DNA from: Lachnospiraceae bacterium
GTDB lineage: Bacteria > Bacillota > Clostridia > Lachnospirales > Lachnospiraceae
Length of the DNA: 64,000 nt
Assembly: GCA_017396555.1 (NCBI GenBank)
Contig: JAFQLS010000025.1
Span: forward strand, 1 to 64,000
Reading direction: 5' to 3'
Part shown: positions 1 to 64,000 of the stretch, one piece after another
Layout: each line of letters begins with the position of its first letter
Position numbering within the stretch: position 1 is the stretch's first letter
Notes under the pieces: model-generated
Databases searched by the model: none
Told to the model about the DNA's origin: nothing
Seen by the model: only the letters and a program-made list of their open reading frames with translations
Position numbers and translations under genes: made by a program

Positions 1-2
1 AA

Positions 3-3000
3 GTTCCAGAAGATGTCCCAGTATTAGGTGGAACAACATTTAATATTGATTTAGGAGATATCGAGTTACCTTTCAGTGTTGAAATGAATAAGGACGGATA
101 TACTATAGAGATAGATGGACCTAGTAAGGAAAAAGAAATAATACCAAATAGGCTTTCTATTGGAATTGGTGTTACAGGTGAATTAGAAGGTTCGTTTGAT
201 AGTCCGGAAGTTTCGGGTTCTTTAGAAGTTGAGTTTACTGTTACAGGTGAGTGGGAACAGCAGTTTATGGTTGGACCAGTTCCAGCAGTTGTAGAGATTG
301 AAGTGGAAGGAAGTTTGTCAGCAACAGGTGAACTTATACTTAATTTCTCAAAAGAAGCAGAAGAAAAAATAAAAGGTACTTTGGAAGCCGCAATTGGTGC
401 CAGTGTAAGCTTATTTGCAGGTGTAGGAGTTGCGAATATTGCATCTATAGGTGTGTATGGTGAAGTTGGACTTGAATTCGGATTCGTTATTTTACCAGCG
501 AAAAATGCAGGATTAGAAAAAATTAGCTGGGGAGGAACTTTGGGATTAAAAGCTCAAGCTTTATTCTTGGAGGCAGAGTTACCATTGCTTGAGGGTGATG
601 ATTTTGTTATTTATCAACGTAAGAAAAAATATGAAGGTAACAGCATATCTTCGCCGGGAATGTCAATGTCTCAAATAGAAAGTGCTCTTGTTGATATGGA
701 TAATTACACGATATCACCGCTAACATCTACATCTACCAGAACTGAATGGTTAGGTGCAAATGTAACAGATACAAAAGGAACAATCCAGACGTTACAGGGT
801 GCTGCATATGACATGATGACACCTAAGTTAGTAACGGCTGGTGATACAACGCTTCTTATTTACGAAGATGAAGACACAAACGCATCAATTGCAAATAGAA
901 GCAGAATTAAGTATTCGGTATACAAGAATGGTAAATTTAACACACCGGCTTATGTCGAAAACACAGGATTTTCACAGTGTGGAGTTGATGTATATTCAAA
1001 CGGAGAAAACATATATATTATTTGGCAGGAAGCAAAGCAAAGCCTTGCAGATGATGTAACATTACTTGATACAGCAAAGGCGATAGAATTAAAGGCAGCA
1101 AAATATGATAGCGCAACTGGTAGATTTGTTTCTCTTGGAACAATTACAAATAATAATATGTACGAATCACAGCCACAGATTAGTGCTGACGATAATGGCG
1201 TATACGCTGTATGGTCTGAAAATAGTGTGAATAATGTATTTGGTGTTGAAGGTACAAATAAAATCTACAAATCCGCATATAACTATGCAGAGGGAAGCTG
1301 GAATAGCAGTGTAGTTGTTGAAGACGTAGCTAGGGTAGATGCATTAGATATGGGTATGTTATCAGGCGAAATACATATGGCATATGCAGATAATGAGTCT
1401 GGCACAGGAAAGATAGTAAATATTAGTACTGCTGCAAGTTCGTTGATTACAAATGCTACAAACGTTCAGTTTGGTTATGCTGGTACAGAAGAAGCAGTTA
1501 TTTGGCATAATGGTGCAAACCTTATGTATGCAGATGAAATGGGAATAGCTGGAAATGTACTCTATAACAAATCTACGGTGTTAGCTAACTCATATCAGTA
1601 TATAAGTGATACGTCAGGAAATAATAGTATTGTATATTCTTATACAAACGAAGGGAAATCGCAGGTATATATGTCGGATTATGATCCTATAACTAAGGAA
1701 TGGGGTAATGTTCAGGCGATAACTAATCAGAATGAATACCTTGAAAATGTTACAGGAACATATTCAAATGGAGAGTTAGTGCTTGCATTCAATCAGACAC
1801 AGGCAACAGTCACAGAAGAAACAGTAGAAACAGAAAATGACCTTTGCTGTATGAAGATTGGAAAAGAAACAAAGTTAATTTTAGAAGAAGTAAATTATAA
1901 CCTCGAAGAAGTAATACCTGGTGGAGAGGTAAAGCTTAATCTTCTTATGGCTAATAAAGGATTAAGAACAATAAAAGCAGAAGATATATTAATTACTGTT
2001 ACAGATGAAAATGGCAAAGTAAAAGCTAGTGCAACTGCATCTAAATCAATAATTGCAGGAACAAAAGAAACACAGGAAGTAGTTTTGAATCTTCCATATG
2101 CACTTGTAGCACTAGATTACAATATCAATGTAAGCTGTAATGGAAACAATATGAATGAAACCATAACACTTGGATACGCAGATTTAACAATAAATCCAAA
2201 AGTATGTGTAGACCATGGTGAATATGAAGTTAGAGCAAGCATAGGAAACAATGGTGTAGAGGCAGCAGACGGAAAGGTAATCTTCTATAATAAATATGAC
2301 GAGAGTCAGATATTTGGAGAAGAAAGCTTTGATGCGGTGAACTATGGTGAAAAAGCAGAAGTTGTATGTAAGCTTGATGACTCTATATATGATGGAAGTA
2401 AATCATTAACTGTGGGAATGAGAATAGAAACACCGGCAACTCAGTCAAATACAGATAATGATACAACAGGAATATATCTTGCAGGAAGAAAGAGTTCAAA
2501 TCCATATCTTGTAATCTTTGATTACGATATAGAAGGATATGAAAATGTAAGAAAATATGTAGAAGAGGGAAAGGGAGTAAAATTCCCAGAAACACCGGTT
2601 AAGGCAGGATATAAGTTCCTTGGTTGGTATAATGGAAATGTAAAATATACAGAGACAACCTCTATTACAGAAAATATTACATTAGTTGCAAAATATGAAA
2701 AAATTAAAGAGCCTGAAAAGAAACCAACTGTTAATAATGATAAATTGCCTAAAGTAAATTCTACTATCACAAAGGATGGTATAATTTATAAGGTAACTAA
2801 ATCAAATAAAACAGTAAAAACAGTTTCGGTACAAAAGTTAAGTAATATGAAAAAAACTTCAGTAAAGATACCGGCTACCATAAAAATAGAAGGTTATACA
2901 TACAAGGTAACAGAGATATCGAAAGAAGCTTTCAAAAATGCAAAAAAACTAAAGAGTATTACAATAGTAAGCAATAATATTACAAAGGTTGGTAAAAATG

Positions 3001-3488
3001 CATTTAAAAATATTCATAAGAAGGCGGAAATATATGTACCATCAAAAATGTTAAAGAAATACACAAAGCTATTCAAGAATAAAGGTCAGGCAAAGACTGT
3101 TAAAATTAAGTGTATTCTTCCAAAGAAAAATACAAAGAAAGTAATAGGAGGAATAGGCTACAAAATAACAAAATCTTCAAAGACAAACGGAACGGTAAGT
3201 GTATATAGTCTTGTTAATAAAAATAAAACCTCTGTAACAATACCGCAGACGATTAAGATTGACGGATATAAATTTAAGGTAACGGTTATAGAGAAAAATG
3301 CATTTAAAAATGCCAAAAAACTTAAAATGATAAATATAAAAACATTATATTTAAAGGCTGTAGGAAAAAATGCATTTAAAAATATTAACAAAAATGCAAA
3401 AATAAAGGTCCCTGCAAGTAAGTTTAAAGCATATAGGAAGTTACTTAAGAATAAGGGTCAGGCAAAAAAGGTTTCAATAACTAAATAA
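3..3488 (+). CDS. Large secreted repeat protein, 5' end outside window
   Basis: The frame is open from the first bases of the window (codons from position 3), so this is the C-terminal ~1161 residues of a larger gene whose start and signal peptide lie upstream. The visible part has a beta-rich N-terminal region, a stretch of propeller-like repeats (about 800-1850; motifs such as YAVWSE and IYIIWQE), a CARDB-like beta-sandwich (about 1870-2200), one InlB-type repeat (about 2510-2700, motif GYKFLGWY), and two tandem ~120-residue BspA-like leucine-rich units (about 2745-3110 and 3117-3485; AFKNAKKLK in each). Such modules are typical of surface or secreted proteins of gut Clostridia. The specific function is unknown. 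A strong terminator follows. Confidence 0.85.
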   Translation, partial: VPEDVPVLGGTTFNIDLGDIELPFSVEMNKDGYTIEIDGPSKEKEIIPNRLSIGIGVTGELEGSFDSPEVSGSLEVEFTVTGEWEQQFMVGPVPAVVEIEVEGSLSATGELILNFSKEAEEKIKGTLEAAIGASVSLFAGVGVANIASIGVYGEVGLEFGFVILPAKNAGLEKISWGGTLGLKAQALFLEAELPLLEGDDFVIYQRKKKYEGNSISSPGMSMSQIESALVDMDNYTISPLTSTSTRTEWLGANVTDTKGTIQTLQGAAYDMMTPKLVTAGDTTLLIYEDEDTNASIANRSRIKYSVYKNGKFNTPAYVENTGFSQCGVDVYSNGENIYIIWQEAKQSLADDVTLLDTAKAIELKAAKYDSATGRFVSLGTITNNNMYESQPQISADDNGVYAVWSENSVNNVFGVEGTNKIYKSAYNYAEGSWNSSVVVEDVARVDALDMGMLSGEIHMAYADNESGTGKIVNISTAASSLITNATNVQFGYAGTEEAVIWHNGANLMYADEMGIAGNVLYNKSTVLANSYQYISDTSGNNSIVYSYTNEGKSQVYMSDYDPITKEWGNVQAITNQNEYLENVTGTYSNGELVLAFNQTQATVTEETVETENDLCCMKIGKETKLILEEVNYNLEEVIPGGEVKLNLLMANKGLRTIKAEDILITVTDENGKVKASATASKSIIAGTKETQEVVLNLPYALVALDYNINVSCNGNNMNETITLGYADLTINPKVCVDHGEYEVRASIGNNGVEAADGKVIFYNKYDESQIFGEESFDAVNYGEKAEVVCKLDDSIYDGSKSLTVGMRIETPATQSNTDNDTTGIYLAGRKSSNPYLVIFDYDIEGYENVRKYVEEGKGVKFPETPVKAGYKFLGWYNGNVKYTETTSITENITLVAKYEKIKEPEKKPTVNNDKLPKVNSTITKDGIIYKVTKSNKTVKTVSVQKLSNMKKTSVKIPATIKIEGYTYKVTEISKEAFKNAKKLKSITIVSNNITKVGKNAFKNIHKKAEIYVPSKMLKKYTKLFKNKGQAKTVKIKCILPKKNTKKVIGGIGYKITKSSKTNGTVSVYSLVNKNKTSVTIPQTIKIDGYKFKVTVIEKNAFKNAKKLKMINIKTLYLKAVGKNAFKNINKNAKIKVPASKFKAYRKLLKNKGQAKKVSITK

Positions 3489-3493
3489 ATTTT

Positions 3494-3530
3494 AGAGTCT
3501 ACGATTGATATAATATCGTAGACTCTTTTT
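3494..3530 (+). terminator. Rho-independent terminator after the repeat protein
   Basis: Perfect 12-bp arms (AGAGTCTACGAT / ATCGTAGACTCT) with a 9-nt loop, followed by a T run. It lies six bases after the TAA of the preceding gene. Confidence 0.9.
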
Positions 3531-3537
3531 ATATTCC

Positions 3538-3566
3538 TTGCGATTTTATCTTTAATCAGATATAAT
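3538..3566 (+). promoter_or_regulatory. Sigma-A-type promoter for the cotH-ruvA-helicase unit
   Basis: TTGCGA (3538-3543), 17-nt spacer, TATAAT (3561-3566), 30 nt upstream of the lipoprotein start. A good ribosome binding site (AAAGGTGGG) follows. Confidence 0.75.
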
Positions 3567-3595
3567 AAATTAACGATAAGAAAGGTGGGAATAAT

Positions 3596-5071
3596 ATGAA
3601 AAAGCGTATTTTAGCTATGTTATTAGCTGCAAGTGTTGCTATATTAGGTGTAGGCTGTGAAACAGCTAATAACAATAAAGATAATAGTGAATCTAAAGCT
3701 CCTGATGCAGAATATTTATCAGAAGAAGAACAATTGTTTAATAAAATGTTTGATATTAATACATATGTAAAGATTGAGATAGATATATCTAATGAAGAGC
3801 TTATGAAAATTGAAGAAGATTATAATGTATATAGAAATCTTAATTCGAAATCTCCTATTTACAGAAAGGCTGATAAGGTAACATTTACTATCGGAGATGA
3901 GAAGTATGAGATAGAAGAGGTTGGTATAAGAATGAAGGGGAATACTTCAAGAACTTCGTTCTATAGTGAAGAAGAAGGTATGCATGATCTTGTACATTTT
4001 AAACTTAGTTTTGATGAGACTTTTGATGATCCTAAGTATTATGGTACTGATGCAAAGGTTTGGGAAAATGAAACTGATAAATTAGAGAGAGAAAAAAGAA
4101 AATTTGCTACTATGACAAGCATTGAACTTAAGTGGAATAAGAATTTTGATACAACATATGTTAGAGAAATTTATGCTAATGATATGTTTAGGGATTTTGG
4201 TTTGATGTCTCAGCATTGTAACGCAAGCAATTTTATATTATCAGGAACCAATATGGGAGTTTGGACAATCTATGAAGCTGTAGATAAACAATTTTTGAAG
4301 AAATACTATGGAAATAATGCAGAAATTGGAGATTTATATAAAGCGGCATGGTCAGCTTCTTATGGTAGTTGGCCACATTATGGTATAGATGATGAAGATG
4401 CAGGCAAGTCATATGTTTACGATTTGAAGACGAATAAAACAACATCAGATCATTCCTTGTTTAAGAATTTTATTGATGTGGTTAATGATAGAAGTGCTAC
4501 AAAAGAAACATATGAAACAGTTTTGGAAGCAGAAGACTGGGTAATGTTTAATGCTGTAAGTTATTTTGCAGGTAATCCGGATGATTTTAGAAATAATTAC
4601 AATAATCATTATGTGTATTTACAGCCTGATGGAAAAGCAAGATTCATTACATATGATAATGACAGAGTTTTCGGTATTACTGTAGACTGGAATCCTGAAG
4701 GAACAGGAATGACAGCAGTATCACCATTCTCAGAACTGGCAGATGGTCTTGGTCGTTTTCAGGAAAATCCTATTATTAGAAAAACAATTCTTGATGAAGA
4801 TGGATTTTACTATAAAGAGTACAAAGAAGCTTTAGCAGAAGTTGCGTCAAGTAAATGGCTTACAAATGAACATTTTACAAAGTATTATGAAGCAGTTAAG
4901 AATAATTATGAATCGTGTGTTCAGCCAGATAATAGTTATAAAAATGCTGAGAAGACAGATTTTAAATTCACAATGGAAGGCGAATATGACGCAGGACCTA
5001 ATATTAATATGTCATTTGAGGAATACGTGACAAGGAAAATGATTACATATAACGAAGCTATAGAGGAATAA
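3596..5071 (+). CDS. CotH-family lipoprotein (secreted kinase-like)
   Basis: 491 residues. The N-terminus is a lipoprotein signal (MKKRI, hydrophobic stretch, then VGC with Cys21), so the protein is probably anchored outside the membrane. The body matches CotH-type proteins: the RMKGNTS segment near residue 110 and the conserved YDNDRVFG motif near residue 355. CotH proteins are atypical protein kinases; the Bacillus one phosphorylates spore coat proteins, but many Clostridia carry secreted CotH proteins of unknown target. The start is fixed by AAAGGTGGG seven bases upstream. The gene heads a unit with ruvA (3-nt gap) and a DEAD-box helicase, an odd partnership. A second, unrelated-looking CotH protein lies at 35542. 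Confidence 0.88.
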   Translation: MKKRILAMLLAASVAILGVGCETANNNKDNSESKAPDAEYLSEEEQLFNKMFDINTYVKIEIDISNEELMKIEEDYNVYRNLNSKSPIYRKADKVTFTIGDEKYEIEEVGIRMKGNTSRTSFYSEEEGMHDLVHFKLSFDETFDDPKYYGTDAKVWENETDKLEREKRKFATMTSIELKWNKNFDTTYVREIYANDMFRDFGLMSQHCNASNFILSGTNMGVWTIYEAVDKQFLKKYYGNNAEIGDLYKAAWSASYGSWPHYGIDDEDAGKSYVYDLKTNKTTSDHSLFKNFIDVVNDRSATKETYETVLEAEDWVMFNAVSYFAGNPDDFRNNYNNHYVYLQPDGKARFITYDNDRVFGITVDWNPEGTGMTAVSPFSELADGLGRFQENPIIRKTILDEDGFYYKEYKEALAEVASSKWLTNEHFTKYYEAVKNNYESCVQPDNSYKNAEKTDFKFTMEGEYDAGPNINMSFEEYVTRKMITYNEAIEE

Positions 5072-5074
5072 GAA

Positions 5075-5677
5075 ATGATTGCATATTTAAAAGGTATAGT
5101 TGCCGATGTAGAAACAGATAAAATAATAATTGAAAACAATAATATGGGTTTTAATGTATTCGTTACAGCTAATATGGCAATGAATACAGGAATTGGTGAA
5201 GAAATAATTCTTCACACTTATCTGAGTGTTAAAGAAGATGCAATGAATTTGTTTGGTTTTGCAACTAAAGATGAGTTAAAGGTGTTTAGGATATTGTTAG
5301 GTGTAAGCGGTGTAGGACCTAAGGGTGCGCTTGGAATATTGTCAGCATTAACACCTGATGAATTAAGGGTTGCAGTTATGTCGGACGATTCAAAAGCAAT
5401 ATCAAAGGCACCAGGGATTGGTAATAAAACTGCGATGAAGGTTATTATTGAGTTAAAGGATAAGCTTAATATAGAAGATATGCTAAATAAAGATTCTGAT
5501 AATATAGTGGCAAATATCAGTAATGTGTATGATGAGTTGATTAATGAAGCATATCAGGCAATGGTAGCTCTAGGTTATTCACAGAGTGAAGCAATGAAGG
5601 CTGTTAAATCAGCTGAGATAAATGAAAAAACAACATCTCAGGATATTATTAAACATGCTTTAAAAACAATTCTATAG
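5075..5677 (+). CDS. ruvA: Holliday junction DNA-binding subunit RuvA
   Basis: 200 residues, the usual RuvA length. RuvA tetramers bind four-way junctions and load the RuvB motor for branch migration. The protein shows the N-terminal OB-fold (1-62), two helix-hairpin-helix motifs (GVSGVGPKGA and APGIGNKTA) and the flexible C-terminal RuvB-binding domain (about 150-200, ending with an EAMKAVKSAE helix). It follows the cotH stop by three bases and precedes the helicase by 12. Unusually, ruvB is not next to it but lies at 44747 behind its own promoter; no ruvC is seen in the window. Confidence 0.95.
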   Translation: MIAYLKGIVADVETDKIIIENNNMGFNVFVTANMAMNTGIGEEIILHTYLSVKEDAMNLFGFATKDELKVFRILLGVSGVGPKGALGILSALTPDELRVAVMSDDSKAISKAPGIGNKTAMKVIIELKDKLNIEDMLNKDSDNIVANISNVYDELINEAYQAMVALGYSQSEAMKAVKSAEINEKTTSQDIIKHALKTIL

Positions 5678-5689
5678 ATTGGAGAAAAA

Positions 5690-7177
5690 ATGGAACAGAT
5701 TAGGTATGAAGAATCAGGCATTGACAAAAAGATTTTACGTGGAATAAAGGAAATGGGCTTTGAGGTCATGACGCCAATACAGGCACAGGCGATTCCTGTA
5801 TTTCTTCAAGGAAAAGATATAATAGGACAGGCACAAACAGGAACCGGTAAGACAGCTGCATTTGGTATACCTATTATTCAAAATATTGATACATCAAGCA
5901 GGCATTTACAGGCACTTATCTTATGTCCTACAAGGGAACTTGCGATACAGGCAGCAGATGAGATGCGTAAATTTGCGAAATTCACACATGGAATAAAGAT
6001 ATTACCTATATATGGTGGTCAGGATATAGGCACACAGATTCGCTCACTAAAAGGTGGTGTTCAGATTATTGTTGGTACACCCGGACGAATTATGGATCAT
6101 ATGAAGAGACACACTATTAAGCTTAAGAATCTTAAGACTATTGTGTTGGATGAAGCAGATGAAATGCTTAATATGGGCTTTAGAGAAGATATAGAGACTA
6201 TTCTTAATGACATACCAGAAGAACATCAGACAGCACTATTTTCAGCTACAATGCCACAGGCAATATTGGATATTACAAGTCAATATCAGAAACCTGATGC
6301 TGTTATGGTCAAGGTAGCAAGTAAGGAGCTTACAGTTCCGCTAATAAAACAATATTATTATGAAGTAAAGAAAGAGAATAAGATTGAAGCTTCATGCAGG
6401 TTATTAGATTACTATGTGCCTAAGAAAACCTTGATATTTTGCAACACCAAGAAAATGGTAGATATTTTGGCTGAAAGTCTTAAAGGTAGAGGATATCTTG
6501 CTGAGGGTCTTCACGGCGATATGTCCCAACATCAAAGAGATGTGGTTATGAAACGCTTTAAGGCAGATAGAGCTGATATACTTATTGCTACTGATGTGGC
6601 AGCAAGAGGTATAGACGTGGATGATGTAGAGGCGGTTATTAATTATGATATCCCACAGGATATTGAATATTATGTGCATAGAATAGGAAGAACCGGCAGA
6701 GCAGGAAAAAAAGGTCGTTCATTTACCTTAGTGGTTGGAAAAGAGATTTATAAAATCAGAGATATTGAAAAATCTTGTAAGACAAAGGTTAAGGCAAGAA
6801 CTATTCCTTCGGGAAATGATGTTACTGCAACAAAAGCGCAAAGAATCCTTACAGAAGTTATAGAAATAATGAATGAGAAAAATCTTAACAAATCTATCAA
6901 GATTATTGAGCAGAAAATCAATGATGAAGATTGTACTGCTCTTGAAATTGCAGCAGCATTTCTTAGAAGAGAAATGGGTTCTGAGCCAAAGGATATACCT
7001 ACGGAGGATTATTTTGCGGAGAAAAAGAAGAGAAAACTAAGTGAAGAAAGGAAGTTAGGAAGGAAGAATGATTCTAAGGCTATTTCGAAAAAAAAGAGAA
7101 ATAATAAGTTCGATAGAAATGAGAATCATAGTGCATATAAAGTAAGAAAAAGTAGTAAGAATAAAAAGAATAGATAG
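5690..7177 (+). CDS. DEAD-box ATP-dependent RNA helicase (CshA/DeaD type)
   Basis: 495 residues. All superfamily-2 motifs are present in order: Q motif (MTPIQAQAIP), motif I (AQTGTGKT), Ia (PTRELAIQ), Ib (GTPGR), II (DEAD), III (SAT), V (ATDVAARGID) and VI (HRIGRTGRAG). After the core come a short helical region and a very lysine-rich tail of about 60 residues. The DbpA-type RNA-binding domain of long DeaD proteins is absent, so it resembles Bacillus CshA in size. The likely role is RNA unwinding in ribosome assembly or mRNA turnover. It is the last gene of the cotH-ruvA unit, with GGAGAAAA upstream of the ATG. No hairpin terminator is visible before the next promoter at 7180. Confidence 0.93.
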   Translation: MEQIRYEESGIDKKILRGIKEMGFEVMTPIQAQAIPVFLQGKDIIGQAQTGTGKTAAFGIPIIQNIDTSSRHLQALILCPTRELAIQAADEMRKFAKFTHGIKILPIYGGQDIGTQIRSLKGGVQIIVGTPGRIMDHMKRHTIKLKNLKTIVLDEADEMLNMGFREDIETILNDIPEEHQTALFSATMPQAILDITSQYQKPDAVMVKVASKELTVPLIKQYYYEVKKENKIEASCRLLDYYVPKKTLIFCNTKKMVDILAESLKGRGYLAEGLHGDMSQHQRDVVMKRFKADRADILIATDVAARGIDVDDVEAVINYDIPQDIEYYVHRIGRTGRAGKKGRSFTLVVGKEIYKIRDIEKSCKTKVKARTIPSGNDVTATKAQRILTEVIEIMNEKNLNKSIKIIEQKINDEDCTALEIAAAFLRREMGSEPKDIPTEDYFAEKKKRKLSEERKLGRKNDSKAISKKKRNNKFDRNENHSAYKVRKSSKNKKNR

Positions 7178-7179
7178 TA

Positions 7180-7208
7180 TTGACTTTTATGACCACTATT
7201 GATAAAAT
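7180..7208 (+). promoter_or_regulatory. Promoter for the T-box leader
   Basis: TTGACT (7180-7185), 17-nt spacer, TAAAAT (7203-7208), three bases after the helicase stop. Transcription would start near 7215, just ahead of the T-box stem I. Confidence 0.75.
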
Positions 7209-7214
7209 GACACA

Positions 7215-7460
7215 TATTGAATAAATAAAGACTGTGATTAGGAGTATTAAGAGTACCAAATTTTCAGAGAGCTACCGGCTGGTGTGAGGTAGTAAGGAGG
7301 TCTCCCAACTCGCCTTTGAGTCCTTCCGGTGAATCTAAGTAGTCAGAAGCGTTTAATCTACGTTATAGGATAATAAGTGCATATACAATGGTATATGAAT
7401 TAGAGTGGTACCGCGAATGGAATGTCCATACGTCTCTATGTTGAGATGTATGGATTTTTT
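7215..7460 (+). promoter_or_regulatory. T-box leader (tRNA-sensing riboswitch), probably leucine
   Basis: The T-box signature AGAGTGGTACCGCG is at 7402-7415. Upstream is a stem I apical region with the AGAGAG and GGCTGGTGTGAG elements (about 7265-7289). Downstream is a terminator hairpin with 12-bp arms (7425-7436 / 7443-7454) and a TTTTTT run to 7460. A CTC triplet at 7309-7311 sits where a specifier is expected, which would be leucine, but the fold was judged by eye. The UGGU in the T-box fits an A discriminator, as in the tRNA-Leu of this window. T-boxes read through when the cognate tRNA is uncharged. The first gene downstream is a lipoprotein; leuS, the expected target, starts at 11767. 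Confidence 0.9.
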
Positions 7461-7465
7461 GTGAT

Positions 7466-7523
7466 AGCAACATGATTAATGTCAAACTATTGTATACTTT
7501 CAGCAGAAAGTATATTTGAATAG
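7466..7523 (+). repeat. 58-nt direct repeat, copy A (gene-end remnant)
   Basis: It aligns without gaps to 11691-11748, the last codons of the secreted protein gene, with mismatches only at 7473, 7476 and 7518; 41 consecutive bases (7477-7517) are identical. Read in the same frame it still encodes MSNYCILSAESIFE and a stop, but has a TGA where the intact copy has AGA. It begins six bases after the T-box terminator and looks like the 3' stub of a lost gene copy. Confidence 0.9.
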
Positions 7524-7539
7524 AGGGCGGATAAATCAA

Positions 7540-7962
7540 ATGAAAAAACTAGTATTAATCTTAATAAGTACATTAACAATATTTATGTCAGCCTGTGGAA
7601 ATACAAACGCTACGAAAGAAAGAGAACCATCAACCAGAGTGCCAAATTCAGTAGTAGGTAAGTGGTATGATAACGACCCTGACGAAGGTATGAGAATATG
7701 GGATTTTAATGACGACGGAATATATTATTTTACAAGTGAGAAAATGTATGGAAAAGAGGATGAAACATACGAAATATGGAGAGAAAATTATTCAGTAGAA
7801 GATAATATAATTTGCTTAAATGGGAGAAATATAGGTTTGGAATACACCAGTTATGGATTACGTTTAGTATATGATTCGGGATATGAGATAAAGTTATATG
7901 AATATAGAGAGGATGCAGTTAAACAGATAACTGACGAATATAAGGAAGAGACAGATAAATAG
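7540..7962 (+). CDS. Small lipoprotein, array member 1
   Basis: 140 residues. The ATG at 7540 is preferred over the in-frame TTG at 7516, which lies inside the direct repeat; GAGGGCGG sits ahead of the ATG. It has a lipoprotein signal peptide ending MSAC. After a conserved linker (KEREPSTRVPNSVVGKWY) comes a ~100-residue beta-rich module with WDFNDDGIYYF near the start and LYEYRED near the end. The GKW opening and alternating beta pattern recall lipocalin-like domains, but that is an inference; I do not recognise the family with certainty. It is the first of five tandem paralogs (7540-10597) and the first gene after the T-box. The first ~170 bases are almost identical to member 2. Confidence 0.85.
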   Translation: MKKLVLILISTLTIFMSACGNTNATKEREPSTRVPNSVVGKWYDNDPDEGMRIWDFNDDGIYYFTSEKMYGKEDETYEIWRENYSVEDNIICLNGRNIGLEYTSYGLRLVYDSGYEIKLYEYREDAVKQITDEYKEETDK

Positions 7963-7977
7963 AGGGTTGAAAATCAA

Positions 7978-8841
7978 ATGAAAAAACTAGTATTAATCTT
8001 AATAAGTACATTAACAATATTTATATCAGCCTGTGGAAATACAAACGCTACGAAAGAAAGAGAACCATCAACCAGAGTGCCAAATTCAGTAGTAGGTAAG
8101 TGGTATGACAATGATCCAGATGAGGGTATGAGAATATGGGATTTTAATGATGAGGGAATATATTATTTTACAAGTGAAAAAATGTATGGAAAAGAGGACG
8201 AAACATACGAAATATGGCGTGCAGAATATTCTATAGAGGGTGATACAATATATACATATAAAGAAGAGGCAACCCTAGAATATACAAGCTATGGATTTCG
8301 TCTAATATATGATTCGGGTTATGAAGTAAAGCTATACGAATATAGAGAAGATGCATTAGAACAGATATCTGAGGAAGATACGAAGGAAGAATATTATGAG
8401 AGTATTAAGGATGAGAATGGATGTGTAATAGAGGATGGAGTCCTTATAAGATATTATACAGAGGATAAGGAGATAACAATACCTGATAATGTAACAACTA
8501 TAGGTTCGGCAGTAATAGTAACAGAGTTAGAAAATATAGATAAGCTAACAATTCCCGGAACTGTAAAGAAACTTGAAAGAAGTGCATTTAATGAAATACC
8601 TCTTGGCAAAGTAATAATAGAAGAAGGAATAGAAGAAATAGGAGATTATGCATTTACAGATAGCTATTATACAGAGATACATGTGCCTGAATCAGTAAAT
8701 TATATAGGAGAGTTTGCTTTCAGATGCAGTGAACTAAATAATGCTGGTAAGATATATGTAAAGAAGGGTTCATATGCAGAAGAATATTTTAGTCAGTACA
8801 ATGGAGACTATGATGGTGCAAAGATAATAGTTCAGGAATAA
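7978..8841 (+). CDS. Lipoprotein with BspA-like repeat domain, array member 2
   Basis: 287 residues. The N-terminal half is the same module as member 1 (lipobox ISAC, GKWYDN, WDFNDEG, LYEYRED). The C-terminal ~150 residues are a leucine-rich BspA-type domain with the repeated pattern ITIPDNVTTIG, LTIPGTVKKLE and EIHVPESVNYIGEFAF. Such domains mediate surface contacts in other bacteria. It starts 15 bases after member 1. Members 2 and 3 share this extension nearly base for base, while 1, 4 and 5 lack it, so the array mixes two architectures. Confidence 0.87.
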   Translation: MKKLVLILISTLTIFISACGNTNATKEREPSTRVPNSVVGKWYDNDPDEGMRIWDFNDEGIYYFTSEKMYGKEDETYEIWRAEYSIEGDTIYTYKEEATLEYTSYGFRLIYDSGYEVKLYEYREDALEQISEEDTKEEYYESIKDENGCVIEDGVLIRYYTEDKEITIPDNVTTIGSAVIVTELENIDKLTIPGTVKKLERSAFNEIPLGKVIIEEGIEEIGDYAFTDSYYTEIHVPESVNYIGEFAFRCSELNNAGKIYVKKGSYAEEYFSQYNGDYDGAKIIVQE

Positions 8842-8860
8842 TAAAAGGGAGGAAAATCCA

Positions 8861-9724
8861 ATGAAAAAGGTTATATTAATCTTAATTAGTATATTAACAC
8901 TGCTTATGTCAGCGTGTGGAAATGCAAATAGTGAAAAAGAGAGAGAACCTTCAACAAGAGTACCAAATTCGGTAGTGGGTAAATGGTATGAATATAGTAG
9001 TGATGAGGGGATAAGTATATGGAGATTTGAAGAAAATGGTGTATTTTATTACGCTTCTGAAGAGGCTTTTAGAAAAGAAGATGAAAAAAATATTATTAGA
9101 AGACGCGAATATTCTATAGAGGGTAATATGATATTTGTGTTTAAGGAATATTTAAAGTTAGAATACACAAGCTATGGATTACGTTTGATATATGATTCGG
9201 GTTATGAAGTAAAGCTGTATGAATATAGAGAGGATGCATTAGAACAGATATCTGAGGAAGATACGCAAGAAGAATATTATGAGAGTATTAAGGATGAGAA
9301 TGGATGCGTAATAGAGGATGGAGTTCTTATAAGATATTATACAGAGGATAAGGAGATAACAATACCTGATAATGTAACAACTATAGGTTCAGCAGTAATA
9401 GTAACAGAGTTAGAAGATATAGATAAGCTAACAATTCCTGGAACTGTAAAGAAGATAGATAAAAGTGCATTTAATGAAACTCCACTTGGTAAAGTGATAA
9501 TAGAAGAGGGAGTGGAAGAAATAGGAGATTATGCATTTACAGATAGCTATTATACAGAGATACATATACCGGAATCAGTTAAGTATATAGGAGAGTTTGC
9601 ATTTAGATGTAGTGAACTAAATACTGATGGGAAGATATATATAAAGAAAGGTTCGTATGCAGAGGAATATTTTAGTCAGTATAATGGTGACTGCTATGGA
9701 GCAGAGATAATAGTTGAGGAATAG
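8861..9724 (+). CDS. Lipoprotein with BspA-like repeat domain, array member 3
   Basis: 287 residues, the same layout and length as member 2. The lipobox is MSAC. The first module is the most diverged of the five in its middle (EENGVFYYASEEAF), whereas the leucine-rich C-terminal half is nearly identical to member 2. This uneven divergence suggests duplication followed by selection on the first domain, or gene conversion across the second. AGGGAGGAAAA lies upstream of the ATG, 19 bases after member 2. Function unknown. Confidence 0.87.
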   Translation: MKKVILILISILTLLMSACGNANSEKEREPSTRVPNSVVGKWYEYSSDEGISIWRFEENGVFYYASEEAFRKEDEKNIIRRREYSIEGNMIFVFKEYLKLEYTSYGLRLIYDSGYEVKLYEYREDALEQISEEDTQEEYYESIKDENGCVIEDGVLIRYYTEDKEITIPDNVTTIGSAVIVTELEDIDKLTIPGTVKKIDKSAFNETPLGKVIIEEGVEEIGDYAFTDSYYTEIHIPESVKYIGEFAFRCSELNTDGKIYIKKGSYAEEYFSQYNGDCYGAEIIVEE

Positions 9725-9738
9725 GGCGGATAATCTAA

Positions 9739-10149
9739 ATGAAAAGAATATTATTAATCATAATCAGCACATTAGCAATATTTATATTAGCCTGTGGAAA
9801 CACAAACACTACGAAAGAGAGAGAACCCTCTACAAGAGTACCAAACTCGGTAGTAGGTAAATGGTATGAATATAGTAGTGATGAGGGTATGAGAATATGG
9901 GATTTTAATGATGAGGGAATATATTATTTTGATAATGAAGAAATGTATGGAAAAGAGGACGAAACATACGAGATTGAGAGGTATGAATATTCTATAGAGG
10001 GTGATACAATATATATGTATAAAAGGGATGCAAGGATTGAGTATACAAGCTATGGATTTAGAATAGTATATGATTCTGGATACGAGATAAAACTATACGA
10101 ATATAGAGAAGATGCAGAAAAACAAATACCTGATGAATATAAGGAATAA
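9739..10149 (+). CDS. Small lipoprotein, array member 4
   Basis: 136 residues with only the N-terminal module (lipobox ILAC, GKWYEY, WDFNDEGIYYF, LYEYRED). Its 3' end matches that of member 1, but an in-frame TAA arrives a few codons earlier (GGAATAAACA against GGAAGAGACA), so the tail is trimmed. GGGCGG precedes the ATG, 14 bases after member 3. Function unknown; it is probably anchored on the outer face of the membrane. Confidence 0.85.
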   Translation: MKRILLIIISTLAIFILACGNTNTTKEREPSTRVPNSVVGKWYEYSSDEGMRIWDFNDEGIYYFDNEEMYGKEDETYEIERYEYSIEGDTIYMYKRDARIEYTSYGFRIVYDSGYEIKLYEYREDAEKQIPDEYKE

Positions 10150-10177
10150 ACAGATAAATAGAGGGAGGAAAAATCAA

Positions 10178-10597
10178 ATGAAAAAACTATTATTAATCTT
10201 AATAAGTACATTAACAATATTTATGTCAGCTTGTGGAAACACAGACACTACAAAAGAAAGAGAACCATCAACCAGAGTTCCAAATTCAGTAGTAGGTAAG
10301 TGGTATGACAATGATCCTGATGAGGGAATGAGGATATGGGATTTTAATGACAAAGGTATATATTATTTTACTACTGAAGATGATTATGGAAAAGAAGATG
10401 AAACCTTTTCAATTAGAAGACGTGAATATTCTATAGAAGGCAACAAAATTCGTTTAGAAAGAAGGGAGGTAACTTTGGAATATACCAGTTATGGAATTCG
10501 GTTAATATACGATTCGGGATATGAGATAAAATTATATGAATACAGAGAGGATGCAGTAAAACTGTTATCTGATGAAGAAATAACAGATACATATTAA
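10178..10597 (+). CDS. Small lipoprotein, array member 5
   Basis: 139 residues. The ATG at 10178 is chosen because GAGGGAGGAAAA lies directly before it and because it aligns with the starts of the other four members; an upstream ATG at 10112 overlaps the end of member 4 and lacks a good site. Lipobox MSAC, then the shared linker and single beta-rich module, ending LYEYREDAVKLLSD. It is followed 26 bases later by the secreted protein gene. Function unknown. Confidence 0.85.
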   Translation: MKKLLLILISTLTIFMSACGNTDTTKEREPSTRVPNSVVGKWYDNDPDEGMRIWDFNDKGIYYFTTEDDYGKEDETFSIRRREYSIEGNKIRLERREVTLEYTSYGIRLIYDSGYEIKLYEYREDAVKLLSDEEITDTY

Positions 10598-10623
10598 TAA
10601 TAAGGAGAGGAAGAATTATAATT

Positions 10624-11748
10624 ATGAAATACTTAAAGATAGTATTAATGGGAATATTAATGGTAATAATGTTTAATGTGATGACAATAAGAGCAGAGGC
10701 AGCAACAAAAACAGAGGATGGATATACATATTCTACTGATGGAACACGTACATCATATACATTAATTTACGAAGAACGTATTAGTAATTATAAAGTTGTA
10801 GAAAGAGATATTGAAACAAGTAAAAAGGAAAACAATATTTTGTCTGACTATATGATAGCTTATAACACCCAATATACCATTCCAGGACTACGTAATACGA
10901 ACGTCCTTGGTGAAAATTGTGATACAATGATACCACAAGGCATATGCAGAATGGATAATTACATACTAGTTACAGCCTACGATTACGAAGAAGAATTCAA
11001 ATCAGTTATATATGTAATTGATACAAGTGGAAAATTACAGGCAACCTTAGTATATAACAAGAAATGTCATATGGGTGGAATAGCATATGACGGAAAATAT
11101 GTATGGATAGCAGAAGGTGGAAAAGGAAAATATAAGAATGGCGTTGGAGCAATTAGTAAGTCCGTTATATTAGAGGCTGTAAAGATTTCAAAAGCAAAAG
11201 GTGCCAAATCAATAAAGCTTAAAAATATAAAATGGACACAGGCAAAAGAACTTGAAAGCACAAGCTATTGTACATATTTTGATAATAAGCTATGGATTGG
11301 AACATTTGATAAACATAATAGTAGCGATATATATGGGTACATAACCAATTGTTCAGGTAGCAAACCTACATTAAATCCGTGCAGATATATATTGACACGT
11401 ATGAGAACACAAGGTATAACTTTTTATAAAGATTCTAGTGGAGTATATCTTGGGGTATCAACATCATACGGAAGGAAAAATGATTCTGTTATCAGATGTT
11501 ATAAATTAGACGACTATTATGCACCGGAATTTACTGAAAATGGAGTGCCGGAGATATGGTTAGAATCAGCATACAGAACAATAACATTACCGCCCATGTT
11601 AGAGCAAATAACCGTGCATGGTGTTTTTATGTATGTTATATTTGAATCAGGAGCCAGACCATATGTGGATGGTTCTGATGGTAATGGAAAAGCAACAAGA
11701 GTAATGTCAAACTATTGTATACTTTCAGCAGAAAGTATATTTAAATAG
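10624..11748 (+). CDS. Secreted protein, propeller-like, unknown function
   Basis: 374 residues with a Sec signal peptide (hydrophobic core, then RAEAATK near residue 27). The body has motifs such as YDGKYVWIAEGG and YFDNKLWIGTF that look like beta-propeller blades. I do not recognise a catalytic site and do not assign a function. It lies between the lipoprotein array and leuS; the leuS ribosome binding site follows its stop directly. Its last 58 bases are repeated at 7466-7523, right after the T-box, so a second copy probably once existed there. Confidence 0.8.
   Translation: MKYLKIVLMGILMVIMFNVMTIRAEAATKTEDGYTYSTDGTRTSYTLIYEERISNYKVVERDIETSKKENNILSDYMIAYNTQYTIPGLRNTNVLGENCDTMIPQGICRMDNYILVTAYDYEEEFKSVIYVIDTSGKLQATLVYNKKCHMGGIAYDGKYVWIAEGGKGKYKNGVGAISKSVILEAVKISKAKGAKSIKLKNIKWTQAKELESTSYCTYFDNKLWIGTFDKHNSSDIYGYITNCSGSKPTLNPCRYILTRMRTQGITFYKDSSGVYLGVSTSYGRKNDSVIRCYKLDDYYAPEFTENGVPEIWLESAYRTITLPPMLEQITVHGVFMYVIFESGARPYVDGSDGNGKATRVMSNYCILSAESIFK
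11691..11748 (+). repeat. 58-nt direct repeat, copy B (end of intact gene)
   Basis: Partner of 7466-7523 (55 of 58 bases identical). It forms the last 18 codons and the stop of the secreted protein gene. Recombination between the copies would remove about 4.2 kb containing all five lipoproteins and the secreted protein, joining the T-box to leuS. Confidence 0.9.
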
Positions 11749-11766
11749 AAGGAGGAAGAAAGAAAA

Positions 11767-14184
11767 ATGGAAAAAATGTATTCGCCAAAAGTAATTGAAA
11801 AAAAATGGCACAAGATTTGGGATGCTGAGAAAGCATTTGCTGCTACAGAGGATTACTCTAAGCCAAAGTACTACGCTTTAGTAGAATTCCCATATCCATC
11901 TGGTCAGGGACTTCATGTAGGACACCCAAGACCGTATACTGCACTTGATATAGTTGCAAGAAAGAGAAGGATGCAGGGATATAACGTATTATATCCAATG
12001 GGTTGGGACGCATTTGGTCTTCCAACTGAGAACTATGCGATTCAGAACAAGATTCATCCAAGAATCGTTACAGAGAATAACGTTCAGAGATTCAAGGAAC
12101 AGTTACAGTCACTTGGTTACTCGTTTGATTGGGACAGAGAAATTAACACAACTGATCCTGATTATTACAAATGGACACAGTGGATATTTATGAAGTTATT
12201 CAAGGAAGGCTTAGCTTATAAGAAGGAAATGCCAATTAACTGGTGTACATCTTGTAAGGTTGGTCTTGCAAATGAAGAGGTTGTTAATGGCGTATGTGAG
12301 CGTTGTGGTAGCGAAGTTGTTCGTAAGGTTAAGAGCGAATGGATGCTTAAGATAACAGAATACGCTGACAAATTAATCGACGGCTTAAATGATGTGGATT
12401 ATATTGAAAAGGTTAAAGTATCACAGGTTAACTGGATTGGACGTTCAGAAGGTGCTGAAGTAGATTTTGCTCTTGCTGGAAAGGAAGATAAGCTTCGTGT
12501 GTATACAACAAGACCTGATACATTATTTGGTGCTACATATATGGTAGTTTCACCGGAGCATCCATATATTGACAAATACCAGTCAGAAATCTCAAATTGG
12601 GACGAAATAATTGCATACCGTGAGGCGGCTGCTAAGAAGTCAGAATTTGAGAGAACAGAATTAGTTAAAGAGAAGACAGGTGTGGTTCTTGATGGTCTTA
12701 AAGCAATTAATCCTGTTAACGGCAAAGAAATTCCTATCTGGATATCAGACTATGTACTTATGACATATGGTACAGGTGCTATTATGGCTGTACCTGCTCA
12801 TGATGACAGAGACTGGGATTTTGCTAAGAAATTTAATCTTCCAATGATTCAGGTTGTTGAAGGAACAGAAGGAGCTGTAGACATTAATGAAGCTGCATTT
12901 ACAGATGTAGCTACAGGTAAGCTTATCAATTCTGATTTCTTAAATGGACTTGAAGTAACAGATGCTAAGGAAAAAATGAAAGAATTCCTTGAAGAAAAGG
13001 GAATTGGTAATAGAAAAGTAAATTATAAGTTAAGAGACTGGGTATTCTCTAGACAGCGCTATTGGGGAGAACCTATTCCAATTGTTGAATGTGATAAATG
13101 TGGATATGTAGCAATTGATGAAAGTGAGCTTCCATTAATGCTTCCGGAGGTTGATAGTTATATGCCTACAGATAATGGTGAATCACCACTGGCAGCAATG
13201 ACTGACTGGGTTAATACAATATGTCCATGCTGTGGTGGCCCTGCTAAGAGAGAGACAGATACAATGCCACAGTGGGCAGGTTCTTCATGGTATTTCTTAA
13301 GATACACAGACCCTAAGAATACAGAGGCACTTGCAAGCAAGGAAGCACTTGATTACTGGTTACCAATAGACTGGTATAATGGTGGTATGGAGCATACAAC
13401 ACTTCATTTATTATATTCTCGTTTCTGGCATAAGTTCTTGTATGACCAGAAGGTAGTACCTACACATGAGCCATATCAGAAGAGAACTTCACATGGTATG
13501 ATTCTTGGAGAAAATGGCGAGAAGATGTCAAAGTCAAGAGGAAATGTAGTTAATCCTGATGATATAGTAAATGAATTTGGTGCAGACACACTTCGTACTT
13601 ATGAAATGTTTATTGGTGCATTTGAACTTAGTGCTTCATGGTCACAGGATGGTGTTAAGGGATGCCGTCGTTTCCTTGACAGAGTATGGAAACTTATGGA
13701 TATTGTTAGTGATGAAGATGGTTATTCTAGTGATATGGAAACTAAGATGCATCAGACAATAAAGAAGGTTAGCAATGATTTTGAAAATCTTAAATTCAAC
13801 ACAGCTATTGCAGCAATGATGGCTCTTATTAATGATTTCTATAAAAAAGATTCAGTTACAAAGGGAGAACTTAAGACATTAATTACACTTTTAAATCCTG
13901 TTGCACCACATATGACAGAAGAAATGTGGGAAATGCTTGGATTTGAAGGAAGATTGTACCAGACAGCATGGCCTGAATATGATGAGGCTAAGACTGTAGA
14001 ATCTACAGTTGAAATTGCTGTTCAGATAAATGGTAAAACTAAGACTACTTTAGCTATTGGCAAGGATGATCCAAAGGATGATGTAATTGCCAAAGCAAAG
14101 GAAGCCTTAGGAGATAAACTTAATGGAACAATTGTTAAGGAAATTTATGTTCCTGGAAGAATTGTTAACATTGTACAAAAATAA
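11767..14184 (+). CDS. leuS: Leucine--tRNA ligase
   Basis: 805 residues, normal for bacterial LeuRS. It charges tRNA-Leu with leucine. Class I signatures are clear: the HIGH-type motif HVGHPRPYT near residue 49 and KMSKS near residue 577. The CP1 editing domain shows [12 protein letters not shown], and two CxxC pairs (CTSC, CERC) mark a zinc-ribbon insertion. AAGGAGGAAGAAAG precedes the ATG. There is no terminator or clear promoter between the secreted protein gene and leuS, so its transcription probably depends on the T-box promoter at 7180, 4.6 kb upstream. Confidence 0.97.
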
Positions 14185-14207
14185 TTTAAGAAACGGGAGG
14201 GCAAAAC

Positions 14208-17200
14208 ATGAACGTAAAAAAAATGTTTAAGTCCGTTCTTGGTGTGATGCTTGCTTTAGTTTTAATGCTTGCATCGGCTATGGAATTTGGACCAATTGTT
14301 ACAGCAGAAGCTGCTGGCGAAGTAACAGTAAGATTTCACTTTCAAAAAGCAGGTGGAGTAGGAAATCTTCAGGTTTACACATGGCTTCCAAATAAGGAAG
14401 GAAAGCACCATCCATTTACATCAACAGATGATTTTGGAAGTGTGTACACTCAGGAGGTTGCATCAACAGTATCTCAAATGGGATTTATTATTACAGATAC
14501 AAGCTGGAATAAGGATTATGCAGAGGACAGATTTGTAGATTTGTCAAAGGTTACATCGGGATATGTAGATGTATATATTTCTTCGGGAAATGCAGCATTT
14601 GCAACATTTACATCAAGTAATGGTGTTGTTCCTTTTGAAGTTATTAATGCTTCGATAAAAGGATTAGATGAAATTGAAGCTGTATTTACCAAGAAGTCAA
14701 ATAATCCTAAGTCGGATATTAAGGTTTATGATAAGAATGATAAAGAACTTGATATCGAAAGTGTAACTTATGGTAGTGGCACGAAAGCAGTTATTAAGCT
14801 TGCTAAGGAAATCGACCTTGGTTCAGCATATACTGTGAAAACAACAAGCGGAAGTGGTGAGGCTACAGCAAGAATTGATTTTAATAGCGAATATTTTGAG
14901 GAAGCATTTACTTATGAAGGAGATGACCTTGGTGCTAATTATACAAAAGCAGCTACTACATTTAAGGTATGGGCACCAACTGCGGATGCTGTAAATGTAT
15001 TATTGTTCTCATCAGGTCAGGTAAAAAAGGTTGACAAGGGAACTCACAAGATGACAGGAGGTACATCTGCTGAGAAGGGTGTATGGACTGTAACCGTAAA
15101 TAAAGACCTTAAAAACGTTTATTATTTGTATCAGGTAACTGTTAATGGTAAGACAGTACTTGCTATGGATCCATATGCAAGAACAGGTGATACTACAAAT
15201 GATAATCCTGTAGAATCAAACTATTATGTTGGACAGAGAGGTATGGTTGTTGACCTTAAGTCTACAAATCCTAAGAATTGGAATAAGGATAAGAGAAAAA
15301 CACTTGAAAATAATACAGATGCTATTATTTATGAGACAAGTGTAAGAGATTTTTCATCAGATGCAGATTCAGGTATTGCAAAGAAGTATATGAAGAAATA
15401 TCTTGCATTTACACAGAAAAACACAAAGAATTCAAAGGGAACAAAAACTGGTATTACATATGTTAAGAATCTTGGGGTTACACATATTCAGTTAATGCCA
15501 ACATTTGATTTTAGTGGAACAGAAGAAAAGTCAATGACAAACTACAATTGGGGATACAATCCTGTTAACTATAATATTCCGGAAGGAGCATTTTCTACCG
15601 ACCCAACAGATGGTAATGTTAGAGTTAATGAATATAAGAGAATGGTTCAGAGTATTCACTCAAATGGAATGGGTGTGTCAATGGACGTTGTATATAATCA
15701 TGTAAATAATGCAACTACATTCTCATTTAATAAGATTGTTCCTGGATATTTCTTTAGAGGATCAAATGGTTCAGGCTGTGGTAATGATGTAGCTTCTGAA
15801 AGAAGTATGGTAAGTAAATTTATCGTTGATTCAGTTGTGTATTGGGCTGATGAATATCACCTTGATGCATTCAGATTTGATCTTGTAGGCCTTCTTGATG
15901 TAGATACAATGAATGCCATAAGAAAGGCTGTAGATGAAATTGACCCTAACATTATGTTATATGGTGAAGGATGGACTCTTGGAACATCTACAACAAGACA
16001 GGTAGCTCTTGCAACACAACCAAATACATCTAAAATGGATGGAGTTGGTATGTTTAATGATGTAATCAGAGATGCTATAGGTGGTAGCAATGATGGTTCA
16101 TCAAAGGGTTATGCTACAGGTAATCCTTTCCACAGAGTAAGTGACCTTAAATATGCAATTAAGTCAAGCACTTACTATAATAATGATCCTAATTTAAATA
16201 TTAATTATTTATCATGTCATGATAATTATACATTATGGGATAAGATTACAAAGTCTAATGGTGGTCTTATTAAGGAAACAAAGGTTAAAATGAATAAGCT
16301 TGCAGCTGCAATGAACTTTACATCTCAGGGTATTCCTTTGTTCTTATCAGGAGAGGAATTCTTAAGAACAAAGAATGGTGATCATAATAGTTATATGTCT
16401 CCTGACTCTGTAAATTTAATGGATTGGTCATTGGTTGATGATAATAAAGATGTTGTTAATTATTATAAGGGACTTATCGCGTTTAGAAAGATGCATAAGG
16501 GTCTTAGAATGACAAGTGAAGCTGAGATTAATAAGAATCTTAAGTTTATTTCTTCAATGAATAATGTTATTGCTTATACAATAGATGCTAAAAATGTTGG
16601 AGATATATCAGATAAAATTTTAGTGGCTTTTAATCCGAATTCATCAGAACAGAAACTTACACTTCCAACTGGAAAATGGCAGGTGTGTGTAAATGGAAAA
16701 AAAGCAGGAAATGTTTCTTTAGCTACAGTATCAGGCAAGCTTAAGATGGATGGTTATAGCGCTTATGTACTTGTTCAAGGAAAAGTAAATACTATTTCCG
16801 GTGCTAAGGTTTCTAATATCAAGAATGTTGCAGTTACCGGAAAGGCAGTAAAGCAGCCATCACTTAAGGTTGTACTTGAAGGAAAGACATTAACACAGGG
16901 TAAGGATTATACTGTAACATACAAGAATAATAAGAAAATTGGTAAAGCTAGCTTTGTGGTTAAAGGTAAAGGATGTTATAAGGGATATACAAAAACCTAT
17001 ACATTCAAGATTACACCGGCAAAAGTAAAATTATCAAATGTTAAAGCAGGAAAGAAGAGAGCAACTGTAACTTGGAAGAAGGCTAAAGGAGCTCAGGGAT
17101 ATCAGGTGTATATGTCAACCAGCAAGTCTGGCAAATACAAACAGGTAAAAGCAATTAATAAGAGTGGAACTGTAAAATTTGTTAAGAAAAACCTTAAAAA

Positions 17201-17300
17201 GGGAAAAACTTATTATTTTAAGGTTAGAGCATATAAGAAGGTAAGTGGAAAAACTTATCTTGGTTCATTCTCAACGGTTAAGAGTGTTAGAGTGAAATAA
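14208..17300 (+). CDS. pulA: Secreted type I pullulanase
   Basis: 1030 residues with a signal peptide ending near AEAA (about residue 36). Order: PUD/CBM41 starch-binding domain (about 40-140), an Ig-like N2 domain (about 142-228), CBM48 (about 245-340), GH13 catalytic domain (about 370-770), an all-beta MBG-like module (about 870-945) and a lysine-rich fibronectin-like module (about 945-1030). The type I pullulanase motif YNWGYNP is present. Predicted catalytic residues are about Asp558 (FRFD), Glu587 (YGEGW) and Asp672 (SCHDN). It cuts alpha-1,6 branches in pullulan, starch or glycogen. Only 23 bases, without a terminator, separate it from leuS. The last two modules recur in other secreted proteins of this window. 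Confidence 0.93.
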   Translation: MNVKKMFKSVLGVMLALVLMLASAMEFGPIVTAEAAGEVTVRFHFQKAGGVGNLQVYTWLPNKEGKHHPFTSTDDFGSVYTQEVASTVSQMGFIITDTSWNKDYAEDRFVDLSKVTSGYVDVYISSGNAAFATFTSSNGVVPFEVINASIKGLDEIEAVFTKKSNNPKSDIKVYDKNDKELDIESVTYGSGTKAVIKLAKEIDLGSAYTVKTTSGSGEATARIDFNSEYFEEAFTYEGDDLGANYTKAATTFKVWAPTADAVNVLLFSSGQVKKVDKGTHKMTGGTSAEKGVWTVTVNKDLKNVYYLYQVTVNGKTVLAMDPYARTGDTTNDNPVESNYYVGQRGMVVDLKSTNPKNWNKDKRKTLENNTDAIIYETSVRDFSSDADSGIAKKYMKKYLAFTQKNTKNSKGTKTGITYVKNLGVTHIQLMPTFDFSGTEEKSMTNYNWGYNPVNYNIPEGAFSTDPTDGNVRVNEYKRMVQSIHSNGMGVSMDVVYNHVNNATTFSFNKIVPGYFFRGSNGSGCGNDVASERSMVSKFIVDSVVYWADEYHLDAFRFDLVGLLDVDTMNAIRKAVDEIDPNIMLYGEGWTLGTSTTRQVALATQPNTSKMDGVGMFNDVIRDAIGGSNDGSSKGYATGNPFHRVSDLKYAIKSSTYYNNDPNLNINYLSCHDNYTLWDKITKSNGGLIKETKVKMNKLAAAMNFTSQGIPLFLSGEEFLRTKNGDHNSYMSPDSVNLMDWSLVDDNKDVVNYYKGLIAFRKMHKGLRMTSEAEINKNLKFISSMNNVIAYTIDAKNVGDISDKILVAFNPNSSEQKLTLPTGKWQVCVNGKKAGNVSLATVSGKLKMDGYSAYVLVQGKVNTISGAKVSNIKNVAVTGKAVKQPSLKVVLEGKTLTQGKDYTVTYKNNKKIGKASFVVKGKGCYKGYTKTYTFKITPAKVKLSNVKAGKKRATVTWKKAKGAQGYQVYMSTSKSGKYKQVKAINKSGTVKFVKKNLKKGKTYYFKVRAYKKVSGKTYLGSFSTVKSVRVK

Positions 17301-17314
17301 AGGATGTGAATTAA

Positions 17315-18961
17315 ATGTATACTAACAAGACAATGATGCAATTCTTTGAATGGTATTTAAAGCCTGATTCAACCCATTGGAACAGAGTTAGAAAAGAGGC
17401 TGTAAATATAAAGGAAGCAGGAATAACATCTGTATGGCTTCCGCCTGCGTATAAAGGCGCAGGCGGGGTTAAAGATGTTGGTTATGCTGTTTATGACCTG
17501 TATGATTTAGGAGAATTCAATCAAAAAGGAACTATTCCGACTAAATATGGAACTAAGGATGAATATTTAGAGGCTATAAAGGAACTTAAAAAGCAAGGAA
17601 TAGAAGTTCTTGGAGACATTGTTCTTGGGCATAAAATGGGTGCAGATGAACAGGAAAGAATATTTGCATATGGTAATGATGAGTATGACAGGAACAGACA
17701 GATCTCTGGTAAACAGAAGGTAAGAGTTTGGACAAAGTTTACTTTTCCGGGAAGAAATAATAAATATTCTGATTTTAAATGGGATTGGACAAATTTCCAT
17801 GCAACAGATTTTAATGCTGAAAATCATGAAACCGGTGTTTATAAATTTATCGGAAAAGAATGGGATGAAGATGTAGACTATGAATTTGGTAATTATGATT
17901 ACCTGATGGGTGTGGATCTTGATATGAGTGACCCTGAGGTTGTTGAAGAACTTGATAAATGGGGCGAATGGTACTATGATTTTACAGGAATAGACGGTTT
18001 TAGAATTGACGCTGTTAAACATATTGATTTTAATTTCTTTAGAGAGTGGCTTAACAAGCTTCGTGAAAAGAAGGAAAAGGATATATTTGCAGTTGGTGAA
18101 TACTGGAATGCAGAACTTAATATTCTTGAAAATTATATAAATAAGACAGAAAGAGCATTGTCGTTATTTGATGTTCCACTACATTTTCATTTTTATCATG
18201 CATCTAGAAGTAATGGTTATTACGATATGAGATATATTTTAAAGCATACTCTTGTCGGAACTGACCCGGAACTTGCAGTAACATTTGTGGATAATCATGA
18301 TACACAACCGGGACAATCGTTAGAATCATGGGTGTTAGAATGGTTTAAGATTCATGCATATTCGCTTATATTATTAAGAAATGATGGAATACCATGTATA
18401 TTTTATGGAGATTATTATGGAATACCTCATGATAAAATTAAGCCGGTTAAGAATCTTGATAAATTGCTAAAAGTACGACAAAATAAGAATTATGGAGTGC
18501 TACATGATTATTTTAATGATTGTAGTATAATTGGTTGGTCTAGAGAAGGCGTAGATGAAATTGCTGATTCGGGACTTGTTGTTATTATGACGATAAGTGA
18601 GGGCGGTAACAAAAGAATGTACGCCGGAAAGCATTTTGCGGGACTGACTTTTGTAGATGTTCTCGGAAATGTAGATGAAGAAATTATTATAGATGAAAAT
18701 GGTTTCGGTGTATTTGAGGTAGCAGATGGAAGTACTTCAGTATATGTTCTTAAGGAAGGACAAACTGTTCCTAAAAGAAGTGAAGAAATCTTTAAGGATG
18801 AAGTTGAATTCGGTGCGTTAGAGGATATTCCGGATGGTGTAGAACCAGAATTGTTTTTTGGAAGTAATTACACTAACAAAAGAATTTACGAACCTGAAAA
18901 TATAGAGGAAATATTTGAAAATAATGTTACCGAAGCATCGGGACAGTCAGAACAGAATTAA
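17315..18961 (+). CDS. amyA: Cytoplasmic alpha-amylase (GH13_5, AmyA-like)
   Basis: 548 residues, no signal peptide, so intracellular. The opening MMQFFEWYL and the GHKMGADEQE region place it with E. coli AmyA and liquefying Bacillus amylases. Predicted catalytic residues are Asp232 (FRIDAVKH), Glu262 (GEYWN) and Asp329 (FVDNHDTQ). It would hydrolyse alpha-1,4 links in maltodextrins or glycogen, complementing the secreted pullulanase 14 bases upstream. Oddity: conserved region I reads DIVLGHK, with Gly105 where nearly all GH13_5 enzymes have Asn (D-x-x-x-N-H). An acidic tail of ~60 residues extends past the usual C-terminus. It ends at a strong terminator. Confidence 0.9.
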   Translation: MYTNKTMMQFFEWYLKPDSTHWNRVRKEAVNIKEAGITSVWLPPAYKGAGGVKDVGYAVYDLYDLGEFNQKGTIPTKYGTKDEYLEAIKELKKQGIEVLGDIVLGHKMGADEQERIFAYGNDEYDRNRQISGKQKVRVWTKFTFPGRNNKYSDFKWDWTNFHATDFNAENHETGVYKFIGKEWDEDVDYEFGNYDYLMGVDLDMSDPEVVEELDKWGEWYYDFTGIDGFRIDAVKHIDFNFFREWLNKLREKKEKDIFAVGEYWNAELNILENYINKTERALSLFDVPLHFHFYHASRSNGYYDMRYILKHTLVGTDPELAVTFVDNHDTQPGQSLESWVLEWFKIHAYSLILLRNDGIPCIFYGDYYGIPHDKIKPVKNLDKLLKVRQNKNYGVLHDYFNDCSIIGWSREGVDEIADSGLVVIMTISEGGNKRMYAGKHFAGLTFVDVLGNVDEEIIIDENGFGVFEVADGSTSVYVLKEGQTVPKRSEEIFKDEVEFGALEDIPDGVEPELFFGSNYTNKRIYEPENIEEIFENNVTEASGQSEQN

Positions 18962-18970
18962 TAATTTAAA

Positions 18971-19007
18971 GGCAGAAATACTACAAAAGTAGTGTTTCTG
19001 CCTTTTT
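18971..19007 (+). terminator. Bidirectional terminator shared by amyA and the minus island
   Basis: GGCAGAAATACTAC / GTAGTGTTTCTGCC arms (14 bp, one G-T pair), 4-nt loop, then TTTTT on the + side and A-rich sequence on the other. It sits between two convergent genes whose stops are at 18961 and 19008. Confidence 0.9.
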
Positions 19008-19304
19008 CTATTTGTGGCGTTTGCTGAGAAGAAATGCCATTTTTTTAATCATGTCAATTTTTTTAATTTGTTCAGGTGACATATTGGTTTTAAGTACATC
19101 AATGATCAGCTCTGTTTCGTTATCAGAAAAATATATCCCTTTTGAACTGGCTTCACTTGTCTGTTTTATAAAAAATGGAATTATAGCTTCGTTTGATAAT
19201 CCTTTTGCACTTAAAATTATATTTGTTAAAGCATCAAGCTTTTCAGGCGAAATATTATTTAGTCTTTTATCATTTTTCCAGTCATCACTATTGTTATATG
19301 TCAT
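19008..19304 (-). CDS. Small hypothetical protein
   Basis: 98 residues starting MTYNNSDDWK. The start at 19304 is chosen because AGGAGG lies six bases upstream; a longer frame to 19340 overlaps the upstream gene and has no such site. The protein is helical, polar and has no signal or membrane segment. It contains SPEKLDALTNI and, later, MSPEQIKKIDMIKKM. Its short DKRL and PEQ motifs recur in the gene upstream (19321-19665), so the two may be distant paralogs. I do not recognise the family. It is the last gene of a minus-strand pair ending at the bidirectional terminator. Confidence 0.75.
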   Translation of the reverse strand: MTYNNSDDWKNDKRLNNISPEKLDALTNIILSAKGLSNEAIIPFFIKQTSEASSKGIYFSDNETELIIDVLKTNMSPEQIKKIDMIKKMAFLLSKRHK

Positions 19305-19320
19305 TATAATACCTCCTGTG

Positions 19321-19665
19321 TTATGTCGCTTGTCCGTCACTGTTTATCATAGTTGAATACATTTCAAACATACTCATGGCTGTTAAAATCGAATCTATTT
19401 TTTCCTTTTCGTTATCGTCTAAAATTTTCTTGATATCATTTATCATATTGCCAGATGTTCTTTTTTCTTTTTCTACTGAACAAATACCTATTTCATTTTT
19501 TTGATCTGAGTTATTAAAAAATCTTATAGTGTTTTGTAGTTCTTTAAAAACAACATACATAGACAACATTTTTTGTTGCTCCGGATTAAAGTAGGGAATT
19601 GCTGTTTTCATAATTTTAAGTCTTTTATCTGAAATTGCGTTATCAAAAAGATGGTTTGTATCCAT
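19321..19665 (-). CDS. Small hypothetical protein
   Basis: 114 residues, starting MDTNHLFDNAI, with GAAAGGA upstream. It is helical and soluble by composition (KMLSMYVVFKELQN; KEKIDSILTAMSMFEMY). The pair looks like a conserved two-gene unit, but I cannot name it. The gap to the downstream partner is 16 bases. It is oriented against the surrounding + strand genes. Confidence 0.72.
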   Translation of the reverse strand: MDTNHLFDNAISDKRLKIMKTAIPYFNPEQQKMLSMYVVFKELQNTIRFFNNSDQKNEIGICSVEKEKRTSGNMINDIKKILDDNEKEKIDSILTAMSMFEMYSTMINSDGQAT

Positions 19666-19730
19666 ATTATTCCTTTCTAAGTTTGTCTTTATATAATATT
19701 CAAGGGTATAGAAAATTATTCTTAAAAGTG

Positions 19731-19758
19731 AAAGAACCTGAAATTAATCAGGCTCTTT
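19731..19758 (-). terminator. Probable terminator of the cysteine-rich gene
   Basis: Inverted repeat AAAGAGCCTGA / TCAGGTTCTTT read on the minus strand, just past the stop at 19780, followed by a weak T-rich stretch. Confidence 0.55.
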
Positions 19759-19779
19759 CCGGTGATGGCTTCTAGATAA

Positions 19780-20013
19780 TTAGAAGCAACCACAACCACA
19801 GCTGCAGCCGTTATTTCCACAGATGTTATTTGAACCACCACAGAATAATAAGAGAAGGATAATCCAGAGACAGTTGTTGTCTCCACATCCGCATCCGTCG
19901 TTGTTTCCACAGAATAATAGGATTAAGATAAGCCAAAGACAGTTGCTTCCGTTACCTCTTTCATTATTACATCCGCATACGTTGCCACAATTTGTTGCTG
20001 CTAAATCACTCAT
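19780..20013 (-). CDS. Cysteine-rich small protein with two hydrophobic repeats
   Basis: 77 residues with 14 cysteines. The start at 20013 (MSDLAATNCG) is set by TTTGGAGGAAA just upstream; the longer frame to 20046 has no site. Two imperfect repeats each consist of an Asn/Gly/Cys run, then NCLWLILILLFCG or NCLWIILLLLFCG; the C-terminus is GCSCGCGCF. Cysteine-rich proteins of this kind occur in Clostridia and are sometimes labelled chorion-like high-cysteine proteins; the role is unknown. The two hydrophobic runs could be membrane segments or self-assembling strands. A spore or surface-layer role is possible; a sporulation-sigma-like promoter lies upstream (20044-20070). Confidence 0.78.
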   Translation of the reverse strand: MSDLAATNCGNVCGCNNERGNGSNCLWLILILLFCGNNDGCGCGDNNCLWIILLLLFCGGSNNICGNNGCSCGCGCF

Positions 20014-20043
20014 TTTTTTCCTCCAAAAATTTTGATTACAATA

Positions 20044-20070
20044 CATAATATGTGTCAGTGCTTGCCTAGT
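20044..20070 (-). promoter_or_regulatory. Possible sporulation-sigma-type promoter for the Cys-rich gene
   Basis: On the minus strand: AC (20070-20069), 16-nt spacer, CATATTAT (from 20052 downwards). This fits the sigma-K-like pattern AC-N16/17-CATANNNTA except for the last base. No good sigma-A promoter is seen. Such short motifs arise by chance easily. Confidence 0.3.
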
Positions 20071-20141
20071 TTCATCAAATCAAAAAAATATTTTAACATA
20101 AATATATTTCTCTGAATTTTATATATTAAGGAGGTGAATGT

Positions 20142-21038
20142 ATGAATATAGTTCGCAGGGAGTTTGATATTGATGTCCTTCATGCTAAAGGAATAAAAGG
20201 AAAAAATATAAATGTAGCAGTAATAGATACAGGAGTATTTGTTAATCATATAGATTTGAAAGATTCGGTAATTATGCAGATTGATATGCTTTCAAAAAGA
20301 AGGAATTCATATGATATAAATGGTCATGGAACACACATTGCAGGGATAATACTGGGCAGAGGGAAACTTTTGAATGGCCAATATAAAGGCATAGCACCTG
20401 AGGCAAATCTTATTTCGGTTAAAGTACTTGATGATAAGGGAAAAGGTAAAATAAATGATGTGATGAATGGTTTGGATTGGATAATTAGAAATAAAGAAAG
20501 ATATAATATTTCAATTGTTAATATGTCGGTTGGGGCCAATAATATTGATAGAAGAGATGAAAAATTATTAATTAATAAGGTTGAAAATTTATGGGATGCA
20601 GGAATAGTAGTTGTTGCCGCGGCTGGAAATAACGGACCTAAAAAGAGTAGTATATCGGTACCAGGTAACAGTAGAAAAATAATAACAGTTGGAGCTTATG
20701 ATGATAATAAACCCGTTTATATAGATAAGGATAATAGTATGGTTAATTATTCAGGAAGAGGGCCTACTAAGGAATTGGTTGTCAAACCGGAGATAGTTGC
20801 GCCAGGCTATAAGATAAAATCATGTTCCAATAATGGTAAATATGAGGTGAGAAGTGGTACGTCCATGTCAACACCTATAGTTTCGGGAATGTGTGCCTTG
20901 CTTCTTGGTAAATATCCAAAGACAAGTCCTAAAGAGGTTAAAGATATTCTTTATGAGACAGCAATTGATCTGGGTTTGCCAAAAAATACGCAGGGGTTTG
21001 GTAAATTAAACCTTCAAAAATTCTTATTGAGAGAATAA
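20142..21038 (+). CDS. Subtilisin-like serine protease (S8), intracellular
   Basis: 298 residues. The catalytic triad is visible: Asp29 (AVIDTG), His62 (NGHGTH) and Ser241 (GTSMSTP). There is no signal peptide and almost no propeptide, so it resembles intracellular subtilisins rather than exported ones. AAGGAGGTGAATGT precedes the ATG. A good promoter for the next gene lies across its 3' end, so the downstream chaperone-like genes can be expressed separately, though read-through is also possible. The substrate is unknown. Confidence 0.93.
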   Translation: MNIVRREFDIDVLHAKGIKGKNINVAVIDTGVFVNHIDLKDSVIMQIDMLSKRRNSYDINGHGTHIAGIILGRGKLLNGQYKGIAPEANLISVKVLDDKGKGKINDVMNGLDWIIRNKERYNISIVNMSVGANNIDRRDEKLLINKVENLWDAGIVVVAAAGNNGPKKSSISVPGNSRKIITVGAYDDNKPVYIDKDNSMVNYSGRGPTKELVVKPEIVAPGYKIKSCSNNGKYEVRSGTSMSTPIVSGMCALLLGKYPKTSPKEVKDILYETAIDLGLPKNTQGFGKLNLQKFLLRE

Positions 21039-21055
21039 CTAATTTGTTATATACT
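21027..21055 (+). promoter_or_regulatory. Promoter for the J-TPR/Hsp70 locus
   Basis: TTGAGA (21027-21032), 17-nt spacer, TATACT (21050-21055), inside and just past the end of the protease gene. Transcription would begin near 21062, downstream of the TTG at 21044, which supports the GTG start at 21086. Confidence 0.7.
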
Positions 21056-21085
21056 AAAGAAAATGCGTTTTATAAGGAGAATGTC

Positions 21086-24000
21086 GTGAAAAATATTTGG
21101 AATATATTAGAAATAGATGCTACAAAAGATGAAGAATTAATTAAAAAAGCATATAGAACAAAGCTTATGCATACTAATCCTGAGGATGATCCTGAAGGCT
21201 TTAAAAAGTTGCGTGAGGCATATGAAGAGGCAGTAAAACTTATTTACGAATCGGATGAAGAAGTTGAAGATGATACACCTAAAACAGAGGTTGATTTCTG
21301 GCTTGTGAAGGTAGAAGAAATTTACAAAAACTGGAAGAGAAGGATAGATGTTAATGAATGGAAAAAAATCCTTGAAGATGAAGTGTGTATTGCATTAGAT
21401 ACATCTGATGAAGCGTCAGAAAAACTGCTTGTTTTTCTGATGCAAAATTATAATATAATTTATGAAGTATGGAATGAAATTAATAAGACATTCGATTATC
21501 TTAATCTAAAATCCGAAATACGTGAAAAATTTCCTGAAGGATTTTATAATTTTGTATGTACTCAGATTTCATATAAGACATTTCTTGATTATAGTGAACT
21601 TAAAGGCGATAATGATGCACCTTATGACGAAACTATTAATAATTATTATAGTTTGAAAAGAGCTATGGATGAAGAAACAGAAAGTGAAGATTTATGTGGA
21701 ATTGTAGAGAGCATTGAGGCATCAGGCATTGAACATCCATATTTCACAACCGACATTTTAAGATATGCCATAAAATATAAATCAGACAATATAGAATATA
21801 TTAATAATTTGATATCAAAAGCAGAAGCATCAAATGAAAATTTTTATGTATATGCATATCTTTGTGAAGCATATATGTTCCTTGAGGATTACGAAAAGGC
21901 AGGATATTATATTAATAAGTCAAGAGAACTTAATAGTGAATTTATTAATGGTGAACTTATTTATATAAAATATCTTATGACAGTTGGAAATTATTCAGAG
22001 GCAAAAGAAAAGAGTGCCGATTTTTTGGAGGAGCACGGTAATCATCCGGAGGGACTTAAGTATATGCGAGAGTCTAATGAGATTATTATGCGAGATTACA
22101 AGGAAAAAGCTGATGCAGGTGACGAGGATGCGTTACTGGAGCTTGGATGGTGTATGTTCCAAAATGAAATGTTTGTAGAAACTATAGAAATGCTTGATAA
22201 GTACGAGCCTGATAAAGAGCATTACTTTGATTATTGTAATTTGTACGGGCGCTGTGCCATTGCCGGCGATATGTACGAAAAAGCACTTAATTATCTTATT
22301 AAGTGGAATAGATTAATTACAGAGCTTGTAGATGATGGGTCGGAAAAATATAAGAAGAGAGTTAGAAGATTAGCTTATTCATATTATACAATTGCATGTT
22401 GTGGTGCTATGCTTGCGCAGAAACATATGTATAATGCTGATTATGAGCAGAGGCGTGTTATGTTCAGGATGGCAGAGGATAATATGAAAAAAGCAATAGA
22501 AAGTGAAAATGATGAAAGAGAACTTTATCATTACAAGGAACGCCTCGCTTATTTATATGTTAAAAATGAATATCCGAATGAGGCAATTCAGATTTGTAAT
22601 GAAATAATTGAGAGAGAACCTCAGTATTATCCGGCTTATTGTGTAAGACAGATGGCTTTCTTTGCTATGAAAAACGGACAAGGGGTAATAGACGATTTCT
22701 ATAATTCGATAGACATATATCCTTTGAATCCGGAAGTATATGAATACGCAATTAAAGCGTTTATTAATTATGAACAGTATTCAGATGCAAAGAATATTAT
22801 TGAAAGAGCAAAAGAAAACAATGTTACATCATTAATAATAGAAACATTAAATACTCTTGTTGATAGGTGTATAGCCGAAAATACTCCTGAGAGTGTTGAT
22901 AAAGCTATTAAAGAATTGGATAAGCTTGAAGAAAATATGTCGGTCTATGTTGCAGAAGGAACATCAAATGATAGTATAGCTGAATTCTATTATAATAAAA
23001 TGCTTAATTATATTAAAACTAACTCTTATGAGAATGCATTGTTTGAAATTAAGAATGCGATGAAATACAATAAATACCCATTCAAATATTTATGGTATTG
23101 TGCAGAACTCTATATAAGAATGGATAAATTAGAAGAAGCTTATAATATATATAATGAGGCTATTTTAGCAGGAAGAGAAGAGGCAGAGGCTTATTATAAT
23201 ATTGGTAAGATAATGTCTAAATTGAATTCAAAGACAGATGAAATAATTAAGGTGTATGAAAAAGGTCTTAGTCTCGAACCGGATCATTATGCCTTAAATG
23301 ATATGCTTGCAGAATTATATATTGAGAAATTTAAAAGAAACGGAAATCATAAGTACTATGAGATTGCGATTGAATATGAAAATAAACAGATAGAAGTTAA
23401 TCCGGGAGCATATGTTCATGTTAACAGAGGCCTTATGTATCTTGACAATGGTGAATTTGAAAATGCTATTATTGATTTTGAAAAAGCAATAGAATTTGAG
23501 CCTAATGATATATATGCCTATAACAATATTGCTTATACCTATAAACGTCAGTGCGAATATGAAAAAGCTGTAGATGTATACAAAAAAGGCTTGGAATTAG
23601 ATGTGGATGAGTCTAAAGAAATTCTACATAGAAATCTGTATATTGCATATTTACTTCTTGGTAGATATGAAGAGGCAAAAGAACAAGTTGAATTAATGAT
23701 TAAGGAATACTATGGTGGACAAGCAGGATTCGATATGTTTGGTGAAATTTTCAGTCATTCAGGAGAATTTAAGAAATGTCTTGAAGCAGAGGAAAGATTC
23801 GCAGAATATGTTAAGGATAAAGAAGAGTGTTACAAATCTTTAACAGAAACAGCTATTCATCTTGGGGATAATAAGCTTGCAAAAAAATATTTAAAGTTGT
23901 TAAAAAATGCTTGTGATGAAGATAAAGAAAGCTATTACACAATGCTCGCAAATTATTATATTCATTTTAAAGGCGATAAACAAAAGGCACTTCGTTATTT

Positions 24001-24427
24001 TGTAAAAGCAACTGCTAATGCAAGATATATACAACCATATATAAATACATGCAGACTACGATACAAATTAGGAATGAATCCTAAGGCTGAGATTGATGAG
24101 TTATTCAGAATCATAGATAGTATATGGTATTCAAGAGAAAGCTTTATTAATTATGTTATAGATGGAAAAAGAAATAATTTTAATATGGCGCTTATTAAAT
24201 TTTTTATGGGTGATGTTGAGGGTGCTATGGAATTTATGGGTAGAATGGATAGATTCCCGATGTGTGCTAACTGTCATTACAGTAAATGTTATGAAAGACT
24301 TTATCTTGAAGCAATTATTGAAGGCAAATACGGGAATAGAACAAAGGCACTTGAGTTATTAGAGGAAGCATTATTAATAAACCCTTCTGATTTGGAAGTA
24401 AAAGAAGAAATAAAGGATTTGAGATAA
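21086..24427 (+). CDS. J-domain-like protein with long TPR array
   Basis: 1113 residues from a GTG at 21086, chosen because AAGGAG lies six bases upstream; a TTG 42 bases earlier would fall inside the promoter. The first ~55 residues resemble a J domain (IWNILEIDATKDEELIKKAY, then PEGFKKLREAYEEA), but the HPD tripeptide needed to stimulate Hsp70 is altered to HTNPED. The rest is helical repeats of TPR type (for example YLDNGEFENAIIDFEKAIEFEP near residue 795). A CANCHYSKC cluster near residue 1060 could bind metal. The gene ends one base before an Hsp70 gene, so a co-chaperone or client adaptor role is likely, as for DjlB/DjlC with HscC in E. coli. Confidence 0.85.
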   Translation: MKNIWNILEIDATKDEELIKKAYRTKLMHTNPEDDPEGFKKLREAYEEAVKLIYESDEEVEDDTPKTEVDFWLVKVEEIYKNWKRRIDVNEWKKILEDEVCIALDTSDEASEKLLVFLMQNYNIIYEVWNEINKTFDYLNLKSEIREKFPEGFYNFVCTQISYKTFLDYSELKGDNDAPYDETINNYYSLKRAMDEETESEDLCGIVESIEASGIEHPYFTTDILRYAIKYKSDNIEYINNLISKAEASNENFYVYAYLCEAYMFLEDYEKAGYYINKSRELNSEFINGELIYIKYLMTVGNYSEAKEKSADFLEEHGNHPEGLKYMRESNEIIMRDYKEKADAGDEDALLELGWCMFQNEMFVETIEMLDKYEPDKEHYFDYCNLYGRCAIAGDMYEKALNYLIKWNRLITELVDDGSEKYKKRVRRLAYSYYTIACCGAMLAQKHMYNADYEQRRVMFRMAEDNMKKAIESENDERELYHYKERLAYLYVKNEYPNEAIQICNEIIEREPQYYPAYCVRQMAFFAMKNGQGVIDDFYNSIDIYPLNPEVYEYAIKAFINYEQYSDAKNIIERAKENNVTSLIIETLNTLVDRCIAENTPESVDKAIKELDKLEENMSVYVAEGTSNDSIAEFYYNKMLNYIKTNSYENALFEIKNAMKYNKYPFKYLWYCAELYIRMDKLEEAYNIYNEAILAGREEAEAYYNIGKIMSKLNSKTDEIIKVYEKGLSLEPDHYALNDMLAELYIEKFKRNGNHKYYEIAIEYENKQIEVNPGAYVHVNRGLMYLDNGEFENAIIDFEKAIEFEPNDIYAYNNIAYTYKRQCEYEKAVDVYKKGLELDVDESKEILHRNLYIAYLLLGRYEEAKEQVELMIKEYYGGQAGFDMFGEIFSHSGEFKKCLEAEERFAEYVKDKEECYKSLTETAIHLGDNKLAKKYLKLLKNACDEDKESYYTMLANYYIHFKGDKQKALRYFVKATANARYIQPYINTCRLRYKLGMNPKAEIDELFRIIDSIWYSRESFINYVIDGKRNNFNMALIKFFMGDVEGAMEFMGRMDRFPMCANCHYSKCYERLYLEAIIEGKYGNRTKALELLEEALLINPSDLEVKEEIKDLR

Positions 24428-24428
24428 T

Positions 24429-26123
24429 ATGATAGTTGGAATTGATTTAGGTACAACAAATAGTCTGATAGCATATTTTGAAGGTGATAAGGCAAAGATT
24501 ATACCTAACAGACTTGGGAAAAATCTTACACCTTCTGTTGTCAGTATTGATGAAGACAATAATATATATGTAGGAGAAACGGCAAAGGAAAGAATGCTTT
24601 TGTATCCTGATACAGCAGCAAGTGTATTTAAAAGGGATATGGGAAGCAATAAAAAGTATGAATTATCAGGAAAGCAGTATTCTCCGCAGGAGTTGTCTTC
24701 TTTTATTTTAAGAGCATTAAAGGAAGATGCAGAGGAATTTATAGGTGAAAAGATTACAGAGGCTGTAATTAGTGTACCGGCATATTTTAATGATGCAAGA
24801 AGAAAGGCTACAAAGGAAGCAGGAGAGCTCGCAGGTTTAAAGGTTGAAAGAATTATTAGTGAACCAACAGCAGCCGCAATTGCATATGGATTATATGAAA
24901 CAAATAAGGATTCGAAATTCCTTGTTTTTGATTTGGGTGGTGGTACATTTGATGTATCTATACTTGAGTTGTTTGGAAATATTTTAGAGGTTAGAGCGGT
25001 TGCCGGTGACAATTTCCTTGGCGGAGAAGATTTTACTAAGGTGTTAGAAGATATGTTTTTTGAACATTTCTTTGACCTTGACAGAGAAGCACTGGATGAA
25101 AAGACACTTTCACACATTCATAAGCAGGCGGATGAATGTAAGATTAATTTTGAAAACAATCGTACCTCAGTTATGAAGTGTAATATTGATGGCAAGGTTC
25201 ATGAATTCAAAGTAGATATTGATAAATATGAGGAAGCCTGTGAGGAGTTATTAGAGAAGATTAGACAACCGATTAAGAAGAGTATTACAGATGCACATAT
25301 TAAGGTATCTGACATAGACAAGGTAGTATTGGTTGGTGGTAGTACAAAGCTTTCTATAGTAAGAAAATTTGTTGGAAAATTATTTAGAAGTATTCCGGAT
25401 GTTCAGGTTGATCCCGACCAGGCAATTGCACTAGGTGCTGCAATTCAGGCTGCTATGAAGGAAAGATGTGAGGCTGTTAAGGAGGTCATCTTAACAGATG
25501 TATGTCCTTTTACACTTGGAACAGAGGTTGTAGTAGAAAGGGAAAATAACAGATTTGAGAATGGCCATTTTTGTCCGATTATAGAAAGAAATACTGTTAT
25601 TCCTGCAAGTAGAACTGAGAGAATGTATACGGTGCATGATAATCAGACAAAAATCAGAATAAATGTTCTTCAAGGTGAAAGCAGATTTGCAGAAAATAAC
25701 CTTTCGTTAGGGGAAATATGTGTAGATGTACCTTCCGGACCTGCAGGAAAAGAGGCAATTGATGTGACTTACACCTATGATATTAATTCTATTCTTGAGG
25801 TTCAGGTTATTGTTCTTTCTACGGGTAAGGTTGTTAAAGAGATAATTAAGAGTCAGTATACTAAGCTTACCGACGAAGAAATTAAGGCCAGAATGGAAGA
25901 AATAGCATATCTTAAGATTCATCCAAGAGATCAGGAGGCAAATAAACTTTTGCTTCTTAGAGGTGAGCGTTTGTATGAAGAGAGTCTTGGAAATATAAGA
26001 TTTAAGATTAATTATGAGATAGAAGAGTTTGAAAAAGCATTATATACAAGAGATAATGCAAAGATTGAAGAAGCTAGAAAGAAATTTGAAGAATTTCTAG
26101 ATGATTTTAATACACCATTTTAG
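24429..26123 (+). CDS. Hsp70-family chaperone (HscC-like)
   Basis: 564 residues, shorter than housekeeping DnaK (~610-640). ATPase motifs are complete: GIDLGTTNS near the start, FDLGGGTFDVS near residue 163 and VVLVGGSTKL near residue 303. The substrate-binding beta domain begins around CPFTLGTEVV (near 358), and the helical lid is short and ends FLDDFNTPF without a DnaK-type EEVD or glycine-rich tail. These features fit HscC-type Hsp70s, which handle restricted client sets. It is coupled to the J-TPR gene (1-nt gap) and followed by a DUF815 ATPase (15-nt gap). It is unlikely to be the main DnaK because grpE and dnaJ are not adjacent. Confidence 0.92.
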   Translation: MIVGIDLGTTNSLIAYFEGDKAKIIPNRLGKNLTPSVVSIDEDNNIYVGETAKERMLLYPDTAASVFKRDMGSNKKYELSGKQYSPQELSSFILRALKEDAEEFIGEKITEAVISVPAYFNDARRKATKEAGELAGLKVERIISEPTAAAIAYGLYETNKDSKFLVFDLGGGTFDVSILELFGNILEVRAVAGDNFLGGEDFTKVLEDMFFEHFFDLDREALDEKTLSHIHKQADECKINFENNRTSVMKCNIDGKVHEFKVDIDKYEEACEELLEKIRQPIKKSITDAHIKVSDIDKVVLVGGSTKLSIVRKFVGKLFRSIPDVQVDPDQAIALGAAIQAAMKERCEAVKEVILTDVCPFTLGTEVVVERENNRFENGHFCPIIERNTVIPASRTERMYTVHDNQTKIRINVLQGESRFAENNLSLGEICVDVPSGPAGKEAIDVTYTYDINSILEVQVIVLSTGKVVKEIIKSQYTKLTDEEIKARMEEIAYLKIHPRDQEANKLLLLRGERLYEESLGNIRFKINYEIEEFEKALYTRDNAKIEEARKKFEEFLDDFNTPF

Positions 26124-26138
26124 AAAAGAGGCAGTTAA

Positions 26139-27446
26139 ATGTATAAGGAAATTGCAAAGTTAGTATTATATGCAGATATGGATAAAGATTGTGTGTTGTA
26201 TAATATGGCTCATATATTCAAGGAATTTGATGATGGGAATTATTCAAAGGAATATTTAACCAGACGAATACTTGGACAGATAAAGAGATTGCTTGATATA
26301 GCTACTGATTATGGATTTGATAAAAATTTATGGCAAAATTATCTCACATTTGTCTTAATAACAAATGAGAATCCATTTAGTCTTACCTGTGAAAAAGTAG
26401 GTGCTAACGAAGGAAGTGTAAATTTCTTTGCTAAAAATGATTGTAAAGCATTTTTAAATTTGTTTAATTATGATTTTAGTGCTATTGAAGAAGCTCTTTC
26501 TATAGATTGCTTTTCAATAATTACTAACTATAGGTCTATAGTTAAAAAAGAAAGAATGTATAATAAAAATGTTAGTGAGAAGGTACAGACTCTTAGTGAA
26601 AAGTTAGCGGCTTCTAAGGATGAAGAAGAATTTTTTATACATTTAACAGAATTTTATAAGTCTTATGGTGTGGGTATGTTTGGACTTAATAAGGCATTTA
26701 GAATTAAGAAGGGTAAAAATGAAGGTGAAGTAGAATTTTGCCCTATTAATAATATGGATAAGGTTATGCTTTCAGATTTGATAGGTTATGAGATTCAGAA
26801 AAAGAAACTTGTAGATAACACAAAAGCATTTGTAGAAGGCAGAGAAGCCAATAATGTATTGTTGTTTGGCGATAGTGGCACTGGAAAGTCTACAAGCATT
26901 AAAGCTATTGTAAATGAATACTATGACCAGGGACTTAGAATGATAGAAATTTATAAGCATCAGTTCTGTGACCTGTCCAACGTAATTGCCAGTATCAAAA
27001 ATAGAAATTACAGATATATTATATATATGGATGATTTGTCATTTGAGGAATTTGAGATCGAATACAAGTTTTTGAAAGCTGTTATAGAAGGTGGAGTAGA
27101 AACTAAGCCTGATAATATTCTGATTTATGCTACCTCAAATCGCAGACATCTTATTAAGGAAACCTGGAATGACAGAAATGATATGAATATGGAATTACAT
27201 CATTCGGATACAGTTGAAGAAAAGCTTTCATTGGTAAATAGATTTGGTGTTACAATATGCTATTCAAAACCAAGCCAAAAGGAATATTTTAACATTGTGT
27301 GTGAATTAGCTAAGAGATACGATAATATTAAGCTTACAGATGAAGAACTAAAGGCCGAGGCTAACAAATGGGAGCTTAGTCATGGAGGAATTTCAGGAAG
27401 AACAGCACAACAATTTATTAATTATTTAGCAGGAATGGAGTCGTAA
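26139..27446 (+). CDS. DUF815-type AAA ATPase
   Basis: 435 residues. The C-terminal ~250 residues carry an ATPase core: Walker A GDSGTGKS near residue 245 and a Walker B-like [13 protein letters not shown] near 289, with a YATSNRRHL sensor segment. This is the DUF815 arrangement, whose function is unknown. The first ~180 residues are helical and not recognised. The gene sits between the Hsp70 and DUF5662 genes in a tight unit, suggesting work on the same clients or complex. Confidence 0.86.
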
Positions 27447-27449
27447 AAA

Positions 27450-27995
27450 GTGAATCTTATTAGAAGATTTTTTGGGCATCTTAATACTATCAACAGACAT
27501 AAATGGCTTGTGATGAAGCATTGCTTTAGAGTGGGGTTATATAGACAGGGATTAATGCATGATTTGTCTAAATATGCTCCGGCAGAATTTTTGGTTGGTG
27601 TTAAATATTATCAGGGTAACAGAAGTCCTAATAGTGCTGAAAGAGAGATTGTAGGTTATAGTAGCGCATGGCTCAGGCATAAAGGAAGGAATAAGCATCA
27701 TCTTGAATATTGGATAGATTACAGTATTGACCCTAATAAAACCATGGTTGGTTGTGAGATGCCTGTTAAGTATGTAGTTGAAATGTTTTGTGACAGAGTA
27801 GCAGCAAGCAAAAATTATAATAAAGGTAAATATAAGGATAGTTTTCCTTATGAATATTATTTAAATTCTAAGGAACATTATATTGTGAATGAAAAAACAG
27901 GTGAATTGTTAGGTAGTTTACTTAAAATGTTAAGCGAAAAGGGTGAAAGCTACACATTTGATTATATTAAAAGAGAATTACTAAATAAAAGCTAG
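27450..27995 (+). CDS. DUF5662 family protein
   Basis: 181 residues from a GTG three bases after the DUF815 stop. Conserved-looking features are HKWLVMKHCF, LMHDLSKYAPAEF and RHKGRNKHHLEYW; the regular His/Asp pattern (HDLSK, KHH) suggests a metal-dependent or HD-like helical protein, but no activity is known. There is no signal or membrane segment. It is the fourth gene of the chaperone locus; the following ATPase gene begins 31 bases on. Confidence 0.82.
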   Translation: MNLIRRFFGHLNTINRHKWLVMKHCFRVGLYRQGLMHDLSKYAPAEFLVGVKYYQGNRSPNSAEREIVGYSSAWLRHKGRNKHHLEYWIDYSIDPNKTMVGCEMPVKYVVEMFCDRVAASKNYNKGKYKDSFPYEYYLNSKEHYIVNEKTGELLGSLLKMLSEKGESYTFDYIKRELLNKS

Positions 27996-28026
27996 TACTA
28001 GAAGAAAATAGAAATGAGAGATAATT

Positions 28027-30327
28027 ATGCAGGGATTGACAAAGGCAGAAGTAGAAGAACGAATTAATAAAGGTCTGGTAAATACAGATGTTCAAATAAA
28101 GACAAAGACTATAGGACAGATTATAAGTGGTCATACTTTTACTATGTTTAATTTTGTTATTGCTATTCTCGCAATATGTGTTGCAATGGTTAATTCATTT
28201 AAAAATATGACATTTGCAGGTGTTGCTGTATGGAATCTTATACTTGGAGTTTTTCAGGAAATTAAGGCAAAAAGAATAATTGATAAATTATCTTTATTGA
28301 CAAATCCTAAGTCTGTCGTTATTCGTGATGGTAAAGAGCAAAATGTTGCACTTGGCGAAATTGTTCTTGACGATATTATTTTGCTTCAAAATGGTAACCA
28401 GATTCCTGCTGACTGTATAGTGTGTGAAGGAGAATGTCAAGTTAATGAAGGGCTTATTACAGGTGAAAGTGAGCCTGTTTTAAAAAAGCAGGGGGATGAA
28501 CTTTTATCATGAAGCTTCATTGTATCAGGGAGAACGTTTGCAAAGGTTATTCATATTGGGATGGATAATTATGTTAATAAAATAACAAGTCAGGCTAAAT
28601 ACATTAAGAAGCCAAATTCTCAAATATTGAATTCAATTAATACGATTATTAAATATATTTCTATTTGTTTAATTCCCTTAGGGATATTATTGTTTTTACA
28701 ACAGTATAATATAGCAGGAAGCATTAGAGAGGCTGTGATTGGAACGGTAGCGGGTATTATTGGCATGATTCCTTCGGGCCTTGTTTTATTGACTACGATT
28801 GTAATGTCAGTTAGTGTTATCAGATTGTCAAAGTACAATACACTTGTTCAGGAAATGGCTTGCGTTGAGATGTTAGCAAGAGTTGATGTATTATGTCTGG
28901 ATAAGACAGGTACAATAACAGAAGGCAGTATGAAGGTTGACGATGTCCATATTTTGACAGATGATTATGATGATTTTGGATGTATTATGCATAATTTTTG
29001 CAAAGTGATAGGTGATAATAATCCTACCTTTTGTGCTGTTAATGAGAAATTCAAAGATATTAAGTGTAATGATTATTCAGTTAAGGAAATAATACCATTT
29101 TCGTCGGCAAGAAAATATAGTGGCGTGGTTTTTGATGAGTTTGGCAAGGTAATCATGGGAGCACCTGAATTTGTTCTTGGTAATACATACGATGAAGAAC
29201 TTAAATTTAAAGTTGATGAATATTCAGCTAAGGGTAAACGAGTTGTTGTAGTATGTATTAATGATAAAGCTGTCGCAATGATTGTTATTGGAGATATTAT
29301 TAGAAAAGAAGCGAAGGAAACTTTGGAATTTTTTGAAGAACAAGGTGTTATTATCAAAATAATTTCAGGTGATAATCCTGTTACAGTTTCTAAGGTTGCA
29401 GAGGATGCAGGTTTAAAAAATGCTGATAAGTGGATGAATGCTACTGAACTTAAGTCAGATGAAGAAATCTATGAAGCCGTTAAAGAGTATACAGTGTTTG
29501 GAAGAGTAACACCTGAACAAAAATATAAAATAATTAAAGCTCTAAAGGAGCAGGGACATACGGTAGGTATGACTGGCGATGGTGCTAATGATGTTATGGC
29601 ACTTAAAGAATCTGATTGTAGTATAGCAATGCAGTCTGGAAGTGATGCGGCAAGAAATGCTTCACAGCTTATTTTACTTGATTCAAATTTTGCTTCAATG
29701 CCAAAGATAGTTGCAGAGGGAAGAAGAACTATTAATAATGTTGAGCGCTCGGCTGTATTATATTTGTCAAAAACTATTTACTCTATTATTTTGTGTTTAA
29801 TATTTATTTTTATTAGTTTGGCATATCCATTTCAACCTATACAATTCACTTTGATAGGTGCATTATCAATAGGTATACCATCGTTTATATTAGGATTACA
29901 ACCAAATAAAAATCTTGTCAGGGGTAATTTTTTAGTTAATGTATTAAAGAAGGCTGTTCCGGGAGGTATAATGGTTGTGCTTAATATTGTAGCAGGTATA
30001 ATCCTTGCAAATATCCTAAATCTTAGTTCTGAACATATTTCTACAATGTGTACAATCCTAATGGCGGTTGCCTCAATGATTATCTTACTTGATGTCTGCA
30101 GACCGGTTAATTTGTTGAGAGGAATTATGATTTTATGTTTTGCAGTATGTTTTATTATTGCTCTTAATTATATGGAGGGGATTTTCGGAATATCAATTCT
30201 TAAAATAGAGATTTATACATTTATTGCTGCATGCGGCTTAATATCTTATTCTGTTTATACATGTATTAGTTTGTTGGTTGATTATTTTTTTGCTCGAAAT
30301 ATGTCGAACGATTTTTATTTAAATTAG
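28027..30327 (+). pseudogene. P-type cation ATPase interrupted by in-frame TGA
   Basis: Two frames, 28027-28512 and 28561-30327, are in the same phase (767 codons in all), separated only by a TGA at 28510-28512 (codon 162) and the codons up to the next ATG. Either side matches one P-type ATPase: TGES (LITGESEPV) before the stop; after it, the phosphorylation site DKTGTIT (Asp near codon 292), GDGANDVMAL and several membrane helices. At the stop, relatives typically read LLSGSF, so a GGA-to-TGA change is the simplest cause. The actuator domain would be cut from the catalytic part, so a normal pump is not expected unless the stop is read through. Substrate unknown; Ca2+/Mg2+-like transporters are closest in pattern. 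Confidence 0.88.
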
Positions 30328-30368
30328 CTGATTTTGTAGTATAATGGATGTATTGGAGGTGTGCGGTA

Positions 30369-30995
30369 ATGAATAGTAACACTAATGATTTGGTTCAAAT
30401 ATCTTATCATATAAGAACAAATTTGGATGCTATGAGAAGCTTATTAAATGAAATGGCTATAGGAGAATGTACTGAAGAAAAGAAAAAAGGATTTTTGGAG
30501 GTAATGAATTACTATATTGATTCTATTATAAATAAAATGGAACAGATAGATTCTGATGAAATCTCTAATAACACTTATATAAAGAAATCATTTGATAATT
30601 TACATTTTGATAATGTTAAAGTTCTTCTTGTGGATGACAACGATATTAATAATTATGTTACGCAGCAGATGCTTTTAAGCTATGGTGTTGATGTTGATAT
30701 AGCTACTAGTGGTGGGAAAGCTGTTGAATTATATAAAAATAATGAATATGATATTGTTTTTATGGATTATTTGATGCCGGATATGAATGGAATAGAGACT
30801 ATTAAGAAGATTCGTGAATTAAGTGAAAGAGGAAAAAATCAATTATTTGTCGGATTGTCGTCATATGTAGTTGAAGCATTTCAGGCAGGATTACAAAAAC
30901 TGGATGTTGAGCTTATTATAACAAAACCAATTAAGCCGGAACAGCTCGGCTTTATTTTGTTGAATGAACTTAGAGATAAGGCGGCTATTAATTAA
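30369..30995 (+). CDS. Receiver-domain protein with histidine-kinase-like N-terminus
   Basis: 208 residues. The ATG at 30369 is eight bases after GGAGGT; a longer frame to 30348 is not supported. Residues ~78-205 form a receiver domain: LLVDDND, phosphoacceptor Asp133 (VFMDYLMPD), LSS in place of the T/S switch, and Lys in TKPI. No output domain follows. Residues 10-60 resemble the dimerisation helices of a histidine kinase: SYHIRTNLDAM aligns with the usual SHDIRTPMNAI H-box, but the phosphoacceptor His is Tyr13. It looks like a hybrid kinase that lost its ATP-binding domain, or a phosphate sink or adaptor. A TATAAT lies at 30340-30345. Confidence 0.85.
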   Translation: MNSNTNDLVQISYHIRTNLDAMRSLLNEMAIGECTEEKKKGFLEVMNYYIDSIINKMEQIDSDEISNNTYIKKSFDNLHFDNVKVLLVDDNDINNYVTQQMLLSYGVDVDIATSGGKAVELYKNNEYDIVFMDYLMPDMNGIETIKKIRELSERGKNQLFVGLSSYVVEAFQAGLQKLDVELIITKPIKPEQLGFILLNELRDKAAIN

Positions 30996-31014
30996 ATCTA
31001 ATAGGATGATTTTC

Positions 31015-31043
31015 TTTACAAGCTTAGCTTTATAAAGTATAAT
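31015..31043 (+). promoter_or_regulatory. Promoter for icd
   Basis: TTTACA (31015-31020), 17-nt spacer, TATAAT (31038-31043), 40 nt before the start codon; AGGAGG follows. Confidence 0.8.
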
Positions 31044-31083
31044 ACAAAAGATAATGATAGATTTTAGGAGGCAATAACTAATT

Positions 31084-32292
31084 ATGGAAAAGATTAAAAT
31101 GACAACTCCATTGGTTGAAATGGACGGAGATGAAATGACAAGAATTCTTTGGCAGATGATTAAAGATGAATTGTTATTACCATTTGTTGATTTAAAGACA
31201 GAATATTATGATTTGGGTCTTGTATATAGAAATGAGACTAATGATCAGGTTACATTTGATGCGGCAGAGGCTACTAAGAAGTACGGAGTAGCTGTTAAGT
31301 GTGCTACAATTACACCTAACGCAGCAAGAATGCCTGAATATAATTTAAAGGAAATGTGGAAGAGCCCTAATGGTACAATCAGAGCAATTCTTGATGGTAC
31401 AGTATTTAGAGCACCAATTATTGTAAAGGGCGTTGATCCATATGTTAAGACATGGAAGAAGCCTATTACAATTGCAAGACATGCTTATGGTGATGTGTAT
31501 AAGGGAACAGAAATGAAGGTTCCTGCAGCAGGTAAGGCTGAAATTGTGTACACTAATGAAGCTGGTGAAGAGACAAGGGAACTTATCCATGATTTCAAGG
31601 GCAAAGGAATCGTTCAGGGTATGCATAACCTTGATGATTCTATCGAAAGCTTTGCAAGAAGCTGCTTTAACTATGCTCTTGATACTAAGCAGGATCTTTG
31701 GTTTGCAACTAAGGATACAATTTCTAAGAAATATGACCATACATTTAAGGATATCTTTGCAGAGATATTTGAAAATGAATATAAAGAAAAGTTCGATGCA
31801 GCAGGAATCGAATATTTCTATACACTTATTGATGATGCAGTTGCAAGAGTTATTCGTTCTGAGGGCGGATATATCTGGGCATGTAAGAACTATGACGGAG
31901 ATGTAATGAGTGATATGGTTGCTACAGCGTTTGGTTCTTTATCAATGATGACATCTGTTCTTGTATCACCACAGGGCTACTATGAATATGAAGCAGCTCA
32001 CGGAACAGTTCAGAGACATTATTATAAGCACCTTAAAGGAGAAAAGACATCTACTAACCCAATCGCAACTATTTTTGCTTGGACAGGTGCTCTTAAGAAA
32101 AGAGGCGAGCTTGATAATCTTCCTGAACTTTCAGCATTTGCTGATAAGCTGGAAAAGGCTTGTATCACAACAATTGAGAATGGTGATATGACAGGTGACC
32201 TCGCACTTATTTCTTCATTAGAAGAGAAGAGAACATTAACAAGTGAAGAGTTTATCGCAGCTATTAGAAAAACACTTGAGGGTATGTTATAG
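31084..32292 (+). CDS. icd: NADP-dependent isocitrate dehydrogenase
   Basis: 402 residues. It converts isocitrate to 2-oxoglutarate and CO2, supplying NADPH and a glutamate precursor. The sequence is of the eukaryote-like homodimeric type: [14 protein letters not shown] at the N-terminus, [26 protein letters not shown] (substrate loop), and [14 protein letters not shown] plus [12 protein letters not shown] in the C-terminal half. The length fits that class. It has its own promoter, with AGGAGG ahead of the ATG. No aconitase or citrate synthase is next to it, so it stands alone here. Confidence 0.95.
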
Positions 32293-32328
32293 GAAGCATT
32301 TTCCAAACGCTTCAGAATGTGAGGTAGT

Positions 32329-32871
32329 ATGAGAGAAGTCAGGACAGGACAGATATATAGACATTTTAAGGATAAAATGTATCAGATTGTGTGCGTAGCT
32401 AAACATTCTGAGACAGGAGAAAAGCTTGTTATATATCAGAAATTGTATGATGACTACGCTGTTCATGCAAGACCATATGAAATGTTTTTAAGTGAAGTTG
32501 ACCATGATAAATATCCTGAGGTAAAGCAAAAGTATAGGTTTGAGCTAGTTGAACCGGTTGAGGCTGATTCTAAGGTTGACAATGTCTCTATAGATTCCGC
32601 TTCATCAGAAGAAAATATGATTTCTGAGCATACAGCTGAGGAAGAAGTTGGTGAAGGCTGTAATAATGACCTTATTGCATTTCTTGATGCTGAAACTTAT
32701 GAGGAGAAGCATAATCTATTAGTTAGTATGAAGAACAGACTTACTGACAGGCTTATTGATGATATAGCTGCATCGATGGATGTTATGGTTGATGAAGGTG
32801 ACTTAAACAAGAGATATAAGAGTCTTCTTACTTGTATTGATACAAAGGCTAAATTTGAAATAATGAGATAA
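32329..32871 (+). CDS. DUF1653 domain protein
   Basis: 180 residues. The first ~70 residues match DUF1653: GQIYRHFKDKMYQIV, ETGEKLVIYQ and ARPYEMFLSEV. This small beta-rich domain is of unknown function. The C-terminal part is acidic and helical with no recognised domain. It lies 36 bases after icd with GAGGTAG before the ATG and is probably co-transcribed with it. Confidence 0.85.
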   Translation: MREVRTGQIYRHFKDKMYQIVCVAKHSETGEKLVIYQKLYDDYAVHARPYEMFLSEVDHDKYPEVKQKYRFELVEPVEADSKVDNVSIDSASSEENMISEHTAEEEVGEGCNNDLIAFLDAETYEEKHNLLVSMKNRLTDRLIDDIAASMDVMVDEGDLNKRYKSLLTCIDTKAKFEIMR

Positions 32872-32885
32872 TTTAAAACACATAT

Positions 32886-32916
32886 AAATGCCGCAGGCGT
32901 AATGTCTGTGGCATTT
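32886..32916 (+). terminator. Hairpin after the DUF1653 gene
   Basis: AAATGCCGCAGGC / GTCTGTGGCATTT arms (13 bp, one G-T pair), 5-nt loop. The T run is poor, so it may be a weak terminator or an mRNA-stabilising hairpin. Confidence 0.5.
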
Positions 32917-32946
32917 GAAATATTTAACGAAAAGGAGTATAAGAAA

Positions 32947-33807
32947 ATGAAAAAGTCACGTTTGGCTTATATTGTAGGCATATGTATAGCGGTTGTTATT
33001 TTGGTAACAGCAGGACTAGTTGCATATACATTGTTTAATGGTTCGAAGGTAACAGAGGATGATAAGAAAGAGGTAGAAGAGTTATTAGAAAATATTTTAA
33101 AAACAGCCTACATAGAAAAAAATTATGAAAAAGCAGATACATTATTCTATCCTGAATTAAACGAAGAAGATTTGTTATGGGAAGTTAGAGATATTGAGGA
33201 TGGTATTTCTGATGGTAATAGAAATAATGATATTGTAGATATTGAAGTTAAGCTTAATGAAGCCAAAGAGTTTAAACACATAGAAAATCATGATTATGAT
33301 CATGAAAAAGATGCTATATTAAAAATGCAGAAAGTATGCGATGACGGTAAGTTTTATGTATATAACGGAAAGATTGACGTAAAGGGAACTGAGAAAAATT
33401 TTACCGTAGAAATGTCATATGAATATCCGCCTTTTATCCTTGGTAAAGTTGAAGGTAAGTGGGTATGCATAAATTATCATGCTATGGTTGATATGTATTA
33501 TAATGATTTGACATTGGAAGATATGAATAATGAAGAATTCCACGATGAACTCTATCAATATATGATAAACTGTATAACTGATTATGAAATGCTAGATGAA
33601 GAATTGCTTTCTCAAAACGAATCAATTGTTGTAAAATGGGATTCAAATGGTCTGGTTGATACAGGAAATGAAAAATTTAATGAGGTGATACTGTCTGGCG
33701 GCGGAAAGAAATTTGCAGTGATTAATAAAAGCACTGGTAAATATCCAAAGGTGGACATTATTAAGAATGAAAATGGTATGTATCAAATTAATGTTGATTG
33801 GGAATAG
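32947..33807 (+). CDS. Membrane-anchored extracellular protein, unknown
   Basis: 286 residues. The ATG at 32947 follows AAAAGGAG; an in-frame ATG at 32902 lies in the preceding hairpin and is rejected. One membrane segment (about residues 6-28) is followed by an acidic soluble domain, so most of the protein faces outward. The motif VEELLENILKTAYIEKNYEKAD suggests a helical start and the remainder looks beta-rich, similar in style to NTF2-like or DUF-type extracytoplasmic domains, but I do not recognise it. A terminator follows. Confidence 0.75.
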   Translation: MKKSRLAYIVGICIAVVILVTAGLVAYTLFNGSKVTEDDKKEVEELLENILKTAYIEKNYEKADTLFYPELNEEDLLWEVRDIEDGISDGNRNNDIVDIEVKLNEAKEFKHIENHDYDHEKDAILKMQKVCDDGKFYVYNGKIDVKGTEKNFTVEMSYEYPPFILGKVEGKWVCINYHAMVDMYYNDLTLEDMNNEEFHDELYQYMINCITDYEMLDEELLSQNESIVVKWDSNGLVDTGNEKFNEVILSGGGKKFAVINKSTGKYPKVDIIKNENGMYQINVDWE

Positions 33808-33824
33808 AAGGTTAATATGATGAT

Positions 33825-33865
33825 GAGGTTACAGGTTGATGCTTGTAACCTCTTGTTAATTTTGT
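33825..33865 (+). terminator. Terminator after the membrane-anchored protein
   Basis: GAGGTTACA / TGTAACCTC (9-bp arms, 33825-33833 and 33844-33852) followed by a T-rich stretch. Confidence 0.75.
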
Positions 33866-33902
33866 ATAAAAAATATATTGACAATACATAAGAATGTGAA
33901 CT

Positions 33903-34577
33903 ATGGGGAAGCTTAATGTTGATGGAACAGACATACAGGTATTACAAATTGAAGAAGATGATTATATTTCTTTAACTGATATGGTTCGAAACATTGATAA
34001 TGGACTGACATTGATTGAAAAATGGCTTAGAAACAAAAATACAATAGAATTTCTTGGTATTTGGGAAGAAATGTATAACGAGGATTTTGATACTAATGCA
34101 TATGATGAAATAATGCAGGAGGCTGGACTTAATCGTTTTATTATGTCAGTAAAACAGTGGGTATCACCACAATTTAAACTTTATTTGATTAAGGAATTTG
34201 AACTATTAAAAAAAGAAGAACAAGTATTATTAGGATGGAGTGCAAAAAGAGAACTTGCAAAAATCAATTACCGTATACATACAGAGGCTATAAAAACAAA
34301 CCTAATCCCAATAGAACTTACGCCACAGCAAATATCCGTTATATATGCATCTGAGGCAGATGTATTAAATATGGCATTGTTTGGAATGACAGCAAAACAA
34401 TGGCGTAAGAATTTTCCTGACAAAAAGGGAAGTTTAAGAGATTATGCGAGCATTAATGAATTAATCTGTCTTTCAAATATGGAAAATATTAATGCAGTAT
34501 TAATTGAGGATAGATTAAGTCAGAAGGAACGATTGATAAAGCTGAATAAGATTGCTATGCACCAGATGTCTATTTGA
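33903..34577 (+). CDS. KilA-N domain protein
   Basis: 224 residues. The N-terminal ~110 residues fit the KilA-N DNA-binding domain: YISLTDMVRNIDNG, IEKWLRNKNTIEFLGIWE and WVSPQFKLYLIKEF. The C-terminal half is helical (NYRIHTEAIKTNLIP; TAKQWRKNFPDKKG). KilA-N proteins are mostly from phages and mobile elements but also occur as lone chromosomal genes in Clostridia. The ribosome binding site is weak. A decayed Rpn nuclease follows, so this stretch looks like a small accessory patch. It ends in TGA, uncommon here. Confidence 0.85.
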   Translation: MGKLNVDGTDIQVLQIEEDDYISLTDMVRNIDNGLTLIEKWLRNKNTIEFLGIWEEMYNEDFDTNAYDEIMQEAGLNRFIMSVKQWVSPQFKLYLIKEFELLKKEEQVLLGWSAKRELAKINYRIHTEAIKTNLIPIELTPQQISVIYASEADVLNMALFGMTAKQWRKNFPDKKGSLRDYASINELICLSNMENINAVLIEDRLSQKERLIKLNKIAMHQMSI

Positions 34578-34717
34578 GGAGGAATGATTTGTGAGTAAGG
34601 TAAGTAAATATTGCAATAATATATAAAGTATAGCATAATATAAATATAAAAAAAATATTCATAAAATTTTATTATATATGCAAACAATATAAATACAATA
34701 AGGGAAGAGGTTTTTAA

Positions 34718-35393
34718 TTGGAGATAAATACAAATATTTCAAATGTTGTAGAAGCTACAGATGTAAATGCCAGATATGATGCAGAGGTTAAGAAGATACT
34801 GAGTAATAAGAATATTCTGGCATGGATTATAAAGTATTCTGTTAGTGAGTTCAAGGAATATTCTGTCGAAGAAATAAGTGATTGTATTGAAGGAGAACCA
34901 GAAGTTGGAATTAGAAGAGTAATGCCGGGGAAGACACCTGAACAAATCATAGGTATAGATACATCAGATAAGGTTATAGGAGAAGGTGAGGTTACATATG
35001 ATATTAAGTTCTTTGTATGGTATAATGCAAAAAGAAATGAGATATGATTTATTAGAAACTGTACTTATAGGTTTAGGTAGTAATTTATCAAAAGGAAATG
35101 AATTACATAAATTATTAGAAACATTATTGTAGGATACATTAGATGTAAATCAGAGGAAAGCGATATTAAAAAATAATTTCAATATTGAAACGACGGTCAA
35201 ACTGGAAGGAGAGTTGGAAAATATGTGCAATTTATCTTTGAGTGTGTTAGAGCGTGGAATAGAACAAGGAGAGATGCGTTTTATTACTTTATTAACTAAA
35301 TTAAAAGAAAATAAACGTAATGACGACGCAGATGCAATTTTGACAGATACAAAATTAAGAGAGAGGTTATACAAGGAGTTTGGAATTGTATAA
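34718..35393 (+). pseudogene. Rpn-type PD-(D/E)XK nuclease, decayed
   Basis: The first piece (34718-35047, TTG start) reads NARYDAEVKKILSNKNILAWI, then VMPGKTPEQIIG and EGEVTYDIKFFVW, the usual N-terminus of Rpn/PD-(D/E)XK transposase-like nucleases. The second piece starts in another frame at 35037 (RYDLLETVLIGLG) and ends at 35393 with LERGIEQGEMRF, the family's C-terminal helix region; it also has an in-frame TAG at 35130. The catalytic middle of the family (usually ~150 residues) is missing, with the deletion junction near 35015-35037. The gene cannot make a working nuclease. Confidence 0.85.
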
Positions 35394-35411
35394 TATAAAA
35401 TAGAGAAGGCT

Positions 35412-35444
35412 AAAGAAGGTTATGGAATTACATGCCTTCTTTTT
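35412..35444 (+). terminator. Terminator after the decayed nuclease
   Basis: AAAGAAGG / CCTTCTTT arms (35412-35419 and 35435-35442) with the T run overlapping the 3' arm. Confidence 0.65.
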
Positions 35445-35468
35445 GTGGATAAAAAGTACTATTTTTGT

Positions 35469-35497
35469 TTGCATTTATCTTCATAATTTAATATAAT
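35469..35497 (+). promoter_or_regulatory. Promoter for the secreted CotH protein
   Basis: TTGCAT (35469-35474), 17-nt spacer, TATAAT (35492-35497), 44 nt before the start. A perfect DnaA-box word (TGTGGATAA) lies just upstream at 35444-35452. Confidence 0.75.
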
Positions 35498-35541
35498 TGA
35501 GTTGAGAAATGTTACAAAATTTTTACATTGGAGGATTATTG

Positions 35542-37752
35542 ATGAAAAAGTACATAGTTGCATTATTAATGATGATTGTATGTATGTGTGGATTTAATAG
35601 TTTGGATGCATATGCAGAATCTACACTAATTCCGCAGGTATATATTAATACACCAAATGGTGATTACGATGTTATTACTAAGGATGAGTATGTAGAGGGT
35701 ACACAGATAACTATAGTTGACCCTTCTACAGGAAGTGTTATTAACGAGACACAAGGGCAGGTTGCTTATAGAGGTAATTCTACACTTAATGCACCTAAGA
35801 AGCCATACAAGATTAAGCTTAGTGAAAAGATAGATGTTCTTGGTATGGGTAAAGCAAAGAAATGGGCATTTCTTGCTTGTGCATATGATAAGACTATGAT
35901 TAGAAATAAATTAGCATTTGATTTTGCTACGGAGATAGGTCTTGATTATACATCTGAGAGTCGATTTGTTGAATTGTATCTTAATGGTAAATATTTAGGT
36001 TGCTATGTAATGATTGAACCTGTTGAGACAGGGTCTACAAGGGTTGATATAGATGTTAATGAGGATGATGTTGATGCTAACACTTCATTTTTAATCGAAT
36101 TAGAGATGGAGAGAGTGGAAGCTGACAAGACTTACATAACGACTGAGCTTGGTAAGATGAGATTTGCATTTGATGATCCGGATGAAGTATCTGAAGCTAA
36201 CATTGCATATGTTCAAAATCAGCTTGCTGCATTCGAAGAATTAATATTTACAGATATTTCAGGGAAATCAGCACAAGAAATAGATGTTCTATATACACAG
36301 ATAGAAAATATAATAGATGTTGAATCATTTATTAATTTCTATATTGTACAGGAACTATTCAAGAATATTGATTTGGGATATAGCTCTACAAGGTTTTATT
36401 TGAGTGAGGGTAAGATTTATGCCGGACCATTATGGGATATGGATTTGTCAGCAGGCAATCTTAATCTTGATATGTACCCATATTATTGTAATAATGATTG
36501 TGAGAATACCTATGAAGGTTTATGGAGCACAAATGTATTACCATGGTATGGAAGGTTAATGCAGTATAATGAATTTGTTCAGAGCTTCTTAATAAGATAT
36601 GAAGAAGTATTGCCAAATATCGTTAATATTTATCAGAATAACGAGTTGGGTACAAATAAAATTGATTCTTTAACTGAAAAGTATAAAGCAGCTTTTAATA
36701 GAAACTACCAGCCGATTGAACTTGGCGGTTCCGGCTGGGATGTTTCTAAAGAATATAGCAAATTTGAGACGAAGGCTGAGGCTACATATGATGAAAATTT
36801 AGAGGTACTAAGAAATTGGTTAAAGTCTAGAAATCAATGGATTTTACAAAATATATGTAGTATTAATAATGTCTTTTCAAAGATTAGTAATTTGAAGATA
36901 ACAGCAAAAGATAATAGTACTGTAACTTTATCATGGGGTGCATCAACTAATGCAACTTACTATGAAGTGTATAGAAAAGAAGGAAATGGTAAGTATTCGT
37001 TGCTTAATACTGTAACAGGATTGACATATAAGGATGTAAATCTTAAGGCAGGAATAAATTATAGTTATTATGTAATACCGTCAATGGCATTTTACGGTGA
37101 GGTAGCAAGAGGTTCAAATAGTAATACAATTAATGTTGTGCTTGAAAAACCTCCTGTTGTACCAGATAAGCCAAATAATAAAGTAGAATTATCAGATGTT
37201 AGACTTACAAGTGTGAAGGCTGTGAATTATAAGACTGTTAAGGTTACTTGGAGAAAGGTTGCAGGAGCTACAGGCTATGAGATTTATCGTAGCAGTACTA
37301 AGAGTGGTACATATAAGAAAGTTGCGACTGTAACATCAGGAACTACATTATCTAAGAATGTGTCGACTACAACGGGAACGAAGTATTTTTATAAAGTTAA
37401 GGCATACAGAACGGTTGATGGAGTTAAAGTATACAGTAAACTAAGTAATGCTATATCATGTAAAACGAAATTAAACAAAGCAGTTTTATCAAAAGCTACT
37501 AAAAAGTCTTCAAAATCAATCAAGCTTACATGGAAGAAGGTTAGTGGTGCTAATGGTTATGAGATTTATATGAAAACCGGTTCAAAGGGTTCATATAAGA
37601 AGATAAAAACGTTATCAGCAGGTAAGACCACATTTACTAAGACAAAATTGGTAAAGGGTAAGAAATATTCATTTAAGATAAAAGCCTACAGAAAAGTTGG
37701 AAAGAAGAAAGTATATTCGGCATGGAGTATGGTTAAGTCGTTGAAGCTATAA
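35542..37752 (+). CDS. Secreted CotH-family protein with fibronectin-like repeats
   Basis: 736 residues. The ATG at 35542 follows TTGGAGGA; a start at 35509 lacks a site. A signal peptide ends near YAEST. The CotH kinase-like domain spans about 30-420: GQVAYRGNSTLN, KKWAFLACAYDKTMIRNKLA and the conserved GPLWDMDLSAGN near residue 305. Three fibronectin-like modules follow (about 455-550, 560-650, 650-736), the last two lysine-rich with TWKK and GYEIY. CotH proteins are atypical secreted kinases; the substrate here is unknown. The modules resemble those on the pullulanase and the next gene. Confidence 0.92.
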   Translation: MKKYIVALLMMIVCMCGFNSLDAYAESTLIPQVYINTPNGDYDVITKDEYVEGTQITIVDPSTGSVINETQGQVAYRGNSTLNAPKKPYKIKLSEKIDVLGMGKAKKWAFLACAYDKTMIRNKLAFDFATEIGLDYTSESRFVELYLNGKYLGCYVMIEPVETGSTRVDIDVNEDDVDANTSFLIELEMERVEADKTYITTELGKMRFAFDDPDEVSEANIAYVQNQLAAFEELIFTDISGKSAQEIDVLYTQIENIIDVESFINFYIVQELFKNIDLGYSSTRFYLSEGKIYAGPLWDMDLSAGNLNLDMYPYYCNNDCENTYEGLWSTNVLPWYGRLMQYNEFVQSFLIRYEEVLPNIVNIYQNNELGTNKIDSLTEKYKAAFNRNYQPIELGGSGWDVSKEYSKFETKAEATYDENLEVLRNWLKSRNQWILQNICSINNVFSKISNLKITAKDNSTVTLSWGASTNATYYEVYRKEGNGKYSLLNTVTGLTYKDVNLKAGINYSYYVIPSMAFYGEVARGSNSNTINVVLEKPPVVPDKPNNKVELSDVRLTSVKAVNYKTVKVTWRKVAGATGYEIYRSSTKSGTYKKVATVTSGTTLSKNVSTTTGTKYFYKVKAYRTVDGVKVYSKLSNAISCKTKLNKAVLSKATKKSSKSIKLTWKKVSGANGYEIYMKTGSKGSYKKIKTLSAGKTTFTKTKLVKGKKYSFKIKAYRKVGKKKVYSAWSMVKSLKL

Positions 37753-37757
37753 TGATG

Positions 37758-37795
37758 AGCAGGAAGTAAGTGGAAATCTTATTTCCTGCTTTTTC
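37758..37795 (+). terminator. Terminator after the secreted CotH gene
   Basis: AGCAGGAAGTAAG / CTTATTTCCTGCT arms with a 7-nt loop and TTTTT. Confidence 0.88.
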
Positions 37796-37840
37796 GTGCA
37801 CTAAATGTACGAAAAAATAATTATAATGCTTTTTTTAATA

Positions 37841-37869
37841 TTGTTAAAAATAATAAATAATTATATAAT
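37841..37869 (+). promoter_or_regulatory. Promoter for the BspA-like gene
   Basis: TTGTTA (37841-37846), 17-nt spacer, TATAAT (37864-37869); AAGGAGG lies a few bases downstream. Confidence 0.65.
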
Positions 37870-37893
37870 CTTGAAAAAAGGAGGAAAATTATT

Positions 37894-39393
37894 ATGCAGA
37901 AAATTAAAAAGATTAATAAGTTAATTATTACAACATTAATAGCTTTAACAATGGCAATTACAATTAATATTGTTGAAGCAAAGGCAGAGGAAACCTATGG
38001 TGATTGGGGATATGAAGTGTTGACTGACGGTACGCTTATGATTGTTTCATATACAGGAGATGAAATTAATATTGATATACCTGAAAAGATAAAAGGAAAA
38101 ACAGTAACACAAATTTATTCGAGTGCATTTTCCGGAAGACAATATGATGGAAATATGGCAACGGTATCTATACCGGCCACTATCAATTATATTGAAGATT
38201 ATGCTTTTAGTTTTGGATATATTGAAAAAATAGATGTATCTGAAAGTAATCCATATTATTGTGTTAAGGATGGAGTATTATATGATAAAAATATGAAAAC
38301 ACTAATATTTTATCCTAACAAATATGGAAAATTTAATATTCCAAATGGTGTAGAAACAATTTCCTACGGAGCATTTGATGAGGCTATAAGTTTGACAGAG
38401 ATTTATATTCCTAAATCTGTAAAAAATGTAGAATATGCTTTTGGTAGATTACCGGGATTAAAGAGTGTAGAAGTGTCTGATAAGAATACCAAGTATAGTT
38501 CTGTGGATGGAGTCATATTTAATAAGAAAGGAACAGAACTTATATATTATCCAACAGCAAAGCATATTTCATATGAGACTTACTATGTACCCAATAAGGT
38601 AAAAACAATATCATCTTATGCGTTTGCCGGATGCTATTACTTAAGAAATATATATCTTCCGGAAGGACTAACAACGATTGAATCGGGGGCTTTTTCGGAT
38701 ATTATTGATCTTGAATATGTTTATATTCCAAAGAGTACAAAAAATATTGGTGGATTAAAGAGTGGGGAAGAAAACGAGTTTTTTGATTATGCTTTTGATG
38801 GATGTAATAATCTTACCATTTGTAGTGATAAAAATTCTTTTGCAAAAGAATATGCAGAAGAAAATAATATTTCGTGGGAAGAAGCTGTATTTCTAAAAAA
38901 TGCAAAGGTTAAATTGGAAAAAACATCTTATGAGTATGATAAAAATTTAAAATTGCCAAATATAAGCATAAAATATAAAAACAAAGAACTTAAAAAATAT
39001 CAGGATTATGTAATTACATATAAGAACAACAAAAATATAGGTAAAGCCACAGTTATCATACAAGGTCAGGGGAAGTATATTGGAACTATAAAGAAAACAT
39101 TTACAATAAAACCTAAAAAGATAAGTGGTCTAAAACAAGAGGCTACAAAGAAAAAGACATCTATTAAGATGACTTGGAAGAAGTCTCCTAAGGTAACAGG
39201 ATACGAAGTATACCGTTCAACTAAAGTGAATGGAACATATAAGAAAATAAAGAGTTTAAAGAATAATTCATATACAAATAAAAAACTAAAATCAGATACT
39301 GAGTATTACTATAAAGTTAGAGCATATAAAACTGTTAAAGGTAAAAAGATTTACAGTCAATTTTCAAAAACTGTTGTAATGAAAACAAAATAA
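37894..39393 (+). CDS. Secreted BspA-like leucine-rich repeat protein
   Basis: 499 residues. Signal peptide ending near AKAEE (about residue 31). Residues ~60-320 are BspA-type (LRR_5) repeats, for example VSIPATINYIEDYAF, FNIPNGVETISYGAF and IYLPEGLTTIESGAF. Then comes an MBG-like module (about 345-410, KNNKNIGKATVIIQG) and a lysine-rich fibronectin-like module (about 410-499, TWKKSPKVTGYEVY). The last two modules match the end of the pullulanase in order and style. BspA-type proteins often bind host or matrix proteins; the ligand here is unknown. Confidence 0.9.
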   Translation: MQKIKKINKLIITTLIALTMAITINIVEAKAEETYGDWGYEVLTDGTLMIVSYTGDEINIDIPEKIKGKTVTQIYSSAFSGRQYDGNMATVSIPATINYIEDYAFSFGYIEKIDVSESNPYYCVKDGVLYDKNMKTLIFYPNKYGKFNIPNGVETISYGAFDEAISLTEIYIPKSVKNVEYAFGRLPGLKSVEVSDKNTKYSSVDGVIFNKKGTELIYYPTAKHISYETYYVPNKVKTISSYAFAGCYYLRNIYLPEGLTTIESGAFSDIIDLEYVYIPKSTKNIGGLKSGEENEFFDYAFDGCNNLTICSDKNSFAKEYAEENNISWEEAVFLKNAKVKLEKTSYEYDKNLKLPNISIKYKNKELKKYQDYVITYKNNKNIGKATVIIQGQGKYIGTIKKTFTIKPKKISGLKQEATKKKTSIKMTWKKSPKVTGYEVYRSTKVNGTYKKIKSLKNNSYTNKKLKSDTEYYYKVRAYKTVKGKKIYSQFSKTVVMKTK

Positions 39394-39401
39394 TAATTGA
39401 A

Positions 39402-39436
39402 AGAGAATCAATGCTAACGCAAAGGTTCTCTTTTTT
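39402..39436 (+). terminator. Terminator after the BspA-like gene
   Basis: AGAGAA / TTCTCT arms with a longer loop and a TTTTTT run. Confidence 0.7.
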
Positions 39437-39506
39437 ATGTGTTTCGGATAAAATTGTCAATAATTGCATTGAATTGTCTGACAATTGTGCATAACTCTGT
39501 GGAAAT

Positions 39507-39578
39507 TGTGGATAAATTCAAAAAATGTATTTGACAATACCTGTATAATTGTATACAATCATACATGGATGTGGATAA
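39507..39578 (-). promoter_or_regulatory. Two perfect DnaA-box words near the GntR promoter
   Basis: TGTGGATAA, the complement of the DnaA box TTATCCACA, occurs at 39507-39515 and 39570-39578, on either side of the GntR promoter; a near match TGTGGAAAT is at 39499-39507. A 15-bp palindrome AATTGTCTGACAATT lies at 39472-39486. Binding is not shown by the sequence alone. Confidence 0.5.
39531..39559 (+). promoter_or_regulatory. GntR promoter with overlapping TTGTATACAA operator
   Basis: TTGACA (39531-39536), 17-nt spacer, TACAAT (39554-39559). The 10-bp palindrome TTGTATACAA at 39549-39558 overlaps the -10 element and fits the FadR-subfamily GntR pattern TNGT-N-ACNA. This suggests self-repression. 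Confidence 0.75.
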
Positions 39579-39612
39579 CTTTGGTATTGAATTGGTATAA
39601 CGGAGGTAAGAT

Positions 39613-40263
39613 ATGTCGAGTGATGGATATTCATTAAGTGACAGGGTGTTTAATACCTTAAGAGATGATATTTTATCTGGAAAATATATGGTAAACGAAG
39701 AACTTAAGGAAATGGCCTTGGCTAACAGATTAGGTGTAAGTAGAACACCTATAAGAGAAGCATTAAGACAGCTTGAGTTAGAGGGGCTTATAGAAATTGT
39801 TCCAAATAAAGGTGCAACTGTAATTGGTATTGATCAGGATGATATTAGAGATATATTCACGATGAGGTCAATGTTAGAGGGACTGTGTGCTGCAAAGGCA
39901 GTTCATAATGCGACAGAAGAATTATTGAGCGAGATGGAAGAGGTTGTTGATTTAAGTGAATATCATGTTAATAAAGGGAAATATGAGCATGTTCTTGAAT
40001 TAGATAACAGGTTTCATAAGTTATTGTATGAGGCAAGTGGCAGTAAAATGCTTAAGAAAACTTTATCAGATTTTCATCAATATCTTAAGAAGGTTAGAAA
40101 AGAGACATTGTCAGCACACGAGAGAGCTGAAAATTCTAATGTGGAACATAGAAAAATTCTCAATGCTTTAAAGGAAAAAAATGAAAAAGAAGCAGAAGAA
40201 CTTGCAAATTTGCATATCAGAAATACTATAAAAAATATGGAAGAACACGGTCTGTGGTTATGA
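39613..40263 (+). CDS. GntR-family regulator (FadR/FCD type)
   Basis: 216 residues. The N-terminal winged helix (about 1-75) contains GVSRTPIREALRQLELEGLIE, the typical GntR recognition segment. Residues ~90-210 are an FCD-type helical ligand domain, with the Asp/His pattern DNRFHKLLYEASG and a later EHRKILNAL that usually bind a metal and an organic acid. The effector is not deducible. It has its own promoter with a matching palindrome, so autoregulation is likely. Its last six bases overlap the convergent ABC-F gene. No metabolic operon is adjacent, so the target genes may be elsewhere. Confidence 0.93.
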   Translation: MSSDGYSLSDRVFNTLRDDILSGKYMVNEELKEMALANRLGVSRTPIREALRQLELEGLIEIVPNKGATVIGIDQDDIRDIFTMRSMLEGLCAAKAVHNATEELLSEMEEVVDLSEYHVNKGKYEHVLELDNRFHKLLYEASGSKMLKKTLSDFHQYLKKVRKETLSAHERAENSNVEHRKILNALKEKNEKEAEELANLHIRNTIKNMEEHGLWL

Positions 40264-40274
40264 GACCGTGTTCT
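40242..40274 (+). terminator. Bidirectional hairpin across two overlapping stops
   Basis: Perfect 12-bp arms AGAACACGGTCT (40242-40253) and AGACCGTGTTCT (40263-40274), 9-nt loop. Followed by CCCATTTTT on +, and by T-rich sequence on -. Both the GntR and ABC-F stop codons lie in the loop and arm. Confidence 0.85.
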
Positions 40275-42171
40275 CCCATTTTTCGTACAACATATCAAGT
40301 TCTTCATTATTTGTATCAATCTGTTTTTGCAATTCCATTAATTTACCAACATCAGTTGCAATTTCAGGATCAGCAAGAGCGGTGTTTAATTCTTCATTTG
40401 AAGTCTCAAGAGCGTTGATTCTTTCTTCAATGCGCTTTATTTCGTTTTGTAATTTGCGCTGTTTTGCCTGTTCTTCCTTTTGGGCTTTCCAATCTGTTTT
40501 AGATTCTGTATCAATATTATCAGACACCTTATTATCAACAGTAGAATCGATATAAATTGCATTTAGCTCATCTTTTTTCTCGAGATAATAATCATAGTTT
40601 CCAATATAGTTAATAAGTGTCTCACCGGTTAATTCAAGAATTCTGTCAGCTGTCTGGTTTATAAAATATCGGTCATGAGAAACATATAACACGGTTCCTG
40701 AATAGTTTTTAATAGCTTTTTCAAGGACTTCCTTAGATACCATATCAAGGTGATTGGTAGGTTCGTCGAGGATAAGGAAATTTGCTTCAGATAACATAAG
40801 CTTTGCAAGTGACACTCTGCCTCGTTCACCACCACTTAAGGAACTGATTAATTTAAAAACATCATCATTTGTAAATAAAAATGCTGCCAGTACATTTCTA
40901 ATCTCTGTACTGGTCATTTCAGGGTAAGCATCCGCGATTTCTTCAAATATTGTATTATCCATATCAAGAACATGGTGCTCCTGATCATAATAACCAATGG
41001 TAACCTTTGTTCCTGTTGTAATATCTCCTGAATCGGCTTCAAGAAGGTCGTTGATTATCTTTAATATGGTTGTTTTTCCTGTACCGTTTCCACCAATAAT
41101 AGATACATGTTCACCACGTTTTAATTCAAAATTAATATCCTTAAATAATGTTCTGTCACCGTAGGATTTAGAAAGATTTTTTACAGACAAAACATCATTA
41201 CCACTGGTTATCTGTGGAGTGAGCTTAAGGTTCATTTCATAATCGAAGAACTTAGGCTTGTCAATTACATTTATTTTATTAAGTGCCTTTTCTCTGCTTT
41301 CAGCTCGTTTGATGGATTTCTCTCTGTTAAATGAACGTAGTTTATCTATTACTTCCTGTTGATGCTTAATTTCGCGTTGTTGATTACAATATTGCTTAAG
41401 GGCTGCATCACGAAGCATAGCCTTCTTGTTAGCATAATCAGTGTAATTTCCATTATATACGGAAGCTTTAGTGTCTTCTAATTCCACAACCTTTGTAACA
41501 ATTTTATTAAGAAAATATCTATCGTGGGCAACAATTATTACAGCACCATTGTAGTTGAGTAGGAAATTTTCAAGCCAAGCAATGGAATCCATATCAAGAT
41601 GGTTGGTTGGCTCATCAAGAAGTATAATGTCTGGTTTGGATAATAAAATCTTGCCGAGAAATACTCTTGTTTTTTCTCCACCGGAGAGAGAGGATATCTT
41701 TTTGTCGAATTCCTCCTTTTGAAATCCCAGACCTTTTAGAACACCTACAACCTCGCTTTGATATGCATAACCATTCTTTAATTCAAAGTCATGAGATAAC
41801 TTAGAATACTTGGTTAGCATATTTTCAAGTTCAGCACCTTCGGCGTGCTTCATATTAATTTCGAGTGTTCGTATAGCTTGTTCCATTTCAAGAATATTCT
41901 GCTTAACATTTAGCATTTCATCGTATATAGTATTCTCACTTGAAATGTCATTGTGCTGAGCTAGATAACCAAGAGTAGTATTTTTGCCTTGTATAACATC
42001 GCCTGTATCTGGTAATAATTCACCTGTAATTATTTTTAATAAGGTGGATTTACCTGTTCCGTTTGCGCCTACAATAGCAAGCTTTTCATGCTCTTCAATA
42101 TGAAAAGAGCATGCGGACAGTATCTGCTTAGAATCAAATGATTTAGATATATTATTGCATGCTAGTATCAT
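40258..42171 (-). CDS. ABC-F family ATPase (Uup/YdiF type)
   Basis: 637 residues. The start at 42171 (MILACNNISK) follows AAAGGTG; a longer frame to 42222 is not supported. Two ABC cassettes in one chain without membrane segments: first Walker A GANGTGKST, signature LSGGEKTRV, then the linker; second Walker A GGNGTGKTT, signature LSGGERGRV, both with LLDEPTNHLD-type Walker B (the second reads ILDEPTNHLD). A charged coiled-coil C-terminus follows (about 550-637). ABC-F proteins act on ribosomes in translation control or antibiotic protection; this Uup/YdiF-like architecture is not by itself a resistance call. It faces against its neighbours and diverges from glgP. Confidence 0.93.
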   Translation of the reverse strand: MILACNNISKSFDSKQILSACSFHIEEHEKLAIVGANGTGKSTLLKIITGELLPDTGDVIQGKNTTLGYLAQHNDISSENTIYDEMLNVKQNILEMEQAIRTLEINMKHAEGAELENMLTKYSKLSHDFELKNGYAYQSEVVGVLKGLGFQKEEFDKKISSLSGGEKTRVFLGKILLSKPDIILLDEPTNHLDMDSIAWLENFLLNYNGAVIIVAHDRYFLNKIVTKVVELEDTKASVYNGNYTDYANKKAMLRDAALKQYCNQQREIKHQQEVIDKLRSFNREKSIKRAESREKALNKINVIDKPKFFDYEMNLKLTPQITSGNDVLSVKNLSKSYGDRTLFKDINFELKRGEHVSIIGGNGTGKTTILKIINDLLEADSGDITTGTKVTIGYYDQEHHVLDMDNTIFEEIADAYPEMTSTEIRNVLAAFLFTNDDVFKLISSLSGGERGRVSLAKLMLSEANFLILDEPTNHLDMVSKEVLEKAIKNYSGTVLYVSHDRYFINQTADRILELTGETLINYIGNYDYYLEKKDELNAIYIDSTVDNKVSDNIDTESKTDWKAQKEEQAKQRKLQNEIKRIEERINALETSNEELNTALADPEIATDVGKLMELQKQIDTNNEELDMLYEKWENTVS

Positions 42172-42270
42172 AAGTACACCTTTCCTTTTACAATATGCAA
42201 CAATTATAACATTATATTGCAATTAAGTGTAAACAAAATGTAAAAAAAGTAATAATTGTAAAAATCTTCA

Positions 42271-42299
42271 TTGCAATTATTGATTTAACATTGTATAAT
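42271..42299 (+). promoter_or_regulatory. Promoter for glgP
   Basis: TTGCAA (42271-42276), 17-nt spacer, TATAAT (42294-42299). The palindrome ATTGCAAT at 42270-42277 covers the -35; a second copy at 42216-42223 lies on the side of the divergent ABC-F gene. Confidence 0.75.
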
Positions 42300-42354
42300 G
42301 TAGTAGTCGTGTGAATTATGTACATACAATAATATACTAATTTGGAGGAAAATC

Positions 42355-44619
42355 GTGAGTAATTTAACAGAAGTATTAAAAGAACAATTTGGTAAGTCAA
42401 TTGCAGACTGTACTAACGAAGAAGTATATGTTGGCTTATTAAAGCTTACAAAGGATGCAATTCAGAACAAAGGTTACAATGAAGGTAAAAAGAAAGTTTA
42501 TTACATTTCTGCTGAATTCTTAATTGGTAAATTATTATCTAATAATCTTATTAACCTTGGAATCTATGATGAGGTTAGCAAAGAATTAGCTGCAAATGGT
42601 AAGGACATTACAGTTATCGAAGAGATTGAATTAGAACCATCTTTAGGTAATGGTGGTCTTGGTAGACTTGCAGCATGTTTCATTGATTCTATTGCTACAC
42701 TCGGAATGAATGGTGCAGGTATTACACTTAACTACCATTTAGGTTTATTTAAACAGGTATTTGAAAAGAAACTTCAGAAGGAGACACCTAATAACTGGAT
42801 TACAGATAATTGCTGGTCTACAAAGGTTCCTGGTGTAAGTTATGAAGTTCCGTTTAAAGATTTTACATTAAAGTCTACACTATATGATATTGATGTAAGT
42901 GGTTATGATAGCAAGGCTATTAAATTACACTTATTTGATGTTGATACAATTGATGAGTCAATGGTTCATGATGGTATTAAATTTGATCAGCATGACATTG
43001 CTAAGAACCTTACATTATTCATCTATCCGGATGATAGTACAAGAGAAGGTCAGTTATTAAGAATTTATCAGCAGTATTTTATGGTATGTAATGGTGCTCA
43101 TTTAGCAATTGATGAAGCTAAGGAAAGAGGTATGAAAGACCTTAGAGAATTAGCTGATTATGTTACAATCCAGATTAATGATACACATCCAAGTATGGTT
43201 ATTCCTGAGTTGATCAGATTAATGACAGCAGATGGATTAACAACTGATGAAGCTATCGAAGTTGTTAAGAAGGTTTGTGCATATACTAACCATACAATTC
43301 TTGCAGAGGCTCTTGAGAAATGGCCAATGGATTACTTAGAAGAAGTAGTTCCACACTTAATTCCAATTATTGAGGATCTTGATGCAAGAGTTAAGAAAGA
43401 ATTCAAAGATGAATCTGTAGCAATCATTGATAAGAACAATAGAGTTCATATGGCACATATGGATATTCATTATTCGTACAGTGTAAATGGTGTTGCTTAC
43501 CTTCATACAGAGATTCTTAAGAATAGTGAATTAAATAACTTCTACAAGATTTATCCTGAGAAGTTTAATAATAAGACAAATGGTATTACATTCCGTAGAT
43601 GGCTTATGCATTGTAACCATGATCTTACAGACTTTATTGAAAGCAAGATTGGTAGCGGATTCAAGAAGAATGCAGAAGAACTTGAAAAGTTATTACAGTT
43701 CATCGATGATGATGCTGCATTAGAAGAATTATTAGCAATCAAGAAGAATGCAAAGCTTACACTTAAGAAGTTTGTTAAGGCTAATGTTAATCAGGAACTT
43801 GACGAAAATGCTATTTTCGATATACAGGTTAAGAGATTACATGAGTATAAGCGTCAGCAGTTAAATGTGTTGTATATTATTTATAAGTATTTACAGATTA
43901 AAGAAGGTAAGAAGCCGGCTACACCAATCAACTTTATCTTTGGTGCTAAGGCAGCTCCTGCTTATGTAATTGCTAAGGATATTATCCATGCAATCCTTTG
44001 CTTACAGGAACTTATTAATAATGATCCGGAAGTAAGCCCATATATGAAGGTTGTTATGGTTGAAAACTATAATGTTACTGCAGGTGAGAAGTTATTCCCA
44101 GCTTGTGATATCTCAGAACAGATTTCATTAGCATCTAAGGAAGCTTCTGGTACAGGTAATATGAAGTTTATGTTAAATGGTGCTGTTACACTTGGTACAG
44201 AAGATGGTGCTAACGTAGAAATTCATCAGCTTGTTGGTGATGACAACATATATATATTTGGTGAATCATCTGATGATGTTATTGAACATTATGCTAAGGG
44301 TGATTATGTATCTAAGGATTATATTGAAAAAGATGAGCTTATTGCTGAATTAGTAGAATTTATCGTATCTGATGATATGCTTAAGGTTGGTAATAAGGAA
44401 AATCTTGAAAGATTATACAATGAAATCGTTAATAAAGACTGGTTTATGACATTACTTGATATTAAGGACTATATCAAGGTTAAGGATCAAGCACTTGCAG
44501 ATTATGATGATAGAAAGACATGGGCTAAGAAGATGTTAACTAACATTGCCAAAGCTGGTTTCTTCTCATCAGATAGAACAATCGAGCAGTACAATAACGA
44601 TATTTGGAAAATAAAATAA
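42355..44619 (+). CDS. glgP: Glycogen/maltodextrin phosphorylase
   Basis: 754 residues from a GTG preceded by TTGGAGGAAAA. It releases glucose-1-phosphate from alpha-1,4-glucans using pyridoxal phosphate. Clear family segments are [29 protein letters not shown], the central IQINDTHP and [10 protein letters not shown], and the cofactor lysine Lys604 in [11 protein letters not shown]. It lacks a signal peptide and would process glycogen or imported maltodextrins, in line with the pullulanase and amylase of this window. It has its own promoter and a hairpin behind it. Confidence 0.96.
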
Positions 44620-44651
44620 GAGTTATGGCTTTTTGATATTTTTTTCATTTG

Positions 44652-44685
44652 AGGGACTATGGTGTTATGCTATAGTCCCTTTCTC
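44652..44685 (+). terminator. Terminator after glgP
   Basis: AGGGACTAT / ATAGTCCCT arms (9 bp), 11-nt loop, then a short pyrimidine tract. Confidence 0.7.
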
Positions 44686-44686
44686 C

Positions 44687-44715
44687 TTGAAACAAATGTT
44701 TGGGTGTGATATAAT
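44687..44715 (+). promoter_or_regulatory. Promoter for ruvB
   Basis: TTGAAA (44687-44692), 17-nt spacer ending in an extended -10 TG, then TATAAT (44710-44715). Confidence 0.8.
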
Positions 44716-44746
44716 ATACGAAGATTTTTGAAAGGAAATGCTTGGT

Positions 44747-45736
44747 ATGGCAAAAAGGATTATAACAACAGAGCTACAAAATGAGGATGTTAAATTAGAA
44801 AATAGCCTTAGACCATTGTGTTTAAATGATTATGTTGGACAAACGAAGATTAAAGATAGTCTTAGAGTCTATATAAGTGCGGCCAAGAAGAGACAAGAAT
44901 CACTTGATCATGTGTTGTTTTATGGACCACCCGGACTTGGTAAAACTACATTGGCAAGTATAATTGCTAATGAGATGGGAGTTAATCTTAAGATTACATC
45001 TGGACCTGCAATAGAAAAGCCGGGAGAGCTTGCTGCAATCTTGAGTGGACTTCAGGAGGGTGATGTATTGTTTATAGATGAAATTCATCGCCTTAATCGT
45101 CAGGTTGAGGAGGTTTTATATCCGGCGATGGAAGATTATGCTATAGATATTATGATTGGTAAAGGTGCAACTGCAAGATCAATAAGACTTGATTTGCCAA
45201 GATTCACCTTGGTTGGTGCAACAACAAGAGCAGGTATGCTTACAGCACCGCTTAGAGATAGATTTGGAATGGTTCATAGATTGGAATTTTACGAACCTGA
45301 GGAATTACAGGCTATAATTGAGCGCTCTGCGTCGGTGCTTAATGTTAGGATTGATTCAGAGGGTTCGATAGAGATGGCAAGACGTTCAAGGGGAACGCCT
45401 AGGCTTGCGAACAGACTTCTAAAGAGGGTGAGAGATTTTGCACAGGTAAAATATGATGGAGTTATAACTAAAGAAGTTGCAATGGAAACTCTTGATATTT
45501 TAGAAGTTGATAAAATAGGACTTGATAATATTGATAGGAATATTTTGAGTACAATTATTGAAAAATTTGCTGGTGGTCCTGTTGGGCTTGATACTTTGGC
45601 GGCTACACTAGGTGAAGATACAGGAACGTTGGAAGATGTATATGAGCCATATCTTCTTAAAAACGGTCTTATTAACAGAACACCGAGAGGTAGAATGGTA
45701 ACAGAATTTGCATATGAACATTTAGGATTGAATTAA
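44747..45736 (+). CDS. ruvB: Holliday junction branch-migration ATPase RuvB
   Basis: 329 residues. The ATG at 44747 is preferred because AAAGGA is ten bases upstream; the ATG at 44738 is too close to it. RuvB is the hexameric motor that works with RuvA. Motifs: Walker [12 protein letters not shown], Walker [11 protein letters not shown], arginine-finger region [18 protein letters not shown], and the C-terminal winged helix with [10 protein letters not shown]. It is unlinked from ruvA, which lies 39 kb upstream; in many Firmicutes the two are adjacent. Confidence 0.96.
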
Positions 45737-45800
45737 AGGTTGTTTTTATTGGATAATAGTATATAATATAATTGTAAAAGAAAATCAAGGGAGTGCTTAT

Positions 45801-46250
45801 ATGTCATTAAAAACTAATACAGAAGTAATTATCGATGGTAAGATTTATACTTTAAGCGGATATGAAAGTGAAGAGTATCTGCAGAAGGTAGCTACATACA
45901 TTAATAATAAGATTGCTGAATTTAAGAAAGATGAAGCATATAGAAGACAAAGCATGGAAGTTCAAAAGGCTTTGTTAGAACTTAATATTGCTGATGATTA
46001 TTTTAAAGCTAAGAAACAGGCTGATAGTATAGAAGCAGAGATAGATGAAAAGGACAAGCAGTTATACGATTTGAAGCACGAACTTATTGGTACTCAGATT
46101 AAATTAGAGACTGCTAGTAAAGAACTTGAGACTGCTAACAATCAGATTAGTGAGTTACAGAAAGATATAATCAGACTTGAGACACAGTTAAAAGAAAAAG
46201 AAAAGAAGAGTTCTTCAAGAACCAGCAAGAATACAAAAGCCGAACCATAA
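45801..46250 (+). CDS. zapA: Cell division protein ZapA
   Basis: 149 residues. ZapA bundles FtsZ filaments. The N-terminal ~70 residues match the family (VIIDGKIYTLSGYESEEYLQKVATYIN), followed by a long coiled coil (about 70-140) and a basic Ser/Lys tail. It is longer than E. coli ZapA (109) because of the coil, which is common in Clostridia. TATAAT at 45762-45767 with a poor -35 may serve as promoter. The stop codon lies inside a hairpin. Cell-wall synthesis genes follow. Confidence 0.9.
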   Translation: MSLKTNTEVIIDGKIYTLSGYESEEYLQKVATYINNKIAEFKKDEAYRRQSMEVQKALLELNIADDYFKAKKQADSIEAEIDEKDKQLYDLKHELIGTQIKLETASKELETANNQISELQKDIIRLETQLKEKEKKSSSRTSKNTKAEP

Positions 46251-46264
46251 TGGTTCGGCTGTTT
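46238..46264 (+). terminator. Hairpin over the zapA stop codon
   Basis: AGCCGAACC / GGTTCGGCT perfect arms (46238-46246, 46252-46260) with a 5-nt loop containing the TAA; the T run is short (GTTTC), so read-through to the next gene is plausible. Confidence 0.65.
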
Positions 46265-46290
46265 CAAAATATGGAGAAAGGATTAAGGCT

Positions 46291-48458
46291 ATGTATGATA
46301 TAGATGTAGAAATATTAGCACCGGCTGGCTCATATGAAAGCATAAAAGCTGCAATAAATGCAGGAGCAGATGCGGTATATGTTGGTGGAAGTAAGTTTGG
46401 AGCAAGAGCATATGCTGACAATCCGCAAGAGGATATGCTGCTTGAAGCTATTGATTATGTTCATTTGCACAATAAAAAAATATATTTGACAGTTAATACA
46501 CTGCTTAAAAGCAAAGAACTTAAAAATGAGCTTTATGAGTATATTTTACCTTATTACACAAGAGGATTAGATGCTGTAATAGTACAGGACTTGGGAGTTT
46601 TAAAATTTGTTAAAGAAAATTTTCCGGGACTTGATATACATGCAAGCACACAGATGGTTATTACGGGATATGACGGTGCTAAATTATTAGAAGAACTTGG
46701 GGCGACCAGAATAGTAACCGCGAGGGAATTATCATTTGAAGAAATAAAAGAAATACGAAATAATTGTAATGTGGAAATAGAAAGCTTTGTTCATGGAGCT
46801 CTTTGCTATTGCTATTCAGGACAATGTCTTATGAGTAGTATGTTTGGAGGCAGAAGTGGTAATCGTGGCAGATGTGCACAGCCCTGCAGGTTACCTTATG
46901 ATGTGAAAATAAAGGTGGAATATTAAACAAGGGTGAGGATAAATATGTCCTGAGTCCAAAGGATATGTGTACCATTAAGATTTTACCTGAAATTATAGAA
47001 TCAGGTGTATATTCGTTGAAAATAGAAGGACGTATGAAGAGTCCTGAATACACAGCAGGAGTCGTAAGTATATATAGAAAATATGTTGATTTACTTAAGA
47101 AAAATGGACCGAAAAAATATCACGTAGAGGATAAAGATTATAAGAAACTTGAACAGATTTATAGTAGAAGTGGTTTTAACGAAGGTTATTACAAACAACA
47201 CAATGGTAAAAATATGATGACGTTTAAGAAACCTTCATATTCAGGGCAAAATGAAGAGCTTATTAAAGAGATAAATTCACGATTTGTTGCTTTAGACAAA
47301 AAATTAAAGCTTGATGGTTATATTAGAATTGCTGAGGATGAACCAATTATTTTAACAATTTCATTTGAAGATAAATATGTAACATTATATGGTACTCAGC
47401 CTCTTGAAGCTTTAAAACAACCAATTACAGAAGAAAATGTTATTAAACAGATTAGCAAGACAGGAAATACCCCATATATATTTGGCAGTTTAACTGTAGA
47501 TATTTCAGGAAATGTATTTGTTCCGGTTAAAGAACTTAATGAACTGAGGAGAAAAGCAATTGACAGTTTGACAGAAGAATTGCTGTCAGGATACAGAAGA
47601 ATTATTGAACCGGTGAAGATGGATAGTAGTATTGATAATATTTCAAAAAATGAAATTTTTAAAATAAATTGTCTTGTTAGTAATTATGAACAATTCAAAA
47701 TATGTGCAGAGAATAAATATATTGATAATATATACATTTCTCTTGATACTATGGATGTTTCGGAAGCTATGGTTGAAATGTGTCATAATAAAAATAAAAA
47801 GATTTTATTGGCATTACCATATATATTTAGAAAAGAAGCTAAAAGTTATTTTAAAGACAAGATAGAATATATAAATTCGTTAGGTATTGATGGGTTATTG
47901 ATTAGAAATGTTGATGAAATACATTTTGCAAAGACAAACTTTGTGGGAATTCCTATGATATTTGACTATTATCTATATTCTATGAACGATGAAGCTGTTA
48001 GAAGTAATCTTAAGCTTGGAGCTATAGGGTATACGGAGTCGGTTGAACTTAATTTTAAGGAACTTAAGGATAAAGAAGTTTCGTGTGGTGAAATTATTGT
48101 ATATGGGTATATTCCGCTTATGGTTACAGCGGGATGCATAAATAAAAATCTGTCAAAATGTACAAGGACAAATGAGAAATATCTGCTTATTGACAGATAC
48201 AAGACAGAATTCAAGGTGAAAAATATCTGCAGATTTTGTTATAATCTTATATATAATAGTCTTCCGATATCGTTGTTGTCTGTTGATAGTGAGGTTAAGA
48301 GAGTTTTGCCAAGCAGCATAAGACTTCAGTTTGTTGATGAAACGGCGAGAGAAGCAGAAGAAATTATAGATAAATATGTTAAAACATTTATTTATAATGA
48401 ACAAGTGGGAGAAATAGAACCCTCTACGAGAGGGCATTTTAAGAGAGGTATAGAATAG
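46291..48458 (+). pseudogene. U32-family peptidase split by a frameshift
   Basis: The first frame (46291-46926) carries the U32 core: EILAPAGSYESIKAAINAGADAVYVGG-like start, SFVHGALCYCYSGQC and GNRGRCAQPCRLPYD, then runs into a TAA. The second (46965-48458; homology resumes just upstream at GGILNKGEDKYVLSPKD) continues the same protein to its C-terminal domain. Restoring one A in the AAAA run near 46903-46906 would give one frame of ~720 residues. U32 proteins include collagenase-like and tRNA/rRNA hydroxylation factors (TrhP, RlhA); the long C-terminus is like the latter. It may be a true mutation or a homopolymer sequencing error. The second frame overlaps the start of the next gene by one base. 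Confidence 0.85.
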
Positions 48459-49789
48459 TGGTAAATGTGTATTTAACAACTGCAAAATATATGATTTTAT
48501 TTTTGATGGCATTTTATACATATAGTAGTTTTTATGCATTAAGAAATTCAGATAAACAAAATCTGAAAAAAGTATATATTTGGCAGATGATAATAATATA
48601 TTTGATGCATTTTATTGGATTTACGGTAATTTATCTGAATGTAGAAAATGACACGGTCATATTGTTCTATGGCGTACAGGTTATTTATTTTATAGTTACA
48701 ATGGGATTTTCAAATATATTTTACGAAAAACGTGTAAACAAGATTGTTCTTAATAATATGTGTATGTTATTGTCCGTAGGATTTATGATACTTACCAGAT
48801 TGTCTTATACAAAGGCTATAAGGCAGTTTGAAATTTTGGTATTTGCAACAATTATATACCTTATAATTCCTAAATTGATAACTTTGATGAAAAATCTTAG
48901 AAAGCTTACATGGGTATATTGTGTTACCGGATTAGTATTATTATTGGTTGTTATGATAATTGGAAATGTGTCATATGGCGCTAAGTTATCAATTGATTTA
49001 TTTGGTTTTTCGTTCCAACCATCAGAAATTGTAAAAATGCTGTATGTATTTTTCTTGGGAGCATTTTTGTATAAAGAATGTAAATTTAAGCATATTATTA
49101 TTTCGGCGATATTTGCAGGTATTCACGTGCTGATATTGGTATGTTCTAGAGATTTAGGCAGTGCTTTGATATTTTTTGTTATATATTTAACTATGATTTA
49201 TATTGCTACCGGTAAGGCGGTATTATTATTTGGTGGTCTCCTTGCAGGAAGCGGAGCAGCTGTTATAGGATATAAATTATTTAGCCATGTCAGAGTTCGT
49301 GTTCTTGCTTATACAAATCCATGGAGTGTTATTGATAACGAGGGTTATCAGGTAACACAATCTTTATTTGCAATTGGTACAGGTGGATGGCTTGGGCTTG
49401 GACTTTGTAACGGTAAACCAAATAAAATTCCTGTTGTTGAAGAAGATTTTGTGTTTTCTGCGATAGCAGAAGAGCTAGGTGGATTTTTTGCTTTGTGTTT
49501 AATATTATTGTGCATGAGTACGTTTATGGCCTTCGTTAAGATTGCTTCTGTACAGATAGATGGATTTTATAAGCTTACAGCTATTGGATTAGCTGTTATG
49601 TATGGCTTTCAGAATATTTTAACTATAGGTGGCGCTATTAAATTTATACCTTCTACAGGAGTGACCTTGCCACTTGTTAGCTACGGAGGAAGTTCACTGC
49701 TTGCAACGATGATTTTATTTGGAATTTTCCAGGGTATAAATGGTGTCGGAGGAGAAATGTATGAAAAAATCAAAAAAGAACACAAATAG
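48458..49789 (+). CDS. SEDS-family glycosyltransferase (FtsW/RodA/SpoVE type)
   Basis: 443 residues from a GTG overlapping the upstream TAG. About ten membrane helices. SEDS motifs: FSFQPSEIVKMLYVFFLGAF in the middle, CSRDLGSALIFFVIYL, NPWSVIDNEGYQVTQSLFAIGTGGW and VTLPLVSYGGSSLL near the end. These proteins polymerise lipid II glycan strands together with a class B PBP, and such a gene overlaps its 3' end by 29 bases. I cannot say whether it serves division, elongation or sporulation. Confidence 0.92.
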   Translation: MVNVYLTTAKYMILFLMAFYTYSSFYALRNSDKQNLKKVYIWQMIIIYLMHFIGFTVIYLNVENDTVILFYGVQVIYFIVTMGFSNIFYEKRVNKIVLNNMCMLLSVGFMILTRLSYTKAIRQFEILVFATIIYLIIPKLITLMKNLRKLTWVYCVTGLVLLLVVMIIGNVSYGAKLSIDLFGFSFQPSEIVKMLYVFFLGAFLYKECKFKHIIISAIFAGIHVLILVCSRDLGSALIFFVIYLTMIYIATGKAVLLFGGLLAGSGAAVIGYKLFSHVRVRVLAYTNPWSVIDNEGYQVTQSLFAIGTGGWLGLGLCNGKPNKIPVVEEDFVFSAIAEELGGFFALCLILLCMSTFMAFVKIASVQIDGFYKLTAIGLAVMYGFQNILTIGGAIKFIPSTGVTLPLVSYGGSSLLATMILFGIFQGINGVGGEMYEKIKKEHK

Positions 49790-51176
49790 TCAGATATTAA
49801 AAATTTCATATGTCTTTGTTGGAATATTTTTGTGTATGATTTTGTATTTTTCATATTTTCAAATATTTGAAGGCAAAGAAGTGATTAACAACACCTACAA
49901 TAAACGTCAGGAAGTATTTGAAAAAATAACGATAAGAGGCAAAATTATTACTGAAAATGGAGAGGTTTTGGCAGAAACAGAGGTTGATTCGCAGGGAAAT
50001 GAAACCAGAGTATATAAATACGGAAGCCTTTTTAGTCATGCTGTTGGAATATCAACAAATGGTAAGATGGGTATAGAATTAAATCAGGATTATTCATTGC
50101 TTGGAAGTGATGTTAATGTTTTTGAAAAGGTTTCAAATGAATTTAAGGGCGAAAAGACTGCCGGAAATAATGTGATAACTACACTTGATGTAGAATTGCA
50201 GGAAGCTGCATATAATGCACTTGGCAACTATGACGGAGCGATAATTGTTATTGAGCCGGATTCAGGTAAAATACGTGCGATGGTTTCAAAGCCGGATTTT
50301 GATCCTAATACTATTGATGCTGATTGGGAGAATATAACTGGTGATGAAGAAAATTCCTGCCTTTTAAACAGGGCAACAAATGGTTTGTATACGCCAGGTT
50401 CTACATTCAAGATATTTACATTTCTTGAATATATAAGGGAAAATGCAAATTTTAGGGATTATGTATATAATTGTCAGGGGCGTATAAATGTTGGAGATAA
50501 TAGTGTGAGCTGTTACAATGGTATATGGCATGGTGAAGAGAATGTATTTGAAGCATTTGCTCATTCTTGTAATAGTTCCTTTGTAAATATGGGACTTAAG
50601 CTTGATATGAATAGTTTTTCAGATACTTGTAAGAAATTGTTCTTTAACAAGAATTTGCCTACAAAATTAGAGCATAAGCCAAGTAGCTTTGAACTTAATG
50701 AATCTTCTGGTGAATTTGAGATTATGCAGACGTCTATTGGTCAGGGTAAGACACTTGTAAGTCCGCTTCATATGTGTATGATTGCATCGGCAATTGCAAA
50801 TGATGGTGTATTGTATGAGCCATATATTGTATCAAAAATAACAAATCATAATGGTTATGAGGTTAATAAATATAAGCCTATAAAATACGGAGAAATATTT
50901 ACTAAGGAAGAAGTTGAAATTCTTAAAGAGGCTATGGGTGATGTGGTTGAATATGGAACAGGAACAAGACTTCAAACAGATAAATACGATGTATATGGAA
51001 AAACCGGAACAGCAGAGATAGATTCTGGTGATAATGCACATTCATGGTTTGTCGGATTTGCAGAAAATGATAATGAAAAGGTAGCAATTTGTGTGGTTAT
51101 GGAGGATATGCCGCCCGGAAGTACGTGGGCTGTGCCGGTGGCGGGGCAGGTACTTGAGGAATGTTTTTCTGAATAA
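49761..51176 (+). CDS. Class B penicillin-binding protein (transpeptidase)
   Basis: 471 residues. The ATG at 49761 follows GGAGGAGAAATGT. One N-terminal membrane anchor (about 12-34), then a short linker region and the transpeptidase domain (about 130-470): active Ser214 in STFK, SCNSS near 271, and KTGT at 414-417. It is shorter than FtsI or PBP2 (~580-700) because the N-terminal pedestal is reduced, like actinobacterial PbpA. It cross-links peptidoglycan and is paired with the upstream SEDS gene. Confidence 0.92.
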   Translation: MKKSKKNTNSQILKISYVFVGIFLCMILYFSYFQIFEGKEVINNTYNKRQEVFEKITIRGKIITENGEVLAETEVDSQGNETRVYKYGSLFSHAVGISTNGKMGIELNQDYSLLGSDVNVFEKVSNEFKGEKTAGNNVITTLDVELQEAAYNALGNYDGAIIVIEPDSGKIRAMVSKPDFDPNTIDADWENITGDEENSCLLNRATNGLYTPGSTFKIFTFLEYIRENANFRDYVYNCQGRINVGDNSVSCYNGIWHGEENVFEAFAHSCNSSFVNMGLKLDMNSFSDTCKKLFFNKNLPTKLEHKPSSFELNESSGEFEIMQTSIGQGKTLVSPLHMCMIASAIANDGVLYEPYIVSKITNHNGYEVNKYKPIKYGEIFTKEEVEILKEAMGDVVEYGTGTRLQTDKYDVYGKTGTAEIDSGDNAHSWFVGFAENDNEKVAICVVMEDMPPGSTWAVPVAGQVLEECFSE

Positions 51177-51178
51177 AC

Positions 51179-51207
51179 TTGCATAGATTTGGTAAATGAT
51201 GTATACT
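51179..51207 (+). promoter_or_regulatory. Promoter for the Nudix gene
   Basis: TTGCAT (51179-51184), 17-nt spacer, TATACT (51202-51207), following the PBP gene directly. Confidence 0.7.
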
Positions 51208-51252
51208 AAAAACAAGTCTTAGAGACACACCAATTGAACAGGAGGTTTTGCA

Positions 51253-51705
51253 ATGATAGAAGCAACGAGCTGTGGCGGTGTGGTTATTTTTCGTGGTAAG
51301 ATTTTACTTTTGTACAAGAATTATAAGAATAAGTATGAAGGTTGGGTTTTGCCAAAGGGAACCGTTGAAGAGGGCGAAGACTATAAGGAAACAGCACTTA
51401 GAGAAGTTCGCGAAGAGACGGGTGTTAATGCATCAATTATTAAGTATATTGGTAAGAGCGCGTATTCATTTACGACACCACAGGATATGGTTGAGAAGGA
51501 TGTACACTGGTATTTGATGATGGCAGATAGCTATTACAGTAAACCGCAACGAGAAGAATTTTTTATGGATTCAGGTTATTATAAGTTTCATGAGGCGTAT
51601 CATTTGTTAAAATTTTCAAATGAGAAACAGATTCTTGAAATGGCGTATAACGAATATCTGGATTTGAAAAAAAGTAACCTATGGGGTAGCAAGAAATATT
51701 TTTAA
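51253..51705 (+). CDS. Nudix hydrolase
   Basis: 150 residues. The Nudix box GTVEEGEDYKETALREVREETGV (given in part: GTVEEGED then REVREETG) fits GX5EX7REUXEEXGU near residues 36-58. It would cleave a nucleoside diphosphate-linked substrate with Mg2+; dinucleoside polyphosphate hydrolases have a similar KGTVE opening, but specificity is uncertain. AGGAGGTTTT precedes the ATG. A terminator hairpin begins at its stop. Confidence 0.92.
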   Translation: MIEATSCGGVVIFRGKILLLYKNYKNKYEGWVLPKGTVEEGEDYKETALREVREETGVNASIIKYIGKSAYSFTTPQDMVEKDVHWYLMMADSYYSKPQREEFFMDSGYYKFHEAYHLLKFSNEKQILEMAYNEYLDLKKSNLWGSKKYF

Positions 51706-51738
51706 AGGTGAATGGTTGAACGACTGTTCACCTTTTAA
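51704..51738 (+). terminator. Terminator after the Nudix gene
   Basis: AAAGGTGAA / TTCACCTTT arms (9 bp, 51704-51712 and 51727-51735) and a short T run, overlapping the stop codon. Confidence 0.75.
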
Positions 51739-51755
51739 ATATTGGAGGAAGGAAA

Positions 51756-52379
51756 ATGAACAATATTAATTATCAAAAGGAATTAGATAAAATAATTGAA
51801 AATATTGCTAAAGGTGATAAAATACCTACATTACTTATTCACAGTTGTTGCGCGCCTTGTAGCAGCTATGTACTTGAATATTTGTCTGAGTATTTTAGTA
51901 TAACTGTTTTGTATTATAATCCTAATATTTTTCCTAAAGAGGAATACGAATACAGAATAAGTGAGCAGAAGAAGCTGATAGATAATCTTCCGGTGAAAAA
52001 TGCAATACATTTCATTCCTACAGAATATGAGCCTGAAAAATTTCATCAGGCTATAAAGGGTCATGAAGATGATAAAGAGGGTGGCGAAAGATGTTTTATC
52101 TGCTACGAATTAAGACTTCGTGAGGCTGCGAAATATGCTGTGGAGGGTGATTTTGATTATTTTACCACCACCTTATCTATTAGTCCTATGAAAAATGCAC
52201 CTAAATTAAATGAAATTGGTCTTAAAGTTGGAGAAGAAATGGGAGTAAAATATCTGGTGTCTGATTTTAAGAAAAGAAATGGTTATAAAAGATCCGTGGA
52301 GTTGTCTAAAGAATATGGGTTGTACAGACAGGATTACTGTGGCTGCGTATATTCAAAACTGGAAAGAGATGGGCAGTAA
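51756..52379 (+). CDS. queH: Epoxyqueuosine reductase QueH
   Basis: 207 residues. QueH carries out the last step of queuosine synthesis on tRNA, replacing the cobalamin enzyme QueG. Family cysteines are present: Cys31-Cys32-x2-Cys35 (HSCCAPC), CFICYELRL near residue 114 and DYCGC near residue 196; these bind an Fe-S cluster and metal. Other queuosine genes are not in the window. TTGGAGGAAGG precedes the ATG. Confidence 0.92.
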   Translation: MNNINYQKELDKIIENIAKGDKIPTLLIHSCCAPCSSYVLEYLSEYFSITVLYYNPNIFPKEEYEYRISEQKKLIDNLPVKNAIHFIPTEYEPEKFHQAIKGHEDDKEGGERCFICYELRLREAAKYAVEGDFDYFTTTLSISPMKNAPKLNEIGLKVGEEMGVKYLVSDFKKRNGYKRSVELSKEYGLYRQDYCGCVYSKLERDGQ

Positions 52380-52538
52380 GTCTATTTCTTTCCAGTCATA
52401 TGATTGTGTTTTGAAAGGCTGAATTAACGTCTATGTGAAATATTAAGTTGTCCATGAGTATGCCTTTCTCGTGTAATGTACCGACCGAAACTTAAGTGTA
52501 GATCTTGAACCAGTGTCCAAGGAACGCTTCGCTTCTAG
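52380..52538. other. Intergenic stretch without recognised gene, GC-richer
   Basis: No convincing coding frame. Bases 52441-52540 are about 42% GC, clearly higher than the surrounding DNA, and the stretch ends at a strong bidirectional terminator. It could hold a short untranslated RNA on either strand or be an old gene remnant; I see no known family. Confidence 0.4.
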
Positions 52539-52574
52539 AAAAATAGAGTAGGTCGTTTGACCTACTCTATTTTT
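52539..52574 (-). terminator. Bidirectional terminator downstream of tRNA-Leu
   Basis: AAAAATAGAGTAGGTC / GACCTACTCTATTTTT perfect 16-bp arms with a 4-nt loop, giving a T run on both strands. It ends seven bases from the tRNA 3' end. Confidence 0.9.
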
Positions 52575-52580
52575 GTATAA

Positions 52581-52663
52581 TGCAGGAGATGGGACTTGAA
52601 CCCACACGTGGTTGCCCACGTCAGATTTTGAGTCTGATGCGTCTGCCATTCCGCCACTCCTGC
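52581..52663 (-). tRNA. tRNA-Leu (anticodon CAA)
   Basis: 83 nt on the minus strand. Acceptor stem GCAGGAG / CTCCTGC, anticodon stem TCAGA / TCTGA with loop CTCAAAA giving anticodon CAA (reads TTG), a long class II variable arm (CGTGGGCAACCACG), T arm with GGTTCAAGTCC, discriminator A. CCA is not encoded. It has its own promoter and terminator. Confidence 0.95.
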
Positions 52664-52674
52664 GTACTTGTAAA

Positions 52675-52703
52675 ATTTTATCATTCGATATGCAAAATGT
52701 CAA
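52675..52703 (-). promoter_or_regulatory. Promoter for tRNA-Leu
   Basis: On the minus strand: TTGACA (52703-52698), 17-nt spacer, TAAAAT (52680-52675), twelve bases before the tRNA. The divergent gene has an extended -10 TGTTATAAT at 52722-52730. Confidence 0.85.
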
Positions 52704-52765
52704 CCATATTTTTTAGATATGTGTTATAATATAAAAAGTGTAAAAAACGGAGGAAGATTTGTTAG

Positions 52766-53113
52766 ATGAAGTGTATAGAGTTTCAGAGATTAATTCCTGA
52801 TTTTATAAATGACAATATATTAAACGAAGATAAATACGAGTATTTAGAAGGTTTTATTGAACATTCAAAAGAGTGTCCGGAGTGTTATGATGAATTGGAA
52901 ATTCATTATATGATATTGGAAGGTCTTGATAAGCTTGAAAATGATTCGAAAACATCATTTAATTTTAAAGAAGAGCTGCGTATGAAACTTAATATGCATG
53001 AAGAAAATATTTATAATGAATTTAAGATTAATGTTATTGTTGGTGTTATTAATGTAATAGCCCAGATAACATTATTTGTCGGAATAATTATGTATTTTGT
53101 TAGGTTATTGTAA
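52766..53113 (+). CDS. Zinc-finger anti-sigma-like membrane protein
   Basis: 115 residues. The N-terminus has the anti-sigma zinc-binding pattern His33-x3-Cys37-x2-Cys40 (EHSKECPEC) with an earlier Cys3. One membrane helix closes the protein (about 88-112), leaving no extracellular sensor. Family members usually hold an ECF sigma factor until a signal arrives, but no sigma gene is adjacent; polA follows at 16 bases. It might instead be a small regulator of another kind. Confidence 0.78.
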   Translation: MKCIEFQRLIPDFINDNILNEDKYEYLEGFIEHSKECPECYDELEIHYMILEGLDKLENDSKTSFNFKEELRMKLNMHEENIYNEFKINVIVGVINVIAQITLFVGIIMYFVRLL

Positions 53114-53129
53114 ATTTGGAGGTTTTGTA

Positions 53130-55760
53130 ATGGATAAACTTGTACTTATTGATGGACATAGTATTATAAATAGAGCATTTTATGGTGTTCCGGATTTGAC
53201 GAATTCTCAAGGACTTCACACAAATGCTATTTATGGATTTTTAAATATTATGTTTAAGATTTTAGAGGAAGAAAATGCAAATAATTTAGTCGTAGCATTT
53301 GATGTTAAACATCCTACATTCAGACATGAGATGTTTGGTGAATACAAAGGCACTAGAAAGCCTATGCCTGAAGAACTTAGAGAGCAGGTTCCAGTATTGC
53401 AGGAAGTTCTAAGGGCTATGAATATAACAATAGCTACATTGCCGGGGTATGAAGCTGATGATATTATTGGAACTCTTGCAAAAAGAGCTGTTAAAGATGG
53501 TTACAACGTATCTGTTATTTCGGGAGACAGGGATTTGCTTCAGCTTGCGGATGCTAATATTCAAATTAGAATTCCAAAGACTAAGAGAGGTGGAACAGAG
53601 ATTGAAAACTATTATCCGGAGCAGGTTGAAGAGGAGTATCTTGTTTCGCCAATGGCTTTTATAGATGTTAAAGCTCTTATGGGAGATACTTCTGATAATA
53701 TCCCGGGCGTTCCGTCTGTAGGTGTTAAGACGGCAACAAAGCTTATCAGCACATATGGTTCACTTGATAAAGTTTATGAAAATATTGATGAAGTTAAACC
53801 TGAACGAATCAAGAATTTGCTTATTGAATACAAAGAACAGGCTTATTTAAGCAAGAAGCTTGCGACAATTAACACAGAGTCGCCTGTGGATGTAAATATT
53901 AAAACTTCAACAATTGATGCCATATATTCAGAAGAAGCATATGAATGGATTAAAAAACTTGAATTTAAGAGTATGCTTACAAAGTTTGATGTAGACACTA
54001 AACCTAATGAAATTGAACAGTTATTCAAATATGTAAGTGATTTTAATGAAGCTGAAAATATATTTAGTAAAGCAATTGTATCGACTAAAATAGGATTGTA
54101 TCCTGTTGTAGAGGGCAAAATGTTTGGCGTTGCACTTGCGATTGGTGAAGAAGATGTCTACTTTGTTGCAACGGAAGGTTTTATTACTGAAGGATATTTG
54201 ACAGACAAAATATATGAAATTATTAATAAAGTTGAAGAGGTTTCTTTTATTGATTTGAAACCAAATCTTAAGCTTATAAATACAGTCTATAGGAAAAATT
54301 TATTTGATGCATCAATCGCAGGATATTTATTAAACCCGCTTAAAGATACTTATAACTACGAAGATGTAGCAAGAGATTATATGAGTCTTACAGTTCCTTC
54401 GAAGGTGGAATTGCTTGGGAAGAGTAATTTTGAGCAGGCTATTGATAATAATCATGAAGCATTTCTTAAGGTTGTTTGTTACAATGCATATATAGCATTT
54501 GCCTCTGTTGATGTTCTTAAAGATAAACTTAAAGAATTCGGTATGTATGATTTGTTCGTAAATATTGAAATGCCAACGTTATTTGTACTTGATTCTATGG
54601 AAAAGTATGGTATTAAGGTTGAGCGAGAAGAACTGGATGAATATGGTAAAATGCTTGGGGAAAAAGTTTCTGCTATAGAAAAAAATATTTATTTACAGGT
54701 TGGAGAAGAATTCAATATTAATTCGCCAAAACAATTAGGAGAAATATTGTTTGAAAAAATGGGACTTAAGGGCGGAAAAAAGACCAAAACCGGTTATTCT
54801 ACATCGGCAGATGTACTTGAAAAGCTTGCTCCTGATTATCCTGTGATTAAAGATATATTAGAATATAGACAACTTACGAAATTAAAATCAACATATGCAG
54901 ATGGTCTGGTGACTTATATTGGTGAAGATGGAAGAATTCATGGTAAATTTAATCAGACTATTACTGCTACAGGAAGAATTAGCAGTACAGAACCTAATTT
55001 GCAGAATATTCCTATTAGAATGGAAATAGGCAAAGCAATAAGAAAGGTTTTTGTACCTGAGAAAGATTATGTGTTTATTGATGCGGACTATTCACAGATT
55101 GAATTACGAGTTCTTGCTCATATTTCAAATGATGAAAATCTTATAAATGCATATAGGAGTGCTAGTGATATTCATAGAATAACGGCTTCTAAAGTATTTA
55201 ATACACCTATGGAGCTGGTTACTGAGCAACAAAGAAGAAATGCAAAGGCAGTTAACTTTGGTATTGTTTATGGGATAAGTTCTTTTGGTCTTAGTCAGGA
55301 TTTAAGTATTAGCAGAAAAGAAGCTGGTGAATATATTCAGCAATATTTTGAAACGTATCCGGGAATTAAAGAATTTCTTGATGATACAGTCAAGAATGCT
55401 AAGGACAATGGATATGTAGCTACTATGTTTGGCAGGAGACGTCCTGTTCCTGAATTATCATCATCTAATTTTATGCAAAGACAGTTTGGTGAACGAATTG
55501 CTATGAATTCGCCTATACAGGGCTCGGCAGCTGATATAATTAAAATCGCTATGGTGAATGTGTATAATGCATTAAAAGAAAGAAATCTTAAGTCAAGACT
55601 TATACTTCAAGTGCATGATGAACTTTTGATAGAAGCTCATAAGGATGAGGTTGAAGAGGTTAAGAAGATTGTTGAAGATGAAATGATAAATGCAGCAAGT
55701 CTTGCAGTTGTTCTTGAAATTGATTTGAATTGTGGTGGCAACTGGCTTGAGGCACATTAG
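53130..55760 (+). CDS. polA: DNA polymerase I
   Basis: 876 residues. The ATG at 53130 follows TTGGAGG; an in-frame start at 53097 overlaps the upstream gene. Domains: 5' nuclease (1-290; DGHSIINRAFYG, GYEADDIIGTLAK, SGDRDLLQL, GDTSDNIPGVPSVGVKTA), a 3'-5' exonuclease-like domain (about 300-480) that lacks the DxE catalytic residues, and family A polymerase (about 500-876; DADYSQIELRVLAHIS, RRNAKAVNFGIVYG, QVHDELL). It fills gaps and removes RNA primers; proofreading is predicted to be absent, as in Bacillus. coaE follows at 18 bases. Confidence 0.97.
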   Translation: MDKLVLIDGHSIINRAFYGVPDLTNSQGLHTNAIYGFLNIMFKILEEENANNLVVAFDVKHPTFRHEMFGEYKGTRKPMPEELREQVPVLQEVLRAMNITIATLPGYEADDIIGTLAKRAVKDGYNVSVISGDRDLLQLADANIQIRIPKTKRGGTEIENYYPEQVEEEYLVSPMAFIDVKALMGDTSDNIPGVPSVGVKTATKLISTYGSLDKVYENIDEVKPERIKNLLIEYKEQAYLSKKLATINTESPVDVNIKTSTIDAIYSEEAYEWIKKLEFKSMLTKFDVDTKPNEIEQLFKYVSDFNEAENIFSKAIVSTKIGLYPVVEGKMFGVALAIGEEDVYFVATEGFITEGYLTDKIYEIINKVEEVSFIDLKPNLKLINTVYRKNLFDASIAGYLLNPLKDTYNYEDVARDYMSLTVPSKVELLGKSNFEQAIDNNHEAFLKVVCYNAYIAFASVDVLKDKLKEFGMYDLFVNIEMPTLFVLDSMEKYGIKVEREELDEYGKMLGEKVSAIEKNIYLQVGEEFNINSPKQLGEILFEKMGLKGGKKTKTGYSTSADVLEKLAPDYPVIKDILEYRQLTKLKSTYADGLVTYIGEDGRIHGKFNQTITATGRISSTEPNLQNIPIRMEIGKAIRKVFVPEKDYVFIDADYSQIELRVLAHISNDENLINAYRSASDIHRITASKVFNTPMELVTEQQRRNAKAVNFGIVYGISSFGLSQDLSISRKEAGEYIQQYFETYPGIKEFLDDTVKNAKDNGYVATMFGRRRPVPELSSSNFMQRQFGERIAMNSPIQGSAADIIKIAMVNVYNALKERNLKSRLILQVHDELLIEAHKDEVEEVKKIVEDEMINAASLAVVLEIDLNCGGNWLEAH

Positions 55761-55778
55761 TTATAGGATGTGAATGAT

Positions 55779-56357
55779 ATGGTTATTGGAATTACCGGCG
55801 GTGTTGGCTGTGGGAAATCCACGGTTATGTCTATAATGCAGGAAAAGTATAATTTTATTCTGCTTGAAGCGGATAAGATAGCTCACAAACTTATGGAACC
55901 GGGACAGCAGGTATACAATGAGATTGTTAATGTGTTTGGGAAGGATATTCTTGATGTTGATAGTTCTATTGACAGAAAAAAACTTGGAGAAATTGTTTTT
56001 TCTAATGAAGAGAAATTAAAAAAACTTGATGATATTGTGCATCCTGGGGTGAGAGAATATATTGAAAACAGAATAAACAAATCTATATCAGAAGAGAATT
56101 TTCTGATTGAATCGGCTATACTTGTAGAAGCTGGATATAAGAATATTTGTGATGAAATATGGTATATTTATGCGAGCGATGAAGTAAGGCGAGACAGACT
56201 AAAAAAAAGTAGGGGATATACAGATGAGAAGATTGATTCGATAATTAATAATCAGTCTTCAGAAGAAGAATTTATAAAAAATGCTGACAAAATAATAAAA
56301 AATGACAAAAATATAGAAAATACGACCTTGCAGATTGAAAAAATAGTGGAATTTTAA
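55779..56357 (+). CDS. coaE: Dephospho-CoA kinase
   Basis: 192 residues from the ATG at 55779; a GTG at 55770 sits too close to the AGGATGTG site. It phosphorylates dephospho-CoA in the last step of coenzyme A synthesis. P-loop GITGGVGCGKST at the N-terminus, ADKIAHKLMEPG near residue 32 and a lid with RRDRLKKSRGY. The polA-coaE pair is common in Firmicutes. Confidence 0.94.
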   Translation: MVIGITGGVGCGKSTVMSIMQEKYNFILLEADKIAHKLMEPGQQVYNEIVNVFGKDILDVDSSIDRKKLGEIVFSNEEKLKKLDDIVHPGVREYIENRINKSISEENFLIESAILVEAGYKNICDEIWYIYASDEVRRDRLKKSRGYTDEKIDSIINNQSSEEEFIKNADKIIKNDKNIENTTLQIEKIVEF

Positions 56358-56415
56358 CAAAAAATATGGTATGTTATAAAGAGGTAGAGTTTACAAGAAG
56401 AGGTATACTACAAAG

Positions 56416-58503
56416 ATGAACGAGCAGTTAGTATTTGGATTAGATATCGGAACCAGAAGTATTGTTGGTTCTGTTGGATATCTGGATAGAGATAAATTTA
56501 AAATAGTAGCACATTATGTTAAAGAACACGAAACAAGAGCTATGATGGATGGACAAATTCATGATATTGCACAGGTTTCGGATTCTATCGCCATTGTCCG
56601 TAAGGAGTTGGAAAATATAGTTGGCTATGAGCTTAAAGATGTATGTATAGCTGCTGCAGGTCGTGTTCTTAAGACGAAGACGGTTCGAATTGATTATGAG
56701 ATGACAGATGAGACACTGATAACAGGTGAACATATATACGCACTTGATTTACTTGGGGTTGAGAAGGCTCATGAATCAATTAGGAATGAAGAATCACAAC
56801 GTTTTTACTGCGTTGGATATTCAGTTATTAAGTATTATCTTAATGATTATGTGATAACTAATTTAGAGGGGCACAAAGGTAGGAAAATTTCAGCTGATGT
56901 ATTAGCTACATTTTTACCGGAAGAAGTAGTTGATGGTTTATATACAGCAGTTAATAATGCTAAGCTTGAGGTCGCTAATCTTACATTAGAGCCGATTGCA
57001 GCTATTAATATTGCTATACCGGAGAATTACAGGCTTCTTAATATTGCTTTGGTTGATGTTGGTGCAGGTACATCGGATATTTCCATAACAAGAGACGGAA
57101 GTATCGTAGCTTATGGTATGATTCCCAGAGCAGGTGATGAGATAACTGAATCAATTGCCGGAAGATACCTTATTGATTTTAATTTAGCAGAGAAAATCAA
57201 GATGGATTCGGCTAAGAAGAAGTCGGTAACATTTAAGGATATAATGGGTCTTAAGCAGAAGGTTTTGTCAGAAGATATTAGAGCTTCTTATGGAACTACG
57301 GTTGATAGTATAACTAAGGAGATTTCAGATAAGATTACGGAACTGAATGGCGGAAAACCGGTAAGTGCCGTGTTTGTTGTCGGTGGCGGTGGTAAAGCAG
57401 AAGGCTTTATAGAAGGCATTGCCAGACATTTGAATATACCAAGTGAACGAGTTGCACTTAGAGGTGCAGAAGTTCTTGGAGCAGTTGATTTCTTACAAGA
57501 GGGTATTAAGAAAGATCCTTTACTCGTTACACCGATTGGTATTTGTCTTAATTATTATAATCAGAAAAATAATTTTATACTTGTTAATATTAACGAACAA
57601 CATATTAAGATGTATGATAATAGCAAGCTTACTGTTTTGGATGCTGCTATGCAGATTGATTTTCCTAATGAATCTTTGTTTCCAAAAAGAGGTAAGGAAC
57701 TTAATTATTATGTTAATGATAATAAGCGCATGCTACGAGGAGAGATGGGTGAACCTGCCGTAATTACGGTTAATGGCGAAACTGCTAATATTAATACGCC
57801 GATATCTAAAAATGATAAGATTGTTATTAAGGAATCGACAACCGGGCCTGCGGCTTCTCTAAGAGTTGAACAGATTCCTGAATATAAAAGCGAGTTAAAA
57901 GTCATAGTTAATGATAAGATGGTTAATTGCCCGAGATTTGTAGAGGTTAATGGAAGTCTTGTTTCAGGAACATGCAGAATTCGAGATAATGACAGGATAA
58001 AGATTCTGGATTATTATTCGGTTGCACAGCTGGTGGAGTTCTTAGATATTGACATTGAAGATAAAGAGATTTATTTGAATAATGTGATTGCTAATCTTAA
58101 TGATAGTGTATATGAGAATTTTACTATTAAAATCGAAGATAAATTTGCAGAAGAAGAGTCTTATGGATATGAAGAGGAATATGAGGATGAATTTTATGAG
58201 GAAGAAGAGGTTACAGTAAAGGCACCTGTTTCTACCAATATTAAATCTGAATCAGTCAAAAATGCTCCACCACCTGCTCCTGCAAAAGAGGAAGCAAACA
58301 GTTTGATTGTTATTAATGTTAATGGTAAAACATTAATTCTTAATTCGAAAAAGAAGTATTTATTTGTCGACATTTTGGATGTGTATCCATTTGATATGTC
58401 ATTAGCGGGTAAAAAGCAGCTTGTTATGACAATTAATGGTGTAGGCTGTACATTTGCGGATGAATTATCTGATGGAGATATAATTGAATTGTGTTGGAGG
58501 TAA
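56416..58503 (+). CDS. Large FtsA-like protein with C-terminal beta-grasp-like repeats
   Basis: 695 residues, far longer than FtsA (~420). Residues 1-350 have the actin-like FtsA fold: FGLDIGTRSIVGSV, LEPIAAINIAIPE, LVDVGAGTSDISI and FVVGGGGKAEGF. The C-terminal ~330 residues show a recurring pattern of a beta hairpin and a GD/ND-I motif (KNDKIVI, DNDRIKI, DGDIIEL); the last ~55 residues resemble ThiS-type beta-grasp domains (VNGKTLIL, helix, INGVGCTF, DGDIIEL). An acidic and proline-containing linker lies near 575-625. There is no C-terminal amphipathic helix of FtsA type. A cytoskeletal or division-linked ATPase is likely; the role is unknown. Confidence 0.85.
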   Translation: MNEQLVFGLDIGTRSIVGSVGYLDRDKFKIVAHYVKEHETRAMMDGQIHDIAQVSDSIAIVRKELENIVGYELKDVCIAAAGRVLKTKTVRIDYEMTDETLITGEHIYALDLLGVEKAHESIRNEESQRFYCVGYSVIKYYLNDYVITNLEGHKGRKISADVLATFLPEEVVDGLYTAVNNAKLEVANLTLEPIAAINIAIPENYRLLNIALVDVGAGTSDISITRDGSIVAYGMIPRAGDEITESIAGRYLIDFNLAEKIKMDSAKKKSVTFKDIMGLKQKVLSEDIRASYGTTVDSITKEISDKITELNGGKPVSAVFVVGGGGKAEGFIEGIARHLNIPSERVALRGAEVLGAVDFLQEGIKKDPLLVTPIGICLNYYNQKNNFILVNINEQHIKMYDNSKLTVLDAAMQIDFPNESLFPKRGKELNYYVNDNKRMLRGEMGEPAVITVNGETANINTPISKNDKIVIKESTTGPAASLRVEQIPEYKSELKVIVNDKMVNCPRFVEVNGSLVSGTCRIRDNDRIKILDYYSVAQLVEFLDIDIEDKEIYLNNVIANLNDSVYENFTIKIEDKFAEEESYGYEEEYEDEFYEEEEVTVKAPVSTNIKSESVKNAPPPAPAKEEANSLIVINVNGKTLILNSKKKYLFVDILDVYPFDMSLAGKKQLVMTINGVGCTFADELSDGDIIELCWR

Positions 58504-58512
58504 AAATAGTTT

Positions 58513-60282
58513 ATGGAAAAAAATGATACTAATATTAGCCAACAGATTAAATTTTCCATAACAAATGCTATTATAGCTGGATTACTTTTTGCGTTTTATG
58601 CTATATTGTTTATGTTTGATAGAAAAGTGATGTTAACTACATACGTCAGTGGATTTTCTGTTATAATAATGTTATTGTTTGATTGTCTATTAGCCAGAAT
58701 AAAATATTTTGGTAAAATATTTTGGTCAAAAATCATTAAACTATTAATTTGTTCGGCATTATCAATATCTATAATATATGGTTATGGTTATTTTTATATG
58801 AGTGACAGTTCTGACATAAGAACCATGTTTTGTGTAAGAATGTTACTTGTCCTATTGATAATTATATATTGTGTAATATGTGTTGAATATATGTTTATGT
58901 TCGATATAACAGAAAGATTTTATCAGATAAGTGCTATAGCCGGTATGGTTATACCGATTAATTTAGTTTTATTTATTTCTTACGTTATTGATGAAAAAGT
59001 TGAAAACTATGATATTTTATTTGTTTTGATTTTTATTACGATAGTAATAACAATTTTCTATAGTGTAATTAATCATATAAGTGAATTTTTAAATGCCTTT
59101 TATGAAAGATTATTCAAAGAAGAGAGAATGGCTATTAATTCACAGGAAGAATCTAAAAACCTTAAGTTGTATCAGTCAAAACTGGTTAGAGCTAATGAAT
59201 TATTGAGTAAACAAAAGGTTCAGTTAGAATCTGCTAATAAGATTATTACAAGAAGTAATACTGAAATGAAGATGCAACATATGCTTGTTAAACATATTAA
59301 CAGTGAATTACATACTGATAAAATCATTGAATTTATTACGGAAGGTATGATAAGTGAATTACATGTGGATTTGTGTTCTGTTATTATACGTCAACTGGAT
59401 AATATGGAAACTACAGACGAGGTTTTGTGTAATGCTATAGCTACTCAGGATAGTAAGCTTAGTGATGATCCTACACAATCCATTAGGGATAGTGAATTTA
59501 TAAAAATATATGGAATGATACCTTCGGCGACTTACATTGTAGATAATAAGGTTCCGGATAGTAAATATGATTTTCTTATTGGGTCTAATATTGGTTCCTT
59601 GTTGATTTATCCAATGAAGGTTACTGATAATATTACAGGTGTTTTGATTGTTGGAGCTAATGCATATGGTTATTTTAAAGACAATATACCATTTTTTGAA
59701 ACAATAGTTGAGCAAATAGTGCTTGCACTTAGGAATTCCTTCCTTTATTCGCAAATGCAGGATATGGCAACAAAAGATGCACTAACATCTATTTATAATC
59801 GTAGATATTTTAATGCTGTATTTCCTGAAACATTAGAAAAAGTAGTTAATGAAAACAAGGATTTTACAGTTGTATTGTTTGATATTGACAGATTTAAGAA
59901 AGTTAATGATAATTATGGTCATATATTTGGTGATCAGGTTATTAAATATTGCGGAAAGGTTGCTGCTGATTACGCAAAAAAATACAAGGGGTTTGCTGTA
60001 AGGTATGGCGGAGAGGAGTTCGGAATTACTTTTTACGGAAAAAAGATCGAAGAAGTTCAACCTATTGTAATGAGAATGCATGAGGAGATAAAAGCTCATC
60101 GATTTGATTTTGATGGTAAAAAGATAAAAATAAACGTTAGTATTGGTATAACGTCTTATCCGGAGATTTGTAAGGATGTTAATGCATTGTTGAACAGAGC
60201 AGATAATGCAATGTATTCTTCCAAAAAGAACGGAAGAGGAATGATTACCATAGATTCTGACGAATTATTTGAAAATGACTAA
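58513..60282 (+). CDS. Membrane diguanylate cyclase (GAF-GGDEF)
   Basis: 589 residues. Six N-terminal membrane helices (about 16-175), a coiled coil (about 200-255), a GAF-like domain (about 260-410) and a GGDEF domain (about 415-585) with the active-site motif GGEEF at 499-503 and FDIDRFKKVNDNYGH before it. It should make cyclic di-GMP from GTP. The RxxD inhibitory site is not seen. It starts nine bases after the FtsA-like gene and is followed by a chemoreceptor, suggesting motility or surface signalling. Confidence 0.93.
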   Translation: MEKNDTNISQQIKFSITNAIIAGLLFAFYAILFMFDRKVMLTTYVSGFSVIIMLLFDCLLARIKYFGKIFWSKIIKLLICSALSISIIYGYGYFYMSDSSDIRTMFCVRMLLVLLIIIYCVICVEYMFMFDITERFYQISAIAGMVIPINLVLFISYVIDEKVENYDILFVLIFITIVITIFYSVINHISEFLNAFYERLFKEERMAINSQEESKNLKLYQSKLVRANELLSKQKVQLESANKIITRSNTEMKMQHMLVKHINSELHTDKIIEFITEGMISELHVDLCSVIIRQLDNMETTDEVLCNAIATQDSKLSDDPTQSIRDSEFIKIYGMIPSATYIVDNKVPDSKYDFLIGSNIGSLLIYPMKVTDNITGVLIVGANAYGYFKDNIPFFETIVEQIVLALRNSFLYSQMQDMATKDALTSIYNRRYFNAVFPETLEKVVNENKDFTVVLFDIDRFKKVNDNYGHIFGDQVIKYCGKVAADYAKKYKGFAVRYGGEEFGITFYGKKIEEVQPIVMRMHEEIKAHRFDFDGKKIKINVSIGITSYPEICKDVNALLNRADNAMYSSKKNGRGMITIDSDELFEND

Positions 60283-60309
60283 ACAATTTGATGACAGGAG
60301 GAACAAAAA

Positions 60310-61995
60310 ATGAAAAAATTAAGGAACATGAATGTAAAAAAGAGGCTTATAATCAGTTTTTTATTTACGGTATTTATTGCCAGTTTAGCAAGTATATTAG
60401 CGTTGATTATGATTATAAGAGTTGAAGCAAGGTATTCAACAGCATTGGAGCTCAATGGATTTATCCAGGGTGATCTGGGTGAGTATAATACTTATCTTGT
60501 AAAGGGTGGAGCACAGGTAAGAGATATTATCTCATTAACGGATAATAACCTTATAGCGGAAGCTAAAGAAAAGCTTAAGACCTGTGATGAAAAGGTTGAG
60601 TTTTATCATGAAGAGTTTAAAGAAAAGCTTGAAAGCAAGGAAGAAAATGAGATATTAGCTAAAATTGATGAGAATTATAAGGTTTATTTAGAATCAAGAG
60701 AAGAAGCTATTAAGCTTGCAGAAGAAGGAAAGCGTGATGAAGCAATAAAATTATTCCACGAAGAAGCATTGGTGAATCTTAATGAAGCTGCTGATAATTC
60801 GGAAAAATTATTATCAATGAACGTAGAAATGGGTGATAATGTTTCAAATGAATTATCAGAACTCACAACTTTGATTATAGTACTTGTTATTGTTGTTATT
60901 ATTATAGCTATTATTATTGCATTTATTTATGCTTTATTTACAGCTAAAGATATTGAAGTACCAATTAAAAAGATTCAGAAGGCTACCAGGAAGATTGCTG
61001 ATGGCGAATTAGATATTCAGGTTAACATTAATGATAAGAACGAATTTGGCGAAATGGCTAAAAACTTTAATGAAGCTGTTGAGAACATTCATACATATCT
61101 TCAGGTTATTGATTATGGTCTTGAAGAAATCGGAAAAGGTAATTTTGCTGTAAAACCAAATGTTGAATTCAAGGGTGATTTCGTAAGCATTAAGGAATCT
61201 ATAGAGAAGATTCTTGCTAATCTTAGTTATACAATCAGACAGATTAATGATGGTTCTGAACAGGTTGCTATGGGTGCTGAACAGCTTGCTGAAAGTGCTC
61301 AAAGTCTTGCAGAGGGTGCAACAAGTCAGGCTGGTGCAGTAGAAGAGTTGACAGCTACAATAGATGAAGTGGCAGATGCTTCCGAAACAAGTGCTAAGAA
61401 AGCTGATGAAGCATATCAGGATGCTTATAAATTTGCTGAGGTTGCTGAGGAAAGCAGCAGAGAAATGAAAGAGCTTAGAGAAGCTATGGATAGAATTACA
61501 GATACTTCAAGAGAGATTGAAGTTATTATTTCACAGATTGAGGACATTGCAGAGCAGACAAATCTCTTATCATTAAATGCTTCTATTGAAGCTGCAAGAG
61601 CAGGAGAGGCAGGTAGAGGATTTGCAGTTGTTGCTGATGAAATTGGTAAACTTGCTACAGATAGTGCACAGTCAGCAATTAATACTCGAGAATTAATTGT
61701 TAAGACAATGGATGAAATTGAAAAAGGTAATGAAATCACAATCAAGACTGCTGAATCACTTAATACTGTATTAAATGGAATTAAGATTCTTGCTAACGAA
61801 TCAAAAGAGACAAGTGCTCTTTCGTTACAGCAGGCACAGACAATGGCAGAAGTTAAACTTGGTATTGAACAGATAGCTGATGTTGTACAGAGTAACTCAG
61901 CAGCTGCAGAAGAGACATCTGCAACAAGTGAAGAGCTTTTAGCACAGTCAGAAAACTTAAAAGCGCTAGTTGATTATTTTGTTTTAGCTGACTAA
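60310..61995 (+). CDS. Methyl-accepting chemotaxis protein
   Basis: 561 residues. Membrane helices at about 12-35 and 190-214 enclose a helical extracellular sensor (four-helix-bundle type). HAMP follows (about 215-265), then the signalling domain with the hairpin tip [20 protein letters not shown] and [16 protein letters not shown] near residue 430. It relays a ligand signal to CheA through CheW; the ligand is not predictable. GACAGGAGGAAC precedes the ATG, 27 bases after the cyclase gene. No che genes are in the window. Confidence 0.95.
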
Positions 61996-62012
61996 TTTTT
62001 AGATATAAAAAT

Positions 62013-62046
62013 CACCTCTTGCATATATATGTAAGGGGTGTTTTTT
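62013..62046 (+). terminator. Terminator after the chemoreceptor, overlapping next RBS
   Basis: CACCTCTTGCATA / TGTAAGGGGTG arms (mostly paired, small internal mismatches) and TTTTTT. The 3' arm contains AAGGGGTG, the likely ribosome binding site of the gene starting at 62047. Confidence 0.75.
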
Positions 62047-62733
62047 ATGAAAATATATAATTTATTAGTAAGACTTTGTTTGGTTTGCCTTATATATGGT
62101 ATATTATTAGATTGTGTTATGCCAAATTCCGTAAAAAAAACAAGTGAGTTAGATATAAAAGATATAAATATTAGAGATATGAATCCTGAAAATAAAAACA
62201 TTTTTCCGAAAGAATTAATTGAATTTATGGAGATAATAAATAAAGAAATTAAATATTTTCCGGTTGCATATTCAGCAAAAAGGGAATTTGTTGAATATGT
62301 TAATTCATGGGGATATGAAAGGAATTATGGAGGTAACAGGATTCATGAAGGAACTGATATAATGGGAATTATTAATGAACGAGGGATATATCCTGTTGTT
62401 TCGGTATCAGATGGTGTTGTAGAAGAGGTTGGATGGTTGGAATTGGGCGGATATAGAATTGGAATAAGGTCAGAGGGAGGAATCTACTATTATTATGCAC
62501 ATTTGTATTCATATAATAAAGGAATCGAAAAAGGTAAAAAGGTAAGAGCTGGTGAATTGATAGGATATATGGGTGATAGTGGATATAGTAAGGTTGAAGG
62601 TACAGTTGGTAATTTTGATGTGCATTTACATTTTGGTATTTATGTTGATACGGATGAATACGGTCAATTGAGTATTAATCCATATTATTTTCTAAAAAGT
62701 ATTGAAAATAATCGTATAAAATATAACTATTAA
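62047..62733 (+). CDS. M23-family peptidase, membrane-anchored
   Basis: 228 residues. The ATG at 62047 is right after the terminator T run; a GTG at 62038 is inside the hairpin. An N-terminal hydrophobic anchor (about 5-25) precedes the M23 domain (about 85-225): HEGTD near residue 101, then HLHFG near residue 197 give the zinc ligands of LytM/lysostaphin-type endopeptidases. These cut peptidoglycan cross-bridges or act as regulators. Related proteins include SpoIIQ-like factors, but context does not settle this. Confidence 0.88.
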   Translation: MKIYNLLVRLCLVCLIYGILLDCVMPNSVKKTSELDIKDINIRDMNPENKNIFPKELIEFMEIINKEIKYFPVAYSAKREFVEYVNSWGYERNYGGNRIHEGTDIMGIINERGIYPVVSVSDGVVEEVGWLELGGYRIGIRSEGGIYYYYAHLYSYNKGIEKGKKVRAGELIGYMGDSGYSKVEGTVGNFDVHLHFGIYVDTDEYGQLSINPYYFLKSIENNRIKYNY

Positions 62734-62743
62734 TTTGATTTTA

Positions 62744-62752
62744 TGGTATAAT
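62744..62752 (+). promoter_or_regulatory. Extended -10 promoter for the alarmone synthetase
   Basis: TGGTATAAT, an extended -10 without a good -35, 33 nt before the start codon. Confidence 0.5.
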
Positions 62753-62784
62753 TATAAAGATGTACAAAGAAAGGAGTGGGGTAA

Positions 62785-63588
62785 ATGGAAATACAATTAT
62801 GGCGTGAAAAGCTTAGCCCTTATCAACTTGCTGTGGATGAGCTTTTAGTTAAATTTAGATTTTTAGCACTTGAACATAAAGAGGCTGGTTTATATTCGCC
62901 TATAGAGAATGTAAAAGGAAGGGTAAAAAAGATTTCAAGTATTTTGGAAAAAATGCAAAAAAAGAAGATTGCTTTTGAGGATATAGACGAAAAGATAGAA
63001 GATATTGCAGGTATACGTATTATTTGTCAATTTGTTGAAGATATTGAAAAGGTAGTTGAATTGATTAAGAGCCGTGACGATATGGAGATTAAGTCTGAAA
63101 AGAATTATATTGATAATATGAAAGAAAGTGGATATAGAAGTTATCATATGATTGTTTATTATAACGTTCAGACTATGACAGGTAATAAGAAAATCAAAGT
63201 TGAGATACAGATAAGAACTATGGCGATGAATTTCTGGGCAACGATTGAACATTCATTGCAGTATAAATATCGTCAAAATATGCCTGATACAGTACGCGAA
63301 AGACTTAGAAGTGCTTCGGAGGCTATAATTAATCTTGATAACGAAATGTCATTGATTCGTACAGAAATTATAGATTCTCAAAATTATTTTACATTGAAGG
63401 CGAATGTTGTAGCAGAGATACTTAATACAATTCAGAATCTATATAAAATTGCAAATAAACGAGAGATTGTTAAGATTCAAGATGAATTCTATAAGATTTA
63501 TATGAGTAGTGATTTGGAACAGTTACACAGATTTAGTAAAGAACTTGACGTAATTGCAGAGGGATATAGAGCACAAGGAATTGAGTAA
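62785..63588 (+). CDS. Small alarmone synthetase (RelQ/SAS1 type)
   Basis: 267 residues. Contains the RelA/SpoT synthetase domain: GRVKKISSILEKM, DIAGIRIICQFVEDI, ESGYRSYHMIVYY and EIQIRTMAMNFWATIEHSLQYKY. There are no hydrolase, TGS or ACT domains, so it makes (p)ppGpp only, under stress-dependent expression or allosteric control. AAAGGAGTGGGG precedes the ATG. The pseudouridine synthase gene begins three bases after its stop. Confidence 0.93.
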   Translation: MEIQLWREKLSPYQLAVDELLVKFRFLALEHKEAGLYSPIENVKGRVKKISSILEKMQKKKIAFEDIDEKIEDIAGIRIICQFVEDIEKVVELIKSRDDMEIKSEKNYIDNMKESGYRSYHMIVYYNVQTMTGNKKIKVEIQIRTMAMNFWATIEHSLQYKYRQNMPDTVRERLRSASEAIINLDNEMSLIRTEIIDSQNYFTLKANVVAEILNTIQNLYKIANKREIVKIQDEFYKIYMSSDLEQLHRFSKELDVIAEGYRAQGIE

Positions 63589-63591
63589 ATT

Positions 63592-64000
63592 ATGAAGAAC
63601 ATTAGATTGGATAAATATCTTGCTGATATGGGTGTTGGAACTAGAACAGAGGTTAAAGGTATTATAAAAAAAGGTGCTGTCGTAGTTAGTGATAAAATAA
63701 TAAAAGATCCGGGATATAAAGTAAGTATTGAAGATAGCATAATATGTAATGGACAAAATGTTGTTTATGAAAGCTTTGAATATTTAATGTTGAATAAACC
63801 GGCAGGATATATAACTGCAACTGAAGATAAAAAAGAAAAAACTATTATGAGTCTTATTAAATCTAAAAGAAATGATTTGTTTCCGGTTGGAAGGTTGGAT
63901 AAAGATACAGAGGGTTTATTACTAATAACAAATGATGGTGATATGGCACATAGGCTTTTATCGCCTAAAAAACATATTGCAAAAAAATATTATGTTGAAC
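63592..64000 (+). CDS. RsuA/RluB-type pseudouridine synthase, 3' end outside window
   Basis: The first 136 codons are visible. An S4-like RNA-binding start (NIRLDKYLADMGVGTRTEV) leads into the catalytic domain with YLMLNKPAGYIT and the signature PVGRLDKDTEGLLLITNDG, whose Asp is catalytic. It modifies uridine in rRNA; the exact site cannot be told from this part. It begins three bases after the alarmone synthetase. Confidence 0.93.
   Translation, partial: MKNIRLDKYLADMGVGTRTEVKGIIKKGAVVVSDKIIKDPGYKVSIEDSIICNGQNVVYESFEYLMLNKPAGYITATEDKKEKTIMSLIKSKRNDLFPVGRLDKDTEGLLLITNDGDMAHRLLSPKKHIAKKYYVE

Follow-up and report, generated by a model that had tools for sequence, protein, structure and literature searches.

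The 64,000-nt stretch of Lachnospiraceae DNA analyzed here (the window), from a draft genome that is 85% complete in 57 contigs, carries six predicted surface-protein genes between a T-box leader and leuS, all on the forward strand. Five of these, lip1 to lip5, were initially annotated as lipoprotein genes, an assignment borne out by lipoprotein-type starts with a conserved cysteine in all five reading frames (by eye). A BspA-type LRR_5 domain is present in lip2 (7978..8841; C-terminal; 60.9 bits, E=1.5e-16) and lip3 (8861..9724; 64 bits, E=1.6e-17; gathering score 27.7). It was not found in lip1 (7540..7962), defined by reading frame and alignment, nor in lip4 (9739..10149) or lip5 (10178..10597), defined by reading frame, domain search, and alignment. 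LRR_5 also occurs in both other lipoproteins scanned, all seven paralogs from this genome in the lipoprotein alignment A2 extend across the LRR region, and that region is matched by solved LRR chains such as 4fd0. While LRR_5 links lip2 and lip3 to BspA-type LRR surface proteins, the cassette lipoproteins differ from these in being short and lipid-anchored (by eye) with an unassigned N-terminal domain, and in lacking the LRR altogether in lip1, lip4, and lip5.

The sixth gene, SEC (10624..11748), encodes an intact secreted protein of 374 aa with a borderline match to DUF6454 (23.9 bits versus 22.3). Its paralogs at C45 and C27 score 16.6 and 12.4 bits, and its relatives at L117 and L118 gave no DUF6454 match up to E 0.1. 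A PDB search with the SEC profile returned one match, at E 0.33. The leucyl-tRNA synthetase gene leuS (11767..14184; homology by eye) begins 18 nt past the SEC stop.

The T-box leader and cassette expression

The leader (7225..7440, forward strand) matches RF00230 over the full model (1–219 of 219) at 117.2 bits against a gathering cut-off of 93, and has a probable Leu specifier, CUC (by eye). A terminator-like hairpin at its 3′ end (7424–7455) runs into a T run at 7455–7460, the whole spanning 7424..7460, so the T-box call of the initial annotation is sound. Upstream lies a promoter-like site (7180..7208, forward strand; TTGACT-17-TAAAAT with TG before the −10), which is backed by its position alone, as the scan found 24 matches where shuffled sequences predicted 28.8. 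Within the cassette there are eight forward-strand promoter matches, one of them scoring 10/12 directly 5′ of SEC, so internal promoters are possible.

T-box control of ileS, leuS, and valS has been called the most widespread (PMC2494555), and in its full-length match, terminator, and shared strand with leuS this leader resembles others before leuS. Elsewhere, however, the two lie close together: at 15 of the 33 other loci, a T-box scoring over the cut-off precedes leuS by 46–209 nt, whereas 4,326 nt and six unrelated surface-protein genes separate the two here. The next open reading frame lies 42–126 nt downstream of the five other T-boxes in this genome (C41, C3, C45, C2, and C5; two below the cut-off). 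Because the stretch from the T-box terminator to leuS showed no further terminator, read-through would yield six surface proteins together with LeuS. From this arrangement we infer that the cassette may be co-transcribed with leuS and responsive to leucine tRNA charging. The leucine content of the cassette proteins (3.7–7.9%) is not outstanding compared with four neighbors (5.4–6.7%).

Two copies of a 58-nt repeat

The cassette is flanked by direct repeats, copy A (7466..7523) and copy B (11691..11748), both on the forward strand. Recomputation reproduced exactly the coordinates, the 55/58 identity, and the run of 41 identical bases first reported for them. The run begins at 7477/11702, and the mismatches are at 7473/11698 (T/A), 7476/11701 (T/G), and 7518/11743 (G/A). 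Relaxing the stringency lengthens the repeat to 75 nt (88% identity) or 93 nt (86%). An exact 41-base pair is expected by chance about 7e-14 times in 64 kb of the same composition, and after copy B the best gap-free 58-nt alignments of copy A within the window reach 33/58 on the forward strand and 36/58 on the reverse. As initially annotated, copy B forms the last codons of the intact 374-codon SEC frame, and copy A is a stub with a TGA. The TGA is in frame and created by the T at 7473, and the stub is homologous to SEC 3′ ends. Copy A starts five bases past the T run of the T-box terminator and ends 16 nt before lip1. The 58-mer contains a 22-nt palindrome, and the two copies fold at −12.7 and −11.2 kcal/mol (values without a shuffle control); the palindrome was dropped as a meaningful element after other SEC ends were seen to lack it (by eye).

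All 20 exact direct repeats of at least 25 nt in the window lie within the cassette, and the A/B pair is only the sixth longest of them. The five longer repeats (83, 65, 54, 51, and 51 nt) link lipoprotein genes and are also closer together.

Related modules in this genome

Related modules or fragments occur at about eight other loci in this genome, one directly 5′ of gyrB and others behind c-di-GMP-I riboswitches, which precede three family members. The repeat encodes the SEC C-terminus and is homologous to SEC gene ends at other sites in this genome. Where a SEC stop, intact or damaged, precedes a lipoprotein start, the spacing is 11 nt at C51, 15 at C27a, 14 at C38, 17 at C28, and 20 at C27b (by eye), and 13 nt at the goat-colon MAG locus L117; the 16 nt between copy A and lip1 match this usual SEC-then-lipoprotein arrangement. 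Remnants recur as well. The last 37 aa of a SEC precede a lipoprotein at C27, and a SEC at C28 is missing most of its middle (both by eye). At C45, an intact gene is preceded by an LRR-lipoprotein fragment in which 68 nt of that gene recur at 98.5% identity, and an LRR fragment lies behind a riboswitch at the C46 edge (details of both by eye). A special role of the 58-mers as brackets of the cassette, as had been proposed, is not supported: they are cassette coding sequence with SEC-end homologs elsewhere, and comparable remnants exist at other SEC/lipoprotein loci.

A tentative generalization, which we regard as rather doubtful, is that each module is a self-contained unit of surface proteins and that such units settle repeatedly in operons which an essential gene or an RNA leader already controls. 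One paralog family would thereby answer to charged tRNA-Leu at leuS and to c-di-GMP at two or three other loci, and would accompany gyrB at another; tethering to leuS and gyrB would also guard against loss.

Comparison with relatives

Neither a lipoprotein of the cassette kind nor a close SEC was found beside leuS in 34 other genomes, over upstream spans of mostly ~1–1.5 kb and, among the 20 longer stretches, in some cases up to ~8 kb. G001 and G026 do have distant SEC relatives near leuS, and in G423/G424 a SEC lies ~11 kb 5′ of leuS, where the gene context differs and no T-box exceeds the cut-off. The cassette thus looks lineage-specific, and the comparison of related genomes that the initial annotation had called for supports its addition in the leader–leuS gap. 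No genus-mates were present among 60 relatives or among the matches listed from a 397-genome family set. In that set this genome and 24 others match SEC at 1e-20, those listed at 29–38% identity. The lipoprotein profile A2 matches 29 of 61 genomes at 1e-8, this one included; the matches listed outside this genome cover just the common LRR part. A contig scan with a single sequence found no relative, and one with alignment A1 found four Lachnospiraceae loci, none of the four genomes carrying the cassette at leuS. Near SEC relatives of other genomes, no c-di-GMP riboswitch was detected in 34 loci (some of them one locus under two handles) at gathering scores or up to E 0.01, nor in L117 or L118. 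Matching plasmid records number 41 (40 Enterococcus, 1 Latilactobacillus), the 20 listed being 26.8–28.5% identical. A limited literature search found no published description of a T-box separated from leuS by a lipoprotein cassette.

Duplication, exchange, and selection

The lip1 start block (7533–7670) is identical to the lip2 start at 137 of 138 positions, and the next 148 nt at just 122. Long concordant runs were significant for lip1–2, 2–3, 2–4, and 3–4 in a permutation test corrected for 15 pairs (nine pairs were not significant), although constraint that varies along the gene can also produce such runs, an effect that the test leaves in. The SEC and lipoprotein genes are under purifying selection (dN/dS 0.21–0.38 in 15 lipoprotein pairs and 0.19–0.46 in six SEC pairs). 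Synonymous sites differ by 32–51% among the array lipoprotein genes, while A and B differ at three bases, none of them synonymous (by eye). Copy A is therefore younger than the array or was later homogenized, and its far greater closeness to B requires a late duplication or conversion. Copy A is uninformative on the origin of the lipoprotein array. Of the proposal that the cassette arose by duplication, what finds support is that duplication shaped the region and that the cassette was added in the leader–leuS gap.

Origin of the repeat

Because similar remnants exist at other loci of this genome, copy A is most likely a scar of gene birth and death, a fragment of a cassette gene. In the full scenario, which we consider reasonably probable, birth-and-death evolution of a surface-protein gene family left the 58-nt repeat as a by-product; we infer the following order of events. 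Modules that pair SEC with a lipoprotein, many of the latter bearing a BspA-type LRR domain, are dispersed in this genome, and one of them would have come to occupy the space between the leucyl T-box and leuS, where it stops 18 nt short of the synthetase gene. Tandem duplication would then have turned its single lipoprotein gene into five, the copies exchanging sequence among themselves. Copy A, at only 58 nt an indirect trace, would be what survives at the 3′ end of another SEC gene once upstream of lip1, and would recently have been duplicated from, or homogenized with, the intact SEC gene.

Copy A may instead never have belonged to a whole second gene, a short SEC 3′ tract having been copied upstream by template switching or aberrant conversion, perhaps with the 5′ half of lip1. 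Both copy A (55/58 to SEC) and the lip1 start block appear fresh beside the more diverged sequence that follows. Copy A nonetheless occupies the usual SEC-to-lipoprotein position, and a lost gene explains more simply the longer SEC remnants at other loci, which makes short-tract copying rather unlikely. It seems improbable to us that the cassette toggles in the population as a unit which recombination between the bracketing 58-mers adds and removes. The 41 identical bases do exceed the RecA-dependent threshold of 23–27 nt reported for short-repeat recombination (PMC3637634), and the relatives examined have no cassette at leuS. According to the same source deletion falls with distance, however, and partial contraction of the array is likelier than excision of the whole because the lipoprotein repeats are longer and closer; those five repeats would contract first, and purifying selection on SEC and the lipoproteins favors retention. 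Recombination that deletes the cassette and rejoins the T-box to leuS, as initially suggested, is thus possible and not favored: this assembly has one leuS and one T-box 5′ of it, with no deleted or multiplied allele and no deletion junction.

Least probable, and very unlikely in our view, is that the 58-mers mark the ends of an element that integrates or transposes, or once did so, and that makes up the cassette. Such an element would suit the direct repeats on either side, the many loci with related modules, and the GNAT–gyrB interval, which contains a module here and lacks one in G014. Yet the repeat is cassette coding sequence rather than target, and the internal repeat at C45, in the stretch compared, is an LRR fragment and not a SEC end. 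Homology to SEC ends elsewhere indicates that the 58-mers are not a duplicated target, and a target-site duplication or att site was ruled out since the repeat is SEC coding sequence common to paralogs. Searches of the six genes for recombinase and transposase families were negative at the thresholds applied. A phage or viral origin was also rejected: phage records yielded no relative, and neither did viral contigs in the pattern scan.

Function and significance

The Staphylococcus lpl/tilA loci combine tandem non-identical lipoproteins, high-identity blocks, shuffling, copy variation, and a 3′ secreted-protein gene (PMC4470592, PMC10730906), and tandem paralogs with signs of exchange are seen here too, subject to the caveat on constraint. 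In contrast, this cassette has no DUF576 (no Pfam match in the five lipoproteins up to E 0.1), includes copies with a BspA-type LRR, and sits between a T-box and a tRNA-synthetase gene. The tandem immunity genes esaG/tipC are described as losing and expanding paralogs by recombination between conserved blocks (PMC9484751); our comparison with them is by family-library matches alone, and an immunity role in the cassette is putative. A secreted protein beside non-identical, exchange-shaped lipoproteins resembles TslA/TilA loci (PMC10730906) and strings of esaG (PMC9484751), and SEC could accordingly be imagined as a secreted antagonist with the lipoprotein array as its immunity proteins. We consider this unlikely: the six genes have no toxin or DUF576 match, the BspA-type LRR region found in lip2, lip3, and the aligned paralogs of this genome is of a kind typical for surface proteins, and the c-di-GMP-I riboswitches before three family members fit a surface role.

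Short direct repeats around a gene array need not mark the borders of a mobile element; in this cassette, one of the two is most likely what is left of a gene. The locus shows in compact form a lineage-specific array of surface-protein genes placed behind an RNA switch whose normal role is in tRNA charging. Low levels of charged tRNA-Leu would lead to T-box read-through, and the six surface proteins would be made together with LeuS. If the genes are co-regulated in this way, amino-acid starvation would remodel the cell surface of this gut bacterium, and the paralogs elsewhere in its genome may answer to c-di-GMP.

Locus organization and transcription

The leuS locus lies on contig C6 (183,687 bases), the first 64 kb of which form the window, in a draft genome of 57 contigs (2.34 Mb, 85% complete). 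The four relatives of SEC, the secreted-protein gene, that were found in named genomes all belong to MAGs of Lachnospiraceae; goat colon was the source of one and dairy cattle colon that of another. The bacterium is therefore very probably a gut-dwelling member of this family. A T-box leader (7225–7440; 117.2 bits against a cut-off of 93), with a promoter-like site upstream and a terminator-like hairpin at its 3′ end, is followed by a 58-nt stub termed copy A (7466–7523), five lipoprotein genes (lip1–lip5, 7540–10597), SEC (10624–11748), and leuS (11767–14184), which begins 18 nt past the SEC stop. On the + strand, no terminator-like feature was found in the stretch separating the T-box terminator from leuS, and the eight weak + strand promoter-like matches inside the cassette did not rise above shuffle level, so that transcription would be expected to read through from the T-box across the cassette into leuS. 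The T-box specifier, read by eye as CUC, would need an isoacceptor other than tRNA-Leu (anticodon CAA, 52581–52663), the sole tRNA in the window. Upstream of the cassette, 84–5068 encodes a CotH-family protein and a protein of 1,134 aa that matches LRR_5 and List_Bact repeats, marking a region rich in surface-type proteins.

Origin and age of the 58-nt repeat

Copy A and the 3′ end of SEC (copy B, 11691–11748) match at 55 of 58 positions, 41 of them consecutive, exactly as initially annotated. With a chance expectation of ~7e-14 and next-best matches in the window of only 33/58 (+ strand) and 36/58 (− strand), the repeat is real. The initial annotation had proposed that these copies bracket the cassette and could excise it by recombination. 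This reading is not favored: the SEC pair ranks sixth among 20 exact direct repeats of at least 25 nt in the 64 kb, all within the cassette, and the repeat is SEC coding sequence. It encodes the SEC C-terminus, and related ends occur in other SEC genes of the genome (45/58 between the leuS-side SEC and its counterpart on contig C45, 42/58 between copy A and the latter), so the repeat derives from the cassette and not from the insertion site.

Copy A lies 16 nt before lip1. Similar spacings separate intact or damaged SEC genes from lipoprotein genes at C51 (11 nt), C27 (15 nt, and 20 nt counted by eye at a second site), C38 (14 nt), C28 (17 nt), and a goat-colon MAG locus (13 nt). Family remnants include the final 37 aa of SEC on C27, a SEC with a large internal loss on C28, an LRR-lipoprotein fragment on C45 (98.5% identity over 68 nt to the intact gene that follows), and an LRR fragment downstream of a riboswitch at a C46 contig end; SEC copies on C38 and C46 that run off contig ends were not counted.

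Lipoprotein genes within the array differ pairwise at 32–51% of synonymous sites; for the SEC genes of C6 and C45 the figure is 45%. By eye, none of the three differing bases between copies A and B is synonymous. The probability of this is ~0.007–0.015 at the lowest lipoprotein divergence, assuming an estimated 11–13 synonymous sites, so copy A is either younger than the array or was homogenized afterwards. The earlier idea of origin by duplication holds in part. The block just after copy A (7533–7670) is also a fresh copy, identical to lip2 at 137/138 positions, against 122/148 in the following 148 nt. Permutation tests on 15 pairs found significant long concordant runs after correction for lip1–2, lip2–3, lip2–4, lip3–4, and for lip3 and lip4 each against the C45 copy; runs in the remaining nine pairs were not significant. 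These runs fit repeated exchange between copies, although uneven constraint can mimic them.

The leuS interval in other genomes

All 61 genomes searched contained a leuS match. Among 33 other genomes searched for an upstream T-box (29 of 60 relatives, L042–L070, and four MAGs), 15 had one over the cut-off, 46–209 nt from the leuS match, and 18 had none over it. SEC and lipoprotein queries were run against 78 loci, comprising leuS loci of this and 34 other genomes (many represented twice) and 24 gyrB-like loci (one our own). Matches were limited to our own leuS and gyrB loci and distant SEC relatives. Apart from the latter, no cassette match was found at leuS in the 34 other genomes, within upstream spans of mostly ~1–1.5 kb (longer, up to ~8 kb, for some of 20). 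The distant relatives (27–31% identity) lie near leuS in two genomes, G001 (L075:4687–5985) and G026 (L083:17155–18561), in different gene contexts, and their proximity is possibly chance. Five other T-boxes in our genome precede valS-, pheS-, thrS-, trpB-, and ileS-like ORFs (assigned by eye) by 42–126 nt; a weak seventh match overlaps the 5′ end of the C51 ORF that NCBIfam identifies as thrS.

Function of the encoded proteins

The SEC product begins with a signal-like sequence (by eye) and matches DUF6454 at a borderline score; LRR_5 is present in lip2 and lip3, and the other three lipoproteins are short. Ratios of dN/dS were 0.21–0.38 across 15 lipoprotein pairs, 0.19 for the C6/C45 SEC pair, and 0.34–0.46 for the five more distant SEC pairs, which shows that these genes are in use. 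Surface display or substrate binding appears the likeliest role. SEC and the lipoproteins might possibly form an antagonist-immunity pair, by analogy with TslA/TilA (PMC10730906), but this lacks domain support. Distant SEC relatives are also plasmid-borne (41 records, 40 from Enterococcus; 28/41 predicted conjugative), with 26.8–28.5% identity among the best 20 of the 41.

Dispersed modules and their RNA leaders

On C45, a second module is flanked by a GNAT-like gene and by gyrB (named by NCBIfam). It comprises an LRR-lipoprotein gene and SEC (L021:7741–9919), ends 15 nt before gyrB, and is bordered upstream by a lipoprotein fragment. In genome G014, the GNAT-like gene and gyrB have counterparts at 64% and 86% identity, and a phosphatase-like gene (by eye) occupies the interval between them. 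Elsewhere, two lipoprotein modules (L022:7940–17101) are embedded in a series of genes that, by eye, encode secreted proteins and adenylation/acyl-carrier-like proteins.

Three of the eight c-di-GMP-I riboswitches found in the genome (L023:3517–3641, +; L024:958–1049, −; G000:C46:89628–89722, +) directly precede family members, namely SEC on C51, SEC on C46, and the LRR-lipoprotein fragment at the opposite C46 end. This riboswitch was not found near SEC relatives at 34 loci in other genomes. The cassette is one among several dispersed modules under different RNA leaders, and its main interest is as a lineage-specific surface-protein array inside a T-box–leuS unit.
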